Below are positions 1 to 64,000 of a stretch of DNA of 64,000 nt, in pieces. How positions within the stretch are numbered: position 1 is the first letter of the stretch; the number at the start of each line of letters is the position of its first letter. The notes under the pieces are model-generated. The model ran no database searches and had not been told where the DNA came from. It worked only from the letters and a program-made list of their open reading frames with translations. The position numbers and the translations under genes are program-made. The DNA is from Methanobrevibacter ruminantium M1 (lineage in GTDB: Archaea; Methanobacteriota; Methanobacteria; Methanobacteriales; Methanobacteriaceae): positions 2,169,001 through 2,233,000 of the forward strand of contig NC_013790.1 of the NCBI RefSeq assembly GCF_000024185.1, in the 5' to 3' direction.

Positions 1-882
1 AGCATCTTCCAATGCTTTTCTTAGGATTGCTTTGTTTTCCTCTAACATAGGAACTAAAGGCAATCTTAATGGACCTGCAGGCATTCCCATCATGTTCAAT
101 GCTTCTTTTGCAGGTGCTGGGCTGGTTTCAATGAATAAGGCTTTGATTAAGTCATATTGTTGGTAATGCAATTCCATAGCCTTGTCATAGTTTCCATCCA
201 AAATGTTGTTTACCATTTGAACCATGGTTCTAGGATCGATGTTTGCAGAAGCACTGATTACACCTCTTGCACCGATTGACATAAGAGGAAGGGTCAATTC
301 ATCACTACCGGAGAGGATTACGATTTCATCTTCCAAACCTTCGTCCCTTAAGAGTTTCATGGTTTTTGATGCTTTATCAACATCAGATGAAGCCTCTTTC
401 AATGCAGCAATGTTATCCACTTTTGCAAGCTCGACAATGGTTTGAGGAGCCATGTCAAGGCTGGTACGGGATGGGACATTGTAAGCAATCAAGTCAATGT
501 CTACAGAGTTTGCAATTTGGGTATAATGCTCAATTACTCCATGTTGTTGTGGTTTGTTATAGTATGGAGTGATTAGAAGAGCCATGTCTGCCCCTGCATC
601 ATCTGCATATTTAGTCAAGTCCAATGCTTCACTTGTTGCATTGCTTCCGGTACCGGCTATTGTGGTGACTCTGCCGTCAACCTCATCAATCAAGATGTCA
701 AGAACTTTTCTGTGTTCATCATGGGTCAAGGTAGCAGATTCTCCTGTAGTTCCTACAGCAACCAAACCGTCTACATCGTTGTCAATCAACCAGTTAATAT
801 TTTGTCTGTATCCTTCTTCGTCTATGGATCCGTCCTCATGGAAAGGAGTTACCATAGCAACAGCTGTTCCTTCAAAACGCAT
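1..882 (-). CDS. dapA: 4-hydroxy-tetrahydrodipicolinate synthase, C-terminal end cut by window edge
   Basis: Condenses pyruvate with aspartate semialdehyde in the diaminopimelate route to lysine; cytoplasmic TIM barrel of the DapA/NAL family. I read 294 codons from the ATG at 882 to the window edge. The family is usually about 290-300 residues, so only a few C-terminal residues should be missing. The pyruvate-binding GTTGE motif lies at about 44-48, the catalytic Tyr at about 134 (AYNVPSRT) and the Schiff-base Lys at about 162 (ALKEAS). An AGGGTG ribosome binding site sits 5-6 nt before the ATG. The gene follows lysC on the same strand, which makes one lysine pathway group, but a 445-bp spacer with tandem repeats separates them. 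Confidence 0.95.
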
Positions 883-930
883 AATAACACCCTAAATTAT
901 TAAAATTATTATTTTACTTGTTAAATACTT

Positions 931-1125
931 AAATTATTAGTTTTTATTTAAATTGAAGTTATAAAAACTTAATTAATACTTTTTATCTAATTAAAGTTCT
1001 TAAAACTTAAATAAATACTTTTTATCTAATTAAAGTTCTTAAAACTTAAATAAATACTTTTTATCTAATTAAAGTTCTTAAAACTTAAATAAATACTTTT
1101 TATTTAATTAAAGTTCTTAAAACTT
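931..1125. repeat. 39-bp tandem repeat, about five copies
   Basis: Copies start at about 931 (degenerate), 971, 1009, 1048 and 1087. The core reads AAATACTTTTTATCTAATT followed by AAAGTTCTTAAAACTT. The last three copies are nearly identical. The array fills the spacer between the lysC 3' end and the dapA start, so it is transcribed or lies upstream of the dapA promoter. The rest of the spacer (1126-1322) is AT-rich with no gene I can support. Confidence 0.85.
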
Positions 1126-1322
1126 AATTGTATTTTTAAAAATTTATAAAAATTCATAAATTGATTCTTAACCTTAGAAAGTTCGTAATTATTAAAACCA
1201 ATTGAAATTACAAACTTTGGCAAAACCAATTGCAAAACATCAAAAATCGAAAATGAGAATAATCCCTTAATATGAAAAAAAGATTAAGGTCAAATTCCCT
1301 ATAAGTTAGAATAAATAAAAGC

Positions 1323-1340
1323 GGAAGTTATAAAACTTCC
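1323..1340 (-). terminator. lysC terminator hairpin overlapping the stop codon
   Basis: GGAAGTT and AACTTCC form a 7-bp stem with a 4-nt loop. On the minus strand it is followed by a T-rich run. The hairpin includes the last codons of lysC and its TAA stop at 1328-1330. Confidence 0.6.
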
Positions 1341-2545
1341 TTTATAAGATCATATGCTGCCTTTCCATCTTCCCAATTGATGAATAAAACAATTGCAGTC
1401 TGGGATGATGAAATTTCAACAATATTAATATGATTTTCCTTTAGAGGATTGGTAATTTCAGTGATTACTCCTGGAGTTTCAATAAAATCAGGATTGATCA
1501 TGGTGAGCATTGCAATGTCCCTTCCTAAGGAGATGGAGCTTAAGTTATCCTCTGCAATGACCAAATCATGCAATAAATGATAAGCGTCATCCGCTTCCTC
1601 CTTATCGAGGAACAATGTGATTGAGTTCTGGCCTGCTGAGATGCCGTAGATGTTGATGTTTGCATCAGCAACTAAGCTGGTCATCTTTGCAAGAAGTCCT
1701 ATTTGATTAAGCAAGTCCTCTCCCACTACAGCCACTACAGAAATAGGCTCATGGTGTAGGCATACTTTTTTGCCCATTGAATCTTCAAAAGGGCCGACAA
1801 TCTCTGTTCCAGGGTCTGATAAGTCTCCTTTTTCAAAACTGATAATCTTTGCTTTTATTTCAGGATCTTTAAATCTTAAGGCATGTGGATGCAATACTTG
1901 AGCGCCGTGTGTAGCTAAATCCCTCATCTCTTCAACTGAAATGTAATCAAGCTTTTCAGCCTCATCTATCTTCCTTGGGTCAGTTGACATGACTCCGTCA
2001 ACATCGGTAACAATGATTACATTATCTGCTTTAAGGCAGTGGCCTAAAAGGAATGCAGTGACATCGCTTCCGCCTCTTCCGAGGGTTGTCACTTCCCCAT
2101 TTTCAGTTCTTCCTAAGAATCCGCATACCACTGGAATGATACCTTGCTCCAAAAGTGATAAAAGACCTTGAGCTTGCTCTTCAGTTCTTTCAAAGTCGAT
2201 TTGAGCCTTTCCATAGTTGTCATCAGTTATGACTGGCCATAATTCATGGCTTGGGTCAATGTATTCGGATTTCACTCCCAAGGATTCAAGGACTGAGGAA
2301 AATACTCTTATGCTGGTTCTCTCACCCAGGGATAAAATTTCCGCCAATTGCTTTTCGGTAACTTCTTTTCCAATGGACTCATCAGCAATAGCCACTAATT
2401 CATCAGTAGTCTTATTGATAGCTGAAACAACAACGACAACCTTCTTGCCATCCATATACTCATTAACAACAGATTGTGCAGCTTTCCTAATCCTTTTACC
2501 ATTTCCAATCGAAGTACCGCCAAATTTGGCTACAATTAATCCCAT
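1328..2545 (-). CDS. lysC: Aspartate kinase
   Basis: Phosphorylates aspartate, the first step toward lysine, threonine and methionine. About 405 residues. The kinase domain begins with the KFGGTS nucleotide-binding motif; RTE and GRGGSD motifs follow mid-protein. The last ~140 residues look like a tandem ACT regulatory region, as expected for a feedback-controlled aspartokinase. I chose the ATG at 2545 because an AAGGTG ribosome binding site at 2555-2560 precedes it by 9 nt. A GTG at 2557 would overlap that site. It precedes dapA in the same orientation. The product pool also feeds homoserine synthesis, so control by lysine or threonine is expected but cannot be read from the sequence. Confidence 0.95.
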
Positions 2546-2971
2546 TTGTTTACACACCTTTTTGATAAATAAAAAAAAAATAATTATGATTTTAATAAAT
2601 TAAGATAAAAGTTTTTTAAAAACAAAATATCTTATTAATAAATTTTAAATAAAATTGATAAAGTTTTATACAATTATTAATTATTATTAAATGATATTAA
2701 TATACTTATTTATTATTTTTACAAAAATCATTGAATTTTTGATTGATTTTTAAAAAAATCATTAGATTTTAATAAATTATTATAAAAAAGTATTAAGTTA
2801 TAAAATAATTAAATTTTCAATCATTGATCCAAATTATAAAAATTAAAAATATTAAAAAGAAGTGATTAAAAATTAAAAGTTTAAGTAAAATAAGTTAAAT
2901 TAAAAAATAGTTAATAAAAAAATAGTTAATTAAAAAAAGTTAATAAAAAAGAAAAGTAAAGCAAAAAGCAA
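2546..2971. other. AT-rich spacer between rps17e and lysC
   Basis: A 426-bp spacer with no supportable gene. It is almost pure A/T, with short GTTAAT-rich direct repeats near 2880-2950 at the rps17e 3' end. Its right part (as read here) probably holds the lysC promoter, but I cannot pick one TATA box with confidence. Confidence 0.5.
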
Positions 2972-3169
2972 TTAAGCTTTGTTTGCTTCTTGTCTGACTA
3001 ATCTGGTAATGTAACCAGCAATTTTGTTTCTTAAATGTTTAGTGCTTACGGTAGAGTATTCAGCTACTAAAATCTTGTTTTCTTCAAAATCGGTGGTAAA
3101 TTTACCTTTGTGAGTTTCAATTAATTCTTTAGATATACGTTTTACAAATGAAGTTCTAATATTTCCCAT
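2972..3169 (-). CDS. rps17e: 30S ribosomal protein S17e
   Basis: Small-subunit ribosomal protein found in archaea and eukaryotes, not bacteria. It starts [18 protein letters not shown] and is basic throughout; 65 residues, the usual archaeal size. The ATG at 3169 is chosen because a GGAGG site lies 7 nt upstream; the ATG at 3175 is too close to that site. The start is 2 bp past the chorismate mutase stop codon, so the two genes are translationally adjacent and surely cotranscribed. Confidence 0.95.
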
Positions 3170-3171
3170 AA

Positions 3172-3495
3172 TCATTCCTCCAAAAATTCTCTCTGTTTAT
3201 TTTTACTTAAAATTGTTAGCATGTTCATAATATCGCTAAGAATATCATCATCTATATTTTTTTCTTGAGCTAATTTACTTACCTTGGCATGGACTTCATC
3301 TTCTCTGGATTTGTCATAAATTTCCATGCCTAAAAAAACCTTAGCTGAAACTATATCCTTAGCAAGTGAAGTTCTTTCACTAATTAAGTTAACTAAATCA
3401 TTATCAATTTCATCGATTCTTTTTCTAGACTTTAAAAGAACATTGCGAGCTTCTTCTTCAGTTTCATATATACTCATCAATTCCTTTTCGTCCAC
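3172..3495 (-). CDS. Chorismate mutase, AroQ type
   Basis: Converts chorismate to prephenate for phenylalanine and tyrosine synthesis. An all-helical protein of 107 residues. The family pattern [18 protein letters not shown] at about 24-41 carries the first catalytic Arg, followed by LAKDI and the conserved Lys of SAK near 52. The GTG at 3495 has a GGAG site 8 nt upstream; an ATG at 3477 is an alternative. It is cotranscribed with rps17e. Shikimate kinase lies upstream on the same strand, separated by an oppositely oriented radical SAM gene. Confidence 0.9.
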
Positions 3496-3992
3496 AAAAA
3501 TAACTCCATAGTTTTGATAATAAATATACTTTATATTTCATATTATTTAAAGATAGTTATTGAAAGTGTGGAATTTATAGAAAAAATTGAAACTGTAAAT
3601 TTTAAAGATAATTACAAAAGTGTGAAATTAATTTAAAGATAAAAATAATGAAAGTGAAAAATCTAGAAAGTTTTCAAAGGGGGAAGCTAAAATAAATTAA
3701 ATTTTTTAATTCTGCCAATATTTAATTCTAATTTTTAAGCAATTTGAACAAAATGAGAAATTGACTCCCAAATAATGAAAATAAACCAATTAATAATAGA
3801 TTTTTTATAAGGTTATACAAAGACAAAAAGCAAGAATAGTTCTCAAATGCTCTAATAACTTATTTAAATACATAAACCAATCTAATAATAATGATGATTG
3901 AAAAAGGGATAAGACACAAAAGAAATTGTGAAAATCAAGAAAAAAAAATAATAAAGATTAATAAAAAGAGATAAAGGATTAAAAGTGAAACC
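3496..3992. other. Divergent promoter region, chorismate mutase and radical SAM gene
   Basis: A 497-bp spacer between diverging genes with no supportable gene. On the minus strand an AT-only stretch at about 3522-3540 (reading AAATATAAAG) is a fair TATA candidate for the chorismate mutase-rps17e transcript. I found no clear ribosome binding site for the plus-strand gene. Confidence 0.4.
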
Positions 3993-4862
3993 ATGCATTA
4001 CATAAACGCCAAGACAATATTATCAAGCAAAAACGGAATGAACCTATATAGGGGATGCTCCCATGGCTGCATCTACTGCGATTCAAGAAGCAAGATATAC
4101 AATATGAACCATGACTTTGAAGACATTGAAGTAAAGGAAAACGGAATCAGACTCCTTAAGAATGCCTTAAAGAGAAAAAGGGAAAAGGTCATGATTGGAA
4201 CAGGATCAATGACAGACCCATACATTCCTCTTGAGAGCAATCTAAAGTTTATGAGAGAATCATTGGAACTCATTTACAAATACGGCCATGGATTTACCTG
4301 CATAACCAAATCAGACCTCATCCTTAGAGACCTGGACCTAATCAAGAAAATAAATGAAAATACAAAGGCAGTTGTTCAGATGACCCTGACAACAGCTGAT
4401 GATGAGCTATGCAAGATACTTGAACCTAACGTCTGCACAACAAAGGAAAGAGTCAATGTCCTAAAGACCTTAAACGAAAACAATATCCCTACAATCGTTT
4501 GGCTATGCCCAATCCTACCTTATATAAACGATACAGAGGAAAACATTAATCAAATATTGGATTACTGCATTGATGCAAATGTAAAAGGAATTTTATGCTT
4601 TGGGATGGGAATGACCCTAAGAGAAGGAAACAGAGAATATTTTTATAAAAAACTAGATGAGCATTTCCCTGGACTAAAAGAAAGATATAGAAGGACTTAT
4701 AGGAATAGCTATGGGATAAAAAGCCCTAATAATAAAAAACTAATGAAGATATTCCTCCAAAGGACTGATGAACATGGCATTATGAACAATATAGAGGATA
4801 TATTTGAATATCTTCATGAGTTTCCAAGCCATGAGAGCACAAAGCAGACTACTTTGATGTAA
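3993..4862 (+). CDS. Radical SAM protein, SplB-like family
   Basis: A 289-residue radical SAM enzyme. The cluster-binding motif CxxxCxxC is at Cys22, Cys26 and Cys29 (GCSHGCIYCD), very near the N terminus, as in proteins often named spore photolyase-like or DNA repair photolyase. The motif GTGSMTDPYIPLE at about 68-80 is typical of this group. True spore photolyase is a Bacillus-group enzyme, and in archaea the substrate is unknown, so I assign only the family. It is transcribed against its neighbours and lies between two aromatic pathway genes without an obvious link to them. No strong ribosome binding site is visible before the ATG. Confidence 0.8.
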   Translation: MHYINAKTILSSKNGMNLYRGCSHGCIYCDSRSKIYNMNHDFEDIEVKENGIRLLKNALKRKREKVMIGTGSMTDPYIPLESNLKFMRESLELIYKYGHGFTCITKSDLILRDLDLIKKINENTKAVVQMTLTTADDELCKILEPNVCTTKERVNVLKTLNENNIPTIVWLCPILPYINDTEENINQILDYCIDANVKGILCFGMGMTLREGNREYFYKKLDEHFPGLKERYRRTYRNSYGIKSPNNKKLMKIFLQRTDEHGIMNNIEDIFEYLHEFPSHESTKQTTLM

Positions 4863-4916
4863 AAAAAGTATTAGAAAAATAAGAATAATATAAAAAATGA
4901 AAATAAGATAAAAAAT

Positions 4917-4988
4917 AAGAATAAAGAAAAAAGAATGAAAATAAGAATTAAGAAAAAAGAATGAAAATAAGAATTAAGAAAAAATAAT
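4917..4988. repeat. 26-bp AT-rich direct repeats
   Basis: Units of about 26 bp containing AAGAATGAAAATAAGAATTA start near 4931 and 4957, with degenerate flanking copies. They fill the spacer between two converging genes. Confidence 0.6.
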
Positions 4989-5008
4989 GACTAATAAAAG
5001 GAAGGAAA

Positions 5009-5926
5009 CTAAATAAACCTAGTTCCTTCATTATTTACTTTTGTTTCAATAACATTTCCATCAAATGAAGCCCAAGCATCCTTAACATCATCAATTGTAT
5101 CCTCTTCAACAATAGCAACAAAAGAGGATCCTGTTCCAGATAATCCAGAAGCTAAAGCCCCTGCACTAAGGGCATCCAAGGCAATATTATTATCAAAATT
5201 AAGTGCAGTTCCATACAAAAGACCATTCAAAGTCAATGCCTTAAGATACCTCTTATTCATAGCCTCTTCAAAAGCCATCTTAACATATGACCCTACCAAT
5301 TTCATCCTATTTACATCAGATGAACCGCTTAATGACTCCTTATCAGGCATAAAAACCAAAATATCATATTCAGGCAATTTCTCCTGATGCAAAATCTTCC
5401 TTTCCATATTATCAGTTATGGTAAGTCCTCCAAAAAAGGATGCAGAAGCATCATCAAAAGCTCCGGTTATGGTTACTCCAGCCTCAAGAGATGCGTCAAT
5501 TCCAAGATTAATCATTTCAAAATCGCTTAAAGGCTTTAAGAAAAATTCATCTGAAATCAAGCCTGCAGTTGCCATAACAACAGAATTAGATAAGGCACTG
5601 CTACTTGAAAGGCCAGAGCCTAAAGGAAGATTGGATTTTGTTCTAATTTTAATTCCTTCACCATTTCCAAAATCCAAATCATTTAAAAGATCATCCTGAG
5701 ACAAGTCTTTTCCAATATTATAATGACTTAAAACACTTTTTACACATATGTTCATTAAATTGGGGTCCACTCCCAAGTCAGATGAACAGTCAATGCCTTG
5801 TGAAGAGAATTCCGCTTCACAAGTTATATTCAAATCAATTCCAAATGCAGAACCAAAACCGGTTGATATTGCATTTATAACTGTAGCAGAACCTGGAGAC
5901 TTTACTATTTTTGCCAAATCAATCAC
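5009..5926 (-). CDS. aroK: Shikimate kinase, archaeal GHMP type
   Basis: Phosphorylates shikimate in the chorismate pathway. About 302-305 residues of the GHMP kinase fold, the archaeal non-orthologous replacement of bacterial AroK. The ATP-binding motif LPLGSGLSSSSALSN lies at about 100-114. The C-terminal GSGSSFVAI-like stretch (SGLSGTGSSFVAI) is the third GHMP motif. A GTG start at 5926 gives the longest product. A TTG at 5917 has an AGGTGA site 5 nt upstream and may be the real start. Chorismate mutase lies farther along the same strand. Confidence 0.92.
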   Translation of the reverse strand: MIDLAKIVKSPGSATVINAISTGFGSAFGIDLNITCEAEFSSQGIDCSSDLGVDPNLMNICVKSVLSHYNIGKDLSQDDLLNDLDFGNGEGIKIRTKSNLPLGSGLSSSSALSNSVVMATAGLISDEFFLKPLSDFEMINLGIDASLEAGVTITGAFDDASASFFGGLTITDNMERKILHQEKLPEYDILVFMPDKESLSGSSDVNRMKLVGSYVKMAFEEAMNKRYLKALTLNGLLYGTALNFDNNIALDALSAGALASGLSGTGSSFVAIVEEDTIDDVKDAWASFDGNVIETKVNNEGTRFI

Positions 5927-5964
5927 CTAATCAAATTAACATCATACAATAAAAATAAAATTCT

Positions 5965-6033
5965 TTTTGATTTTTTCAATAAAAAATTATACTTAAGATT
6001 ATCTTTGATTTTTTCAATAAAACTATACTTCAA
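5965..6033. repeat. 39-bp direct duplication in a divergent promoter region
   Basis: TTTGATTTTTTCAATAAAA occurs at about 5965 and 6004, each followed by a TATACTT stretch. It lies between the diverging aroK and SppA-like genes. Each copy carries a possible TATA-like element. Confidence 0.6.
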
Positions 6034-6204
6034 TATAAGCAACAAAATATATAAAATTATATATTAATTTAAACAAATATAAATTATTATAAAATAAAGT
6101 AAAATTTCAAAATATTTGATTATAATTTTATATCAATTATGAAAATAAACTGCAAACTACTGTTAGATTACTGTTAAATTGACTTAAACCAAAAGGAGAA
6201 TAAA

Positions 6205-7062
6205 ATGAGCGAAAATAATAGAACTTTGATTACAATAGGAATCGGCGCTTTTATTATAATTGCCATATTATTATTAATAGCCCTTGTTTTACCATTCAGT
6301 AATTTGGCAGTTGACAATGATGAAATAGCAGTAATCACCATAAGCGACACAATCACCTATGGAGACAATAGCACTTCTGCCCATACAAGCAAAAAGGAAA
6401 TTGAAAGCGAACTTAACGATGCCTACTCAAATCCAAAGATTAAAGGAATTGTTTTGGATATAGACAGTGGAGGAGGAAGCTTGGTGGCTAGCGATGAAAT
6501 TTCAGACTTAATAAAGAAATCTCCTAAACCAATTGTAAGCTATATTGGAGATAAAGGATTTGATGAAGCTTATCAAATAGCAAGTGCCACTGATTATATT
6601 TTCGCAAGCTCCTCATCATCTCTTGGAGGAATCGGCCTTAGCTATATAAATACAGACAGATACTCCGATGAAAAAGTCACAGGAGTCTTTAATGAAAAGT
6701 ATCTAAAAAACAATAAAACAAAAAGCAATTCTAAAGTCAAAAGTGCAAATGACTTAGCAAATGCTCAAAAGATGGTTGATCAGGACTATACTTTATTCAT
6801 TAAGAAAATCGCTGAAAACAGAAACTTAACAGCAGATTATGTTGCGGAACTGGCACATGGCAAAAAATATAATGGAAATGAAGCTAAAAAACTAGGATTG
6901 ATTGATGAAATCGGCTCTAAAAGCCAATCAATAGAAAAAGCAGCTAAATTGTCAAATGCAACTAATTATACAGTAATCACTTATCCAGAGCCTCAAAAGA
7001 AATTAACTGAGATTTTAGGTGAAAATGATATTTTTAACCTTAAAGAGTTAATTAAAATCTAA
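6205..7062 (+). CDS. SppA-like (S49 family) membrane protein lacking the serine nucleophile
   Basis: A 285-residue protein with a single N-terminal membrane segment (about 8-30) and an S49 peptidase domain with the crotonase-like fold. Recognisable blocks are VLDIDSGGGSLVASDEI (about 83-99), YIFASSSSSLGGIGLSY (about 131-147) and a C-terminal GLIDEIGS. In active SppA enzymes the nucleophile sits in a SGGYY motif after PKP(I/V). Here that place reads FDEAYQIAS, so the Ser is replaced by Asp at about 120. A Lys at about 168 may still match the general base. It could be a pseudoprotease or bind peptides rather than cut them. A strong AAGGAG site precedes the ATG. Confidence 0.8.
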   Translation: MSENNRTLITIGIGAFIIIAILLLIALVLPFSNLAVDNDEIAVITISDTITYGDNSTSAHTSKKEIESELNDAYSNPKIKGIVLDIDSGGGSLVASDEISDLIKKSPKPIVSYIGDKGFDEAYQIASATDYIFASSSSSLGGIGLSYINTDRYSDEKVTGVFNEKYLKNNKTKSNSKVKSANDLANAQKMVDQDYTLFIKKIAENRNLTADYVAELAHGKKYNGNEAKKLGLIDEIGSKSQSIEKAAKLSNATNYTVITYPEPQKKLTEILGENDIFNLKELIKI

Positions 7063-7164
7063 ATTAAAAGTAAATAATAGATACAAGAACTGATAAAATC
7101 TAAATTAAAATCTATTTTTTTCTCAAAAGTGCCAATTAAAAATTCATACTTAATAATAGGAACA

Positions 7165-7174
7165 TTTATATATT
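7165..7174 (+). promoter_or_regulatory. TATA box of the thioredoxin-like gene
   Basis: TTTATATATT lies about 100 nt before the start codon at 7273. It implies a leader of roughly 70-80 nt. Confidence 0.5.
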
Positions 7175-7272
7175 AACGAACGAAAATATATAATCAAATT
7201 GGCATAAGTTTATCAATTGTTATACTTATAAACAAAAACCAAAATAATAAAAAATAAATTTAAGGTGATAAA

Positions 7273-7524
7273 ATGGTATATAAAGTAGAAGTATTTACTT
7301 CCCCAACCTGCCCTCATTGTCCAGGAGCTGTAAGACTCGTAGAAAAAGCAAAAGAAGAATTAGGAGATGCTCTTGATGTAACCATTTACAATACAGCAGA
7401 AGCTGAAGCTATGGAAATTGCTAGAAAATACCACATCATGTATGTTCCTACAATCATTATTGATGGTGAAATCAAATTCCAAGGAGCTCCTAGCTACGAT
7501 GAATTAATGGCAGAATTAAAATAA
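7273..7524 (+). CDS. Thioredoxin/glutaredoxin-like protein
   Basis: A small thioredoxin-fold protein of 83 residues. The redox centre CPHC is at Cys13-Cys16 (SPTCPHCPGAV), and the conserved cis-proline follows at YVPTIII near 55-61. This size and motif match the small methanogen thioredoxins sometimes called glutaredoxin-like. It acts in the cytoplasm in disulfide exchange; the specific reductase partner is not encoded nearby. An AGGTGA site precedes the ATG, and a hairpin followed by T-runs ends the gene, so it is probably a single-gene transcript. Confidence 0.9.
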   Translation: MVYKVEVFTSPTCPHCPGAVRLVEKAKEELGDALDVTIYNTAEAEAMEIARKYHIMYVPTIIIDGEIKFQGAPSYDELMAELK

Positions 7525-7560
7525 ATAGATTTTTTCTATTTATCTTTTCATTTTTTTTAT
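7523..7560 (+). terminator. Terminator of the thioredoxin-like gene
   Basis: AAATAGA and TCTATTT form a 7-bp stem with a 5-nt T loop. T-runs follow (TTTTCATTTTTTTT). Confidence 0.65.
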
Positions 7561-8014
7561 TTCTAATTTTAAACTACTAATTTTAACTATTTTTTTATAA
7601 AAACTCTAAATAATAATTTAAACTATTTTTTAAAAAACACCAAATACTAATTTTGACTTTTTAACAAGTATTTAAAACTAATTTAGATAAAATAAAGAAC
7701 GAATTGCTCTTTTTTCAAATACTGATTTTTAAGTTTATTTCTAAAAATTCCAATCAATAAATCACCAATATAAAAAATTAGAATCGAAATAAATCACCAT
7801 AAAAAAAATCAGAATCAAAATAAATCATTTAATATATTAAAATAAAAATAAATAAAATTAGGTTAAATATATTTAATAGAGCAATTATTTAATAATAATA
7901 AAATTAGTTTAAATATAATTAATAGAATTATTAAAGTAATCCAATTTTTATAATTAATAAAATTTTAAAATTAATGATTAAAAACCAATTAAAACTTATT
8001 TTGGAGATTAAAAA
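7542..8014. other. AT-rich spacer before the glycosyltransferase gene
   Basis: About 470 bp with no gene. It contains loose direct repeats: CTAATTTTAA(A/C)T near 7560-7670, AATC(A/G)AAATAAATCA near 7770-7830, and a TTAAATATAATTAATAGA-like pair near 7860-7930. Nothing functional can be assigned. Confidence 0.5.
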
Positions 8015-9121
8015 ATGAAAATAGCAATGGTAGGTCAATTCCCACCCCATATCGGAGGAGTTGGAGTACATATACACAGCCTAGCAAAGCAACTAATCAG
8101 GGAAGGCCATGAAGTATATGTGATTACATACCCTCACAAGGACATTAAGGACATTGACGGAATTCATGTCATTGGAACAAAAGGAATAAATATACCAGGC
8201 CTTAGAGGATTGATGTTTGGAATTAATGCCAAAAAAGAATTAAAAAAGCTTATAAATGAAGAAAACATTGATATAATCCACGGCCATTACCTATTCCCTG
8301 CAGGATGGGCCAGCGTTAAGGCTGGAAAATCAACAAATACCAAAACCTATGTGACTGCACATGGATCAGATATCTTTGAAATGTATAAAAAACAAAAATT
8401 TATGAGGCCCTTTATAAAGAAAGTGCTCTCTGATGCAGATATAGTCCTTGCAGTAAGCAATGCATTGAAAGATGAAATAATAAAGATTGATGTTCCAGGC
8501 ATAAAGGAAAAGATTAAGATTCATTGGAATTCAGTAGACATTGAAAAATACAAAACTACAGAAGAGAATAAGGATAAGTTTAAAAAGGAACTGGTTAATG
8601 AATACAATCTAGACCCAAATAAGCCAATGATTCTTTTTGTAGGAAATATAATTAAAAGAAAAAATGTGAATCTCCTTGTTGAAGCCAAAAGACTAATTAA
8701 AACCGATGCAAATCTTGTAATTGTTGGAGAAGGTTCTGAATTAGGAAAGTTAAAGGAAAAAGTAAAGAATGATGATAAAATCAATGACGTTTACTTTACA
8801 GGAGCTAGAAGAGATGTGGAAGACATCTATCCAAGCTGTGACTTGCTTGTACTGCCTTCCTTTAGCGAAAGTTTCGGACTTGTTTTAATAGAAGCATTAG
8901 CATGTGGAAATGCAGTCATTGGAAGCAATATAGGCGGAATAAAAGAGATAATCACAGAAGACGTTGGATTATTGATTAATCCAAATGATAGCCAAGACCT
9001 AGCCAATGCAATTGATAAGATACTTCAGGATGAAGAATTGTTGAATAAATTTAAATCAAATGCAAGAAATCGAGCCAAAGACTTTTCTAAAACTGAATTG
9101 CCTTATGATGAGCTGAAATAA
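8015..9121 (+). CDS. Glycosyltransferase family 4 (GT-B fold)
   Basis: Transfers a sugar from a nucleotide donor to an unknown acceptor. 368 residues. The N-terminal acceptor half begins MKIAMVGQFPPHIGGVGVH, with the glycine-rich loop of the GT-B fold. The donor half begins near MILFVGNIIKRKNV. The retaining GT4 signature SFSESFGLVLIEALACG, with the two Glu residues eight apart, is at about 287-303. No membrane segments. A GGAG site lies before the ATG. It stands alone, so the glycan (cell wall pseudomurein, S-layer or lipid glycans) cannot be told from context. Confidence 0.88.
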   Translation: MKIAMVGQFPPHIGGVGVHIHSLAKQLIREGHEVYVITYPHKDIKDIDGIHVIGTKGINIPGLRGLMFGINAKKELKKLINEENIDIIHGHYLFPAGWASVKAGKSTNTKTYVTAHGSDIFEMYKKQKFMRPFIKKVLSDADIVLAVSNALKDEIIKIDVPGIKEKIKIHWNSVDIEKYKTTEENKDKFKKELVNEYNLDPNKPMILFVGNIIKRKNVNLLVEAKRLIKTDANLVIVGEGSELGKLKEKVKNDDKINDVYFTGARRDVEDIYPSCDLLVLPSFSESFGLVLIEALACGNAVIGSNIGGIKEIITEDVGLLINPNDSQDLANAIDKILQDEELLNKFKSNARNRAKDFSKTELPYDELK

Positions 9122-9153
9122 TTATATCTTAAATAAAAACCCTTGAAATAATC

Positions 9154-9170
9154 AAAACTCTTGGAGTTTT
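9154..9170 (+). terminator. Hairpin after the glycosyltransferase gene
   Basis: AAAACTC and GAGTTTT form a 7-bp stem around a TTG loop, with A/T-rich flanks but only a short T-run. Confidence 0.45.
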
Positions 9171-9310
9171 CTAAGATTATACTAAAAAAATAATAAAAAT
9201 TCAAGAGCTTTTTAAGATCGAGACTTAATGAATTAATAAAAAATTCCAATTGTCTAATCTTATTTTTTAATTTAAACAGTTTTTAGAACTTATTCTTAAG
9301 TCACATCAAA

Positions 9311-9405
9311 ATTGATGTCAAAGTGTGAAATTGATTTAATTTCGTAAAATTGATTTCAACTTGTTAAATTGATGTCATCTTATTAAATTGATTTAATTTC
9401 GTTAA
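9311..9405. repeat. 19-bp phased ATTGAT array upstream of moaC
   Basis: ATTGAT occurs at 9311, 9330, 9349, 9368 and 9387, exactly 19 bp apart each time. The rest of the unit alternates between GTCA-type and TTAATTTCGT-type versions. The array ends about 150 bp before the moaC start codon. It could be an operator array or simply a short tandem repeat. Confidence 0.8.
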
Positions 9406-9553
9406 ATAAGAACTTTAAATCAATATAAAAATAAAAAAATGCTAAACATTTATTAATAATGAAAATAAAGATAAATGTAATAAGTAAAATTAAATAAAAT
9501 GTAAATAATTTTTATCTAAAATATTTTAAAAAAGGAAGTAAAAGGTTGATTAT

Positions 9554-10024
9554 ATGGGAGAAAAAGAATTTACTCATTTAACAGAAAGTGGAGTTCATAT
9601 GGTTGAAGTTGGTGCAAAAGCCCAACAGAGAAGAACTGCAATAGCTAGCGGAAAAATCCATCTTCAAAAAGAAACAATCAGAATGATAGAAAATGCCGAA
9701 ATCAAGAAGGGAAATGTATTAACTACAGCCCAAATCGCTGGAATTCAAGCAGTTAAAAAGACATCAGACCTTATCCCTCTTTGCCATCCGTTGAATCTTA
9801 GTGGAATAGACATAGAATTTGAAGTTGAAGAAGAGGAAATCACTGCAATCTGCGAATGCAGATTAACTGGCCAAACTGGAGTGGAAATGGAAGCCATAAC
9901 AGGAGTAAGCGTAGCCCTTCTTACAATATGGGATATGACAAAAGCTGTAGAAAAAGATGAAAACGGACAGTATCCTAATACAAGAATTTCAGACATTAAA
10001 GTCCTTAAAAAAGAAAAAATATAA
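9554..10024 (+). CDS. moaC: Cyclic pyranopterin monophosphate synthase
   Basis: Works with MoaA to turn GTP into cyclic pyranopterin monophosphate, the first stage of molybdopterin synthesis. Methanogens need molybdopterin for formylmethanofuran and formate dehydrogenases. 156 residues. The family signatures KKTSDLIPLCHPL (about 68-80) and GVEMEAITGVSVALLTIWDM (about 109-128) are intact, including the conserved Lys pair, Cys-His, and the Glu and Asp residues around the active site. The start follows an AAGGTTGATT ribosome binding site. No other Mo cofactor gene lies nearby. The 19-bp array upstream is the only candidate control element. Confidence 0.95.
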   Translation: MGEKEFTHLTESGVHMVEVGAKAQQRRTAIASGKIHLQKETIRMIENAEIKKGNVLTTAQIAGIQAVKKTSDLIPLCHPLNLSGIDIEFEVEEEEITAICECRLTGQTGVEMEAITGVSVALLTIWDMTKAVEKDENGQYPNTRISDIKVLKKEKI

Positions 10025-10270
10025 AAAATAAGCACTTTAACTAGATTCTAATAATTTAAATAAATAATAAAGTCGTTTAAAAAAGAATATAAGACTATAA
10101 AAAAATAATACTTTTCACATGCTCTATCTCAAATTAAATTAAATATAAACAATAAAAATAATTATAAAATTTAATTTTAGAAAAGGGTAAAAACTTAATA
10201 GATCGCTGCTTTTTAAAAAAAAAAAAGAAAACTACGAACATTTCTCAACAAAAACAAAGAACTGATTACT

Positions 10271-12343
10271 ATGAAAAACATTCCCACTAATATTAAACAA
10301 ATAATAAATGATTGTTATCCATACATTAAAGAGTTCAATCCCGCCCAAAAGGCTGTAATTGAATCTGGATACCTTGAAAATGATAAGAATTACATCATAG
10401 CCATTCCAACTGCAAGCGGTAAGACTGTGCTTGGAGTCATGGCTGCACTTCAATCAATCCTATCTGGAGGAAAGGCAGTATACGCTGCCCCTCTCATATC
10501 CATACAGAATGAGAAGGTCAAGGAATTCAAGAAATTTGAAGAGCATGGGATTTCAGTTGGAAAGCATCCATCATCCTCTGACTTGTCAATCATGGTCTTT
10601 GAATCATTTGATGTCCTGACACGATTTTCCTGGGATGTATTAAGAGATGTTGACACAATAATTATCGACGAATTCCATATGATTGGAGAATATTCCAGGG
10701 GGCCTACAATCGAATGTGCAATAACAAGGGCTAAAATCATAAATCCAAACTTAAGAATCATTGCATTATCTGCAACATTGGAAAATATGTCTGAAATTGA
10801 AAATTGGCTTGATGCTACAGTTATAGAACACGATTATAGGCCAGTTCCATTGAATAAAGACGTATTGGATACAGAAATGTTCAACACTAAAAATAAAAAT
10901 GATGTAGTGGTAAAAGTTATTGAAAAAGCAATTGAAGATGATTCACAGGCATTAAGCTTCGTATCAACAAGAAGGTTCACAGAAAGCCTTGCAAACTATG
11001 TTGCTGAAAAGCTAAAGAAAAAAACCACAGATGAACAAAAGAAAAGGTTTAAGGAAGTTGCAGACAAGATTCTTGAAGTTCCAGAGAAAAAAGGCTCAAG
11101 ACCTACCTCCACCTGCTTGAAACTTGCTGAAAGCTGTGAGAACGGTGCAGTTTTCCACCATGCAGGACTCTTTTCCGAACAGAAGGAAATCATTGAAGAG
11201 GAATTTAGAAATGGAAACATCCTAATGATTGCAGCAACACCAAGTTTGATGTATGGAGTTAACCTCCCTTCCAAATATGTTGTTATACGAGATTACACTA
11301 GATGGACCTCCCAAGGACCTCAAGCGATTCCAGTATTTGACTACGAGCAGATGTCCGGAAGAGCTGGAAGGCCACAATACGACAATGCAGGATATTCCTA
11401 TTTGATTGCAAAATCAATGGAGGAAGCTTCAACCCTGGAAGAGCGATACATCTATGGAGACATAGAGCCTACAAACTCCAAACTGATTGAAAATAAGGAT
11501 GCAGTATTCAGGCAAATCATAGCCCAAGTGGCTTCCACCATATCAAAGACACCTGAAGACTTAGAAGATTTCTTTAAGAAAACATTCTATGGCTATCAGA
11601 TGACAAATAACAGTTCAATGAGCTTTTTCGCAGAGGAAAGCCTAAAATTCGAAATACAGAATGCATTGGAATTTCTGCTTCAAAATCAGATATTGCAGGC
11701 TACACCAAGTGGACTTAAAACAACAGCACTTGGAAACTTAATAGCCAAATCCAACTATACAGTGGAAACTGCAGTAAAGGTTAAGGAATATGCGAACTTG
11801 GTTGACCAATTCAGTGCAGAGGAACTTATCTATCATTTAGCGCAGACTCCTGATATGCCTCTCATTTCATTTAAGGGCAGACGCTCTAAAGACCCAGTGC
11901 GAGAAAAGCTTGCTAATTATGGCCTATTTGCATTGGAGATAGCAAATCCAGAGGCAACTGCCGTGTCCCTTATCGAATGGATCGATGAGAGAAACGAATA
12001 TGAGATAGAAAATGCCTATAATGTCTATGCGTCATCTACAAGACGGGCTGCATATGAAGCGTCCCTACTTGTCAGATTCACTAAAAACACATTGGAAGTT
12101 CTTGGAAAATACAATTATTCAAAGGATTTGGACTTCCTATCAGCAAGACTCTATTACGGAGTAAAGGAGGACATAATTCCTCTTGTGATTGGAGTAAAAC
12201 GCTTAGGAAGAAAACGTGCAAGAGCATTGGTAAACACATTCGGAGAGGATTTAAGACCTGTTTCAGAAAATGAACTTCAAAAAGTAGATGGAATCGGACC
12301 TAAATTAGCTAAAAGCATAAGAAACTTTGCAGACAATTATTGA
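10271..12343 (+). CDS. hel308: Hel308-type Ski2-like DNA helicase
   Basis: An ATP-dependent superfamily 2 helicase of 690 residues that in archaea acts at stalled replication forks. In order: Q-like motif FNPAQKAVI (about 22-30), Walker A PTASGKT (about 46-52), Walker B DEFH (133-136), SAT motif (167-169), a motif IV-VI region with GVNLPSKYVVIRDY and QMSGRAGRP, a winged-helix and ratchet region, and a C-terminal helix-hairpin-helix (KVDGIGPKLAKSIRNF, about 670-685). The box reads DEFH where many Hel308 proteins have DEVH. No clear ribosome binding site is seen, so the transcript may be leaderless. It stands alone. Confidence 0.9.
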   Translation: MKNIPTNIKQIINDCYPYIKEFNPAQKAVIESGYLENDKNYIIAIPTASGKTVLGVMAALQSILSGGKAVYAAPLISIQNEKVKEFKKFEEHGISVGKHPSSSDLSIMVFESFDVLTRFSWDVLRDVDTIIIDEFHMIGEYSRGPTIECAITRAKIINPNLRIIALSATLENMSEIENWLDATVIEHDYRPVPLNKDVLDTEMFNTKNKNDVVVKVIEKAIEDDSQALSFVSTRRFTESLANYVAEKLKKKTTDEQKKRFKEVADKILEVPEKKGSRPTSTCLKLAESCENGAVFHHAGLFSEQKEIIEEEFRNGNILMIAATPSLMYGVNLPSKYVVIRDYTRWTSQGPQAIPVFDYEQMSGRAGRPQYDNAGYSYLIAKSMEEASTLEERYIYGDIEPTNSKLIENKDAVFRQIIAQVASTISKTPEDLEDFFKKTFYGYQMTNNSSMSFFAEESLKFEIQNALEFLLQNQILQATPSGLKTTALGNLIAKSNYTVETAVKVKEYANLVDQFSAEELIYHLAQTPDMPLISFKGRRSKDPVREKLANYGLFALEIANPEATAVSLIEWIDERNEYEIENAYNVYASSTRRAAYEASLLVRFTKNTLEVLGKYNYSKDLDFLSARLYYGVKEDIIPLVIGVKRLGRKRARALVNTFGEDLRPVSENELQKVDGIGPKLAKSIRNFADNY

Positions 12344-12559
12344 TTCCATTCTTTAATCAAAAGCTAAAAAAAGTTGATTATTAAAGAAAGAAAGACAAAT
12401 AAGTTTATAAAGAGAATAAGGAAAAATCTGGATAAAAAAAGATTAAATAAAAAAGAAAACAAGTATAAAGTAAAAAAAAAAGCTTAAACAAAAAAAAGAA
12501 CAAAAATCAGATAAAAAAGGCCAAACAAAAAGAAAAAAAGAACTTAGAAGGTTAAAGGA

Positions 12560-12862
12560 TTAACCTCCACCTTCACAGCCTTGAATATCATTTAAATTAG
12601 CATTAAGTTCTTCGTAGCCTTCTTTAATGTCTTTAACTTTTTCAAGAGTATCTCTATCCACAGTCTCAACATTAATGAGATCTTTTTCATCGACCACTTC
12701 TAAAGAATCTGCAGCATACCATAAAGCAGGTTCATCCAATTTAACCCATTGCTGTTTATCTTCTTCCTTTAAATCAACAACTTTGCTTATGGTACCTGTT
12801 CCAGTGTATCTAATAAAAGCGCCGATATCTATAGTTTCACCACGAATGTCACAAAAACTCAT
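12560..12862 (-). CDS. DUF2098 family protein
   Basis: A 100-residue acidic protein of a family (DUF2098) that I recognise from methanogens. The conserved core is the N-terminal 60 residues: IGAFIRYTGTGTISKVVDL then WVKLDEPALWYAADSLEVV, which looks like a small beta-barrel. The function is unknown. It ends in a Cys-Glu-Gly-Gly-Gly tail. It lies downstream of the PRC-barrel gene on the same strand, with 87 bp between them, so cotranscription is likely. Confidence 0.75.
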   Translation of the reverse strand: MSFCDIRGETIDIGAFIRYTGTGTISKVVDLKEEDKQQWVKLDEPALWYAADSLEVVDEKDLINVETVDRDTLEKVKDIKEGYEELNANLNDIQGCEGGG

Positions 12863-12949
12863 AGCATCACCTAAAGATAAAAAAATAGTAAAAAATAAAT
12901 TATTAATAATTTATCAAATAACTATTTGCCAAATTTAAGAAAAAGAATT

Positions 12950-13405
12950 CTATTCTACTTTAACATCGGTAGTTTCTTCAGCTTCTACTGCTTCCTCAGC
13001 TTCTTCAGCATCGTCAACAATTTCAGCTTCAACAACTTCCACTTGTTTTTCGATTTGTTCAGCTACTGCTTCTTCTTTTTCAGCTTCTTTAGCTGCTTTT
13101 TTGGCTTCTCTTTCAGCCTTTTTAGCTTCTTTCTTAGCTTCTTTTTCAGCTTTCTTAGCTTCTTCAGCTTCTTTTATTTTAGTTTCCTTATCAATTGTAA
13201 TTTTCAATAATACGTAATCTCCAATGCTTTTTACATCATTATACTCTACATCCAATTGGTCGGAAGTGAGGAAATTTTTCTTAAGGCTGACTACAATTTT
13301 TGTAATTGCACCAGTTTCAGGTTCAAAATCTGCGTCAATAATTTTACCAATTTCGTTTGCGTTATCGTCTAAAACTAACATACCTAATAGTTGTTTAATT
13401 TTCAT
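12950..13405 (-). CDS. PRC-barrel protein with long charged C-terminal tail
   Basis: 151 residues. Residues 1-72 form a PRC-barrel domain (MKIKQLLGMLVLDDNANEIG, with the GKIIDADF and KIVVSL strands). Such small barrels bind RNA, RimM-like partners or photosynthetic proteins; the archaeal role is unsettled. Residues 73-151 are low complexity: first Lys/Ala/Glu repeats likely to form one long charged helix, then a Glu/Ala/Val acidic end. The tail is unusual for the family, whose archaeal members are often just the barrel. The ATG follows an AGGTGAAAT site. The DUF2098 gene lies downstream. Confidence 0.85.
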   Translation of the reverse strand: MKIKQLLGMLVLDDNANEIGKIIDADFEPETGAITKIVVSLKKNFLTSDQLDVEYNDVKSIGDYVLLKITIDKETKIKEAEEAKKAEKEAKKEAKKAEREAKKAAKEAEKEEAVAEQIEKQVEVVEAEIVDDAEEAEEAVEAEETTDVKVE

Positions 13406-13865
13406 GATTTCACCTAGAAGAAATAAAATAATTTTAAACTATTAAAAATAGTTCATATACAGTTTAATATATTATTAATAAAAAACAAATAATAAAATGT
13501 TTTAAATTAATAAATCAGTTTACATTTTTCAAGAATAAACTTGATTTCAAGATTAAACTTGATTTAATTAAAAATATGGATTGATAATATATAAACTTAT
13601 CTAAATAATATTATAAAACTAAAATAAATCATTTAATTGAAGAATTTTAAAAGAAATTAATGGAAAAAGTAATAAAATTCTAATAAAATAACTATAAAAG
13701 TAATAAAAGTCTAATAAAAAAGATAGAAAAAATTATAAACCAAAAAGAGAATAAACAAAATAACTATTAAAACAAAAAGAGAATAAGCTAAAGAACTCTT
13801 AAAACCATTAAAACATAAATTTTATCAGTTAATTTATGGCATAATAAAAAAGAAGGAGGTAAAAA
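13406..13865. other. Divergent promoter region, PRC-barrel protein and elp3
   Basis: 460 bp without a gene. Two AAAGTAATAAAA-T/G-TCTAATAAAA units at about 13667 and 13698 form a direct repeat of about 31 bp, and AAAAAGAGAATAA occurs twice near 13743 and 13775. On the minus strand a TATA-like ATATAAACTT/TATATTAT stretch near 13585-13600 could serve the PRC-barrel gene. Confidence 0.45.
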
Positions 13866-15572
13866 ATGGATAAAGCATGCAGAATCATCATAGAAGACAT
13901 TATGAATGGAAAAATAACTACTCGACGTGAATTGGAAGTAGAAAAAAGACAGCTATGCAGAGATAGAAAATTAAAAAAGTTCATGAGCAATTCAGTTATC
14001 CTAGAGCATGCAAGCCTTGAAGAGAAAAAGATCGTATCAAACCTATTAAGGAAAAAGCCAACTAGAACTATCTCTGGAGTGGCTATAGTGGCTGTCATGT
14101 GCCATCCACACCAATGTCCTCATGGAAGATGTTTCTATTGCCCTGAAAGTGATATTGCACCTCCAAGTTATACCGGAGAAGAGCCTGCTGCATTAAGGGG
14201 CAGAATGTTCAAGTTCCACCCTTATGTACAATGCTATAACCGATTAAAGCAACTTCATAAGGTAGGCCATCCTATCGACAAGGTGGAACTTATCATCATG
14301 GGAGGAACATTCCCTTCAAAGGATATCTGCTATCAGGAATGGTTCGTTTCACAATGTCTAAAGGCTATGTGCGATTTTGGAATTATCCTTGAAAACATCA
14401 GCCAAATCGATGATATCGAATCAATAAAGAGAGAAGGCCTTTTAAAATACCATCCTTATTCAAACAATGAATTGAAGACTTATCCCCCTAACGACTATGT
14501 CCTAATAGATGACATTCAAAGGATAAATGAAAATTCAAAGGTCAGATGCATTGGAATGACCTTTGAGACTCGTCCAGACTACTGTAAAGAGCCCCATGTA
14601 GATAGAATGCTTGACATGGGAGTTACAAGAGTAGAATTAGGAGTTCAGACAATCTATAATCACATCTACGAAAAGATAAAAAGAGGCCATAAGGTAGAGG
14701 ATGTGATTGAGGCAAACAGAATCCTAAGGGATTCCGGAGTAAAGGTAGCCATGCATATGATGCCAGGGCTATTTCCACTTGCAAGGGAGAATCCAAGAAT
14801 AGAACAATGTCCAGAACAGGACCTAAAGATGTTTAAGGAAATCTTCAACAATGAAAACTTTAAGCCAGATATGCTTAAAATCTATCCTTGCCTTGTAACT
14901 GAAGGAAGCGAACTTCACAAGCTTTATAAGGAAGGCAAATACAGGCCTTACACTGATGAAGAGGCTGTAGAATTGATAGTTCAAATCAAGAAGATCCTTC
15001 CCAAATGGGTTAGAACCATGAGAATCCAAAGGGACATTCCATCTACCTTGATTGAAGCAGGAGTCAAGAAATCAAACCTTGGCGAATTGGTCTATAACCG
15101 ACTTGAAGAGGAAAAAATAAACTGCCAATGCATAAGATGCAGGGAAATAGGCCATAAGAAAACAGAACAGGACTATTCAATTGATGATTACAGATTATTC
15201 CAAGAAGATTACACTGCAGTGGGAGGTAAGGAACACTTCCTATCCATAGAAGATAAGAATGAGGAAAGCTTAGCAGGATTCTTAAGGCTTAGAATGCCTA
15301 CAGAACAAGCCCATAGAGAAGAGATTAGAGACAATACTGCAATAGTAAGAGAACTCCATGTCTATGGGAACATGATTAAGATAGGCCATAAGGGAAACGC
15401 CATAGGTCAGCATACCGGATTTGGAGAAAGACTTCTTAAGAAAGCTGAAGAGATAAGCATCGACCAAAACAAGGAAGAGCTTTTAATAATCAGTGGTATC
15501 GGAGCACGAAACTATTATCGTAAGTTTGGTTATGAACGTAAAGGTCCTTATATGGCTAAAAAACTAATCTAA
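13866..15572 (+). CDS. elp3: Archaeal Elp3, tRNA U34 acetyltransferase
   Basis: Single-protein version of the Elongator catalytic subunit; it makes the carboxymethyl-type modification at wobble uridine of tRNA. 568 residues. An N-terminal tRNA-binding segment is followed by a radical SAM domain with Cys79, Cys89 and Cys92 (the Cx9Cx2C spacing of Elp3). The C-terminal third, from about 430, is a GNAT acetyl-CoA domain with VRELHVYG, the [16 protein letters not shown] pyrophosphate-binding loop and [14 protein letters not shown]. Several Cys around 395-410 ([10 protein letters not shown]) match the Elp3 zinc site. A very strong AAGGAGG site precedes the ATG. Confidence 0.95.
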
Positions 15573-15916
15573 TATAACTAAATAAAATATAATAAATGAA
15601 AATCAAATATTTTTATTAAAAAATCATTGCTAAAGCTTTTTAAAAAAAATTATCAAATCTAGTTTTATAATATTTGGTAAAAAAGACATGAAAATTAGAA
15701 AAGTTTCTAGTTTTCTGATAAAAAAAATAAAACAATCAAACAAGACAAAAGTATTATATAGTTCTAAATATAACTAACTATTATAGACATATGAAACTAA
15801 TTAAAAAACTAAGTTTAAAAAAAATAGCTTGGTTTTAAAGGAAATAAATTTTATAATTATTTGTATTGGAGAAAAAATTGTTAAAAAACAAAGTTTTTAA
15901 ATTGGAGGATGATTAA
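15573..15916. other. Spacer between elp3 and deoC
   Basis: 344 bp with no gene. A TATA-like TTATATAG near 15765 could start the deoC transcript, leaving a long leader. Confidence 0.35.
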
Positions 15917-16639
15917 ATGATTACAGCAGAAGAATTAGCTCAATATATCGAATTTACTAATTTAGATAATACTGCAACTGAAGAACAAATGAAAGCATTC
16001 TTTGATAAGGCAAAAGAATATAACTTTTATGCAGTAGTAGTCCTTCCACACTATGTTAAATTAGCAAAAGAAGAATTAAAAGACACTGATATGAAAGTTG
16101 TAACTGTTGTCGACTTCCCATTAGGTGCTGGAACCACTGAAAGCAAAGTTGCAGAGGCAAAAGATGCAATCAAAAACGGCGCCGATGAGATTGACATGAT
16201 GGCAAACATCCCTGCAATCAAGGAGCACAACTTTAAGGCAGTTAAAGAAGACATCATTGCAGTTAAAGAGGCAGTTGGAGATCATATCCTAAAAGTCATC
16301 ATTGAAAATGCCCTTCTTACTGTTGATGAAAAGGCAGGAGCTTCTGCAATGTGTGAAGCGGGAGGTGCAGACTTTGTCAAGACCTCAAGCGGATTCAATG
16401 GAAATGAACATTTCTATGCTTTAATGGAAAGCTTAAGAATCATGAAAAAGAACGCTCCACATAAGGAAATCAAGGCAGCTGGCGGAATTAACAATTATAA
16501 ATTAGTAAATAATGTCATTGCAGCAGGAGTTACTAAAATCGGAACTTCCTCAGGACACATTATTATGGACCAGTTCAATCATGTGATGGACAATCAAAAG
16601 GTAAGTCCAGAACAGAAAACAGGCCCAAGGCTTATTTAG
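15917..16639 (+). CDS. deoC: Deoxyribose-phosphate aldolase
   Basis: Reversibly splits 2-deoxyribose 5-phosphate into glyceraldehyde 3-phosphate and acetaldehyde. A class I aldolase with a TIM barrel, 240 residues. Key residues: Asp93 (GADEIDMMANI), Schiff-base Lys155 (FVKTSSGF) and the second active-site Lys186 (EIKAAGGI). A GGAGG site lies 9 nt before the ATG. It is followed by a strong terminator, so it appears to be a single-gene unit. In methanogens that lack other deoxynucleoside catabolic genes, the role may be pentose interconversion; that is inference. Confidence 0.93.
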   Translation: MITAEELAQYIEFTNLDNTATEEQMKAFFDKAKEYNFYAVVVLPHYVKLAKEELKDTDMKVVTVVDFPLGAGTTESKVAEAKDAIKNGADEIDMMANIPAIKEHNFKAVKEDIIAVKEAVGDHILKVIIENALLTVDEKAGASAMCEAGGADFVKTSSGFNGNEHFYALMESLRIMKKNAPHKEIKAAGGINNYKLVNNVIAAGVTKIGTSSGHIIMDQFNHVMDNQKVSPEQKTGPRLI

Positions 16640-16680
16640 TTAATTAAACTGTCATTGATTAATTAAAAACAAATTGCGAT

Positions 16681-16725
16681 TAAATTAGTTTTAAACTAAT
16701 TTAATTATTTTCTTTTTTTAAACTT
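16681..16725 (+). terminator. deoC terminator
   Basis: TAAATTAGTTT and AAACTAATTTA form a nearly perfect 11-bp palindrome around one T. TTATTTTCTTTTTTT follows. Confidence 0.75.
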
Positions 16726-16940
16726 TTTTTAAAATATAAAAATACTCTTTTTAAAATACTTTTAAAATTGAAAAACTGATTTTTTTAAAATACTTAAAGT
16801 GAAAAAAAACTCTTTTTAAAAAATATAAAATTTAATAAAAAAAATTGATAAAAAATAGATAAACTTAGATAAAATAAGTGAAAATAATAAAAAAGTGTCA
16901 AAACAATTATAATTAAATATTTATAAAAAATAAGAAAAGA

Positions 16941-17013
<73 letters not shown>

Positions 17014-17018
17014 ATAAA

Positions 17019-17090
17019 TGGACCGAACGAGATTCGAACTCGTGATCACCTCCATGTCAAGGAGGTATCATACCCCTAGACCACCGGTCC
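17019..17090 (-). tRNA. tRNA-Val (GAC)
   Basis: 72 nt. Acceptor stem GGACCGG/TCGGTCC (one G-T pair), discriminator A. Anticodon stem CCTCC/GGAGG with loop TTGACAT, so the anticodon is GAC, reading GUC/GUU. T arm ACGAG/CTCGT with TTCGAAT. CCA is not encoded. It is the first gene of the two-tRNA transcript. Confidence 0.96.
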
Positions 17091-17116
17091 TTTCTACTTA
17101 CTAAAATATGTAAATG

Positions 17117-17128
17117 ATTATATATAAA
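17117..17128 (-). promoter_or_regulatory. TATA box of the tRNA pair
   Basis: On the minus strand the stretch reads TTTATATATAAT. Its centre is about 30 nt before the 5' end of tRNA-Val, which is the normal archaeal spacing. Confidence 0.7.
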
Positions 17129-17539
17129 TCTTTCTAAAATCTGAGAAATTCATATATAAATAGAAATATTTTTAAAAAAAATAGACATTTTTTTATCCAA
17201 ATATCTTAAAACCGATGCCTAGAAATAAAAATTCCAATTTATTAACATTCTTATTCTGTAATTAATTATTTATATATTTTGTGGAAAAGGAAACCTTTGG
17301 AAAGTAAAATCTTCTAGAAAACTAAAACCACGATGAAAATATTAGATAGATCTGAAAAATAAGATAAATAAAGACCATGAATGCAAATATAATTAAAAAT
17401 AGAGAATTATATAATGACTCGAAAAAAAATAGACTAGATAAAATAGGATTGATAAAAATAAAAAAGAAAAAGTTTAATTTGAACTAATTTTTAAAAAATG
17501 TTTTTAATGAAATCTGAAAAATAGATTCTTTTCATTAAA
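17129..17539. other. AT-rich spacer between tRNA promoter and histone terminator
   Basis: About 410 bp with no supportable gene. A slightly more GC-rich piece at 17285-17380 (GGAAACCTTTGGAAAG, TAGATAGATCTGAAAAATAAG) has no open frame with a ribosome binding site. A small RNA cannot be ruled out. Confidence 0.4.
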
Positions 17540-17573
17540 AAAAAATAAATTGGCCAAAAAGAATCTGGCCAAT
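17540..17573 (-). terminator. Histone gene terminator
   Basis: On the minus strand ATTGGCCA and TGGCCAAT form an 8-bp GC-containing stem with a 9-nt loop, followed by TTTATTTTTTTTT. It lies about 30 bp after the histone stop codon. Confidence 0.8.
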
Positions 17574-17603
17574 AGTTAACAGTTAAAAACTTAGATAACA
17601 AAC

Positions 17604-17804
17604 TTATTTAATTGCTAATTTGATATCTTCAGCTTTTACGGTTTTTCTACCAGCGTGGCGTGCGAAATTAACTGCTTTTTTAGCTAATTCGTCACCTTTT
17701 TCTTCTAAAGCTTCAGCTAATGCAACTTTTGCATCATCGCTAATTCTTTGTGCGCCAGCATTTTTTAAGATACGACCGACAGGTGCGATTGGTAATTCAC
17801 TCAT
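17604..17804 (-). CDS. Archaeal histone (HMf family)
   Basis: A DNA-wrapping chromatin protein of 66 residues, with the bare histone fold and no tail. It starts [25 protein letters not shown] and ends [15 protein letters not shown], the classic HMf pattern: the RI(L/I)KNAGAxRVS loop that contacts DNA and the C-terminal KTVKAEDI turn. It forms dimers that stack along DNA. A strong GGAGGTG site precedes the ATG, and a clear TATA box and terminator flank it, as expected for a highly expressed single-gene unit. Confidence 0.97.
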
Positions 17805-17833
17805 ATTTTCACCTCCAATTAAATGTTGTACTC

Positions 17834-17846
17834 CATATTATATAAA
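17834..17846 (-). promoter_or_regulatory. TATA box of the histone gene
   Basis: Minus-strand TTTATATAATATG lies about 30-40 nt before the start codon at 17804, implying a very short leader that still includes the GGAGGTG site. Confidence 0.65.
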
Positions 17847-17849
17847 GGT

Positions 17850-18340
17850 TTTGATTTTTAATAGTATAAAATCACTTATAATCCAATATATAGTAATAGA
17901 AATATAGGAATTCAAATAATAGGAAATATTAAAAAGTATTAAAAAAATATAATAGGAAATTATAAAATATTACCCAATTAAAAGCCTAAGAACTCTTAAA
18001 AATTAAACTTTTTAAAAACTCTTAAATAAGAAAATAAAAGGTAAAATAAAGTTAAATTTACAAATAAATAAAAATAACAGTCTAAAAAAAGAAAATAAGA
18101 AAATTTTTCTTTATTTTAAAAATAAAAGATAAATTATCATTTAATAATAAAATACAAAACAAAATAAAAGTTATTTAGTAAAATAACAATATTTAAATCA
18201 TTGTTTAATCCAATTTTTTAAAAGAATTTTCAAATGAAAGAATAAAGAACTTTAAGAAAAATAGATATCTAAAAAATAATAAAAAAATAGAAAATTTTTA
18301 AAATAAGTAATACTTTTTTAAAATATGGATTTGACTGATA
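17850..18340. other. AT-rich spacer between histone and mtaB 3' end
   Basis: About 490 bp of nearly pure A/T with no gene. One isolated AAGTAATACTT match lies at about 18305-18315. It is not near a gene start, so I do not treat it as an operator. Confidence 0.5.
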
Positions 18341-18464
18341 ATAATCAAATAATCAATCGGTCCTATGGACAATGCCCCATATAATAACCAAGTAATCAAT
18401 CGGTCCTATGGACAATAATCTGTATAATAATCTAATAATCAATCGATTTTATGCCCAATGAGAT
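18341..18464. repeat. 41-bp tandem repeat built on the mtaB 3' end
   Basis: Three units start at about 18341, 18381 and 18424. Each carries AATCAATCG followed by a TTTTATGCCCAAT-like or TCCTATGGACAAT stretch. The unit nearest the gene includes the last eight codons of mtaB and its TGA stop (18439-18441). The two downstream units are diverged copies of that gene tail. Confidence 0.8.
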
Positions 18465-19716
18465 AGGTTCCAGTTGTCTTATCAATATGAACCTTAATAA
18501 ACTCTCCTAAGTTCACATCCTGAACCACAACAGGAATATATGAATTGGTCTTTGCAATGAATCCTCCTTTAGAGCCCTTTTCCACAACCAAAGCATCCAT
18601 CTCCCTATCCTGCAAGAACTTATTTTCCTCTTCAAGCATTTCAAACTTAATCTCAGATAAATACTTTGATCTTCTTTTCATATCATCAAAAGGAATATTA
18701 TCCAGGGAAGATGATATGGCTCCCTCCCTATGCTGATATTTGGAGAGATGAATAAGATTGAATTTGATTTCTCTAATAAGCTCTGCTGTCTTCATAAAAT
18801 CCTCTTCAGTCTCTGTCGGATATCCGATAATGATGTCAGTGGCTATAGTAATATCTGGAATAGCCTGTTTGAAGCTATAGACAATATTCTTATAATCATC
18901 TACAGTATGGTTTCTTCCCATTTCCCTTAAGACCTTGTCACTGCCAGACTGTATAGGCAAATGAATGAAATCATATACTTTTTCCATCTTAAATGCTTCA
19001 ATAAGATTATCCAAATCATTTCCAATGTTTCTAGGGTGCATCATTCCAACACGAACTCTAAAGTCCCCATCTAAGCTTGCAACTTCCTTAATTAAATCAG
19101 AGAGCTTTTCGCCTGTATCCTTACCAAATGCTGAAGTGTCCTGTGCAGTAAGCTCAATCTCAACGCAGCCATCTTCAATGGCCAATCTTGCTTCCTCCAC
19201 AATATCCTTTATAGGATAGCTGTTTAAATGGCCGCGGGCAAATCTAGTGCAGCAATATGTGCAAGCACCTAAGCAGCCCTCACATATTTGGATAACATGA
19301 ATGTATGGATCTTTTCGTATTTTAGGAACGCAGACTTTAGGTTCATCGGAAAAACCAAATTCCCTAACAATTTCACCGCCGATTGTAGATTTGACTACAT
19401 CTGCAGTCTTGTTTAATTGGTGAGGACCAATCCATGAGCAATTAGGTCCGATTGCCTCAAGCTTTTTAGGATCCACTTCAACCATGCATCCTCCAACGAT
19501 AATCTTCTTATCAGGGTACTGCTTTTGAAGGTTTTTGATTCTGTTTATTACCTTGCTTTCAGTAGGCAATTTTACATAGCAGGTGTTTACAATAATGGCA
19601 TCAGCCTCCTCTTCAGTGGAGACAAGCCCGATATTGTTTTCATTCAATATCCCTGCCATAATTTCAGAATCCGCTTGATTAAATGTACATCCATAGGTTT
19701 CTATAAATACTTTCAT
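18439..19716 (-). CDS. mtaB: tRNA t6A37 methylthiotransferase
   Basis: A MiaB-family radical SAM enzyme that adds a methylthio group to N6-threonylcarbamoyladenosine at position 37 of tRNA (the archaeal e-MtaB/CDKAL1 branch). 425 residues. The N-terminal UPF0004 domain binds one cluster through Cys10, Cys46 and Cys77. The radical SAM motif is Cys148, Cys152, Cys155 (CLGACTYC). A C-terminal TRAM domain covers about the last 60 residues. I chose the ATG at 19716 over a GTG at 19725 because only the ATG has a suitably placed GTGGA-like site. The 3' end is duplicated downstream. Confidence 0.92.
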   Translation of the reverse strand: MKVFIETYGCTFNQADSEIMAGILNENNIGLVSTEEEADAIIVNTCYVKLPTESKVINRIKNLQKQYPDKKIIVGGCMVEVDPKKLEAIGPNCSWIGPHQLNKTADVVKSTIGGEIVREFGFSDEPKVCVPKIRKDPYIHVIQICEGCLGACTYCCTRFARGHLNSYPIKDIVEEARLAIEDGCVEIELTAQDTSAFGKDTGEKLSDLIKEVASLDGDFRVRVGMMHPRNIGNDLDNLIEAFKMEKVYDFIHLPIQSGSDKVLREMGRNHTVDDYKNIVYSFKQAIPDITIATDIIIGYPTETEEDFMKTAELIREIKFNLIHLSKYQHREGAISSSLDNIPFDDMKRRSKYLSEIKFEMLEEENKFLQDREMDALVVEKGSKGGFIAKTNSYIPVVVQDVNLGEFIKVHIDKTTGTYLIGHKID

Positions 19717-19785
19717 ATTATCCACATTAATTCTTAGTTTTCTATTATTTATGTTCTTATTCGGCCATTTTATTATGGCCTTATT

Positions 19786-19905
19786 AAACCGTACTACTTA
19801 TTCAGCAGCTTAAAAGAAACTCATTTAAACCACAACTACTTATTCAACGGCTTAAAAGAAACTCATTTAAACCATAACTACTTATTCAATGGCTTAAAAG
19901 AAACA
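19786..19905. repeat. 42-bp tandem repeat built on the zinc-finger gene 3' end
   Basis: Units start at about 19786, 19827 and 19869. Each contains CTACTTATTCA, a variable triplet and GCTTAAAAGAAAC. The third unit is the real 3' end of the neighbouring gene (SFKPLNK then TAG at 19878-19880). The other two are copies lying downstream of the stop. Confidence 0.85.
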
Positions 19906-20510
19906 ATAAATTTACTTAAATCATAATCGAAATGATTGAATTTAACAGGTTTTGCATAAACTCTCTTAATTACTCTTGCTTTTGCATAACCTTTAGTAGT
20001 CTTTCTCTCTTCAGTCTTTATCACATGAACTCTTGCCACATACTTGTCAATTTTAATAATGTCATCTACCGCTATCTTAAAGTCACGGTCTGTTTCGCAT
20101 TTGAATGAAGCGACCTTTCCATGAAGGTCAATTGAAACACCAAAACGTGCAGGAATCTCTTCAGAAGATGCCCAAATAGTCTTTACTTCACTGGCAATAG
20201 CTTTTTGAACACGCTTTTCATCTGGAAGCTCTAAGGAAGTGATCTTCACTTCTCCAAGTTCAGACATCAAAAAATCTCCAACACGAAGTTCTTCATCAGG
20301 ATACAAGTCAATTGACACCTTATGGGTGTCTTCATGCTCGCTGATAATCAATCTGAATGGTTTTGGCTTATCTTGAGTTAATCTTTCCTTATATACAGAG
20401 CCGCATTCGCCACACTTAAGTAAAAGCTCGCGAATTTCCTTAGATTTAGCGTCGATTAGTTTATTTTTTAATACGATTGCATCATCAGACCCACAAACTG
20501 GACATACCAT
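19878..20510 (-). CDS. HVO_0476-type zinc-finger protein
   Basis: 210 residues of a conserved archaeal family (COG1326). An N-terminal zinc ribbon has Cys3, Cys6, Cys33 and Cys36 (CPVC and CGEC). The rest is a mixed beta-rich domain with EDTHKVSIDLYPDEELRVGD and a C-terminal basic KRVYAKPVKF segment. The function is unknown; nucleic acid or nucleotide binding is plausible from the ribbon and basic end. It follows an AGGAGGTAAGATT site. It lies upstream of mtaB on the same strand, but the spacer is filled with tail repeats. Confidence 0.8.
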   Translation of the reverse strand: MVCPVCGSDDAIVLKNKLIDAKSKEIRELLLKCGECGSVYKERLTQDKPKPFRLIISEHEDTHKVSIDLYPDEELRVGDFLMSELGEVKITSLELPDEKRVQKAIASEVKTIWASSEEIPARFGVSIDLHGKVASFKCETDRDFKIAVDDIIKIDKYVARVHVIKTEERKTTKGYAKARVIKRVYAKPVKFNHFDYDLSKFIVSFKPLNK

Positions 20511-20707
20511 AATCTTACCTCCTTTATAATCATTGTTAAAATCAGAATAAATATTCTTTTAGAAAAATAAAATTTTTTAAAACTTATTGTTAAAATTAGA
20601 TAAAATATTTTAAAGAAATAAAATTTTTAAAAAATTTATTAAAATAAGTAAATTTTAATTATTATATTAATTTAGATTAAGTTTAATATAAACTTATTGT
20701 TTAAATG

Positions 20708-20850
20708 AAGTTTCTAAATTTTAAAAATGAAAAATCATAAACTTAAAAATGAAATTTCTAAACTTAAAAATGAAATTTCTAAACTTAAAAATGAAAAATC
20801 ATAAACTTAAAAATGAAAAATCATAAACTTGAAAAATCAAATTTCTAAAT
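20708..20850. repeat. 21-22-bp tandem repeat, six to seven units
   Basis: Units of the type TCTAAACTTAAAAATGAAATT or TCATAAACTTAAAAATGAAAAA alternate irregularly. The array lies in the 527-bp spacer upstream of the zinc-finger gene and downstream of hacB. Nothing else was found in that spacer. Confidence 0.8.
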
Positions 20851-21037
20851 TTAAGATAAGGAAATTTCAAATTTTAAAAATTTAAAAAATTGAATAAAAA
20901 AATTAAAAATAATTGAAAAATGATAAGAAAAAAATAAAATCAAAATGACGTGCCTAAAATTAAACATATCTTAATGTAAACTAAAGAAGAAAATCAACAA
21001 ATTAATTTAATTAATCGAAGAATTAATTTAAACAAAC

Positions 21038-21523
21038 TTATTCTTTAGTTTTAAGATAATGTTTAACTAGACCACCATCAGATAATATATTTACCATGAA
21101 TTCTTTAAAAGCTTGGAATTCAACTTTAGTGTCTTTAGTCTCATTGATGATAATTCCATTTTCCAAATCAACTGAAACAATATCACCATCATCTGCTTCA
21201 ATGTCTGCAACAACAACAGGAAGTCCTATGTTGATTGCATTTCTATAGAAGATACGGGCAAATGACTTTGCAATTATGACATCAACTCCTGCTGCCTTGA
21301 TGGCTACTGGAGCTTGCTCTCTAGAGGAACCACATCCGAAGTTTTCACCAGCTAGAATGACATCTCCCTTTTCAACGTTTTTTGTAAAATCAGGTCTTTC
21401 CCCTTCAAGGACATGAAGGGCTAAGTCATTAGGATTGAATGTTCTTAAGTATCTTCCAGGGATAATTACATCAGTGTCAATGTTATCTCCAAAATTCCAA
21501 ACTTTTCCTTTAATTTCAGCCAT
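21038..21523 (-). CDS. hacB: Homoaconitase small subunit
   Basis: Small subunit of an aconitase-family hydro-lyase, 161 residues. Methanogens have two such subunits, one for leucine synthesis and one for the 2-oxosuberate route to coenzyme B. The substrate loop here reads YLRT (25-28), which in methanogen homoaconitase selects homocitrate-type substrates, while leucine-type isopropylmalate isomerases carry a YLVY-like loop. The GCGSSREQAP motif (about 65-74) is intact. The ATG at 21523 has a TAGTGA site 5 nt upstream; a GTG at 21532 is less likely. The large subunit is not in the window. mptG lies upstream on the same strand. Confidence 0.85.
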   Translation of the reverse strand: MAEIKGKVWNFGDNIDTDVIIPGRYLRTFNPNDLALHVLEGERPDFTKNVEKGDVILAGENFGCGSSREQAPVAIKAAGVDVIIAKSFARIFYRNAINIGLPVVVADIEADDGDIVSVDLENGIIINETKDTKVEFQAFKEFMVNILSDGGLVKHYLKTKE

Positions 21524-21657
21524 AGTATTCACTACAATTATAAAATATTAAAAAAATAAAAAGTTTGCCTTTTAAAAAAGGCAAAAGAAATTAAATAAAC
21601 AAATAAATTAATAAATTAATAAATCAAAGAGATCACATCAATTAATTAATTATTTAA

Positions 21658-22638
21658 TTATTTTTCTAAAACATAACCGTGGTTTTGAGCTTTTACAACT
21701 TTTACACGGTCTTCACCTACGATCTCACCTGCTGCTTTAACTATGTCTTTATTGTTCTTATCAAAGACAGTGTAAAGGGTAGGACCGAATGAACTGATAC
21801 CAGTACCATAAGCACCGGCTTCATCAATCGCTTCCATAGTAGGCAAGAAACTAGCATCCAAACTGTGTTCAAGCTTATTGAAACCAACTTTTTGAAGCTC
21901 CTTGATTGCCCAACCAAAGTTGACAATGTCCTTTTCAAGCAAGAAAGGAAGAAGGTTCATTAGAATCAAGTGGGAAACTTGTTCAACCTCTGTTTTTGGA
22001 ATAGGACAATAGGTTTGGAAAACATTTACTTCCTGTTGGTCATGCATATGCTCTTTAACTTCCGGAAGTGCAAGCAAAATATCCCATTCTTCAGGGAAAT
22101 CGTACCTTGCTATTAATGTAGCAGGTTTTGCCTTTGAAGCGGAAGATGGCAAGAATCCAGGTTTTTCCTCTAAGCTGTGTCCACCGTCAACAATGAAACC
22201 ACCTAAGTCGTGGGCAAAAGTTCCGATACCAGAGGTTCCTCCTCTGCCTACCATTGTACTTAATTCCCTGCTGGTATATTTTTGACCAACAGTCTCAGTC
22301 ATCAAGTGAGCGGTACAGACTGAAATTTGAGTTCCAGAGCCTAATCCAGAGTGAGGAGGATATGCTTCTAAAACCTTAAAGTGGAATCCTGATTCAATAT
22401 CACAAAGTTCTGCTATCTTTTCAGCAGCTTTTGGAATCTTTTCAATACATTCTTCCCTTGAATCTTCAGAAATAGAATCTGCAAACTCTAAAGTGTATCC
22501 TTTTTCATTTGTTTCTTCACTTTGCAATACAAATTGAGGGTCTTTAAGTGCAAGACCTATACCACCATCAATTCTCTTATAAGATCCATTTAAATCAATT
22601 AAAGACATATGGAGTCTTGAAGGTGCTCTAATAATCAT
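21658..22638 (-). CDS. mptG: Beta-ribofuranosylaminobenzene 5'-phosphate synthase
   Basis: Condenses 4-hydroxybenzoate or 4-aminobenzoate with phosphoribosyl pyrophosphate, the committed step of the tetrahydromethanopterin side arm. About 326 residues with a GHMP kinase-like fold. It starts MIIRAPSRLHMSLIDLNG. The GHMP glycine-rich motif PPHSGLGSGTQ is near 93-103, and a second GRGGTSGIGTFAHDLGGFIVDGG block near 127-149 is characteristic. The ATG at 22638 is preferred to the upstream TTG, because a GGATGG site fits only the ATG. It is followed by hacB, another methanogen cofactor gene. Confidence 0.93.
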   Translation of the reverse strand: MIIRAPSRLHMSLIDLNGSYKRIDGGIGLALKDPQFVLQSEETNEKGYTLEFADSISEDSREECIEKIPKAAEKIAELCDIESGFHFKVLEAYPPHSGLGSGTQISVCTAHLMTETVGQKYTSRELSTMVGRGGTSGIGTFAHDLGGFIVDGGHSLEEKPGFLPSSASKAKPATLIARYDFPEEWDILLALPEVKEHMHDQQEVNVFQTYCPIPKTEVEQVSHLILMNLLPFLLEKDIVNFGWAIKELQKVGFNKLEHSLDASFLPTMEAIDEAGAYGTGISSFGPTLYTVFDKNNKDIVKAAGEIVGEDRVKVVKAQNHGYVLEK

Positions 22639-22883
22639 TTTTAACAACCATCCGTTAATTTTTAAAAATCTAAATTATAAAAATTCCTAAAAAAAAATTT
22701 TTATAAAATATAAATATGAATATTTTTTTAAATTCATTAGCACTATATTAAACAAATGTCTAATGATAGTCAACATATTTAAATGTCCATATATAATTTA
22801 TTAAAATAAGTATTTATATTTATTGTAAAAATTGCTATTGAAAAAAGAGTTAAAGGAATTTGTGATAATATATTAAAGAAAAA

Positions 22884-22990
22884 TGTTAAAATTAAGTAAA
22901 AAAAATAGTTAAAAATTAACTAAAAAAATAGTTAAAAATTAAGTAAAAAAAATAGTTAAAAATTAACTAAAAAAATAGTTAAAAAAATTA
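22884..22990. repeat. 23-24-bp AT-rich tandem repeat with alternating units
   Basis: AGTTAAAAATTAACTAAAAAAAT and AGTTAAAAATTAAGTAAAAAAAAT alternate, four units in all. The array lies just beyond the 3' end of the tetraether synthase-like gene. Confidence 0.75.
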
Positions 22991-23059
22991 CTAAAAAAAA
23001 TTAAAAAGAAGAATGGATAGAAATAAAAATTTTAATCAAACTTTTTCTAAAAGTTTGAA

Positions 23060-24589
23060 CTAATCAGCATCTTCCTCTTCTTCTCCAGTCTTATCATTAA
23101 ATTCAGTCATTTTCTGATTTAATGGAGTGGAGAACTCATCTTCTATTCCTTGCCTATAGATGGAGTTCATAGTACAGAATGGGATAACCCTTCCGTCTGG
23201 AACTGCATAGTGAATAACACAGTCCTTAACTCTGTCTGTGTCAAAGTTAAAAGGATCCATAAAGTGCATGCAAGAAATAAGCAATGAATTAATGTGGAAT
23301 TCACCTAAAGCATCATAAGACTGGGTTTTGAAGATGTCCAATAATATTCTCTTCATATCCAATCCTGTAGGAGCTTCATCCTCATTTAAAACCTTAGGAA
23401 GGTTTTTAGCAGCGCTAGCCAATACTCTTGATTTTATAGCAAATCCACCATCCTCTAACTTTTCAGTATATTTATTGAGGAATGTTAGGAACTTATCAAT
23501 ATCCATGAAACGTGTAATAGGAATGATCTTATCATTATCCATAAATATATAGGTTGCTGAACCACAGTGCTGGTGGCAGTTTAGAGTTACTGGTGGCTCT
23601 TCATTTCTTAAAGCACCGATGAATTTTGATACTGGCTGAACAGAAGTTGCAGAATAGAAATCGTCCTTTGATATTTGGCCGTCTGTCTGCTCCTCAACCA
23701 AATTCAAGAAGTCAGGGATTGTGATTCTTTGCTCTTCCACCTGGTCAGATGGAGTCCTTCCAGAGAATGAGACTGGCTGGAAGTTTACGCCGTGAATAAT
23801 GTCAATGTTTTGAATTGCAAATCTGATGATGTCTCCCACCTGTTGGTCATTTACTCCTTTAACAACAGTAGGTACAATTACAACACCTAATCCGACCTCT
23901 CTACATTTTTCAATGGCTTCCAATTTGACATCCAAGAGGTTTTTGTTTCTTGCTACAAGATAAGGCTCTTCAGTGACACCGTCAAATTGCAAGTAAACAG
24001 TGTTTAATCCTGCATCCTTTAATTCTTGAGCATAGCCTTCCTTCTTAGCAATTCTAATACCATTTGTAGCAATTTGAGTATGTGAAAATCCTTCTTCCCT
24101 TGCCATTCTAATCAAGTCAGGCAAGTCTTTTCTTACAGTAGGCTCCCCGCCAGCGTATTGAATCGCAGGGGTAGGAACAGGCTTTTCTCCTCTTAAGTTT
24201 CTAAGCATCTGACGAATCTCTTCTTGAGTAGGCTCAAAGAGCTTTTTAGAGGTTGCTGCATTTGCAAAACAGATAGGACATTTTAGATTACATCTGTTTG
24301 TAACGTCAATCAATCCTAAAACAGTGTAGGATTCATGTTCAGAACAGATACCACAGTTTTGAGGACATTTTGCAACCTTATTAACCATAGGGTTTTCTAA
24401 ATCCTGAGTGATTGAATCAACTTGGTCAACCCTGTCATATAACTCTGCATCACTCCAATAAGTATTTTTAAAGACACCATGTTCTGGACATTCCTTTTCA
24501 ATCCAGACCTTTCCATCCTCTTGGTAAACCTCAGCTTCTAAAGGCTTAAGGCAGTGAGGACATAAACTAGTTGTTTTCTTAATGAACAT
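23060..24589 (-). CDS. Tetraether lipid synthase-like radical SAM protein
   Basis: 509 residues with three Cys-rich sites: an N-terminal rubredoxin-like site (Cys10, Cys13, Cys34), a middle site Cys75, Cys79, Cys82, and the radical SAM motif Cys100, Cys104, Cys107 (CNLKCPICFAN). A C-terminal region has more Cys and His (LNCHQHCGSATYIF). This arrangement matches the Tes/MJ0619 family, which joins phytanyl chains into biphytanyl tetraether lipids. A related paralog group was earlier linked to methanopterin methylation, so Tes is the best call but not certain. It ends in an acidic EEEEDAD tail. A GGTGG site precedes the ATG. carS, another lipid gene, is about 1.1 kb away. Confidence 0.75.
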   Translation of the reverse strand: MFIKKTTSLCPHCLKPLEAEVYQEDGKVWIEKECPEHGVFKNTYWSDAELYDRVDQVDSITQDLENPMVNKVAKCPQNCGICSEHESYTVLGLIDVTNRCNLKCPICFANAATSKKLFEPTQEEIRQMLRNLRGEKPVPTPAIQYAGGEPTVRKDLPDLIRMAREEGFSHTQIATNGIRIAKKEGYAQELKDAGLNTVYLQFDGVTEEPYLVARNKNLLDVKLEAIEKCREVGLGVVIVPTVVKGVNDQQVGDIIRFAIQNIDIIHGVNFQPVSFSGRTPSDQVEEQRITIPDFLNLVEEQTDGQISKDDFYSATSVQPVSKFIGALRNEEPPVTLNCHQHCGSATYIFMDNDKIIPITRFMDIDKFLTFLNKYTEKLEDGGFAIKSRVLASAAKNLPKVLNEDEAPTGLDMKRILLDIFKTQSYDALGEFHINSLLISCMHFMDPFNFDTDRVKDCVIHYAVPDGRVIPFCTMNSIYRQGIEDEFSTPLNQKMTEFNDKTGEEEEDAD

Positions 24590-24900
24590 TTTACCACCGA
24601 TAAATCATAGAAATAATATTAATTAAACACAATATATCAAAATAATATCATTTTAAAAATTAATTTTCTTATTAGAAAAAAACTTTAATAAAAAAGTAAT
24701 TCTCTAAATTAGAAATAAATAACAAAATTTTAATCTAAAAAATTAAACTCAACAAATAAAAAAATCCCAATGCATGAATTTTTTTGAGTAATATATTATA
24801 CTAATATAACTATTAATTTTATATTATTTAAAACATTTGTATAAAATAGATAAAAATCAATGGGAATTCTAAATTTAGAAAAGTATTTTTCTTGATTTTA
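24590..24900. other. Upstream region of the tetraether synthase-like gene
   Basis: About 310 bp with no gene. A minus-strand TATA candidate (ATATTATACTAATATAAC on the plus strand near 24790) is present but far from the start codon. Confidence 0.35.
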
Positions 24901-25009
24901 AAAAAAGATGATAATGAGAAAAATCTCAATAGATAAACAAAGAGAGTAATAGTAAAAAAAAGATGATAATGAGAAAAATCTCAATAGATAAACAAAGAGA
25001 GTAATAGAA
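24901..25009. repeat. 55-bp direct duplication containing a hairpin
   Basis: Two almost identical units, offset 55 bp, start at 24901 and 24955. Each contains TGAGA-AAAA-TCTCA, a 5-bp stem. The pair lies between two divergent genes, about 120 bp before the small hypothetical gene. Confidence 0.85.
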
Positions 25010-25131
25010 ATATATAAAAAACAGTTAAAATATAAATAGAGTATATAAAGTTAAGTATCTATCCTTTAAATATAAAAAATGCTATTTAACTTTGAGCAAT
25101 ATAAAAATAAATAATCTTAAATTGGGATAAT

Positions 25132-25434
25132 ATGAAATTAAGTGAATGGATTATAATAAATAAGATACCGAACAATAAGATCTTGACTATTCTCGAAGAA
25201 TATGAAAATATTGAAGCAATTGAGTTTAACGACCCTGAAGATGTAAAAGCGGAAGTGGAAGAGCATGGGCTTCGATATGTTGCCCATAAGTATGGAGTCA
25301 ATGAAAAAGCGCTAAAGGAATATGGCTGGAGATTTAAAAAACGAGACGCCAAAGGCAAAAAACGAGAGGAAACTCCTATTATAAAAACAGATGAACAAAA
25401 ACCATTGGTAGATATCTTTGGTGATGAAGAGTAG
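25132..25434 (+). CDS. Hypothetical protein
   Basis: A 100-residue protein I do not recognise. It is charged, with no membrane segment or signal peptide. The middle (LRYVAHKYGVNEKALKEYGWRFKKR, about 46-71) could form a helix-turn-helix-like pair of helices followed by a basic patch. The N terminus is predicted helical and acidic. The C terminus is a short disordered tail ending PLVDIFGDEE. A weak GGGATAAT site precedes the ATG. Codon use and clean flanks suggest a real gene. DNA binding is a guess only. Confidence 0.6.
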   Translation: MKLSEWIIINKIPNNKILTILEEYENIEAIEFNDPEDVKAEVEEHGLRYVAHKYGVNEKALKEYGWRFKKRDAKGKKREETPIIKTDEQKPLVDIFGDEE

Positions 25435-25488
25435 ATAATAGACCTAATTTAAGATTATTTGAGTATTGGAATAAAAACAAAACATGAA

Positions 25489-25619
25489 TTTTAAAAAATA
25501 CTGCTAAAGCATTAAATCAAAAAAGAGCAAAGAACACTAATTTTAAAAAGAGCAGATTAAAGCATTAAATCAAAAAAAGAGTATAAAACACTAATTTTAA
25601 AAAGAGCAGATTAAAGCAT
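25489..25619. repeat. 53-bp direct repeat
   Basis: TAAAGCATTAAATCAAAAA occurs at about 25505 and 25558, with a third partial copy near 25612. CACTAATTTTAAAAAGAGCAG lies between copies. It fills the spacer between two converging genes. Confidence 0.75.
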
Positions 25620-25646
25620 AGCCAAAAATAAAAATTTTGGTCAAGG

Positions 25647-25669
25647 TTTTTTGGCCGAAGGCCAAAAAA
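25647..25669. terminator. Bidirectional terminator between converging genes
   Basis: TTTTTTGGCC and GGCCAAAAAA form a perfect 10-bp stem with a 3-nt loop. It lies just after the carS stop codon and can end transcripts from either side. Confidence 0.85.
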
Positions 25670-25676
25670 GCTTGAA

Positions 25677-26252
25677 TTAATACCAAACATCCTTAATTCC
25701 AAGCAAATATGCTATAGTATTACTACTTAAATGAAGTAAAATACTAAGCAGACAAATTATAATAAAAAAGCTCCAACTTATTCTAACAACTAAAAGGCTA
25801 AATATAAGGGCTCCAAGAACAAAATCTAATTGATCCATTATCGGAGCAGGCTGGCCACTTTGAAGATTCATTCTCCTTTTTATGAAACTTCCAACTGCAT
25901 CACCGAATAAAGCGCCGAATGCCATTAAGAATCCTAATATAAGACCAGAGAATAGGCTTCCATAAACATGGAGATCGATGACTCCTCCAGTTAAAGTGCT
26001 TAAATCACCATAGTACATTCCGACTATGCCTAAAACCACACCAACAAGAGTTCCAATAATGGTTCCATTAATGCAACCTTTCCATGTTACTCCGTTTCCA
26101 ATTATTCTATTCCCATCTCGGTAATTCGCTCCGCCATCAATTGGAGTTCCCCCTCCAAAAGCAAGACCACTTAAGTTAGCCACATAAGCAGGTAGCATAA
26201 AATAAACAGCTCCTAAGATGGAAATCAATAAATTCATAAGTTCTAATGCCAT
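25677..26252 (-). CDS. carS: CDP-archaeol synthase
   Basis: An integral membrane enzyme that transfers CMP from CTP to digeranylgeranylglyceryl phosphate, activating archaeal lipids for head-group attachment (DUF46/CarS family). 191 residues with about five hydrophobic segments. The family motifs are intact: GGTPIDGGANYRDGNRIIGNG (about 34-54), a cytosolic loop with WKG, and FGDAVGSFIKRRMNLQSGQPAPIMDQLDFVLG (about 115-146), which binds the nucleotide and metal. A GAGG site lies before the ATG. With the tetraether synthase-like gene it makes a loose lipid neighbourhood. Confidence 0.92.
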   Translation of the reverse strand: MALELMNLLISILGAVYFMLPAYVANLSGLAFGGGTPIDGGANYRDGNRIIGNGVTWKGCINGTIIGTLVGVVLGIVGMYYGDLSTLTGGVIDLHVYGSLFSGLILGFLMAFGALFGDAVGSFIKRRMNLQSGQPAPIMDQLDFVLGALIFSLLVVRISWSFFIIICLLSILLHLSSNTIAYLLGIKDVWY

Positions 26253-26446
26253 TATTTGCCTCGATAAATAAATTTAGTTTTTTTTTAATATTATTTTAAA
26301 AAATCTATTTGAAAAAAACTGTTATACTAATAAAATTTTTAACACATAATAATTTATAACTAATTATAAATAAATTTAGTGTTTTTTTAAATTATTTTAA
26401 AAAGAAATTGGAATAATAGAAAAAATAGAAATATAGGCATGAAGAG
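26253..26446. other. Upstream region of carS
   Basis: About 190 bp before the tandem array; no gene. TTTAGTTTTTTTTTAATATTATTTTAAAAA at 26274-26303 recurs in similar form near 26370-26400. Confidence 0.4.
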
Positions 26447-26655
26447 AAAAAAAGGCTTATAGAAAAATTGAATAAATGAATAAAATAAATTAAAATGAAA
26501 AAAAGGCTTATAGAAAAATTGAATAAAATGAATAAAATAAATTAAAATGAAAAAAAGGCTTATAGAAAAATTGAATAAATGAATAAAATAAATTAAAATG
26601 AAAAAAAGGCTTATAGAAAAATTGAATAAAATGAATAAAATAAATTAAAATGAAA
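26447..26655. repeat. 51-53-bp tandem repeat with alternating A-B-A-B units
   Basis: Four units each begin with AAAAAAGGCTTATAGAAAAAT. Units 1 and 3 have AATAAATGAA, units 2 and 4 have AATAAAATGAA. The alternation shows that a two-unit block was duplicated. The array lies directly downstream of the HxxE protein gene. Confidence 0.9.
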
Positions 26656-26683
26656 AAAAAGAAAAATGATTAAATAAGCCTAA

Positions 26684-27373
26684 TTATTTTTTCAATCGGT
26701 TATAAGTAGCATTAACTAACTGATAAGACTTATAAAATGCATTTACCTTACCATCAACTTCAGGAATCTCATAAACGAATACCCTTGTGCCAGCATCAAC
26801 AATTGGCTTATCCACTTTTAAAATGGATGTGCTTGTAGTAGGTTGAGATTTATTCCTAGTGTAATGATTGAAGCCAATATCTTTAGTAACCTTTTTAGCC
26901 AGCTTTACAGAAGCATTATCCATAACAGGAGTTGCTATATAATATGCCTCACCATAGCCTGGCTCATGGTCATGTCCAATGATTACAACATCAAAGTCCT
27001 CTTTTTTAACATCTTTTACAACATAATCATGAACTAAAGATTCTCCATTGGCACGGCCTTTCGTAAAGTCTTCAGGATCTTTCGTTACATTAACAATATA
27101 ATTTACAATCTTCACATCAGGATGTAAAAACGCAAAGGCCTTTGAAACATATGGCAATACATATTGATGAAGCTTTTCCCTTGAATGCATGCCTGAAACA
27201 ATTCCGATTGTCACATTAGGGTCATTAGAATGACCATATGTAACCTTATACACCACACCAAGATTATTTTCACCAATCTTTTCAGAATGTCCATCAGAAT
27301 AGATGAAAACACCAAGTATAGCCAATGCAATGACAATCAATATGATTGTAACAATTTTAAATATCTTTCCCAT
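26684..27373 (-). CDS. Membrane-anchored protein with HxxE zinc-like motif
   Basis: 229 residues. A signal anchor at about 5-25 is followed by an extracellular domain. Motifs: GIVSGMHSREKLHQYVLP with His63 and Glu66 (an HxxE pair as in M14 carboxypeptidases and aspartoacylase-like enzymes), GRANGESLVHDYV (about 107-118), and IIGHDHEPGYGEAYYI with His134 and His136. The order HxxE, Arg, His resembles an M14-type zinc site, but the domain is shorter than a typical carboxypeptidase. I therefore call only the motif. A role in the cell wall or extracellular peptide cutting is possible. Confidence 0.6.
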   Translation of the reverse strand: MGKIFKIVTIILIVIALAILGVFIYSDGHSEKIGENNLGVVYKVTYGHSNDPNVTIGIVSGMHSREKLHQYVLPYVSKAFAFLHPDVKIVNYIVNVTKDPEDFTKGRANGESLVHDYVVKDVKKEDFDVVIIGHDHEPGYGEAYYIATPVMDNASVKLAKKVTKDIGFNHYTRNKSQPTTSTSILKVDKPIVDAGTRVFVYEIPEVDGKVNAFYKSYQLVNATYNRLKK

Positions 27374-27492
27374 AATATCAACATTTATATATATGTATTA
27401 TTATCTAATATACTTTTTCAAAAATAGGGCAATTATCTAATTTTTCAAAAAGAACCTCATTTAAAGAGAGATTGGAAAAAACAAAATAAGAA

Positions 27493-28515
27493 CTATTTTA
27501 GATAATTCTTCATCATGATTGCTGTACCGATAGCTGGAGCAACAGTACACTCATCATCAGTGTAATAATCTCCCATGGACTTAACTTCAAGACCAAGGAG
27601 TCGAGCTGCCTCAGCACATAAAATATCCTTGCCCAAACCAGTCACAACAACTTTAGTTAATCCTTCCCTATCTGAAACATCTTTAAGGCCTGAAGCAATC
27701 TGCTTGACCTGTTCCTTATGAATATAATCGGCAATTTCTAAAATATCCTCTTTAGATAGGATATCCAAGTCTGCACATAGGATTCTTGATATTCTTCTTG
27801 CAGAGTCTTCCTTTGACTTGCCTGCACCGTCACAGGTAGCGCAAGTGAAATCATCTTCAGAGATTAGGCCTAAAACATTATAGACATCTGCAGTTGAAGC
27901 AAATAGCTCGGAAGCTACCCTATATTGGTTTCCATTCAGTGGAACTGAATCGACAAAGCTTGTAAGATTGGTTCTTAATGTGCCTGTATAGACAAGCTCT
28001 CCAGTTGCTGAGCGTTCAAAATCGGTTCTGCCCTTAGCACATTCACGCCCATCCTTGATTGGGATAATGTCTGTGGTTGTGCTTCCTGTATCTACAAATA
28101 TGCAGTCCTTTTCAATTTCAGCAATGATTTGAGAGGTTGCAATCCAGTTTGCAGCTGCAACTTCAATAGGGTTTTGTACAAGTTCTGCAAGAGATAGGAC
28201 TTTATCAACGCCAATATAAGCAACAGGACATTCAAATAGCTTTTCACAAGTGGTTGCAATATCCAAGACACCTTCAGTCTTTGTTTCAAATGCATCCACA
28301 AGCTCTGCAGTCATGGATATTCCAACTGCATCGATTTCTTCTAGGGGACATATCTTTTCTATTAAGTCAATTAAAACATTTCCAAGTCGGTTATTGTCTG
28401 ACCACATAGGAAGATACTCGAAATCTGTTTTGATTTCCTTAATTTCATCATTTTCAAAATCAATAATTGCTAAGTCAGTGTTTGCACCACCGATGTCAAA
28501 TCCTGCTACTTTCAC
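27493..28515 (-). CDS. mfnF: Methanofuran biosynthesis protein MfnF
   Basis: Member of the hydantoinase/ASKHA-related group often named H4MPT-linked C1 transfer pathway protein; characterised members join the furan phosphate ester to gamma-glutamyltyramine in methanofuran synthesis. 340 residues. Nucleotide-binding-type loops: GFDIGGANTD (5-14) and FVDTGSTTTDIIPI (about 140-153). A CATCDGAG motif near 224-231 is typical. The last third ends VVTGLGKDILCAEAARLLG. It lies directly downstream of mfnD, the gene for an earlier step of the same pathway, which supports the call. Confidence 0.88.
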   Translation of the reverse strand: MKVAGFDIGGANTDLAIIDFENDEIKEIKTDFEYLPMWSDNNRLGNVLIDLIEKICPLEEIDAVGISMTAELVDAFETKTEGVLDIATTCEKLFECPVAYIGVDKVLSLAELVQNPIEVAAANWIATSQIIAEIEKDCIFVDTGSTTTDIIPIKDGRECAKGRTDFERSATGELVYTGTLRTNLTSFVDSVPLNGNQYRVASELFASTADVYNVLGLISEDDFTCATCDGAGKSKEDSARRISRILCADLDILSKEDILEIADYIHKEQVKQIASGLKDVSDREGLTKVVVTGLGKDILCAEAARLLGLEVKSMGDYYTDDECTVAPAIGTAIMMKNYLK

Positions 28516-28583
28516 TCTATCACCAAAAATTAAAAGAAATAATATTATAATTTTATTTTTTATTTATTAATTTAGATGAATTT

Positions 28584-28690
28584 ATTGCTTATTCATATAT
28601 TTCAATGAATATAATAACTATTCACCAGTTTAATGAATATTAATAGCCATTCATCTATTTCAATGCATCTTTATAACTATTCACCAATTT
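28584..28690. repeat. 29-30-bp tandem repeat built on the mfnD 3' end
   Basis: Units start at about 28603, 28632 and 28661, with a partial one before. Pattern CAATGAATATAATAACTATT followed by CACCAGTTT. The last unit contains the final mfnD codons (KIGE) and the TAG at 28677-28679. Confidence 0.75.
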
Positions 28691-29843
28691 TTATATCTAA
28701 AATTCCATTTTCATCCTTGTAGAAACTTACCTTATCCTTGTATTCAATTTCACCAAGCTCTTCAATAGATATCTTCTTATCAATCAAATCTACAATTGTC
28801 TTTCCAATATTTATATTTGCAACCTTGGAAAGTCCAACATAGGAAGTTGTGAATCTAGAATTGATTTCAATCAAATAGACATCATCTGCTATAATCAAAT
28901 CAACACCTACACATCCTTTTATTCCAGGGATTGATTCACAAGCCTTTTTAGCAACTTCAAAAGCTTTTTCTTTCATTTCATGCTCATATGGAACATATCC
29001 TCCAAGATATTTTCCTCCATTCTCATCGATTTCAACAATCTGTTTATTAAGACTGATTGGAATGGCGTTCTTGCCATCGCTTATTAAAGTGACACTGCAA
29101 ACATCCCCTGGGATGAACTCCTGCACAATGAATCTGGAACCTTCAGGATAGATTTCTTCAAGCTCGTCAATATCCCTTTTTGATGAGATGATCTTTAGGC
29201 TTTCACAGTCCACTCCAAAGCGTGGCTTTGCAATAAGCTTGTACTTTTTAACCTCATCCCTATCTGAATTATCCAATACTGGAATGTCCTTAGGCTTTTG
29301 CATGATTGGAACTGCACCATTATCGCTTCCATCCCCATAGTCTCCATTGATCTTATCAAAGAAGATTTGGATAGCCCTTTTCCAATATGTCTTTTTATTT
29401 AGAAGAATATTATAGGTCATTGGCTGATTTACACGGTTGATTAAATAATCAAAGGTTTCATACTTGTCAGAACATAATTTGACTGCATATGAGTCAGAGC
29501 CATAAACCTTTACAGCCTTGTTTTCCAATAGCTTTGTAAGATTGTAGAGGTTCATGTCGTTTTCAGCTGCAATGAACATTGCCCTATCAAATATATAAGC
29601 ATTTTCCTCAAGCCATTCCTCTAGATTATCTATTGTTATTGTTTTTACATCGAAATCAAAGTCATCGAATATGTTTTTGAATGGCTCTGCAATTAGAACA
29701 TAAGTGTCTTCATCTTTTAAATCATTTACAAGTGATCTTATAAGCTCTACAGCTTCTGAAACTATTGACAAGTCTTCTATACCAGAGGCTGTGAATAATT
29801 CGAATACTAATATAGAATCATCTGTTACATCTTTTAAATCCAT
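28677..29843 (-). CDS. mfnD: Tyramine--L-glutamate ligase
   Basis: ATP-grasp enzyme that joins tyramine to the gamma-carboxyl of glutamate in methanofuran synthesis. 388 residues. The central ATP-grasp domain begins near KLCSDKYETFDYLI (about 124-137). The hinge IVQEFIPGDVCSVTLI lies near 264-279, and the metal-binding end LIEINSRFTTSYVGLS near 344-359 carries the catalytic Glu, Asn and Arg. The preceding N-terminal 110 residues form a Rossmann-like domain. mfnF follows after 161 bp, which fits a methanofuran gene pair. The 3' end is duplicated in a 29-bp repeat array. Confidence 0.9.
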   Translation of the reverse strand: MDLKDVTDDSILVFELFTASGIEDLSIVSEAVELIRSLVNDLKDEDTYVLIAEPFKNIFDDFDFDVKTITIDNLEEWLEENAYIFDRAMFIAAENDMNLYNLTKLLENKAVKVYGSDSYAVKLCSDKYETFDYLINRVNQPMTYNILLNKKTYWKRAIQIFFDKINGDYGDGSDNGAVPIMQKPKDIPVLDNSDRDEVKKYKLIAKPRFGVDCESLKIISSKRDIDELEEIYPEGSRFIVQEFIPGDVCSVTLISDGKNAIPISLNKQIVEIDENGGKYLGGYVPYEHEMKEKAFEVAKKACESIPGIKGCVGVDLIIADDVYLIEINSRFTTSYVGLSKVANINIGKTIVDLIDKKISIEELGEIEYKDKVSFYKDENGILDIKIGE

Positions 29844-29909
29844 TTTATTACCTTTCTTTCTTTTAAAATTTTTTAACTTAAACTTTTAAAGTTTAAACTT
29901 TTCAGACTT

Positions 29910-30099
29910 TTTAAACTTTTAAAACTGATTAAATTCTTGAATAATTATTTAAACTTTTAAAACTGATTAAATTCTTGAATAATTATTTAAACTTTTAAAA
30001 CTGATTAAATTCTTGAATAATTATTTAAACTTTTAAAACTGATTAAATTCTTGAATAATTATTTAAACTTTTAAAACTGATTAAATTCTTGAATAATTA
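29910..30099. repeat. 38-bp tandem repeat, exactly five copies, ending in the wecB stop codon
   Basis: Units start at 29910, 29948, 29986, 30024 and 30062. Each reads TTTAAACTTTTAAAACTGAT followed by TAAATTCTTGAATAATTA. The copies look identical. The last base triplet of the fifth copy (TTA, 30097-30099) is the wecB stop codon on the minus strand. Confidence 0.95.
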
Positions 30100-31425
30100 A
30101 CTATAATCTTCATAAATGATGGTTAATCCATTTAAATTAAGCTCATCATATGGGTATTTAATATCTTCCCCTTGGAATGCTATTTTTATTAATGAATTAT
30201 TTTTTTCTTCAAAGTCCACAACAGTTATGTCCTCATCAACTGCTTTCATATGGCGAGTGAAACTTGCCATAACCTCATCTGGAGCCACCATCTTAAGGGT
30301 GTCATTCTTATCTGATTCCTCTATTATCTTTATCATCAGTTCTGCAGCATTTCCCATTCCATAAGGGTTTTTAGCAGATTTCATCCTATTTGCAAAGTCC
30401 TCATCATCTAAGATCTTTCTTGCATTTTCAAGTATCACTTCCTTATCGGAACCTACAAGGATGTTCCCTCCGGCAGTTACTGTTTCAGGACGCTCTGTAT
30501 TGTATCTGAGGGTCAGTGCAGGAACATCAAGGGTGATTGCCTCCTCCTGAAGTCCGCCGGAATCTGTTAGGATGATTGTAGACTTGGATATGAGAAGCAA
30601 AAAGTCCAAATAGCCTACAGGCTTGATTATATGAACATGAGGGAGATCGTTTAATCTGTCAAAGAGATTGAAGTTCTCCATTGTCTTTTTAGTTCTAGGA
30701 TGTATTGGGAAGATAATGTTCATGTCGCTTAATTCCTCAAGAGCTTCAATTATATTGGTTAGGCGTTCCTTATCGTCAACGGTTTCAGCCCTATGCATTG
30801 TTAGGGTGAGGATATTATCCATATTGTCAATATCCAATTCCTGAAGGCCTTCATCATATTGGTCTTTATCTCTAGACTTGGATATTTCTAGGTTCCTGAA
30901 GCAAGCATCCACTACAGTATTACCGGTTATGAAGATTCTTTTTCTGGAAATCCCTTCCATAGCAAGGTTGATTGCTGATTCTTCTGTTGGAACAAAGTAT
31001 AATTTGGAGCAGATGTCTGCTGCAAGGCGGTTGATCTCTTCAGGCATAGTCTCATCAAATGATCTTAAGCCTGCTTCCACATGACCTACTGGAATGTGCA
31101 ATTTGCTTGCGACAAGTGCGCCTGCAAGCACTGCATTTGTATCTCCTTGAACAAGCAATATATCTGGCTTTTCATCAAGAAGAACCTCTTCTATTCCTTC
31201 CATCATCTTGCCTGTCTGAGCTCCATGAGAGCCGGAGCCTACATGAATGTTATAATTTGGGGTAGGTAGTTTCAAGTCAATGAAGAAGTTTTCAGACATT
31301 TCCTTATCATAATGCTGGCCTGTGTGGATTAATAACAATTCATGACCTCTGTTTTCAATTTCATCCATAACAGAAGCCATCTTGATTATTTCCGGCCTTG
31401 TTCCAAGTACAATAGCTATTTTCAT
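30097..31425 (-). CDS. wecB: UDP-N-acetylglucosamine 2-epimerase, non-hydrolysing, with C-terminal extension
   Basis: Interconverts UDP-GlcNAc and UDP-ManNAc for surface glycans. The first ~370 residues are a full enzyme: KIAIVLGTRPEIIKM start, HTGQHYD, VQGDTNAVLAG, GHVEAGLRS, MHRAETVDD, and the UDP-binding DSGGLQEEA near 287-295. The product is 442 residues, so about 70 residues follow the normal end (NDTLKMVAPDEVMASF onward). They include an F-x-I-A-F-Q beta-like stretch and are not part of the family core. The stop codon coincides with the edge of a 38-bp repeat array. No glycan genes lie beside it. Confidence 0.92.
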   Translation of the reverse strand: MKIAIVLGTRPEIIKMASVMDEIENRGHELLLIHTGQHYDKEMSENFFIDLKLPTPNYNIHVGSGSHGAQTGKMMEGIEEVLLDEKPDILLVQGDTNAVLAGALVASKLHIPVGHVEAGLRSFDETMPEEINRLAADICSKLYFVPTEESAINLAMEGISRKRIFITGNTVVDACFRNLEISKSRDKDQYDEGLQELDIDNMDNILTLTMHRAETVDDKERLTNIIEALEELSDMNIIFPIHPRTKKTMENFNLFDRLNDLPHVHIIKPVGYLDFLLLISKSTIILTDSGGLQEEAITLDVPALTLRYNTERPETVTAGGNILVGSDKEVILENARKILDDEDFANRMKSAKNPYGMGNAAELMIKIIEESDKNDTLKMVAPDEVMASFTRHMKAVDEDITVVDFEEKNNSLIKIAFQGEDIKYPYDELNLNGLTIIYEDYS

Positions 31426-31555
31426 TTTAATACATCCTTTTGTTAGTTGAAAATTATAAAATAAATATGAATCCTATAATTTATATTAATTAAAGATATA
31501 TTTTTTAAATAATATATATTTTAAGTAAATTTTAAAAAATCGTTTTAATAAAAAA

Positions 31556-31700
31556 TAGTTTTATATTTTTAGTAAATTATTAAAGATGTCTTATGAAAGA
31601 AGTTTTAATTTTTTTATAAATTTTTAAAGAATGTCTAATGAAAGAACTTTTATATTTTTAGTAAATTTTTAAAGAATGTCTAATGAAAAAAGTTTTATAT
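31556..31700. repeat. 44-45-bp repeat carrying TATA-like elements, three copies
   Basis: ATGTCT(T/A)ATGAAA occurs at about 31586, 31631 and 31675. Each unit carries a GTTTTATAT- or TTTTATATTTTTAGTAAA-like stretch. The last such stretch (31693-31700) lies where a TATA box for the M50 gene should be. Confidence 0.7.
31693..31700 (+). promoter_or_regulatory. TATA box of the M50 protease gene
   Basis: TTTTATAT lies about 26 nt before the ATG at 31723. There is no ribosome binding site, so the transcript should be leaderless. Confidence 0.6.
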
Positions 31701-31722
31701 TGATAAATAAATATTTAATATT

Positions 31723-32364
31723 ATGTTTGAATTTACAAAAAACGAATTAAGAGATTTAGTGATTGCATTTATCGTGCTTTCAATTGCTTTTGCAATAGCA
31801 AATGTCAAATTCGATTTGCATGCATTCATTTCAATTCTACCTATTGTAATGTTTGGAGTAGGAGTGGGATTCCTATTGCATGAGCTTGGACACAAATATG
31901 TGGCAAATAAATACGGTTACAAAGCGGAATTTAAATTATGGCCTATAGGATTATTAATTGCACTTATTACATCACTTATAGGATGGGTATTTGCACTGCC
32001 TGGTGAAGCCAAGATTACAGCAGAGAATATTGATGAAGAGACCACTGGAAAGATTGCAATCGCTGGACCGATGGCTAATATAGGGCTTGGATTGCTATTT
32101 ATAGTAATAGCAGCTATAACATATCCATTAAAAAGCTCATTTACACTTTTTGAATTAATTTACCTAGTCAGCACTGTTGGCTTCTCTGTAAACGCATTTT
32201 TAGCTACATTTAACATATTGCCTTTCTATACATTGGATGGAACTAAAGTGATGAAGTGGAGTGTTAAAGCATTTATTGTTGCATTCGCAATAGCTGCAAT
32301 CATGATGTTATCATCTATGTTTATAGGGGCTGAAAATATGATTTTAATGCTTATAGGAAGTTAA
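31723..32364 (+). CDS. M50 family (site-2 protease-like) membrane metallopeptidase
   Basis: 213 residues, five to six membrane segments. Zinc motif HELGH at His53, Glu54, His57, inside the second hydrophobic segment. The second family motif, FNILPFYTLDG (about 173-183), supplies the Asp ligand. These are the SREBP site-2-like proteases that cut within membranes, but small archaeal members have unknown substrates. All catalytic residues are present. No ribosome binding site; TATA at 26 nt upstream, so probably leaderless. The DUF447 gene follows after 19 bp and is probably cotranscribed. Confidence 0.88.
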   Translation: MFEFTKNELRDLVIAFIVLSIAFAIANVKFDLHAFISILPIVMFGVGVGFLLHELGHKYVANKYGYKAEFKLWPIGLLIALITSLIGWVFALPGEAKITAENIDEETTGKIAIAGPMANIGLGLLFIVIAAITYPLKSSFTLFELIYLVSTVGFSVNAFLATFNILPFYTLDGTKVMKWSVKAFIVAFAIAAIMMLSSMFIGAENMILMLIGS

Positions 32365-32383
32365 TGGCTAAATTGAGGATAAG

Positions 32384-33061
32384 ATGAACCAAGAACTAAT
32401 AATAAACAATAAGGAATATAGAAAGACAGAGCCCTTAGAATCTTTGAATATGTTTAAAGGACAATTATATGAAACCATTGTCACCACCCAAAGCAATGAG
32501 CATATTAAAAATGCAGCCCCTATTGGAGTTATCTGTAAAGATTCAAATCATATAGTCATTCATTTGGACAATTGCGTCCATACACACAGAAACATTATAG
32601 AAAATGGAGAATTGATTGTAAACATTACAAAAGATCCACTTATTTTTACATATTCAACCATTGGAGAGTTGGATGATGAATATTTTGATGAATTCAATGG
32701 CTTCCCTTTAATTAAGGATTCTCTTGGATTTTTCAAGGCCCATGTAATAAAGAAAATAAACAAGAAAAGAGAAAATGACTTCAATGATGGAATCGGCCAT
32801 GTAGTCACCTGTGAAGTGGAGGACATTTTTATTAGGGAGTATAATGAGATTGTTCCTCTGAATAGGGCTATGAATGCAGTTATTGAAAGCCTTGTCTATT
32901 ATTGCAGATTTGATGCAAAGTACAAGCATATGCAAAAAGAGATTTGGACCCATATGAAAGAGCTGAATAGAGTTGCTCAAAAGGTGGGCAATGAGAAAGA
33001 AAAGAAATCAATGAAGGCCATCCTAGATAAAATGAGAGAAAATCATGATTATTTGGACTAA
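32384..33061 (+). CDS. DUF447 family protein, split-barrel flavin-binding fold
   Basis: 225 residues of an archaeal family (DUF447) related to the FMN-binding split barrel. Conserved: YETIVTTQSNEHIKNAAPIGVI (about 29-50) and NGELIVNITKDPLIFTYSTIG (about 75-95), then a helical C terminus. Members are common in methanogens; one idea is a flavin-linked role, but no reaction is proven. A GAGG site before the ATG and the short gap after the M50 gene suggest one transcript. Confidence 0.8.
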   Translation: MNQELIINNKEYRKTEPLESLNMFKGQLYETIVTTQSNEHIKNAAPIGVICKDSNHIVIHLDNCVHTHRNIIENGELIVNITKDPLIFTYSTIGELDDEYFDEFNGFPLIKDSLGFFKAHVIKKINKKRENDFNDGIGHVVTCEVEDIFIREYNEIVPLNRAMNAVIESLVYYCRFDAKYKHMQKEIWTHMKELNRVAQKVGNEKEKKSMKAILDKMRENHDYLD

Positions 33062-33185
33062 TGATCTAATAATAAGAAGAATAAGATAAAATAGAAAAAT
33101 ATAAATTAAAAAAATAGAGAAAATAAAAAAATAATGATTTAAAAATATAAGAAAAAATTTAAAAAGAATAGAATAATAATTTAAA

Positions 33186-33650
33186 TTACTTTTTAACAAC
33201 ACCTAATATGCTTGCATCAATGACAGAGTCAAAATCAACCTTATCCAACCAACCTGCCTTAGCAAACATGTCCATAAAGCATACACCAACGATCTTACCA
33301 TCTTCTTTTAAGACATCACCAATCAATGCATTCAAGTCATCAAAGGCCACTTCATATTTAGGCATTGTAAGGCCTCCTAACAAGACAACAACATCAGCAT
33401 CACGAGGATTTGAAACTTCATCCTTTAGAACCATGCCGTATGGCTTAAACTCAAACTGATGAGCGTCATCAATGTCAAGCAAGGGAATGAAATGATTTTC
33501 CTTATTTCTTACAGCATAGGACAATAGCTCTGCAAATGGGGTGCAAACACCAGGAGAGCCTATAAAAGTGATTTTATCTGCTCCTTCAACTTCATTTTTA
33601 AAGCTTACCAATTGTCCGTTAATTCCTTTAAATTCAGATACATCTTCCAT
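33186..33650 (-). CDS. DUF2124 family protein
   Basis: 154 residues of a methanogen-conserved family (DUF2124). The fold looks Rossmann-like: KITFIGSPGVCTPFAELLSYAVR, then VVVLLGGLTMPKYEV, then KIVGVCFMDMFAKAGW. Function unknown. A conserved Cys in SPGVCTPF and another in GVCFMD could matter. The ABC ATPase gene begins on the same strand only beyond its 3' side, so no operon partner is obvious. Confidence 0.75.
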   Translation of the reverse strand: MEDVSEFKGINGQLVSFKNEVEGADKITFIGSPGVCTPFAELLSYAVRNKENHFIPLLDIDDAHQFEFKPYGMVLKDEVSNPRDADVVVLLGGLTMPKYEVAFDDLNALIGDVLKEDGKIVGVCFMDMFAKAGWLDKVDFDSVIDASILGVVKK

Positions 33651-33737
33651 TTAATCACGTCCTAATCATTGTTTAAAAAAATAAAGAATAATAAATTGCT
33701 TTAAATAATTAATTCATTTTACTTATCTTAAAAAGAA

Positions 33738-34544
33738 TTAAAAATTATCAACATCTTTGACTATCTGGCCATCTTTGATTGTAATCATCCTATCAGCCAT
33801 TCTAGCAACTTCCATATCGTGAGTAACAACTATCAAGGTAACATTATAAACATCATGCATTGCCCTTAAGAGATTTAAAACCATAGAACCTGTTTTTGTA
33901 TCAAGGGAACCTGTTGGCTCATCAGCTAAAATGATTGATGGCTTATTTACAAGTGCACGTGCAATAGCCACCCTTTGACGCTCTCCTCCGGAAAGCTTAT
34001 TAGGCTTTTGCTTTTTCTTATCAGACAATCCTACTGCATCAATCATCTCATTTGCTCTCTTTTTCATTTCCTTTTCAGGAAGTCCTGTTCCTACCAATGG
34101 AATCTGTACATTATCCCATACAGAGAGATTTGGAATCAGATTATGAAGTTGGAAAACAAAACCGATTGTTTCTCTTCTGAAATCACTTAAATCCTTTTCC
34201 TTTCCAATGTTTAATCCATCAATGAATATTTCCCCGCTTGTAGGAACATCCAATGCCCCTAGCATGTTTAAAAGAGTTGATTTACCTGAACCTGAAGGAC
34301 CTATAATTGATACGAATTCCCCTTCATAGATGTCTAGGTTTACCTTGTTTAAAGCGATAACCTTTCCCTTATCATACTCCTTTACAATGTCAAACAGGCT
34401 AATTAGAGGTTCTTCATATTCATAATCTTCTGATTCATCATATTCTACATCATAATCATTTCTAGAGCCCTCATAGGTGTCATTATAAATGTATTCAGAA
34501 TCATCATAAGCATTATCTTCAAAGATCTTATCCTTATCTGCCAT
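33738..34544 (-). CDS. MacB/LolD-type ABC transporter ATPase with acidic N-terminal extension
   Basis: 268 residues. Residues 47-268 are a standard MacB/LolD-type ATPase: Walker A GPSGSGKST (82-90), Q-loop VFQLHNLIP, signature LSGGERQRVAIARAL, Walker B ILADEPTGSLD, and the switch His in VVTHD. The first 46 residues are unusual: almost only Asp, Glu, Tyr, Asn and Ser (e.g. DYDVEYDESEDYEYEE). Such an acidic Tyr-rich leader is not part of the family. The permease gene lies 8 bp upstream, so the two form an operon for a mechanotransmission-type ABC system. Confidence 0.9.
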   Translation of the reverse strand: MADKDKIFEDNAYDDSEYIYNDTYEGSRNDYDVEYDESEDYEYEEPLISLFDIVKEYDKGKVIALNKVNLDIYEGEFVSIIGPSGSGKSTLLNMLGALDVPTSGEIFIDGLNIGKEKDLSDFRRETIGFVFQLHNLIPNLSVWDNVQIPLVGTGLPEKEMKKRANEMIDAVGLSDKKKQKPNKLSGGERQRVAIARALVNKPSIILADEPTGSLDTKTGSMVLNLLRAMHDVYNVTLIVVTHDMEVARMADRMITIKDGQIVKDVDNF

Positions 34545-34552
34545 AATATCAC

Positions 34553-35689
34553 CTATTCATACCTCAATGCTTCTGTAGGAGCTAATTTACTTGCCTTATA
34601 AGCAGGATAAATTCCTCCAATCAATCCAACAACAATGGTTATTCCAAATGCCATGATGAAAGTGCTTGGACTGTATCCCAAAGCAAAATCTGTATCTCCC
34701 ATCAGCCTGACACCGACCTCTGCAATGAGAATACCGAATGCTGAGCCTACAATACCTGAAAGGATTGTTAAAACCAAGGTTTCTCCAATAATCATCTTTA
34801 GAATCTTTCTGCTTTTCCATCCTACAGACTTTAAAACACCTATTTCCTTAGTTCTCTCATAAACAGACATGACCATTGTATTTACGATTCCTATTGCACC
34901 TACAATAATTGCAAGAGCGGAAACAGCAACGGAAACAGCATCAAGAATACCGATAACATTATCCAGCATCTGAGACATCTCTTCGCTGGTTATTGTTGTC
35001 AGATTCTCATATTTATCCTCTATCGCATCTGCCACAACAGTGTCGTTTACTCCTTCATCTGTCTTGACTATAACCTGATTTACCTTTCCTTCAGCACCTG
35101 TTACCTCATCCAAGGTTTCTAAGGAAACATAAACTCCACTATCTGCAAGGACTCCACCGGTTTCAAAAACCCCTACAATTTCAAATTCCTCTCCTAAAGC
35201 GGAAATATTATCTCCAATAGACATATTATTCATTTGAGCATATTGCTTGCCAATTATGGCCTGCTTAGTGCCTTCTTCAAAAAAGCTTCCATTTATGTCT
35301 TTTATTCCTTCAAGGTCAAGGTCTGCCCGATTTATTCCATAAAGCCTTGTAGAGGATTCCATAGAAGACATATCGTTCGATGAGGCCATATCAACAAAGT
35401 TTTGATCTGTGGCAGACAAAATCCCCGCAGTCCGTGAAACATTAGTTATGTTCTTTAACTCATCCACCAGACTGGAATCAATAGTCCCTGCACCAATTGA
35501 GGTTATATTGGTTACAGTTATCTCTGCAGCACCTTCGTTCATTGTTGTTTGAACGGACTGTTCCATACCTGTTGTAATAAGGCCCAAAGCAACTATGGTG
35601 GCAATTCCGATTGCAATTCCTACAATGGATAGGAAGCTTCTAGTCTTATTCCTAAATGGATTTTTTATGATTAAGCTTATAAATCTCAT
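34553..35689 (-). CDS. MacB-type ABC transporter permease
   Basis: 378 residues with the MacB/FtsX topology: one N-terminal membrane helix (about 16-37, IVGIAIGIATIVALG), a large extracellular domain (about 40-255), then three C-terminal helices (about 260-370). The LVLTILSGIVGSAFGIL and FGITIVVGLIGGIYPAYKASKLAPTEALRYE end is typical. Such pairs release lipoproteins, peptides or signals, or act on the cell wall; the substrate is unknown here. The ATPase gene follows after 8 bp. Confidence 0.9.
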   Translation of the reverse strand: MRFISLIIKNPFRNKTRSFLSIVGIAIGIATIVALGLITTGMEQSVQTTMNEGAAEITVTNITSIGAGTIDSSLVDELKNITNVSRTAGILSATDQNFVDMASSNDMSSMESSTRLYGINRADLDLEGIKDINGSFFEEGTKQAIIGKQYAQMNNMSIGDNISALGEEFEIVGVFETGGVLADSGVYVSLETLDEVTGAEGKVNQVIVKTDEGVNDTVVADAIEDKYENLTTITSEEMSQMLDNVIGILDAVSVAVSALAIIVGAIGIVNTMVMSVYERTKEIGVLKSVGWKSRKILKMIIGETLVLTILSGIVGSAFGILIAEVGVRLMGDTDFALGYSPSTFIMAFGITIVVGLIGGIYPAYKASKLAPTEALRYE

Positions 35690-35744
35690 AGTTCACCTAT
35701 TTTTATAAATACCCTTAAATATTACCTTAAATAATTAAAATAAA

Positions 35745-35862
35745 TGATTATAAATTAAATTTAATCGTTTAGCAACTCAAAATCATTACAAATTAGATCA
35801 AATCGTCTAAGCAATTCAAAATCATTACAAATTAAATTAAATTAAATCGTCTAAGCAGTTCA
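35745..35862. repeat. About 40-bp tandem repeat built on the truA 3' end
   Basis: Units contain AAATCGTCTAAGCAATTCAA then AATCATTACAAATTA. They start near 35762 and 35801, and the third (35845 on) runs into the truA coding end. The truA TAA stop at 35837-35839 lies between the second and third units. Confidence 0.75.
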
Positions 35863-36709
35863 ACATAGACTCAGTTATCGAATATGTCTTCTGCAATTCA
35901 AACAAATTATCAATCAAATATCTCCTAAACCTTTCGCATGCATAGTCATCATATCTGAATCTTATCCCCTCATATTCTATATCCATAAGAATAAGATTCT
36001 CTGCATCAACCACCTTGATATAAGCCCTTGGCTCGCCTTCTTCTGGATTTAGGAGTCTTTCCACATCATCTAGAGTGAGCTTGCCATAATTTACATCCAA
36101 GAATATTCTCATCATCTTTCGAACCATGTTCCATAAGAAGCTTTCTCCATAGATATCAACAAAGATAGGGCTGTAGCTTTTGTTTAGATGAGCAAAATCA
36201 CTTTTTTTGTTCTTGTCTTCTTCATCAATGATTGGCTTGGTGATTCTTATATCTTCAATGGTTCTAACAGTGGTCTTCTGCTTTCTTTTTGTGAAATTGG
36301 TAAAGTCATGGGTCCCCTTAAAGACTTCTGCTGTTTTCCTTAGAAGATCAATATCCAAGTCCTCTTCAAAGAGAATATATCTATACCAGCGCCTCTTTGC
36401 AAATCTTGGCTTGAATCCAAATCGAACTGGAGCCCAAGCGATTATTTGAATATCATCTGGCAGGCTATTATTTATCTGATTGACACGAACTTCCTTTTCG
36501 CTTTGAAAGCTTATCACATTTCCCAAGCTATGGACACCTGCATCGGTTCTTCCAGCTATCCTAAATCGGGAAGCCTTTAAATCATCTATATATTCCAGTT
36601 TCCTAAGATGATAAATTAATTCCTCTTCTACAGTCCTTACATCCGGCTGTCTTTGAAATCCATGAAAATGGGTGCCGATATAAGCAATCTTTAAAGCAGT
36701 TCGTTTCAT
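35837..36709 (-). CDS. truA: tRNA pseudouridine synthase A
   Basis: Makes pseudouridine in the tRNA anticodon arm (positions 38-40). 290 residues. It starts MKRTALKIAYIGTHFHGFQRQP. The catalytic Asp is in the GRTDAGVHSLGNVISF motif (about 52-67). A later conserved block (ESFLWNMVRKMMRIFLDV, about 190-207) matches the family's YGESFLxxMVR. ATG at 36709 chosen; a GTGA site lies 5 nt upstream, and the upstream GTG belongs to it. It stands alone. Confidence 0.93.
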   Translation of the reverse strand: MKRTALKIAYIGTHFHGFQRQPDVRTVEEELIYHLRKLEYIDDLKASRFRIAGRTDAGVHSLGNVISFQSEKEVRVNQINNSLPDDIQIIAWAPVRFGFKPRFAKRRWYRYILFEEDLDIDLLRKTAEVFKGTHDFTNFTKRKQKTTVRTIEDIRITKPIIDEEDKNKKSDFAHLNKSYSPIFVDIYGESFLWNMVRKMMRIFLDVNYGKLTLDDVERLLNPEEGEPRAYIKVVDAENLILMDIEYEGIRFRYDDYACERFRRYLIDNLFELQKTYSITESMLNCLDDLI

Positions 36710-36876
36710 AATAATCACAAAAAATATATCTAAATATAATTTTATCTTTATAAATTTAAATATTTAGCTATAAACTTCTATTCTATAAAAATTTGAATTG
36801 TTAAATCGTTCAAGTATTAAGCAATTCATTGAAAATTATATAAGATTTATTTATAATGATATCAAAATAATTAACT

Positions 36877-37773
36877 ATGAGAAAAGAGAAAGAATCAAAA
36901 GAATCCATTAGCATTTATGATAATTATAAAATAGATATGGAACTTAAACACACTGACAAGCAGTATTATTTTATCTTTTATAAAAGAAGGCTTTTTCTAA
37001 TAAATAACAAAATTCCGTTAGTTAAAGACTTAATATCACTTAATATTAATGATTCTGATGTGAAAAACTCCATTTACATTGGACAATTCCATTCTAAGGA
37101 CTGCTTTGCAGTTGAATTGGATGAAGAATTTGACTGTGAACATTATATTAAAGCCAATGATGATTCCCAATTCATTGAATTGTATTTTGTTTTTGATATT
37201 GACGAAGAGACATACCTTGTGGCAGGCAGAGCCATACAAATAATCGATTGGGAAAACACTCACCAATACTGCGGAAGATGCGGAGCAAAAACAGTAACTT
37301 CCGATATTGAAATGGCAAAGGTATGTCCTGAATGTGGATTTACTTCTTTTACAAGGATTTGCCCTGCAATAATCACTTCCATCATTAAAAAAGATGAGTC
37401 TGAGCTTGACCAAGAGGGAAGACCTATAAATAAGGTTTTAATGGCAAGACACTCCTATCACACAGCTCCAAGATATGCATTGATTGCAGGATTTCTGGAA
37501 GCTGGAGAATCTGTAGAGGAAGCGGTTAAAAGGGAGGTTATGGAAGAGGTAGGAATTGAAGTGAAGGACATTGAATACTTTGGAAGCCAATCCTGGCCAT
37601 TTCCAAACTCATTGATGATCGGTTGCATATGCAAATACAAGTCTGGTGAAATCAAGGTAGATGAAAATGAAATCCTAAAAGCAAAATGGTTTAAAAAAGA
37701 AGATATTGAAAGACCGGCATCGGAGATTTCTATATTTTCAAAATTACTCAAGAATTTCATTGAAAACTACTAA
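36877..37773 (+). CDS. nudC: NAD(H) pyrophosphatase, Nudix family with zinc ribbon
   Basis: Splits NAD(H) to NMN(H) and AMP; NudC homologs can also remove NAD caps from RNA. 298 residues. The zinc ribbon has Cys132, Cys135, Cys150, Cys153. The Nudix box starts at Gly205 (GFLEAGESVEEAVKREV, then MEEVG). The NudC-specific SQSWPFPNSLM motif (237-247) is intact. The N-terminal ~120 residues match the NudC N-domain only loosely. TTTATTTATAA near 36847-36857 lies about 25 nt before the ATG and no ribosome binding site is seen, so a leaderless transcript is likely. Confidence 0.92.
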   Translation: MRKEKESKESISIYDNYKIDMELKHTDKQYYFIFYKRRLFLINNKIPLVKDLISLNINDSDVKNSIYIGQFHSKDCFAVELDEEFDCEHYIKANDDSQFIELYFVFDIDEETYLVAGRAIQIIDWENTHQYCGRCGAKTVTSDIEMAKVCPECGFTSFTRICPAIITSIIKKDESELDQEGRPINKVLMARHSYHTAPRYALIAGFLEAGESVEEAVKREVMEEVGIEVKDIEYFGSQSWPFPNSLMIGCICKYKSGEIKVDENEILKAKWFKKEDIERPASEISIFSKLLKNFIENY

Positions 37774-37936
37774 AAAACCATTTTTATTCCTTTTCTCATT
37801 TCATGTAATTACATGAAATAAAACTCTTTTTATTTAAATTGCATTAAAATAAGTATAAGTTAATAAATAAAGTTAAAAAATCAAAATAATGGATTATTGA
37901 GTTTAATATAAAAATAAGAAAATATAATATATTTTA

Positions 37937-38130
37937 TTAAAAAAGTTATAATTCGTGAAAAAAATCAGAAATCTAAAAAAATTTGAATAAAAAAATTATA
38001 ACAGTTATATAAAAATAAGAAATTTAAAAAAATTTGAATAAAAAAATTATAACAGCTATAAAAAATAAGAAATTTAAAAAAATTTGAATAAAAAAATTAT
38101 AACAGCTATAAAAAATAAGAAATTTAACTA
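37937..38130. repeat. 50-bp tandem repeat between converging genes
   Basis: ATTTGAATAAAAAAATTATA occurs at about 37981, 38032 and 38082, followed by ACAG(T/C)TATA and AAAATAAGAAATTTA. A degenerate unit precedes. The rest of the 397-bp gap (37774-38170) is AT-rich with a TTCATGTAATTACATGAA palindrome near 37800-37817, which may be a nudC terminator. Confidence 0.8.
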
Positions 38131-38170
38131 TTTTTAATGATAAAAAGAAAAACTAAAAAAATCTTAATAA

Positions 38171-38785
38171 TTAAGCCTTATTAAGATCTTTAAAGTATAT
38201 TTTTTCATCACAGACAGTTTCTACCAAATCCATATCGTGACTTACCAATAAGAATCCCATTTTACGTTCCTTTACTATTTTTAAAACAGAATCTATGATT
38301 TGTGCCTGTGTAATTGCATCAAGCATTGTAGTCATTTCATCTGCTATTAGGAACTTTGTATTAGGATTAAGGGACCTTACCACTGAAAACCTTTGAAGTT
38401 CTCCACCAGACAATTCCTGTGGGAATCTGGTAAGCCAGGACTTCTGAATACCGAATTCAGATAATGTGGCATCATCAACATCCCAAGATTCAGATAAAAC
38501 CTGATCCATTTTCCATTTAGGATTCATAACCTTTTCTGGATGTTGATAAATTAATTGAACTGGTTTAAATCCTTTTTTATGGAATGGCTGACCATCAAAT
38601 GTTACTTCACCCTCATATTTAGTGATATAACCGGATAAGATTTTACATAATGTTGATTTTCCACTACCACTATCTCCAATCAAACCTACAATCTTCTTAT
38701 TGTCTAATTCAATACTTACATCCTTTAATAGGTAGTCTTTAGCTGATGGGTATTTAAATGAAATATTCTTTGCTATAAGTTCCAT
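38171..38785 (-). CDS. Nickel/peptide ABC importer ATPase, second subunit (NikE/OppF-like)
   Basis: Cytoplasmic ATPase of a family 5 (nickel, dipeptide, oligopeptide) ABC importer. About 204 residues, shorter than OppF because the C-terminal peptide-family domain is absent. Walker A GDSGSGKST near 36-44, Q-loop LIYQHPE, signature LSGGELQRFSVVRSL, Walker B LIADEMTTMLD, and switch SHD. The ATG at 38785 has an AGGTG site 6 nt upstream. It begins one base after the stop of the other ATPase gene, so the pair is translated in tandem. Last gene of the importer cluster. Confidence 0.88.
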   Translation of the reverse strand: MELIAKNISFKYPSAKDYLLKDVSIELDNKKIVGLIGDSGSGKSTLCKILSGYITKYEGEVTFDGQPFHKKGFKPVQLIYQHPEKVMNPKWKMDQVLSESWDVDDATLSEFGIQKSWLTRFPQELSGGELQRFSVVRSLNPNTKFLIADEMTTMLDAITQAQIIDSVLKIVKERKMGFLLVSHDMDLVETVCDEKIYFKDLNKA

Positions 38786-38786
38786 T

Positions 38787-40127
38787 TTATGCACCTTCTT
38801 CTACTGCCTCTTCAGAAGATTCCTCAACTGTTTCTTCAGAAGATTCCTCAACTGCTTCTTCAGAAGATTCCTCAACTGCTTCTTCAGAAGATTCCTCAAC
38901 TGCTTCTTCAGTGCCTTCTTCTACTGCTTCTTCTGGGACCTCAACTGCTTCTTCAGCACCTTCAACAGCTTCTTCAGCACCTTCAACAGCTTCAGCTACT
39001 TCTTCCTCAATTGCATCTTCAGTTTCACTAACAGCCTCTTCAGCACCTTCAACAGCTTCAGCGCTTTCTTCAATGTTGGATTCATCCACAAGTTCAGCAG
39101 CTTTTTCAACTACTTCATTAGCAGCATCTTCGATATTGGCTTCAGCAGTCTCCTCAATAGCACCGTCCTTAATCATATCTTCAGTGACACCATCATATTT
39201 AAAGCATCTAATCTTCTTAAGACCAATGTCCATCAATTCAGGACGCTCTTCCTTACATCTGTCAAATCTCCAGTCACATCTGTCATAGTAAGGACAGCCT
39301 TTGACTATCTCCCCATGCAATGGCTGATGTCCCTTAATGACTTCAAATCCATTTGCAGGGAGTGCCTTGTAGAGGGCCTTTGTATATGGATGCAATAAGT
39401 TTTCCCCATCTCCTGAGAAGTCTTCCTTAAGTGCAATCTCAATTACATATCCTGAATAGAATATTCCTATCCTGTCTGCAACCTCTAATGCAGCATGAAT
39501 ATCGTGTGTTATTAAAAGAACACCTATTCCATCATCTTTCATATGCTTAAAGTGATTCAATGTCTCTTCTACAGTCTTCTCATCAAGTCCAGGAGTAGGC
39601 TCATCCGCTACAACAAGGTCAGGGTCTGCAAGAAGTGCAGTTGAAACTAGAACTCTCCTTGCCATTCCTCCAGACAATTGGAAAGGATACATCTCATCCA
39701 CTTCAGGACCTAAATTATAATGTTCGAAAATTTCTCTTTGCTTTATTTTCTTTTCCTTTTTCTCCTCTTCGCTATCACAGTGCCCTATTGCAATATCTGA
39801 TATCTTCATTAAGGGATCCAAGAAGTTAACAGACTGAGGCACAAGCACTATTCCTTTACCTCTGATTTCTTCCTTATCTGCTTGAGACAATTCCTTGCCT
39901 TTAAATTTGATTTTTCCATTAAGTCTTGCATTTTCAGGCAAAATTCCAAATATTGCATGGGCAAGCAAACTTTTTCCAGAACCGCTTGAACCTAATACTG
40001 CTAAAATTTCACCTTCAGATATATCTAATGTCAAATCAGTTATAACTTTTAAATCCCTTTGATTTAATCCCTTTGTGTATTGTATAAATGAAATTGAAAC
40101 ATTTTCAACATCCAATAATTTATCCAT
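38787..40127 (-). CDS. Nickel/peptide ABC importer ATPase, first subunit (NikD/OppD-like), with acidic repeat tail
   Basis: About 446 residues. The first ~312 are a complete OppD/NikD-type ATPase: Walker A GSSGSGKSL, signature LSGGMARRVLVSTAL, Walker B VVADEPTPGLD, and the Cys-rich C-terminal peptide-family domain (CPYYDRCDWRFDRC, about 280-293) that binds an iron-sulfur cluster in some relatives. The last ~135 residues are Glu/Ala/Val/Ser repeats, first AEAVEGAEEA-type, then an 8-residue unit EEAVEESS repeated four to five times and encoded by 24-bp DNA repeats (about 38808-38906). ATG at 40127 follows an AGGTGG site. Confidence 0.88.
   Translation of the reverse strand: MDKLLDVENVSISFIQYTKGLNQRDLKVITDLTLDISEGEILAVLGSSGSGKSLLAHAIFGILPENARLNGKIKFKGKELSQADKEEIRGKGIVLVPQSVNFLDPLMKISDIAIGHCDSEEEKKEKKIKQREIFEHYNLGPEVDEMYPFQLSGGMARRVLVSTALLADPDLVVADEPTPGLDEKTVEETLNHFKHMKDDGIGVLLITHDIHAALEVADRIGIFYSGYVIEIALKEDFSGDGENLLHPYTKALYKALPANGFEVIKGHQPLHGEIVKGCPYYDRCDWRFDRCKEERPELMDIGLKKIRCFKYDGVTEDMIKDGAIEETAEANIEDAANEVVEKAAELVDESNIEESAEAVEGAEEAVSETEDAIEEEVAEAVEGAEEAVEGAEEAVEVPEEAVEEGTEEAVEESSEEAVEESSEEAVEESSEETVEESSEEAVEEGA
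38808..38906. repeat. 24-bp in-frame coding repeat in the importer ATPase tail
   Basis: TTCAGAAGATTCCTCAACTG occurs four times, 24 bp apart, with a diverged fifth unit. Each unit encodes eight residues on the minus strand. It explains the acidic repeat tail of the NikD/OppD-like ATPase. Confidence 0.9.
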
Positions 40128-40160
40128 CAAACCACCTAATCATTTTTAAATGAAAGGCTC

Positions 40161-40256
40161 CATTCATTATAAAACTAAAATAAACTAAACCAAGCCTAAT
40201 TCTGTATGAATTATGCAGAGATTGGTTTAATTCATTATAAAACTAAACTAAAACCT
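40161..40256. repeat. Direct repeat flanking an inverted repeat between the GNAT and ATPase genes
   Basis: ATTCATTATAAAACTAAA occurs at about 40162 and 40230; the second copy runs into the GNAT stop codon. Between them, AAACCAA/TTGGTTT and inner TAATTC/GAATTA arms form an imperfect hairpin (about 40186-40228). Confidence 0.65.
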
Positions 40257-40749
40257 TTATCATATGATTTGTTTCATCATAGTCATCTTCTTCTATAGTT
40301 ACAGTATAACCAAGAGAGTTCCAAAATGGCAAAGCCGCTTCCAGATATCTATGAGTGTTTAAATAAATTTCTTTATATCCTTCTTCCTTTGCAAACTCTT
40401 CTATTTTTTTAACAAGAATGCGTGCAAGTCCATTTCTTCGATACTGCTCATCTACCATCAGTCTCCAAATGCTTGCTGTATTCTCTTCATTGTATTGACC
40501 TTTAAAGAATTCATAATCCTTATCATATGCCCTAACACCTGCTGTTGCAACTATCTTATCCCCATCATATGCTGCAAAGAAGGCATTTCTTTTAGGCAAT
40601 ATGTAATAGTCTTTCAATCCATCAATATCATAATGAAATTCAGGCATTGGACCAATACCATATTCTATTTTTATTTGAGCATATAAAAACTCTTGAACAG
40701 ACTTTATTTGAGACTCATCGTTTTCTATTTCTTTGATTTTTATATCCAT
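40243..40749 (-). CDS. GNAT acetyltransferase inside the ABC importer cluster
   Basis: 168 residues of the GNAT fold. The acetyl-CoA loop is WRLMVDEQYRRNGLARILVKKIEEFA (about 94-119; R-R-N-G-L-A fits Q/RxxGxG/A). The C-terminal half YLNTHRYLEAALPFWNSLGYT is a normal GNAT end. It lies between the NikC-like permease and NikD-like ATPase genes in the same direction. A close paralog lies at 46059-46619, on the other side of the importer. The acceptor is unknown. The position suggests acetylation of something linked to the imported compound, but this is inference. Confidence 0.85.
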   Translation of the reverse strand: MDIKIKEIENDESQIKSVQEFLYAQIKIEYGIGPMPEFHYDIDGLKDYYILPKRNAFFAAYDGDKIVATAGVRAYDKDYEFFKGQYNEENTASIWRLMVDEQYRRNGLARILVKKIEEFAKEEGYKEIYLNTHRYLEAALPFWNSLGYTVTIEEDDYDETNHMIKVLV

Positions 40750-40892
40750 ACAATCTCCAAAACTTAAGAATTATTGTAATTATTATCTAAACTTGTAAAA
40801 TTTATTAATTTTCTAAAACTTAAATAGATTTATTTATCCTCTAAAAAGACATTTATCTTTTTAAAAGAAATTAACCCCTAAAAAAGTTTGAT

Positions 40893-40917
40893 AAGAGAAA
40901 TTATAAAAATTTCTCTT
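40893..40917 (-). terminator. Hairpin overlapping the NikC-like permease stop codon
   Basis: AAGAGAAATT and AATTTCTCTT form a perfect 10-bp stem with a 5-nt loop. It overlaps the stop codon at 40916-40918. It could reduce readthrough into the downstream GNAT and ATPase genes or stabilise the upstream mRNA end. Confidence 0.6.
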
Positions 40918-41779
40918 AACTTTGTGCTGTTTCAGGATTGAGGAGCTTTTCAACATTCTCTCCAATAAGATCAAATAGCAATACAACTATCAGCAAGGAT
41001 AGACCAGGGTAGAATGCCAACCACCAGTATCCAGCAGAAAGATAGTGCATTGATTCAGCTAATATAACTCCAATTGCAGGCTCATGAGGTGGCAGACCGA
41101 ATCCTAAGAAAGTGATTGCTGCCTCGTGCATGATTGCATGAGGGAACATTAGGATTACTCCTACAATTATTTGAGAGATAATCAATGGGAAAATGTGCTT
41201 TATAGCTATCCAAACCTTATTCCTTCCAAGATTTTCAGATAATGCAATGTATTCCTTGGTCTTAATCTCCTTGACTTCAGACCTTAGAACCCTTGCAAGA
41301 GGTGTCCAGTGTGTAAGACCTACGCCCATGATTACACCCCATACTCCTCCACCAAACATTATTGAAACGATAATGATTAGAAGAATGTGTGGAATGGAAC
41401 CGAAAAGGTCAATGATTCCAGCAACAGCCTCATCTGCAAACTTATTAAAGCTTGAGAACAATCCTAAGACAATTGAAATGATGGTACTGAGAACTGATGC
41501 GATGAAACCTACCATAATGCTTAATCCAAGACCGGCAATGGTTCTTTGGAACATGTCCCTTCCCATCCAATCTGTACCGAAAAGGTGTTCAAGGGAAGGC
41601 ATCTGATTAGCTGAAGCGAAATTTGTAGGGATGTCCCTTATGAAATATCCGCATACGAAAATGCTTATGATAATCAATGCTGCAAGTCCAATAATTACAA
41701 GTGTCTTTGTCCTAAGATTTGCACGGTATATAAACCATTGCTCCTTATCATTAGTTTTCTTCTTAATCATTGAACTCAT
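40916..41779 (-). CDS. Nickel/peptide ABC importer permease (NikC/DppC-like)
   Basis: 287 residues with about six membrane helices. An N-terminal cytosolic stretch ends in the OppC-type leader, and HLFGTDWMGRDMFQRTIAG (about 66-84) is the family signature. The EAA loop is ALSENLGRNKVWIAIKHIFPLI (about 183-204). It overlaps the end of the NikB-like gene by 17 bp; an internal ATG at 41770 may be the true start. Works with the NikB-like subunit as a heterodimer. Confidence 0.9.
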   Translation of the reverse strand: MSSMIKKKTNDKEQWFIYRANLRTKTLVIIGLAALIIISIFVCGYFIRDIPTNFASANQMPSLEHLFGTDWMGRDMFQRTIAGLGLSIMVGFIASVLSTIISIVLGLFSSFNKFADEAVAGIIDLFGSIPHILLIIIVSIMFGGGVWGVIMGVGLTHWTPLARVLRSEVKEIKTKEYIALSENLGRNKVWIAIKHIFPLIISQIIVGVILMFPHAIMHEAAITFLGFGLPPHEPAIGVILAESMHYLSAGYWWLAFYPGLSLLIVVLLFDLIGENVEKLLNPETAQS

Positions 41780-42752
41780 TCTCCTTAATTCTTGGATCTA
41801 TGAAGTAATAAGAAATATCTGCAAGCAAGTTACCTACAAATACAAATATTGCACTTATGACCACAATTCCTAAAAATAGTGGAACGTCGTTTTGAAGACC
41901 CGCTGCAACTGCAGTCTGTCCTATTCCAGGGTATGAGAATACCTGTTCCACCATGACAGCCCCTCCGAAGAGCTCACTGAATGATAAGAATTGAAGTGTG
42001 ATTGCCGGAAGCATAATATTTCTTAAACCATGATCCTTTATCAGTGCCCAGCCCTTTTCCCCTCTGGACTTTGCAAACAATACATAGTCAGAGGATAGGA
42101 CCTGAACCAATTCATTTCGTGTATACATTGCAATAGGAGCAAGACCTACAAGGCTTAATGTCAGCGTAGGAAGAACCAGCCTGGTTGCCCACTCAATAAA
42201 GGTTGCATCCGTACTCCTTACTCCAATAGGAACTCCGAATCCTATTGGGAACCATCCCAGATAAACAGAGAATACCATCGATATAAGCATACCCACCCAA
42301 AAGGATGGAGCGGATTGGATGGCATAACAGTAGACCTTCACTGCCTTATCAATCCAGGAACCTTTGTTTTTACCGGCTACAACTCCTAAAGCAAAACCGA
42401 TGATACCGCTTAAAATCCAGGATATTGTCATCAATGCAAGAGAAGCCATGAATTTGTCAATAATAACATCCATAACTGGTCTACGGTAGATTAAGGAAGT
42501 TCCCAGATTTCCTTGAAGCAAATCCATAAGCCAATGGAAAATCTTCTCAGGCAATGGAACATTGGTACCAAAGTATTGCTGTAAAATTGCTCTTTGAGCT
42601 TCAGTTACTGCAGCACCTTTTAAATAAGCATTAACTGGGTCAATAGGGGATAAATCTAATAATACAAAACTAAATATTGCAACTGCAATCATTAATACGA
42701 CAAATCGTACTAATTTCCAACCAAAATATTTTGCTATTTTTTGTTTATTCAT
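41763..42752 (-). CDS. Nickel/peptide ABC importer permease (NikB/DppB-like)
   Basis: 329 residues with six membrane helices. It starts with the OppB-type amphipathic segment. Signature SPIDPVNAYLKG (about 35-46) follows the first helix. EAA loop FAKSRGEKGWALIKDHGLRNIMLP (about 232-255). The last block FSYPGIGQTAVAAGLQNDVPLF is typical. A GGGGG site lies about 10 nt before the ATG. It forms the channel with the overlapping NikC-like gene. The 429-bp gap to the substrate-binding protein suggests separate or processed transcripts. Confidence 0.9.
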   Translation of the reverse strand: MNKQKIAKYFGWKLVRFVVLMIAVAIFSFVLLDLSPIDPVNAYLKGAAVTEAQRAILQQYFGTNVPLPEKIFHWLMDLLQGNLGTSLIYRRPVMDVIIDKFMASLALMTISWILSGIIGFALGVVAGKNKGSWIDKAVKVYCYAIQSAPSFWVGMLISMVFSVYLGWFPIGFGVPIGVRSTDATFIEWATRLVLPTLTLSLVGLAPIAMYTRNELVQVLSSDYVLFAKSRGEKGWALIKDHGLRNIMLPAITLQFLSFSELFGGAVMVEQVFSYPGIGQTAVAAGLQNDVPLFLGIVVISAIFVFVGNLLADISYYFIDPRIKENEFND

Positions 42753-43181
42753 TGCAAATAAACCCCCATAATTTTTTAAATCATATAAATTCTTTAAATT
42801 TATGTTAAAAAATTATTTTAAATCCGAATTATGTAAATTACTTAAATTAAAGTGAAAATAATACTTTAAAAATTCTTAAAGTAAAAATAATAATTTAAAA
42901 CTTATATTAATCCTTTAAATTAAAGTGTAAGAAATACTTAAATCTTATATTTATCCTTTAATTTAAAGCATGGAAATTACTTAAAATTAAAATTATAAAT
43001 TTGTTTAAAATTAATATGACTAAAAGTCTTTTAAATTATTTTAATAAAAAGAATAGCTCTTTTTAAACTTTATACTAATAAAAAAAGAAAGAACTTCTTT
43101 AATTATTCAAATTATTCTTAAAAAAAAACTAAAAAAAGAATAAAACTAAATTAAAAAAAATAAAAAAAGGAAATGAAAGAA
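42753..43181. other. Spacer between importer binding protein and permease genes
   Basis: 429 bp with no gene. Three imperfect copies of CTTTAAATTAAAGTG plus an AA(T/A)ACTT end lie at about 42841, 42912 and 42956. The spacer may hold the permease promoter. Confidence 0.5.
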
Positions 43182-44801
43182 TTATGCAGTTGAATTGGTT
43201 CTAGTCCAATCAACAACATTAATCAAGAAGTCATTTCCTAAACCGTCAGGTTGGTCACCCATATCAATATCTTCTTTTACGAAGTAGTTGTAGTTGTAGT
43301 TAGCAAGCCATACCCATGGAGCATCTCCAGCAGGTCCCCAGCCTCCGCCGTTTACAAGGGCAGATTGAGCCCATAAGGAGTCTGCTAGTTTGAAGTCATT
43401 GGAGTGCATTGCTTGTTCCATCAACATATCGGAAGCAGTATTGTTATATAAGTTAGGGTTCATATAGAAGTCATCAGCTTCCTTAGAGTGATATTGTTGA
43501 TAGATGGATTTATATGGGTCCGGTGAGGTCTGTTGCATTACAGAAGCAGAGGAATACATGTTAGCATAGATGGTATCCCAGTCAGCACCTTGGAGGTTTA
43601 CTTGAATGCCTAAGTCTTTAGCTTGTTCAGCAAATACTGTTGCTAAAGATTGTCTGTCAAGGTAATCAGGTGGGTAGTATAAGTCAAAGGATGCTTTTAC
43701 GCCATCTTTTTCAACGATTCCGTCACCGTCTGTGTCTTCCCATCCTCCTTCTTTGAGGATTTGTTTAGCTTTTGCTACATCACCATCTTTTACTTTAGCG
43801 TTAGGGTTTGCAAAGCTTCTGGTATCTACGCTGGTATATTCAGGTGAAGCGTGACCAGAGAATACTTCTTCACAGATTTTATCACGGTTGACACCTATGT
43901 TCAATGCTTCTCTGATGGACTTGTCAGCAGTTACATTGTTACCGATCTTTGCACCTGCTGGGCTGGTTTTTCCAGTATCTTCAAGATATGGCAAGGAGAT
44001 ACCTTGTGCCCTACCTGCAGACTTTTCAACAAAGTTGTATCCGTCTACAGATTCGTTAAGTGCAGAGGTTGCAACAGGAGCAATGTCAACTTGACCGGAT
44101 TTAGCTAACTCTAGCCAGGTAGCTTCTTCAGGGAATAACATGGTGATTTGAGTGAAGTAAGGTTTGTCACCATACCAGTTGTCATTTGCCTTAAAGATAG
44201 CTTGTTGACCTTTATCCCAGTGGTCCAATACATAAGGTCCGGTACCGATTGGGTGTTCGCCGTAGGTAGCGTTGTCATACTCTTCAGGTACGATACCTAC
44301 ATACCTTAAGTCATAGATGAATGTGGATCTTGGTTCTTCCAATTCAAATACGACAGTCTTGTCATCCTTAGCTGTAACTTTCTTAAGATTGGTTAAATCT
44401 AAATCAGTTTCAGTGTCTTTTGCAGTGTTGAATGTAAATGCTACGTCTTTTGCGTCAAAAGTGGAGTTATCTGAGAATTTGACGTCATCTCTAACCTTTA
44501 CAGTCCATTTTAAACCGTCAGCACTAATTGAATAGTTGGTTGCAAGGTCTGGAACTATGTCTCCATTCTTGTCTGTCTTAAAGAGACAGCTTTGTACCAA
44601 TGGGTTATAGTTCATGTGTCCGCAACCCCAACCTGTAAGCGGGTTGAAACCTGCTTCAGGTTCTGCCATATTGCTGTGTGTAGCTACTGTCAAGTGGGTC
44701 GGATCGCTATCGCTGCTTCCGCCGCCTCCAAATGCGAAAACGGCAATTCCAGCAATAACGAGAATAGCTACTGCAGCTATAATGATTGTTTTCTTATCCA
44801 T
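43182..44801 (-). CDS. Nickel/peptide ABC importer substrate-binding protein (SBP family 5)
   Basis: 539 residues. Membrane anchor at about 4-24, a Gly/Ser/Asp linker, then a family 5 binding domain: VATHSNMAEPEAGFNPLTGWG, VKVRDDVKFSDNSTFDAKDVAFTF (about 100-123), PIGTGPYVLDHWDKGQQ, and SIREALNIGVNRDKICEEVFSG (about 296-317). No lipobox Cys, so it is held by the N-terminal helix. The family binds nickel complexes, dipeptides or oligopeptides; methanogens need much nickel, but the ligand cannot be read from sequence. The promoter holds two AGTAWTACT boxes 32 bp apart. Confidence 0.88.
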   Translation of the reverse strand: MDKKTIIIAAVAILVIAGIAVFAFGGGGSSDSDPTHLTVATHSNMAEPEAGFNPLTGWGCGHMNYNPLVQSCLFKTDKNGDIVPDLATNYSISADGLKWTVKVRDDVKFSDNSTFDAKDVAFTFNTAKDTETDLDLTNLKKVTAKDDKTVVFELEEPRSTFIYDLRYVGIVPEEYDNATYGEHPIGTGPYVLDHWDKGQQAIFKANDNWYGDKPYFTQITMLFPEEATWLELAKSGQVDIAPVATSALNESVDGYNFVEKSAGRAQGISLPYLEDTGKTSPAGAKIGNNVTADKSIREALNIGVNRDKICEEVFSGHASPEYTSVDTRSFANPNAKVKDGDVAKAKQILKEGGWEDTDGDGIVEKDGVKASFDLYYPPDYLDRQSLATVFAEQAKDLGIQVNLQGADWDTIYANMYSSASVMQQTSPDPYKSIYQQYHSKEADDFYMNPNLYNNTASDMLMEQAMHSNDFKLADSLWAQSALVNGGGWGPAGDAPWVWLANYNYNYFVKEDIDMGDQPDGLGNDFLINVVDWTRTNSTA

Positions 44802-44838
44802 AATTTTTCACCGTATAAAATTATACTATTAAAATAAA

Positions 44839-44881
44839 AAGTATTACTTTTTAGGGAGTAAACGATAAATTAGTAATACTT
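44839..44881. promoter_or_regulatory. Pair of AGTAWTACT operator-like boxes before the importer binding protein gene
   Basis: AAGTATTACTT at 44839-44849 is a perfect 5-bp inverted repeat around one base. AGTAATACTT at 44872-44881 is the second box. The centres are 32 bp apart, three helical turns. They lie 38-80 bp upstream of the binding protein start codon. A third box (AAGTAATACAAG, centre about 45095) sits before the divergent QueG-like gene. Confidence 0.65.
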
Positions 44882-45138
44882 ATTTCTATTATTTTAATAC
44901 TATACATAATTAAGTAAATAAGTATATAAAAATATATTTATTACTCTTCAAATAAACTTGATTTTTACAATATTGTACAAAATAATCCCAATTAAATTTA
45001 CAAAGTTAATATTTGATATAATTAAGTTAATAATTTATTCAAATAATTAAAAAAATAATTTACAGACTAACAATTATACTTTTTATCAAAAGTAATACAA
45101 GTATAAATATAAATATTATTAAATCCAAATATTCGACC

Positions 45139-45831
45139 ATGTCCTTATCAATAGAACTGGAAAAATACCTGAAAGGCAATGGCGCAATAGAAGTAGGATA
45201 TGCAGACATCACCAATTTCACTCCAAAGAAAGGATTGAACACAGGAGTAGTCTTTTTCATCACCTACCCTAAGGAAGTGATACGAAACATGGCGAATGCT
45301 CCAACATTAGAGTACCTTTATGAATTGATTGATCTAAACACCAGACTGGATGCCCTTGGAATGATCTGTGAGGAGTTTCTTATAAATAAAGGATATAAGG
45401 CATATGCACAGACAAAAAAGAGATTAGGAGGAAACTTTGGAGAGTTCAATTCATTTGAGCTTCCACATAAGACCATAGCTACAAGAGCAGGCATGGGATG
45501 GATTGGAAAGTCAGCACTCTTTACAACATTCAAGTACGGATCCGCTTTAAGATTATGCTCAGTGCTGACAGATGCCCCTTTAGAGATAGGAGAGCCAATA
45601 ATTAAGTCCAGATGCGGAAAGTGCATGATATGTAAGGAGGCATGTCCTGGAGGAGCAATAAGCGGAAGAAACTGGGATTATACTCTTAAAAGAAATGATT
45701 TTTATGATGATAAGAAGTGTGAGAAGTATGCGCTTATAGTCTCTGAGGAGAATCTGGGAAAACCTGATACAGTCTGTGGCAAATGTATTTATGCCTGCCC
45801 TCATACTCAGAAGTATGTGAAAAGAACTTGA
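45139..45831 (+). CDS. QueG-like double-cluster iron-sulfur protein
   Basis: 230 residues related to epoxyqueuosine reductase and corrinoid reductive enzymes. The block ATRAGMGWIGKSALFTTFKYGSALRL (about 114-139) is the QueG-type corrinoid-site region. Two [4Fe-4S] sites: Cys159, Cys162, Cys165, Cys169, and Cys213, Cys216, Cys220 with Cys194 or Cys169. It is shorter than QueG. Archaea make archaeosine and generally do not use queuosine, so the reaction is unknown. There is no ribosome binding site, and a TATA-like GTATAAATATAAAT about 28 nt upstream suggests a leaderless transcript. Divergent from the importer. Confidence 0.8.
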   Translation: MSLSIELEKYLKGNGAIEVGYADITNFTPKKGLNTGVVFFITYPKEVIRNMANAPTLEYLYELIDLNTRLDALGMICEEFLINKGYKAYAQTKKRLGGNFGEFNSFELPHKTIATRAGMGWIGKSALFTTFKYGSALRLCSVLTDAPLEIGEPIIKSRCGKCMICKEACPGGAISGRNWDYTLKRNDFYDDKKCEKYALIVSEENLGKPDTVCGKCIYACPHTQKYVKRT

Positions 45832-45911
45832 TTTTAAGAAAATAGTTATTTTTTTATCTATTTAAAAAATTATTATTATTTTATCTAATTTTAAAAAAAA
45901 ATAGTTATTAC

Positions 45912-45950
45912 GCACTAGTCTTAAAAATAGAATCTAAATTAGTGCTTTTT
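45912..45950. terminator. Terminator between converging genes
   Basis: GCACTA and TAGTGC form a 6-bp stem with a 22-nt loop, followed by TTTTT. It lies about 80 bp after the QueG-like gene. Confidence 0.45.
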
Positions 45951-46058
45951 GAAATTAAAAATTAAATTAAACTTGTTTTAAAAATAGCGTTTAAAGTGTT
46001 ATTTTTGAATGTTAATATTTAAATGAAATTAAGTTGTTAGAAAAACCCTATTTTTATT

Positions 46059-46619
46059 TTATAACTTAATTGCATAAGTTAAGATACCTGCTTGTGGTGA
46101 AATCTTTAATTTTTGAATGAATTTTTCCATATGGACAGTTTCAAGCTCATCACCTTCATCCAAGGTAATGATAAAGCCCATTTTCATCCAAAACTGAAGA
46201 GCCCCCTCTAATGTCCTATGAGTATGCAAATAAATATTTTTATAGTCCCTGTCTTTTGCAAAGTTTTCAGCTACGCTAAACATTTTAGAAGCCAAACCGC
46301 AACGTCTGTATCTCCTATCGACAAAAAGTCTCCAAATGCTTGATGTAGTGTCATTGGAATATATGCCTTCAAATTTTTCAAAATTCTTATCATAAGCCCT
46401 CAGACCTATTGTAGCAATAATTTCACCGCTTTCGGAATAAGCAACGAAAAATGCATTGCGTTCTGGATTTATATAATAGTCCTCCATATTCACAATGTCC
46501 TGATGCCACTCTGGGACATAATCATAGCCAAATTCAAGTTTTATCATGTGAAATAAAAAGTTTTGAACATTTTTTATTTCCTCTGGGTCGTTTCCTAACT
46601 CTTTAATATTAACATTCAT
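46059..46619 (-). CDS. GNAT acetyltransferase, paralog of the one in the importer cluster
   Basis: 186 residues. It aligns along its length with the protein of 40243-40749: both start with a KE(I/L)xND leader and share the DYYI-P-RNAFF-AY block, I-A-T-G-RAYDK and SIWRL-VD-YRR-GLA. The acetyl-CoA loop is RRYRRCGLASKMF. Its C terminus is about 20 residues longer. The two genes flank the importer binding protein and permease genes, which suggests duplication inside one functional locus. Its upstream region holds a phased AGTAWTACT array. Confidence 0.83.
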   Translation of the reverse strand: MNVNIKELGNDPEEIKNVQNFLFHMIKLEFGYDYVPEWHQDIVNMEDYYINPERNAFFVAYSESGEIIATIGLRAYDKNFEKFEGIYSNDTTSSIWRLFVDRRYRRCGLASKMFSVAENFAKDRDYKNIYLHTHRTLEGALQFWMKMGFIITLDEGDELETVHMEKFIQKLKISPQAGILTYAIKL

Positions 46620-46668
46620 ATTAACACTTCAAGGAAGTTATTATTTTTTCTAAGAAAAAAACATATTT

Positions 46669-46882
46669 AGTAATACTTTTATGCAATTTTTGATTACTAA
46701 TAATATTGAAGTTTAAAATTATATTTAAAACTTATTATTTAATCCTAGGAGAAAGGCCCAATTTAAAATTTGGCTTTAAAAGTAATACTAAATGGCTAAA
46801 AAAGACCATAAAAGTAATAAAAAATTAAATAAAGAAGAGAAAAGTATTACAAAATAAAGTAAAATGATAAAAAAAGTAATAC
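46669..46882. promoter_or_regulatory. Phased AGTAWTACT box array upstream of the second GNAT gene
   Basis: A box AGTAATACTT is at 46669-46678. A cluster follows with centres at about 46785, 46817, 46847 and 46879, i.e. 32, 30 and 32 bp apart (AGTAATACT, AAGTAATAA, AAGTATTAC, AAGTAATAC). The spacing equals the 32 bp seen in the importer promoter. The array lies 50-265 bp before the start codon at 46619. The rest of the 510-bp gap (46883-47096) holds nothing I can name. Confidence 0.6.
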
Positions 46883-47096
46883 AAAATATGATTAGATAAA
46901 ATAAAAAATTGGTAAAATAGAATTAAAAAAATAAGAATAATAAGAGAATAGAAAACAGATAAAAAAAATACTAAAAAAGATGTTAGTGTGAGATAATAAA
47001 AGAGGTTGAAATGAGTTAATGAGAAACATCTTTTTTAGAATAAAAATGAATTAAATCATTCAAATAAATAGATAAATGAATAAATAAAATTTAATA

Positions 47097-47116
47097 AAAG
47101 GATTGTTAAATCCTTT
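47097..47116 (-). terminator. Terminator of the ABC exporter operon
   Basis: AAAGGATT and AATCCTTT form an 8-bp stem with a GTTA loop, followed on the minus strand by TTATTAAATTTT. It lies 14 bp after the permease stop. Confidence 0.65.
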
Positions 47117-47129
47117 TTTGATAGAATAT

Positions 47130-47855
47130 CTAAAGAGGAACGTCCTTTTTAGTAAAGTAAAGATAAGAAATGACTATTCCAACTATGAAAGTAGCAAAAA
47201 CCAATCCATAAGGCAATAGCATATTTATTCCATATTCTGCTATCTCTCCAGATGCAATAAGATAAGGACATACCCAAGGGACATATGGAGCCCAGGTTTG
47301 TCCGTAAACAAGCATATTAACAAGAGTTAGACTAGCTCCGCCAACCATAGCAGGCACCATATTTGTAACAAACAATGAAATAAATACAAACGGAGAGAAT
47401 GTCAAAAAGAGCAATAGATTTGCAAATAGAAGCTGTGCAAAGCTGTTAATTAGCAAGTTTACAGTAAATCCGCTTAGTCCTGCAGCAAAACCAAATATCA
47501 TAGTTGATAGGCTTGTAATAACTGTTAGAATCAAAATCCAAATAAGGAACATGAGATATTTAGACATCAGGAACTTTCCCCTTGAAATTGGAATGGTAAG
47601 CATCATCTTTAAGGTATGTTCATTGTATTCCCTTCCAAAGAGATATGCCATAATGATTGCAAAGATAAGAACAGCAAACAATACAGACATATACATGTTT
47701 ACATTGGTAAATAGAGCGTCAAAGGCCTGGACTTCATCAAAAGCAAATGTTGCTATGTACATCAGAAGGGCTGGAAGCACAGCCATAAGAACGCTTAATA
47801 AAAATATTTTTGATCTTTTTAATTTTAAAAATTCCATTTGAATAAAAGTAAGCAT
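47130..47855 (-). CDS. ABC-2 type exporter permease (BcrB-like)
   Basis: 241 residues with six membrane helices. It starts MLTFIQMEFLKLKRSKIF, the cytosolic leader of bacitracin and lantibiotic-type permeases, and has the FGREYNEHTLKMMLTIPISRGKFLMSKY block (about 69-96) typical of ABC-2 exporters. It pairs with the ATPase gene 103 bp upstream. Such systems export or detoxify antimicrobial peptides or move other small hydrophobic compounds; the substrate here is unknown. Confidence 0.88.
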   Translation of the reverse strand: MLTFIQMEFLKLKRSKIFLLSVLMAVLPALLMYIATFAFDEVQAFDALFTNVNMYMSVLFAVLIFAIIMAYLFGREYNEHTLKMMLTIPISRGKFLMSKYLMFLIWILILTVITSLSTMIFGFAAGLSGFTVNLLINSFAQLLFANLLLFLTFSPFVFISLFVTNMVPAMVGGASLTLVNMLVYGQTWAPYVPWVCPYLIASGEIAEYGINMLLPYGLVFATFIVGIVISYLYFTKKDVPL

Positions 47856-47958
47856 TAATAATCACCTAAAAAACATTAAAAAATTTTTTAAACATTTAAA
47901 TTAACTAAAAACATTAATGATATTTTAAATCTTTAAATCACCTATAAAACACCTTTTT

Positions 47959-48981
47959 TTAAGCAGAAGAAACAATCCTTGTAAAAAACTCTTCCAAGTT
48001 CTCTTCACATAGATTTACCTTTCTAACATCGATTCCAGAGCTTACAAATAGCTTATTGAATTGGTCTCTTAAATCAAGATTGGTCAATAAATGGATGGTT
48101 CCTCCGATGGCATTTTCACTAGATTCAAAGCCATCTTCAGAATTCACATATCCATCAGACTCAAAAGATTTAAGAGAATTCATATCTTCAATATAATTGC
48201 CAATGTTTCTTGCAAATGTAAAGTCACCGTTTTCCTCAAATCCTGTGTCCTTTAGAAGATCAACAGCAAGGTCAATGTCTGAAACCTCAAACTCTACAAA
48301 CTTATTCAGTCTTGTATGAAGCTCTTCTTTTGTTATCTCATCAATCAAACATCCTTCATCCATAAATCCTATGACATCTGCAATGTTTTCTATCTCGCTT
48401 AAGATATGGCTTGATATGAGAATGGTAACTCCATACTCCCTTGATAGCCTTTTAAGAAGGTCTCTTATCTCCTTGATACCGAATGGATCAAGACCGTTTA
48501 TAGGCTCATCAAGAATGAGAAGCTCAGGGTTATGCATGATTGCAGCTGCAATTCCCAATCTCTGCTTCATCCCCAATGAATAGTCCTTGAATTTCTTTGT
48601 CTTCTCATGGTCAAGATTGACCATCTCAAGAACCATCTTAATGATTAGAGGATTATACTTGCCTCTCAGCTTAGAAACTATCTCCAGATTTTCATATGCA
48701 GTCAGATTCTCATAGAATCCAGGAGTCTCTATGATAGATCCTATGTTTGAATAGACTTCCTTGGAATGCTCCTTTGGATTCATTCCAAATAGAAGGATAT
48801 CTCCATCACTTGGAGCAACCAGGTTTAAAAGCATGCACATGGTAGTGGTCTTGCCGGCTCCGTTTTTGCCTAAAAGACCATAGATCTTTCCCCTTTCAAC
48901 ATGCATATCAATAGAATCGACAACATATTTTTTTGAATACTTTTTTGATAGATTTGTTGTCTCTATAACGTAATCAGTCAC
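47959..48981 (-). CDS. ABC exporter ATPase (BcrA-like)
   Basis: 340 residues. Walker A GLLGKNGAGKTT, Q-loop IIETPGFYENLT, signature YSLGMKQRLGIAAAI, Walker B LLILDEPINGLDP, switch His in ISSHILSEIE. A C-terminal ~120-residue accessory region of BcrA type follows, with a Ser/Asp/Glu-rich insertion. GTG at 48981 is chosen because an AAAGGTGA site lies 4 nt upstream. Starting at an ATG at 49026 would place that site inside the gene and run through a large palindrome. The promoter region holds three inverted repeats. Confidence 0.9.
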   Translation of the reverse strand: MTDYVIETTNLSKKYSKKYVVDSIDMHVERGKIYGLLGKNGAGKTTTMCMLLNLVAPSDGDILLFGMNPKEHSKEVYSNIGSIIETPGFYENLTAYENLEIVSKLRGKYNPLIIKMVLEMVNLDHEKTKKFKDYSLGMKQRLGIAAAIMHNPELLILDEPINGLDPFGIKEIRDLLKRLSREYGVTILISSHILSEIENIADVIGFMDEGCLIDEITKEELHTRLNKFVEFEVSDIDLAVDLLKDTGFEENGDFTFARNIGNYIEDMNSLKSFESDGYVNSEDGFESSENAIGGTIHLLTNLDLRDQFNKLFVSSGIDVRKVNLCEENLEEFFTRIVSSA

Positions 48982-49009
48982 AAAATCACCTTTAATAATA
49001 AAATAATAG

Positions 49010-49118
49010 TTAATGAGTTGACTCATTAAGCAAATAATAGTTAATTGTTAAAATCACCTAGTCAAGAAATGACTAATATCTTTAAATCACTTATTAGTCA
49101 AAAGAATGATTAATAAGT
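49010..49118. promoter_or_regulatory. Three inverted repeats upstream of the ABC exporter
   Basis: (1) 49010-49029: 9-bp arms TTAATGAGT/ACTCATTAA around TG. (2) 49059-49075: TAGTCA/TGACTA around 5 nt. (3) 49089-49118: ACTTATTA/TAATAAGT, with inner TTAGTCA/TGATTAA. All contain a (T/G)AGT(C/T)(A/G) core, so one regulator could bind all three. They lie 29-137 bp before the exporter ATPase start codon. Confidence 0.6.
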
Positions 49119-49222
49119 TCCTTTTAACAATTTAAACAATGAATAAAATATGCTAATAAAATATCTTTTTATTATTTCTTAATTTTGAAAATTATGTGCA
49201 CAAAATAATCAAAGGAGGAAAT

Positions 49223-49319
49223 AAAATATATGTAATTAATTTTTTACTTTTGTTAAAAATTCTTTACTTTTGTAAAAAATATCTTACATATGTAATAATT
49301 ATTTTACATCATATATAAA
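49223..49319. promoter_or_regulatory. 20-bp phased TTAC/GTAA box array next to a TATA box
   Basis: TTTAC lies at 49243, 49263 and 49303, and CTTAC at 49283, exactly 20 bp apart. Each is followed by a GTAA-type half: TTTAC-TTTT-GTAAA at 49263-49276 and TTACATATGTAA (perfect palindrome) at 49284-49295. A weaker unit lies at 49223. The last unit runs into ATATATAAAT (49310-49319), a TATA candidate in the plus direction. It probably serves the iron-sulfur gene at 49466, giving a leader of about 120 nt. Confidence 0.6.
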
Positions 49320-49465
49320 TCTTTTGCTAAACCTGACTGAAATTCAACATAGCCCTAAAAAAAACATGAGAAAATAAGCAAAAATCAATTCAAAAAAATA
49401 ATCCAATATTTTAAATAGATATAAAACAATATTAATATAGGCTTAAAACAAAAAGGGATTAAAAT

Positions 49466-50350
49466 ATGAAGAATGAGAAAACAGAAAATGAAAATAATAA
49501 AAATACTTCCTCACCACTAGTCAAATACCTGTTCCAAACAAGATTTTTCCTTTTTGGATTAACTAAAAAGTCAAAGACAATAAAAAAGATATTTAACAAA
49601 GTCTTTTTTGAAGACAATGAACTTTTCATTCTTCCAAATAAAAGCACAGTGAACAAAAGCAACACCAAAATCACTGCAAACATTGAAATTAAGGAGAGCT
49701 TTCAAAAGGATGACTCTGAGTTTCTGCCAAGTGAAATCCTTAAGGAAATAATAAAAGAAGCAAATAATATCTTTATTATGAATAAATGCATTTGCAGAAG
49801 CTCTTCAAACTGCAAAGACTATCCCCACGACTTTGGATGTATCTTTTTAGGTCCTGCAAGCAAGAAAATATCTTCAAAATATGGCAAAGCAGCCACAGTC
49901 GAGGAAGCATTGGAACATGTTGATATGGCAGACAAGCTAGGATTAAGCCATTTGATTGGAAGAAATAAATTCGATAGCCTTTTGATGAATGTGGGACCAA
50001 AAGAGGAATTGCTTACAATTTGCCATTGCTGTCCATGCTGCTGCCTATGGAAAATCATTCCAGATTTGGATGATGAAATCAGCAATAAGATAAAAAGACT
50101 TGAAGATGTGGAAGTAAATGCATTAGATGACAAGTGCAAGATGTGTAAAAAATGTTTAGAGGAAAATGTCTGCATTTCTAATGCAATAAGTCTTGAAGAT
50201 GATAAGATAACTATTGATTAAGGCAAATGTGTGGGCTGTGGCCATTGTGTTCAAGCATGCAAATTTGATGCAATCCGATTAAACTATAGCAGAAAATCTG
50301 TAGATTCTGTTATTAATAGAATTGAAGAATTAGTCGACTATAAAAATTAA
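49466..50350 (+). pseudogene. Iron-sulfur protein gene interrupted by an in-frame TAA
   Basis: The first part (49466-50218) encodes 251 residues. It has a Cys-rich middle ([20 protein letters not shown], about 110-129), an ICHCCPCCC block, then one ferredoxin-type site [13 protein letters not shown] (about 229-241). A TAA at 50219-50221 follows. The next 42 codons stay open in the same frame and encode a second ferredoxin motif, CVGCGHCVQAC, and a normal end (ELVDYKN, TAA at 50348-50350). A single base change from AAA, GAA or CAA would explain the stop. The short protein may still be made, but without its last [4Fe-4S] site. Function is unknown; electron transfer is likely. Confidence 0.8.
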
Positions 50351-50490
50351 ATAAATAAAATAAAGATAGAATTAAAGAATTAGTCGACTATAAAAATTAA
50401 ATAAATAAAATTAAGACAGAATTAAAGAATTAGTCGACTATAGAAATTAAAATAAAGAGTAAGATAGATTGAAGAATTAGTTACTATAAA
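50319..50490. repeat. 50-bp tandem repeat built on the iron-sulfur gene 3' end
   Basis: ATTGAAGAATTAGTCGACTA (or ATTAAAGAATTAGTCGACTA) occurs at 50321, 50371 and 50421, exactly 50 bp apart, with a diverged fourth copy near 50468. The first copy is the coding end of the iron-sulfur gene (IEELVDYKN, stop). The remaining gap to hisA (50491-50702) is AT-rich with nothing else visible. Confidence 0.9.
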
Positions 50491-50702
50491 AAATAATTAA
50501 TAAAACTTATCTGATTTTCACTTATTAAAATTTAAAAAAATCCAAGATTTGAAATGAGAAAATAAAAAATAATTAATAATATAAAAAAATAAATATTATA
50601 ATATTATGATTGTTTATAGAAAGTTTTTCTATAGAAAATCAGTTTAGAATTGCTTAAAAAAATTCTAATTTAACAATTTAAAAGACTTAAAAAGGAATCA
50701 AA

Positions 50703-51443
50703 ATGTCATTTCAAGATAATAAAATGTTAATTATGCCTGCTGTAGACATTAGAGGTGGAAAATGCGTACAGCTAGTGCAAGGAAAACCTGGAAGCGAGCA
50801 AGTAGTCATAGAAAACCCAGAGAAGGTTGCTAAAAAATGGGAAGATGCAGGGGCTGAAGTGGTCCATGTAATCGACCTTGACGGAGCCCTTGAAAGCGTT
50901 ACAAATATAGAAACAATCAAAAAGATACTGAATGAAGTTTCTGTTCCCATTCAGCTTGGAGGAGGCATAAGAAGCATAGAATATGCAGAGGAGCTATTGA
51001 ATCTTGATATTGATAGATTGATAATAGGCACTATGGGAATAAAGAACCCTGAGATAATAAGCAAATTATCTAACGAGTATGGCAGCGAAAGGGTGATGAT
51101 CTCTCTTGACAGCAAAGACAATAAGGTAGTCATAAAAGGCTGGCAGGAAAAGATAGACAAGTCTGCAAGTGAAATAAGCAAGGAGTTTCAAGAACTGGGA
51201 GCCGGAAGCATATTGTTTACAAATGTTGATGTTGAGGGCCTGCTTGGAGGATTCTATGTAGACCCAGTAATAGACCTTGTAGACTCTGTAGATATTCCAG
51301 TTGTCTATTCTGGAGGAGTGACAAGCCTAGATGACCTAAAACAATTGCAGACAACAGGTGCAAAAGGAGTTGTAATTGGTTCTGCATTGTATAAGGATAA
51401 AATAAAGCTAGAAGATGCTTTGAAATATCAAAACATTGAATAA
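50703..51443 (+). CDS. hisA: Phosphoribosylformimino-AICAR ribotide isomerase
   Basis: Catalyses the fourth step of histidine synthesis, an Amadori rearrangement of ProFAR. A TIM barrel of 246 residues. It starts with the family pattern [21 protein letters not shown] (Asp15 is the N-terminal catalytic acid). [26 protein letters not shown], and the phosphate-binding end [11 protein letters not shown] and [13 protein letters not shown] are all intact. An AAGGA site precedes the ATG. No other his gene is adjacent. Confidence 0.95.
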
Positions 51444-51595
51444 AAGCAATGAAAAATAGAATAATTAGAATAATAACTAGAATTTAGATTATTAATATTA
51501 TTAAAATTAAAATATTTGCTTTTAAACTTATTAAAATTATTATTTATTAAAATTAATTATTAAATTTATATTTATTATTTTATGGAGAAAAGAAT

Positions 51596-52048
51596 ATGAA
51601 AGTAATGGCAACAGGAGCATTTGACATATTGCATCCAGGACATGGATTGTATCTTGAAAAGGCAAAGGAATTAGGTGGAGAAGATGCAGTCCTTGCAGTT
51701 GTAATAGCTAGAGACTCAACAGTTAAAAAGAAAAAAAGAATTCCTGTTATTGATGAAAACCAAAGATTAGAAATGATCAAGTACCTAAAGCCAGTTGATG
51801 AGGCATATATAGGCCATGATGGAGACATGTTTGAAATCGTAGAGGAAATCAAGCCTGACATAATCGCAATCGGATTCGACCAAGGCCATGATGTAAACAA
51901 GCTTCAGGAAGAGCTGGATAAAAGGGGAATAAAGGCCAAGGCAATGAGGGTTGAAGCCCATAGGATTGCAGATTTGGACAGTACTTGTAAAATCATCAAG
52001 AAGATACGTAATTCAGACTTTGAAGAGGATTATGTAAACTGTGACTAG
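51596..52048 (+). CDS. ribL: Archaeal FAD synthase
   Basis: Adenylyl transfer from ATP (or CTP) to FMN, giving FAD; archaeal enzyme of the cytidylyltransferase-like fold, unrelated to bacterial RibF. 150 residues. The nucleotide site HPGH is at 13-16 ([15 protein letters not shown]). [19 protein letters not shown] and IGFDQGHDV (about 100-108) match the RibL family; the KMSKS-like site is replaced by ISSTK-type sequence at the C-terminal end ([12 protein letters not shown]). GGAG before the ATG. argC begins 61 bp downstream, so they may share a transcript. Confidence 0.9.
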
Positions 52049-52109
52049 AAGAATAATAAACTAGAATTATAATCATATTTTGTAACAAGAAAAAAATTAA
52101 GGTGTAAAC

Positions 52110-53126
52110 ATGGTAAGTATAGCAATTGTAGGCGGAAGCGGATACACAGGAGGGGAATTAATCAGAATTCTTTCTGCTCACCCTGAAGCAGAGATAGTGG
52201 ACATTACTTCAAGACAGTTTGAAGGAACTCCAGTCCACAAGGTCCATCCACATATCAGAGGAACAGATTTAGTATTTAGAAACAAGAAGCCAAGCGAATT
52301 GGATGCAGACATCATATTTACAGCAACTCCTCATGGAGCTTCTATGAAGATAGTACCTGATCTCATTGAAACCGGAGCTAAGGTCATTGACCTAAGCGGA
52401 GACTACAGATTCAATGACATTGACGTTTATGAAAAATGGTATGGAATCGAACATACCTCAGACCTAAAAGGAGTTTTCGGACTTCCAGAGATTCACAGGG
52501 AAGAAATCAAGAAAACCACACTCCTTGCAAACCCAGGATGCTTTGTAACTGGAGCTATCCTTTCAGGATACCCATTGTCAAAGGCAAAACTTGCAGAGAG
52601 AATGATATTCGATTCCAAGACTGGAGTAAGCGGAGCTGGAGTAAATCCAACAACTTCCACACACTATCCAAACATTGGAGACAATGTAAACCCATATAAG
52701 GTAACAAGCCATAGGCATATGCCTGAAATCCAACAGGAGCTTGGTGCGTTCTCTGATGTTAAGATATCATTCACTCCACATCTTGTGCCAGTGATAAGAG
52801 GAATATTGACCACAAATCACTGTTTCCTAGTTGACGGTGCAGACATCACAAGCGAAGAGGTATTGGATATCTATAAGGAAACCTATAAGGGAGAGCCATT
52901 CATACAGATTTTAGAGGATGGGGAGATTCCAAGACTCAGCAGCGTAAGAGGATCCAACTATGCTCAAATAGGATGCTTTGAAATTGATGAAACCGGCAGA
53001 CTTGTCATCATTTCAGCCATTGACAACCTTGTCAAAGGGGCATCAGGCCAAGCGGTCCATAACATGAACATAATGTGCGGATTTGATGAGAAGACTGGAT
53101 TGGACTTCTTTGGAATGCACCCATAA
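52110..53126 (+). CDS. argC: N-acetyl-gamma-glutamyl-phosphate reductase
   Basis: NADPH-dependent reduction in arginine synthesis. 338 residues. The Rossmann start is [19 protein letters not shown]. The catalytic Cys144 lies in [12 protein letters not shown], and the conserved His region is [29 protein letters not shown] site precedes the ATG. The last 35 bp of the gene region are repeated 48 bp downstream. Confidence 0.95.
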
Positions 53127-53185
53127 TCAAGCCCAAAGAAGATTGACCTAGACTTCTTTGGAATGCACCCATAATCAAGCCCAAA
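53103..53185. repeat. Direct duplication of the argC 3' end
   Basis: A 35-bp stretch starting GACTTCTTTGGAATGCACCC is at 53103-53137 and again, identical, at 53151-53185. The first copy encodes the argC C terminus (DFFGMHP) and its stop; the second lies downstream. Confidence 0.95.
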
Positions 53186-53306
53186 ACATATCCATAAAAA
53201 TCTTTTTATAGAATAGCAATCATAATAATAAATAATTAAAGGGTAATTTATCAATTCAGCAATAAATAAAAAAGTTTTTTTAAACAGAACTCTAAGGAGT
53301 ATTTAA

Positions 53307-53795
53307 ATGAACAGAATAATTCTATACTATTCAGAGGGAGGAACTACTCAGCAGGTTGCAGAAACATTAGCAATTAACCTAAGATGCGACATCTGCAGAA
53401 TAAGAGATTTGAAAAGTAGGGACGGCTATAAAAACAGATTGTTTTCAACCTTTGATGCATTCAGAGAATCCAAGACAGAAATCTATCCTCCTAGATTAGA
53501 CTTAAGCGAGTATGACACCATCTATATAGGAACTCCAATCTGGGCCAACAATCCAACCCCTGCAATAATTACCTTGATTGACAGGTATAACTTCCTTGGA
53601 AAGGACGTAGTCCTCTTTACAACATCCACCAACTCTGAAGGAGAAAACACATTTAATAAAATGGATATGAAATTAAGGGCAAGAGGAGCAAGAGTAGTTC
53701 AGGAATTCAATATCAAAACCAAGGACAAGAGCTTGGAAATGATTAGCGAAGATACTGAAAAAGCCATAAAAAACTTAGATTTAGAATTATATTAA
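53307..53795 (+). CDS. Flavodoxin-like protein
   Basis: 162 residues. The FMN phosphate loop is YYSEGGTTQQVAETLA (about 7-22), and the second flavin contact region is YIGTPIWANNPTPAIITLID (about 72-91). The GKDVVLFTTSTNSEG strand is also typical. The size fits a short-chain flavodoxin or the flavodoxin domain of methanogen flavoproteins. It is an electron carrier or a quinone-type reductase component; partner unknown. An AAGGAG site precedes the ATG. Confidence 0.85.
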   Translation: MNRIILYYSEGGTTQQVAETLAINLRCDICRIRDLKSRDGYKNRLFSTFDAFRESKTEIYPPRLDLSEYDTIYIGTPIWANNPTPAIITLIDRYNFLGKDVVLFTTSTNSEGENTFNKMDMKLRARGARVVQEFNIKTKDKSLEMISEDTEKAIKNLDLELY

Positions 53796-54175
53796 TTCTA
53801 TTCTTTTTTCTTTTTTTTAAAACACCAAACATAGCCTATTTTAGCATAAAAACTTTTTACTTTTTTTAAATTACTATTATCTGCTTTTAATTATAGGATT
53901 TCCACTTAAAAAAATAATAAAACTAACCAATAATTTAATAATAATAAGAAATATAATTAATATCGTATAAATTTAAATCAATCTTTTGATTACTCATTTT
54001 TATATGCATAATCAAACCTTTGATTAATTATTTTTTATGCATAAAAATGAAACTCATTTTTATAAATTATACAAAAATAAAAGAATGCTCGTTTTTATTA
54101 AAAAGAATAGAATTGAGCTAAAATTTTATTATCATTAAAATAGAAACTAGAATTTTTAATAGGTGTAATAGAGAC
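53796..54175. other. Spacer between flavodoxin and secF
   Basis: 380 bp. T-runs right after the flavodoxin stop (TTCTTTTTTCTTTTTTTT) probably end that transcript. ATCTTTTGATTA/ACCTTTGATTA motifs recur near 53983 and 54020. A secF promoter should lie here, but no box stands out. Confidence 0.45.
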
Positions 54176-55333
54176 ATGTTTGACAAAATTATGGAAAATC
54201 ATAAAGCCTTAATTGCCATACCTATTATACTTGCACTTTTATCACTTGCTCTTATCTCCTTTAATGGAATAGAACAAGGAGTTGAACTTAAAGGAGGATC
54301 ACTTGCTGAACTGCAACTGACAGGTTCAACAAGCGTAAATGACCTTGAAAGTCAATTAACTAAAGAATTGAATACAAACAACATAAAAGTGACAAGCAAT
54401 GGCGAAAATAAGGTTACTGTAGAACTGGAAAATAATGTTAATTCAAGTACATTTTCAAAGGCCATAGATGGAAAGGCAAAGGTGATCAGCTATAATGAGA
54501 TAGGTCCTGTTTTATCTGAAGAGGCAATGGGACAAATATATATCGCTATGCTATTTGCATTTTTATTTATGGCAGTTACTGTTTTTATTGTATTTAGAGA
54601 GCCTGTACCTTCAGTAGCTATTATCCTAGCAGCATTATGTGATATACTCATTGCTCTTGGAGGTATGTCCATTCTTCACATACCCTTGTCAATTGCATCT
54701 GTAGGTGCATTATTAATGCTTATTGGGTACAGTGTGGATACAGATATTCTTCTTACTACAAGACTTCTTAAAAGAAGGGAAGGAACTGTTGATGAAAGAG
54801 CTAGAAACGCTATGCACACAGGTTTGACCATGTCCTGTGCAGCTATCGCTGCAATGGGAATTCTTTACATAGTCACTGTAATTATCATGCCTGAAGCAAC
54901 TACCTTAAGCAATATTTCAGCAGTTCTGGTTATTGGATTAATTGGAGATATTCTTTCAACCTGGCTTATGAACCTTGGAATCTTGAAGACTTATATTGAT
55001 TGGAGACAGTCTAAAAAGCAAGATAAGTTTAATATAGATGCTCCTAAGTCTAATGAGTCTAAATCCAAATCTAAAGAAGAAGATGGCAAGTCTGAATCCA
55101 AATCATTTAAGGACAGATTTAAAAGGTCCAAGGATGATGATTCTAAAGATTCTGAATCTGAAGACTCTTCTAAAGATTCTGAATCTAAAGACTCTTCCAA
55201 TGACATAGACAGTTCAGAAGAAGAAAAATCTTCAGGTAAAGATAAAAAATCTTCCAAGAAGACTAAATCCAATAAAAAAGGAAACAAACGTAAAACTAAA
55301 AAAAGCAAAAAGAAAGGGAAAGGAGGTAAATAG
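54176..55333 (+). CDS. secF: Protein-export membrane protein SecF with charged C-terminal tail
   Basis: Part of the SecDF complex that uses the ion gradient to aid late steps of export. 385 residues. One N-terminal helix, an extracellular loop, then five helices; GVELKGGSLAELQL after helix 1 and the SVDTDILLTTRLLKRREGTVDERARNAMHTGLTM block (about 182-215) are family marks. The last ~108 residues (278-385) are a cytosolic low-complexity tail, first Ser/Asp/Glu/Lys, then almost pure Lys/Gly/Ser. secD starts 2 bp after the stop. Confidence 0.92.
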   Translation: MFDKIMENHKALIAIPIILALLSLALISFNGIEQGVELKGGSLAELQLTGSTSVNDLESQLTKELNTNNIKVTSNGENKVTVELENNVNSSTFSKAIDGKAKVISYNEIGPVLSEEAMGQIYIAMLFAFLFMAVTVFIVFREPVPSVAIILAALCDILIALGGMSILHIPLSIASVGALLMLIGYSVDTDILLTTRLLKRREGTVDERARNAMHTGLTMSCAAIAAMGILYIVTVIIMPEATTLSNISAVLVIGLIGDILSTWLMNLGILKTYIDWRQSKKQDKFNIDAPKSNESKSKSKEEDGKSESKSFKDRFKRSKDDDSKDSESEDSSKDSESKDSSNDIDSSEEEKSSGKDKKSSKKTKSNKKGNKRKTKKSKKKGKGGK

Positions 55334-55335
55334 AC

Positions 55336-56559
55336 ATGGCTAGTAATTTATCCAAATTCTTCAAGGATAGACAAGTAATCATCCTAATTATTTGCCTCAT
55401 AATCAGTATCATAAGCATAAGTTTCCTTGGAGTAGAACAAGGACTTGACCTAAAGGGCGGTTCCTCCATCCAATTGCAATTGGAACATCCTGTAAACGAC
55501 TCTACAATGAAAGTGGTCACCTCTGTACTGGACAAAAGGCTTAACTTATATGGTGTAACCGATGTAAAGGTCCGTTCAAGCGGAGACCAGATGGTCATAG
55601 TTGAGATGGCTGGAAAGAGCCCCGAAGAGGTGGAGCGGCTGATTGGTAACCCAGGTATTTTTGAAGCAAAAATAGACAATAAGACAGTTCTAGTAGGCAG
55701 TGACGTTGCAACTGTAGACGCTCCTGTTGTTGGAGAGTCTGGAGAATGGCAAGTTCCATTTACATTAACTACAGAAGGAGCTAAGAAATTTGCAGAGCTT
55801 GCAAAGGGAAAAGGCGGACATGAAGTGGTAATGTATCTTGACGGAAAGCAGATAGATGACCACCCTCCTGCATTGGCTGAAGAGCTTGCAAGCGGAGAGG
55901 CTGTAACTGAAGTTCAGGTTACAGGTGGTGCCGAAGATGTTGAAACAGCAAAAGCAGAGTCAAATGAAGTATTCACTGTATTAAAGACAGGTTCACTTCC
56001 GGTAAAGATTCACACTGTAGGTTCCAATACAGTTTCCCCAGAGTTAGGTCAGCAGTTTGCACAAGGAGCATTGATTGCAGGTCTTCTTGCAATCCTTGGT
56101 ATTTCAGCAGTTGTATATATCAGATATAGAAGAGCCTTCCTAGCTATCCCTATACTCATTACAACATTATCTGAGATAATCATTATCCTAGGGGTCGCTT
56201 CAATAATCCATTGGAACATAGACCTTGCAGCGATTGCAGGTTTGATTGCATCTGTAGGTACTGGGGTAGACGACCAGATCATCATTACGGATGAGGTGCT
56301 GCACCACGACGATGAAAACACCAGGCATAGAAGAACAAGAACTCAAATGAATGTGAAGAATGCTCTTTTCATCATATTTGCATCAGCAGGTACCTTGATT
56401 GCAGCTATGCTTCCATTAGCCTATGTAGGATTTGCAAGAGGAAGCAGTGGAATCGGTACAATTGCTGGATTTGCATTCACTACAATCATTGGTGTATTGA
56501 TTGGTGTATTCATTACCAGACCAGCTTATGCTAAGTTTATTGAATTGTTTGTTTCTTAA
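55336..56559 (+). CDS. secD: Protein-export membrane protein SecD
   Basis: Partner of SecF. 407 residues, the short archaeal form. GVEQGLDLKGGSSIQLQLE follows helix 1; the periplasmic-equivalent P1-type domain spans about 45-225; then five C-terminal helices with GTGVDDQIIITDEV (about 309-322) carrying the key Asp residues. The AAAGGAGGT site lies inside the end of secF, and the start is 2 bp past its stop, so the two are coupled. Confidence 0.94.
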   Translation: MASNLSKFFKDRQVIILIICLIISIISISFLGVEQGLDLKGGSSIQLQLEHPVNDSTMKVVTSVLDKRLNLYGVTDVKVRSSGDQMVIVEMAGKSPEEVERLIGNPGIFEAKIDNKTVLVGSDVATVDAPVVGESGEWQVPFTLTTEGAKKFAELAKGKGGHEVVMYLDGKQIDDHPPALAEELASGEAVTEVQVTGGAEDVETAKAESNEVFTVLKTGSLPVKIHTVGSNTVSPELGQQFAQGALIAGLLAILGISAVVYIRYRRAFLAIPILITTLSEIIIILGVASIIHWNIDLAAIAGLIASVGTGVDDQIIITDEVLHHDDENTRHRRTRTQMNVKNALFIIFASAGTLIAAMLPLAYVGFARGSSGIGTIAGFAFTTIIGVLIGVFITRPAYAKFIELFVS

Positions 56560-56605
56560 ATTAGCTAAAACAAAATAAATAATTCTAAAACAAAATTTAA
56601 ACTTC

Positions 56606-56660
56606 GAATAAGTAACTACATTTTAGTTAACTTATTCTTTTCTATTTTTATTTTAATTTT
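56606..56660 (+). terminator. secFD terminator
   Basis: GAATAAGT-AACT and AGTT-AACTTATTC form a long stem with one bulge, followed by TTTTCTATTTTTATTTTAATTTTT. Confidence 0.65.
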
Positions 56661-56860
56661 TCACACTCAACAATATTCTTATAAATTAAAATATAACAAT
56701 TGTTAAACTTTTTATATTAAAAAAATTAATATAAACATATAAAGAAAATAAATAATGATTAAGACTTAAATAATTAGTACTTTAAATGATTAAAATTTAA
56801 GCAATTAATATTTAAATCATTTTATAAAATTATTTTCTAAAAAAGAATTGGAGATTAAAA
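56661..56860. other. Upstream region of the GMC-like flavoprotein
   Basis: About 200 bp, no gene. ATTAA(A/T)ATTTAAGCAATTAATATTTAAATCATT near 56780-56820 has short direct repeats of the type AATTAATA(T/C)TTTAAAT. Confidence 0.4.
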
Positions 56861-58102
56861 ATGGTTATAGTTGTAGGAACTGGTGCCGGAGGAGCAATAA
56901 TTGCCATGAAGCTTGCAAAGGCAAATATTCCAGTTACAATAATTGAAAGAGGCCCATATATAGCAAGCAAAGACGCATATGAAACATATGACATGAAATA
57001 TTATGACAAGAGATTTGAAAGCGAACAAAGCCTAGACCTTCTTAAGACCACCTGTGTAGGAGGATCTACAATAGTGGCAGCAGGAAACGGCGTAAGGGTT
57101 CTTGAAGAGGAATTCAAGGACCTAGGCATAGACCTTAGCAAGGAATACGAAACAATAGAAGAGCTAATCGGCGTCCATCAAATGGATGACGACCATATAG
57201 GTGAAGGAACAAGGCTATTTTTGGAATCTGCAAAGGAATGCGGATTCGATGCAATCAAGATGCCTAAATTCATCAGGGATGAGGACTGCAAGCCATGCGG
57301 CAAATGTTCATTCGGATGTCCTAGAGATGCAAAATGGAGCGGAAAGGACTTTATAGACATAGCAATCGAAAACGGAGCAGAGCTTATTGAAAACGCAGAA
57401 GTCACTAAGATACTTACTGCCCACAAATCAGCAAGCGGTGTCGAATACATACAGGATGGCCAAGTTAAGACCATCGAATCAGACCTTGTTATCCTTGCAG
57501 CCGGTGCAATCGATACAGCAGTCATCCTTCAAAAGACTGGAATAGACGCTGGAAACAAGCTATTCTTTGATCCATTCATAAGCGTTGGAGGAGTCTTAAA
57601 AGACATAAAATACAACACAGAGGTACAGATGAACGGACTTGCAATAGGAAATGAATATATCCTTGCCCCACATTTCTCCTCATTCATTTCAAAATATATC
57701 AAAGAAACATACCCTGAAGTTGAGGATAAGGACATTTTAAGCATTATGGTTAAGGTTCAAGATGATATGGTAGGATCTGTAGACATTGATGGAAATGTTA
57801 AGAAATTCAATACAATAGGCGATATAAGAAGGCTTGGACAAGGAGCTGCAGCTGCAGGCTCAATCCTTCAAAAGGCAGGAGTCGATGCAACAACCATGAC
57901 TTCAACAGTATTCAGGGGAGCCCATCCAGGAGGAACAGCAGCAATTGGAGAGGTTGTTGATAAGAATCTGAAAACAGAAATCGATGGCCTTTACCTTGGA
58001 GATGCAAGCGTTATTCCTATCTCTCCAGGCAAGCCACCTATTTTGCTTATCCTTGCATTAGCGGAAAGATTAGCAAACCATTTAATTGAAGAGGTTATTT
58101 AA
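56861..58102 (+). CDS. GMC-like FAD-dependent oxidoreductase with [4Fe-4S] motif
   Basis: 413 residues. FAD-binding Rossmann motif VGTGAGGAIIAMKLA (5-19) followed by the ERG acid; VGGSTIVAAGNGVR (about 66-79) and LAAGAIDTAVILQKTG match the GMC family. The C-terminal HPGGTAAIGEVVD and LYLGDASVIPISPGKPP blocks supply the active-site His region. Unusually, it carries a ferredoxin-like CxxCxxCxxxC at Cys143, Cys146, Cys149, Cys153. This suggests direct electron exchange with ferredoxin or another iron-sulfur partner. Substrate unknown. GGAG before the ATG. Confidence 0.85.
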   Translation: MVIVVGTGAGGAIIAMKLAKANIPVTIIERGPYIASKDAYETYDMKYYDKRFESEQSLDLLKTTCVGGSTIVAAGNGVRVLEEEFKDLGIDLSKEYETIEELIGVHQMDDDHIGEGTRLFLESAKECGFDAIKMPKFIRDEDCKPCGKCSFGCPRDAKWSGKDFIDIAIENGAELIENAEVTKILTAHKSASGVEYIQDGQVKTIESDLVILAAGAIDTAVILQKTGIDAGNKLFFDPFISVGGVLKDIKYNTEVQMNGLAIGNEYILAPHFSSFISKYIKETYPEVEDKDILSIMVKVQDDMVGSVDIDGNVKKFNTIGDIRRLGQGAAAAGSILQKAGVDATTMTSTVFRGAHPGGTAAIGEVVDKNLKTEIDGLYLGDASVIPISPGKPPILLILALAERLANHLIEEVI

Positions 58103-58118
58103 ATTGTTTTTTTAAAAA

Positions 58119-58267
58119 AAAAGACTGATTAAGAAGAAATAAATTCTAATTAAAAAAAGATCTAAAAGAAGAAAAAATTCTAATTAAAAAAAAGGCCTAT
58201 AAGAAGAAAATAATTCTAATTTAAAAAAGACCTAAAAGAAGAAATAAATTCTAAAAAAAGATTGATT
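58119..58267. repeat. 35-bp tandem repeat between converging genes
   Basis: AAGAAGAAA(A/T)AAATTCTAATT-like units recur at about 58131, 58165, 58200 and 58235, separated by AAAAAAG(A/G)(T/C)CTA. Confidence 0.75.
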
Positions 58268-58300
58268 AAGAAGTTTTTAAAAACTTCTTTTATTTTTTTT
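58268..58300. terminator. Bidirectional terminator between converging genes
   Basis: AAGAAGTTTTT and AAAAACTTCTT form a perfect 22-bp palindrome, followed on the plus strand by TTATTTTTTTTTATTT. Confidence 0.8.
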
Positions 58301-58303
58301 TAT

Positions 58304-58732
58304 TTAACCCATATTAATCAAAAATAATCCAACAGCACAAATAAATATGCCGCCAAGCTGCTTAAGTGTTATATTCTCACCATAAAGAATCGCCCCAACG
58401 AATACAAGAACAATGGCAAGTCCAATATTTGCAACAATTGAAGCAGAACTGACCTTCCAACCGGCACGGAATGCAAAAATATAAGCAAGCTCCAATCCCA
58501 CAATAGCTATTCCAAGCACAACAGATGTCCAATTAACATGAGAAAGTTCCACCATAACATTCTCAGGCTTTACCAGAAATACAAAGATGATAGCAGTTAA
58601 AATAGCTGCAGTTATATAAGTTATCATCAATGTTCCAAAGGCATTCACATTCCCTGGAGTTGACTTGGTACAAATATTATAAATCGTATTAGATAAAATG
58701 ACAAGCAAAATAGGCCAAACCATCTCCCACAT
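58304..58732 (-). CDS. EamA/DMT-type half-size transporter
   Basis: 142 residues with four to five membrane helices and no soluble domain. It resembles one EamA repeat of the drug/metabolite transporter superfamily: short loops, GENITLKQLGGIFICAVGLFLI at the C-terminal end. Half-size members act as dimers, often antiparallel. The substrate is unknown. It lies downstream of pyrI on the same strand, with about 90 bp between them. Confidence 0.75.
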   Translation of the reverse strand: MWEMVWPILLVILSNTIYNICTKSTPGNVNAFGTLMITYITAAILTAIIFVFLVKPENVMVELSHVNWTSVVLGIAIVGLELAYIFAFRAGWKVSSASIVANIGLAIVLVFVGAILYGENITLKQLGGIFICAVGLFLINMG

Positions 58733-58819
58733 AAATAAACACCTTATAAAAATATTATAAATAAAAAAAGAGTTATTTTAAGTTTTTAAATTTAAATTAG
58801 AATGTTAAAAACCTTAAAA

Positions 58820-59281
58820 CTATTCAAACTGATTATATATCTCATCATACTGAACCAATCTTTCACAATAATGGCACCTTACTGTAATCGGATTAGAGTC
58901 AACAAGATAAAACTTAGTCTCTAGAGGCTCTTCAGTATTTGATATGCATTTAGGATTGGTGCATTTGATTATTCCATTCAACTCATTTACCTTTCTTACC
59001 TTATTTTTAGATACAATCTCATAATCCCTGATTATATTGATGGTTGCATCAGGTGCAATCAATGATATCTTATCTATTTCAGTATGAGCCAATTCCCTAT
59101 TTTCAAACTTGACAATATCCTTATATCCTAATCTGGAATGGACATTCATAGCAAGTGTAACATTGGTTCCTTTCTTTGGAAGCCCTAGAATCTTTAATAC
59201 CTGAAGCGCCTTATTTGCTGGAATATGGTCAATCACAGTGCCGTTTTCAATTGGCTTAACCTTTAACTCTACCTTAGTCAT
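58820..59281 (-). CDS. pyrI: Aspartate carbamoyltransferase regulatory subunit
   Basis: Binds nucleotides and controls PyrB in pyrimidine synthesis. 153 residues. The N-terminal allosteric domain ([26 protein letters not shown]) binds CTP/ATP. The C-terminal zinc domain uses Cys107, Cys112, Cys136 and Cys139, as in other PyrI proteins. pyrB is not in the window. No clear ribosome binding site is seen; the ATG comes shortly after an AT-rich block, so the transcript may be leaderless. Confidence 0.95.
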
Positions 59282-59630
59282 AAATAATTATTTCTTTAAA
59301 ATTTTATTTATAATTTTTTATTGGCCTGATGAAATTAAAAGAAGAAAAAAACTTCAAAAATCATTTATGAATTGAAAAATTATATTTGAACAATTTTCAG
59401 TAAATAGATACAATATCTGAATGAATCATATCAAAGAAATTATTATATATATTATTTCGATATAAATATTATTAACCTTAAAATAGCTAAAGGGAAAAAT
59501 GAAGTAAAACATTTCAATCCCAAAAATAATAAAAAGGGAAAAAAATGAAGATAAATAAGAAAAGTGATACCCTATCTTATTTATTCTAAACATTAATAAA
59601 ATCTAAAAAAAGCAAATTTCAGGTGAATAT
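59282..59630. other. Divergent region between pyrI and the adhesin-like gene
   Basis: 349 bp without a gene. TATATATTATTTCGATATAAATATT near 59443-59467 is the best TATA candidate for the adhesin-like gene; it would leave a leader of about 140 nt. Confidence 0.45.
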
Positions 59631-62600
59631 ATGAAATTAAATAAATTCTTCATTATCAGCATAATATTGATTATATTTCTATCAATTAGTGCAATAAGTG
59701 CAGAAAATACTGATAATGCACTCTCAACAGATACACACTCAAATGACAATGTACTCTCAACAGATTCACGATCAAATGAGAATGCACTCACAAACGAGAA
59801 CACACTCTTAACAGATACACACTCAAATGAGAATGCACTCACAACAGACCCACTCACAAAGGAGAACACACATTCTTATAAGGATTCAGAAAAGTCTCTT
59901 TCATCAGATGCTTTTAATAAGACCATTTATGTAAATAAAACCGGAAGCGATGAGGGAGATGGAAGCGAAGCAAATCCTTACGCTACACTAAAAAAGTCCA
60001 TTTCACAACTTGATGACTCTGACAATGCTGTCATCTACATCGGTCCAGGCAATTACACAGGTGAAAATAATTCTGCCTTGGAGATAAACTTAGACCATAA
60101 AGATCATGACGGATCCCTTAGCATTATTGGAGATTCAAATGGAGGAACTGTTTTTGATGGGGAAAACTTAAATCCAATAATAATATCAATCAGTGAGGAT
60201 TCAATAGTGACCTTAATAAATATCACATTCACTCACGGCAAAAATAATATGGGCTCTGCCATTAGAAGTTCTGGAAATCTCACTATTGACAATTGCATAT
60301 TCACGGAAAACTATGCAACAAATCTTGCTGCACTTTATGTTGATAAACATAGCCCTTTAACAGTAATGAACTCAAAATTTTTAGAAAATAGGGCCAAACA
60401 ATGTGCAGATATCTATTTTTCACAAAACTCAGAAATAATTTTATTAAATAATCTCTTTGAAGGTTCAACTGCAGAATATTCCTATGCCTATAGCCCATCC
60501 GTATCCCTGCAAACAGGAAAAAGTTTAGTCAAAGGAAATACTTTTAAGAATCTGACAGGCGCTTATTATAAAGGTGCATTGTATATTGCCTATAACAATG
60601 GGATAAATATAGCCAACATTACTGATAATACATTCATCAACTGTAATTATACAGGGACAGATGGAGCAATCCTATTTTTCCAAAATGCCTATTTGAAGAA
60701 CAATAAATTCATAGACTGCCATTCTTCCACTGCATTTCTATACTCCAACACTGAGTTTAATGCATACCTAAGTTTTGAAGATGCAGAAATTGATGGCACC
60801 ACCTTCTTTTTAAAAGCCAATGTAACCGACGACATGGGAAATAAAGTTAAAAATGCAAAGGTCATATTTTACTTGAATGGAGAAAATGTGGGTTCTGCTA
60901 GTTCTGATAATAACGGCGTAGCAATGATAAGCATTAAAAAATTGCTGGAAAATGGAGAATATGTAATTTCAGGTACTCAGTCATACTCTGAAATCAATCC
61001 TTTTGGGGTAAACGTAAAAAATGCAACTGCAAGAGTTAATTACGACCACAGCTCTCTTGAAGTGTGGGTATCAACTGATGGAGATGATGGCTCTGGCAAC
61101 GGCAGTGAAGACAATCCATTCAAGACTCTTAGAAAAGCATTGGATTATGGAACAGCATCTGCTGTCAATTTGACTGTGCACGTTAAAAACGGAATTTACA
61201 ATGGGGATGACAATAGAGATTTGTCCTATTCCACTCTCGGCAAAATCACCATCGTTGGAGAATCCTACTCCAATGTAGTGATTGATGGAGAAAATATAAC
61301 AAAGAGCATATTTGCTTTCTCTTCAACCTTAGACGTTACACTGATTAATCTGACCTTAATCAACTGTCCTTCCACTCTTATAAACGCATACACATTAAGC
61401 ATGATGGACAACATTGTCATAAATTCAGGTACCATACGTGCCCAAACAGGTAACAATGGAGTAACAATTGATAATTTAAGAGTAATCAACGGTACAGATC
61501 AGGCCATAACTGGCTATAATCTGAGATTAACCAATTCCAGATTTGAAAATTGTGATGGTCTCACTCACACCGGTTTAATATGGCTATCCACCAATAATAA
61601 TAAGGTCACCTATTTAGAAAACAATACCTTTTTTAATAATACAATTGCAGGATCCGCCGGCGGCGGCGCCGCATACTATATCCAAAGTGACTTAATAAGC
61701 ATCAATAACACTTTCGACTCAAATTGGATTACGGAAAGTAGGGGAGAAAATGTTGCTTATGCAGGGGGCAGACATATAATTTCCATCAATGACAAATTCA
61801 TCAATAACGAGGTTCCCAAATATGTTGCCCAATATCGAAGCATTGGAAACGAAGAATGTGAAATAATTGTGGAAAACATTACTTTCATCAACAACAAGGC
61901 ATCTGGAAATGGTGCAGGTTTAGCGACCACTGGAGCCATAGTCAAAGGAGGGAAATTCATCAATAACAGCGCCTCTGGAAACGGCGGCGCAATATATCTC
62001 TTAAATCATGACAATACAAGTTCATATTGTCAAATGAGCCTTGAAGATGTCATTTTTGAAAACAATTCAGCCACTTGCGGAAAGGACATTTTCATCGAAG
62101 GGAGTTCTGGAAACAATATATTTACCTATTTAAATAATCTGACAATAGTTGCCAATGATTTGAATGTAACTAGTTTGTCTGATAATTTAACCGTCAGCGT
62201 ATTTCACCCTTCCGGCGCCATAATCGGAGGAGGGGAAATAAGTTTCTATCTTGATGGTGAATACATTGGAAAATCCACTCTGGTCAATCAAAATGCAAGT
62301 TTAGAATATGTAGGATTTAAAAACAATACCATATACGAATTCACAAGCATTTATGAATACGCCTCTTTAAATGACACTTACATTGACGGCATAGTTTCCA
62401 CCAAAATCCCTTACGCCTTGGAAAACATTGAACTTTATGTATCCGATGGCAGTGGCGATGATGAAAATGGAAACGGCAGCATAAGCAATCCATTTAAATC
62501 AATTTCCAAGGCATTGAGCGAAGGATATCAAAAATCAACAAATATTACAGTGCATATTTTGGAAGGCACTTATACAGGAAGTTTAAACAGCAATTTAAGA

Positions 62601-64000
62601 ATTCCAACAACTGTTAACATATTGCTTATCGGCGAAGGGGCAGCCAAGACCATAATAAGTGACAGCTCCTCAGACTATTTCATTACAGCATTAAAAGGCA
62701 AATGCGAATTAAGAATATCCCAGATGACATTGAATAGGGCGGCCCGTGACACACAATCAGCCATCTATATTGAAGAGGAATCCAATGTGGCCATTGACAA
62801 TGTCACATTCATTGGCGGCCAAGGAAATTACGGCGGAGCCATCAATACTGCAGGAAACCTTTCCATAAGAAATTCATATTTCCATGACAATGGATATGCA
62901 GATAGAACTTTACGTGCAAATGCCTATTACGGAGGAGCCATTTGCAATGACGGCACCCTAATCATTGACAATACAATATTTGAAAGCGACCATGCAGGCA
63001 GACTAAGTGAAATTGCGAATCAAGGCACATTATACATGAACAATTCAAAAGTGATTGACAGCATAAACGCATATAGCATAAACATGGATTTGGTTGCTAT
63101 CGGCGCTTATGGTGGCCAAAAGGGCGAAATTACAATAGAAAATAGCCAATTCATAGTTAGCTCCAAGACCATCAATGAATTGAATGACAGAATCTATGAT
63201 CCTACAAGGGCATTGACCTGCTTGGGCATTGGTTCATGCCAACATGCAATCCTCATCAACTCCACATTCATTGGCGAAGGGGCAGTATTCTCCCCTTATG
63301 TATTTGGCGGAATTAACTCAAATAATCTTGCAAGTGGAGGATGTACCATGATTCCAGGAGATTTGGAAGTCTACAATTCAACATTTAGAAATGTCCAAGC
63401 TGTAAATATAATATATTCAAGAACAGATAATGTGAGATATCACTCCCAAAGGGTCTTTGAAGGATGCCTATTCGATAATGTCGAATATATAATAGCTGTT
63501 TTGAATACAGGCAATTTTTCAGTTGAGATGCATGACTGCGTTATTTTATCAGATGATCTTGCTAAAATAGGATTTGGAAGTGAAAAAACCATGAAAATGG
63601 ACATTTCCAATAACTGGTGGTCCTCCAACGATGGAAGCTATGACAATGCCACCCTAGGAACTACCAATTACATTTCAAATTGTGTTGTAAAACTCAAGGA
63701 AATAAGTTCAGAGACTGTTCATCCTGAAAGCTATCTGATCCTAACTCTAAATTCAAGCAATAGAACCGGTCTGCTACAGGATGCAATCCTGGCATTCAAG
63801 GCATACGACGGCGAAAACATAAGCGATTACGATGGAGCTTTATATCCTCGAAATTTCGAAATGTCTGCCATAAATGCCACTTTAGATGACCTGGAGGGCA
63901 CAATAATTAACAAGGCCATCAATCCATTTGAGGGTGTAGAAAACAGCGGATATTACATTGAAGCCATTGTAGACAATCAAAAGGTCAATCTGACAGTCCA
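59631..64000 (+). CDS. Adhesin-like surface protein with repeated beta-helix and Ig-like modules, cut by window edge
   Basis: Open frame of 1456 codons from the ATG at 59631 to the window end, no stop. Signal peptide at 1-24 (LIIFLSISAISA), then a Thr/Ser/Asn-rich repeat region to about 85. Three modules follow, each opened by a related stretch: TIYVNKTGSDEGDGSEANPY (about 98), VWVSTDGDDGSGNGSEDNPF (about 478) and LYVSDGSGDDENGNGSISNP (about 935). Each has Asn-rich parallel beta-helix rungs. Between them lie Ig-like linkers (e.g. VTDDMGNKVKNAKVIFYLNG near 397). This is the layout of Methanobrevibacter adhesin-like proteins. SD AGGTGA 4 nt before the ATG. Confidence 0.88.
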   Translation, partial: MKLNKFFIISIILIIFLSISAISAENTDNALSTDTHSNDNVLSTDSRSNENALTNENTLLTDTHSNENALTTDPLTKENTHSYKDSEKSLSSDAFNKTIYVNKTGSDEGDGSEANPYATLKKSISQLDDSDNAVIYIGPGNYTGENNSALEINLDHKDHDGSLSIIGDSNGGTVFDGENLNPIIISISEDSIVTLINITFTHGKNNMGSAIRSSGNLTIDNCIFTENYATNLAALYVDKHSPLTVMNSKFLENRAKQCADIYFSQNSEIILLNNLFEGSTAEYSYAYSPSVSLQTGKSLVKGNTFKNLTGAYYKGALYIAYNNGINIANITDNTFINCNYTGTDGAILFFQNAYLKNNKFIDCHSSTAFLYSNTEFNAYLSFEDAEIDGTTFFLKANVTDDMGNKVKNAKVIFYLNGENVGSASSDNNGVAMISIKKLLENGEYVISGTQSYSEINPFGVNVKNATARVNYDHSSLEVWVSTDGDDGSGNGSEDNPFKTLRKALDYGTASAVNLTVHVKNGIYNGDDNRDLSYSTLGKITIVGESYSNVVIDGENITKSIFAFSSTLDVTLINLTLINCPSTLINAYTLSMMDNIVINSGTIRAQTGNNGVTIDNLRVINGTDQAITGYNLRLTNSRFENCDGLTHTGLIWLSTNNNKVTYLENNTFFNNTIAGSAGGGAAYYIQSDLISINNTFDSNWITESRGENVAYAGGRHIISINDKFINNEVPKYVAQYRSIGNEECEIIVENITFINNKASGNGAGLATTGAIVKGGKFINNSASGNGGAIYLLNHDNTSSYCQMSLEDVIFENNSATCGKDIFIEGSSGNNIFTYLNNLTIVANDLNVTSLSDNLTVSVFHPSGAIIGGGEISFYLDGEYIGKSTLVNQNASLEYVGFKNNTIYEFTSIYEYASLNDTYIDGIVSTKIPYALENIELYVSDGSGDDENGNGSISNPFKSISKALSEGYQKSTNITVHILEGTYTGSLNSNLRIPTTVNILLIGEGAAKTIISDSSSDYFITALKGKCELRISQMTLNRAARDTQSAIYIEEESNVAIDNVTFIGGQGNYGGAINTAGNLSIRNSYFHDNGYADRTLRANAYYGGAICNDGTLIIDNTIFESDHAGRLSEIANQGTLYMNNSKVIDSINAYSINMDLVAIGAYGGQKGEITIENSQFIVSSKTINELNDRIYDPTRALTCLGIGSCQHAILINSTFIGEGAVFSPYVFGGINSNNLASGGCTMIPGDLEVYNSTFRNVQAVNIIYSRTDNVRYHSQRVFEGCLFDNVEYIIAVLNTGNFSVEMHDCVILSDDLAKIGFGSEKTMKMDISNNWWSSNDGSYDNATLGTTNYISNCVVKLKEISSETVHPESYLILTLNSSNRTGLLQDAILAFKAYDGENISDYDGALYPRNFEMSAINATLDDLEGTIINKAINPFEGVENSGYYIEAIVDNQKVNLTV

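Follow-up and report, generated by a model that had tools for sequence, protein, structure and literature searches.

AGTAWTACT boxes, arranged in phased pairs and rows, mark a nickel regulon common to the Methanobacteriales with a probability of about 0.9. Its scope, covering nickel importers, the nickel-free backup hydrogenase and genes for F430, hydrogenase maturation and a chelator, is well supported. Methanogens are nickel-limited because hydrogenases and methyl-coenzyme M reductase require nickel.

The window is a 64,000-nucleotide stretch of DNA (C1:2169001-2233000) from the single-contig genome of Methanobrevibacter ruminantium M1 (2,937,203 bases). A pattern scan found the palindromic 9-mer AGTAWTACT repeated in three intergenic gaps of the window, and all boxes listed in the sequence-only reading were recovered in their places:

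44840..44848, nikA2 pair, box 1: AGTATTACT, exact, 39 bp upstream of the start of the importer binding-protein gene (44801, minus strand)
44872..44880, nikA2 pair, box 2: AGTAATACT, exact, 71 bp upstream of 44801 and 32 bp from box 1
45091..45099, box of the QueG-like gene: AGTAATACA, one mismatch, 48 bp ahead of the start at 45139
46669..46677, box of the second GNAT gene: AGTAATACT, exact, 50 bp ahead of the start at 46619 (minus strand)
46781..46789, row box 1, ahead of the second GNAT gene: AGTAATACT, exact
46813..46821, row box 2, ahead of the same gene: AGTAATAAA, two mismatches
46843..46851, row box 3, ahead of the same gene: AGTATTACA, one mismatch
46875..46883, row box 4, ahead of the same gene: AGTAATACA, one mismatch

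The row of four is imperfect (0, 2, 1 and 1 mismatches), only its first box being exact, and its spacings are 32, 30 and 32 bp. The three gaps contain four exact boxes (0.03 in dinucleotide shuffles), seven boxes with at most one mismatch (0.9 in shuffles) and two pairs at 30–33 bp (0.004 in shuffles); none of 2000 shuffles matched these counts. With pairs so far above shuffles, the proposed phasing at 30–32 bp holds. In the window as a whole, boxes with at most one mismatch show no excess (21 versus 20.3 expected). The signal is local clustering and phasing, and the number of single boxes is at the chance level. The proposal that phased boxes serve a cooperative regulator also stood up, the binding of such a regulator being predicted from the sequence.

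The boxes are surrounded by the following genes:

38171..38794, minus strand: NikE2-type ATPase
38787..40130, minus strand: NikD2-type ATPase whose C-terminal tail is a long, Glu-rich run of repeats (EEAVEES and like units)
40243..40749, minus strand: GNAT gene within the nik2 operon, mru_1707 by gene order (PMC5816558)
40916..41779, minus strand: NikC2-type permease
41763..42752, minus strand: NikB2-type permease
43182..44801, minus strand: NikA2-type substrate-binding protein, best solved relative the Yersinia nickel-binding protein YntA (4OFL/3RY3)
45139..45831, plus strand: short QueG-like double [4Fe-4S] protein, a conserved nikA2 neighbour with boxes in relatives
46059..46619, minus strand: second GNAT gene, whose orthologs in relatives repeatedly have phased boxes

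The nikA-, nikB-, nikC-, nikD- and nikE-type genes of the window score far above background, yet below the NCBIfam equivalog cut-offs. In relatives, the GNAT and QueG-like genes are again found next to nikA2 and with boxes, and the trio of importer, QueG-like and GNAT genes therefore forms a conserved unit.

Genome-wide, single exact boxes are not enriched (67 versus 75 for the reversed-pattern control). Adjacent boxes at most 60 bp apart number 15 versus 0.09 expected, and eight gaps fall at 31–34 bp, where the simulation maximum was one. A scan with the pair pattern gave 17 forward matches and a single match in the reversed control. Thus, the motif is as common across the genome as chance predicts when boxes are counted singly, which would have spoken against the sequence-only reading, but this is not so for phased pairs. 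The clusters are almost all intergenic. Their targets, read from the stretches around box sites, are as follows:

cluster ahead of the divergent hmdC and hmd
cluster ahead of cbiM-cbiN-cbiQ with the PDGLE-domain partner
cluster ahead of the second nikA operon (nikA1)
cluster ahead of a heavy-metal P-type ATPase with a His-rich tail
cluster ahead of the mcrB operon
cluster ahead of the fdhA-like/frhB-like/mvhD operon
clusters ahead of feoB, leuS and some adhesins

Of 120 Methanobacteriaceae genomes, 106 have phased exact pairs, and the control with the reversed pattern was almost always zero; 13 outgroup genomes at the order and class level have no pairs of this exact form. From 13 relatives, almost every pair locus was fetched, and by our own tally of neighbours 35 of these 53 loci adjoin nickel-regulon genes. 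These are nikABCDE importers, the cbiMN-type (nikMN) ECF importer, nicotianamine synthase, hypB, the F430 nickelochelatase gene cfbA, the fdh-mvhD operon, heavy-metal P-type ATPase, GNAT and QueG-like genes; hypB and cfbA are box targets in relatives. Some pairs lie ahead of adhesins and unrelated genes. A lack of conservation before orthologous importers had been named as a ground for dropping the motif; in other genera, phased boxes do accompany the orthologs of the importer, GNAT and QueG-like genes.

Promoters selected by gene rather than by motif gave the same picture. Those of hmd hold 21 exact boxes in 10.6 kb (0.24 in shuffles), with spacings of 31–32, 9 and 40–41. Those of cbiM1 from other genera and families hold 10 partner boxes at 31–33 bp (0.34 in shuffles). 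In order-level relatives with 39–50% GC the nikM/cbiM1 operator is ATTATTACC-N24-GTAATAC, with the sites 33 bp apart; therefore, AT content does not explain the element, which is old. Among exact pairs with 29–35 bp gaps at the fetched loci, a set partly selected for spacing, 55 of 60 fall at 31–33 bp. In the same partly selected set, TATA-like octamers occur in 46 of 60 pair spacers (32 in shuffles, with a maximum of 40), which fits promoter occlusion. In Methanothermobacter-like relatives (f3; stretches L299-L303) a conserved AGTATTACA lies about 26 bp ahead of hmd, within an imperfect inverted repeat.

Published RNA-seq of lauric acid-treated M. ruminantium M1 showed changes in only 147 of 2280 genes (PMC5816558). 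Genes nikA2, nikB2, nikC2, the GNAT gene between nikC2 and nikD2 (mru_1707) and nikD2 went up together, as did nikB1, mru_1613 (listed as SAM methyltransferase), cbiM1, cbiN1, hmd and the neighbouring bioB2, while mcrD went down (PMC5816558). The product of bioB2 beside hmd was identified here as HmdB. The gene order of M1 matches our coordinates, mru_1710 to mru_1706 lying in the window and mru_1617 to mru_1612 in stretch L052. The stimulus was lauric acid and not nickel; therefore, the data show only that the box-bearing nik1, nik2, cbiMN1 and hmd operons are co-regulated.

Nickel itself comes into play in Methanothermobacter marburgensis, where hmd and mtd go up, and frh goes down, once nickel becomes limiting (PMC3087415). 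The boxes of M. ruminantium sit at hmd, the gene that is induced in M. marburgensis when nickel is scarce (PMC3087415). The same review mentions NikR homologs and names neither an operator nor a direct regulator (PMC3087415), and no DNA site or direct regulator for the nickel control of hmd was found described in the literature searched. The boxes provide a concrete candidate operator and a testable regulator for this control.

The suggestion of a nickel-related function gained support, the other box targets being nickel genes. Some targets bear the names of cobalt transporters or FeoB, the co-expression came under lauric acid together with changes in many adhesins, and some boxes precede adhesins, as might be seen if the boxes belonged to a cobalt, iron or general metal or envelope-stress regulon. 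However, hmd, hypB, cfbA (nickelochelatase) and the YntA-like nickel-binding protein indicate nickel in particular, and CbiMN proteins with a PDGLE-domain partner may transport nickel, so that we consider such a regulon very improbable. Chance matches within AT-rich intergenic DNA would account for the frequency of single boxes in the genome and the window; for phased pairs this explanation is refuted by the clustering, the phasing, the reversed-pattern control and the conservation in GC-richer relatives, and its probability is negligible.

For the regulator of this nickel regulon, the sequence-only reading had named NikR as one candidate and proposed a search for nikR. One nikR gene was found in the genome (PF08753, 3.7e-31; NCBIfam PRK01002, 246.6 bits with the cut-off at 111). 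The protein belongs to the NikR family, having the ribbon-helix-helix and NikR_C domains, and in the alignment with Pyrococcus horikoshii NikR the His3Cys metal ligands H80, H91, H93 and C99 are present. From genus to genus, the N-terminal DNA-binding segment hardly differs (MRISMSLPxKLL...GYQSRSKGIRDAL). The targets, nickel uptake genes and genes of nickel enzymes or their substitutes (nikABCDE, nikMN/cbiMN, hmd, hypB, cfbA, mcr), are those expected of a NikR regulon. In stretch L059 (6003-6509 and 7685-8209) the C-terminal tail of NikR is rich in His (HSHSHSHSH), and the second gene downstream encodes a HycI-type hydrogenase maturation protease.

The operator geometry does not agree with that of NikR as known, 20–21 bp from centre to centre (PMC545781). 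NikR usually spans two helical turns, the boxes three: in nearly all targets the half-sites are 31–34 bp apart instead of the expected 20–22 bp or so. A spacing of 21 bp was seen only at the genus-specific nikR promoter, with the box-like AGTAATATT and AGTAATAAT; these sites are imperfect and kept only within Methanobrevibacter sensu stricto. Hence nikR autoregulation was rejected as a family-wide rule. Similarly, we rejected an altered NikR DNA-binding domain as the cause of motif loss in some genera: the domain is nearly invariant, and the cbiM1 promoters in most of these genera still carry boxes.

How one NikR tetramer would span 32 bp is not obvious, which counts against NikR. The same nickel regulon might instead be bound by another, undescribed archaeal DNA-binding protein, with NikR acting elsewhere or on its own gene only. 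The deviating spacing would agree with this, as would the lack of conserved nikR-promoter boxes outside the genus and the 11 of 120 genomes without detected NikR. Several of these 11 retain pairs, but the missing NikR may be due to incomplete assemblies. On the other hand, NikR occurs almost throughout the family, with a DNA-binding domain conserved to the same degree as the box, the half-site resembles the predicted NikR half-site, and a non-systematic look around the nik, cbiM and hmd clusters revealed no further regulator gene; another binder is therefore rather unlikely. NikR remains the best candidate, given the single gene, the conserved ligands and DNA-binding domain and the two box-like sites at its own promoter, and is the likely, if predicted, binder of the AGTAWTACT boxes, the 32-bp spacing being the part that departs from known NikR operators. 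The regulon behaves like a NikR regulon, but since its operator spacing is not the canonical one, we classify it as a variant and not as a plain member.

Around these observations (the boxes, their phasing and conservation, the target genes and the co-expression of several targets in M. ruminantium) a model can be drawn, in which we infer NikR as the binder, nickel as the signal and repression as the action. The boxes would then probably be operator half-sites of a nickel regulon run by a single nickel-loaded NikR, which would bind pairs of palindromic 9-mers with one ribbon-helix-helix dimer per AGTAWTACT. Paired boxes would lie three turns apart on one DNA face, and rows would reflect cooperative stacking. 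With nickel plentiful, the importers nik1, nik2 and cbiMN1/nikMN would be shut off, and so would the synthase of the chelator and the substitutes that need no nickel (hmd with hmdBC; fdh-mvhD). Part of this shut-off would come from covering of TATA boxes, often placed between the boxes. With nickel scarce, the repressed operons would be released. The structural question raised is how NikR or another protein recognizes sites three turns apart.

In Escherichia coli, the operator of nikABCDE for NikR is GTATGAT-N13/14-ATCATAC. The E. coli regulator belongs to the same protein family with the His3Cys site and has a nikABCDE-type importer as its target, but the half-site sequence and spacing differ, the Methanobacteriales half-site being itself palindromic. 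NikR regulons predicted in delta-proteobacteria likewise combine nickel transporters and nickel-free hydrogenase with paired half-sites (PMC545781). Their predicted half-sites are GTGTTAC/GTAACAC, with GTATTAC at the nickel-free hydrogenase in D. desulfuricans (PMC545781). The palindromic-type half-site GTRTTAC/GTAAYAC is close to GTAWTAC of the Methanobacteriales, whereas the half-sites are 20–21 bp apart in delta-proteobacteria and 31–34 bp apart in the Methanobacteriales. Only the latter have rows of several boxes, and their targets extend to chelator, F430, hydrogenase-maturation and methanogenesis genes.

The putative chelator synthase is encoded beside nik1, outside the window:

C1:2097288-2098130 (L052:8289-9131), minus strand: mru_1613, nicotianamine-synthase family, PF03059 above the cut-off

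The protein shares the fold family (PF03059) of thermonicotianamine synthase, with 278 bits to 3FPE and 275 bits to 3O31, both structures from M. thermautotrophicus. The M. ruminantium gene has no boxes of its own; its orthologs have phased boxes in several genera, not in all, and the promoter was rejected as a universal target. Nicotianamine synthase in Methanobrevibacter has already been noted by others, who suggested metal uptake; a connection with a regulon of nickel importers did not come up in the literature that could be searched. We tentatively consider that in the Methanobacteriales a three-turn NikR operator might run a complete nickel-economy regulon including a home-made chelator, which would be re-imported as the nickel complex. 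If so, (thermo)nicotianamine synthase, made together with the CntA/YntA-like ABC importer, would form with it the archaeal equivalent of the opine metallophore systems of bacteria. In the opine/nicotianamine-like staphylopine system (CntL, CntABCDF), an enzyme of the nicotianamine-synthase family is likewise found beside an importer of the Opp/Nik family that has a CntA-like binding protein, but in M. ruminantium no opine dehydrogenase or dedicated exporter was identified, and the link to nickel is by regulation only. The boxes themselves connect chelator, importer, cofactor and backup enzymes within one regulon of rumen and gut methanogens.

Several boxes lie elsewhere. Phased boxes precede large adhesin-like surface genes (L055 7775-7826 and 13700-13849; L238 2501-2594; L244 2501-2533); these are not explained by the nickel regulon, and many adhesins were also altered in the lauric acid RNA-seq. 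Four boxes lie in a gap of about 1.9 kb without a clear open reading frame (L050 7279-7443; C1:1479278-1479442). Finally, an identical duplicated segment (L060 6472 and 16339; C1:526471 and 536338) carries one box, with an HxlR-type regulator on one side and a MinD/CbiA-like gene on the other.
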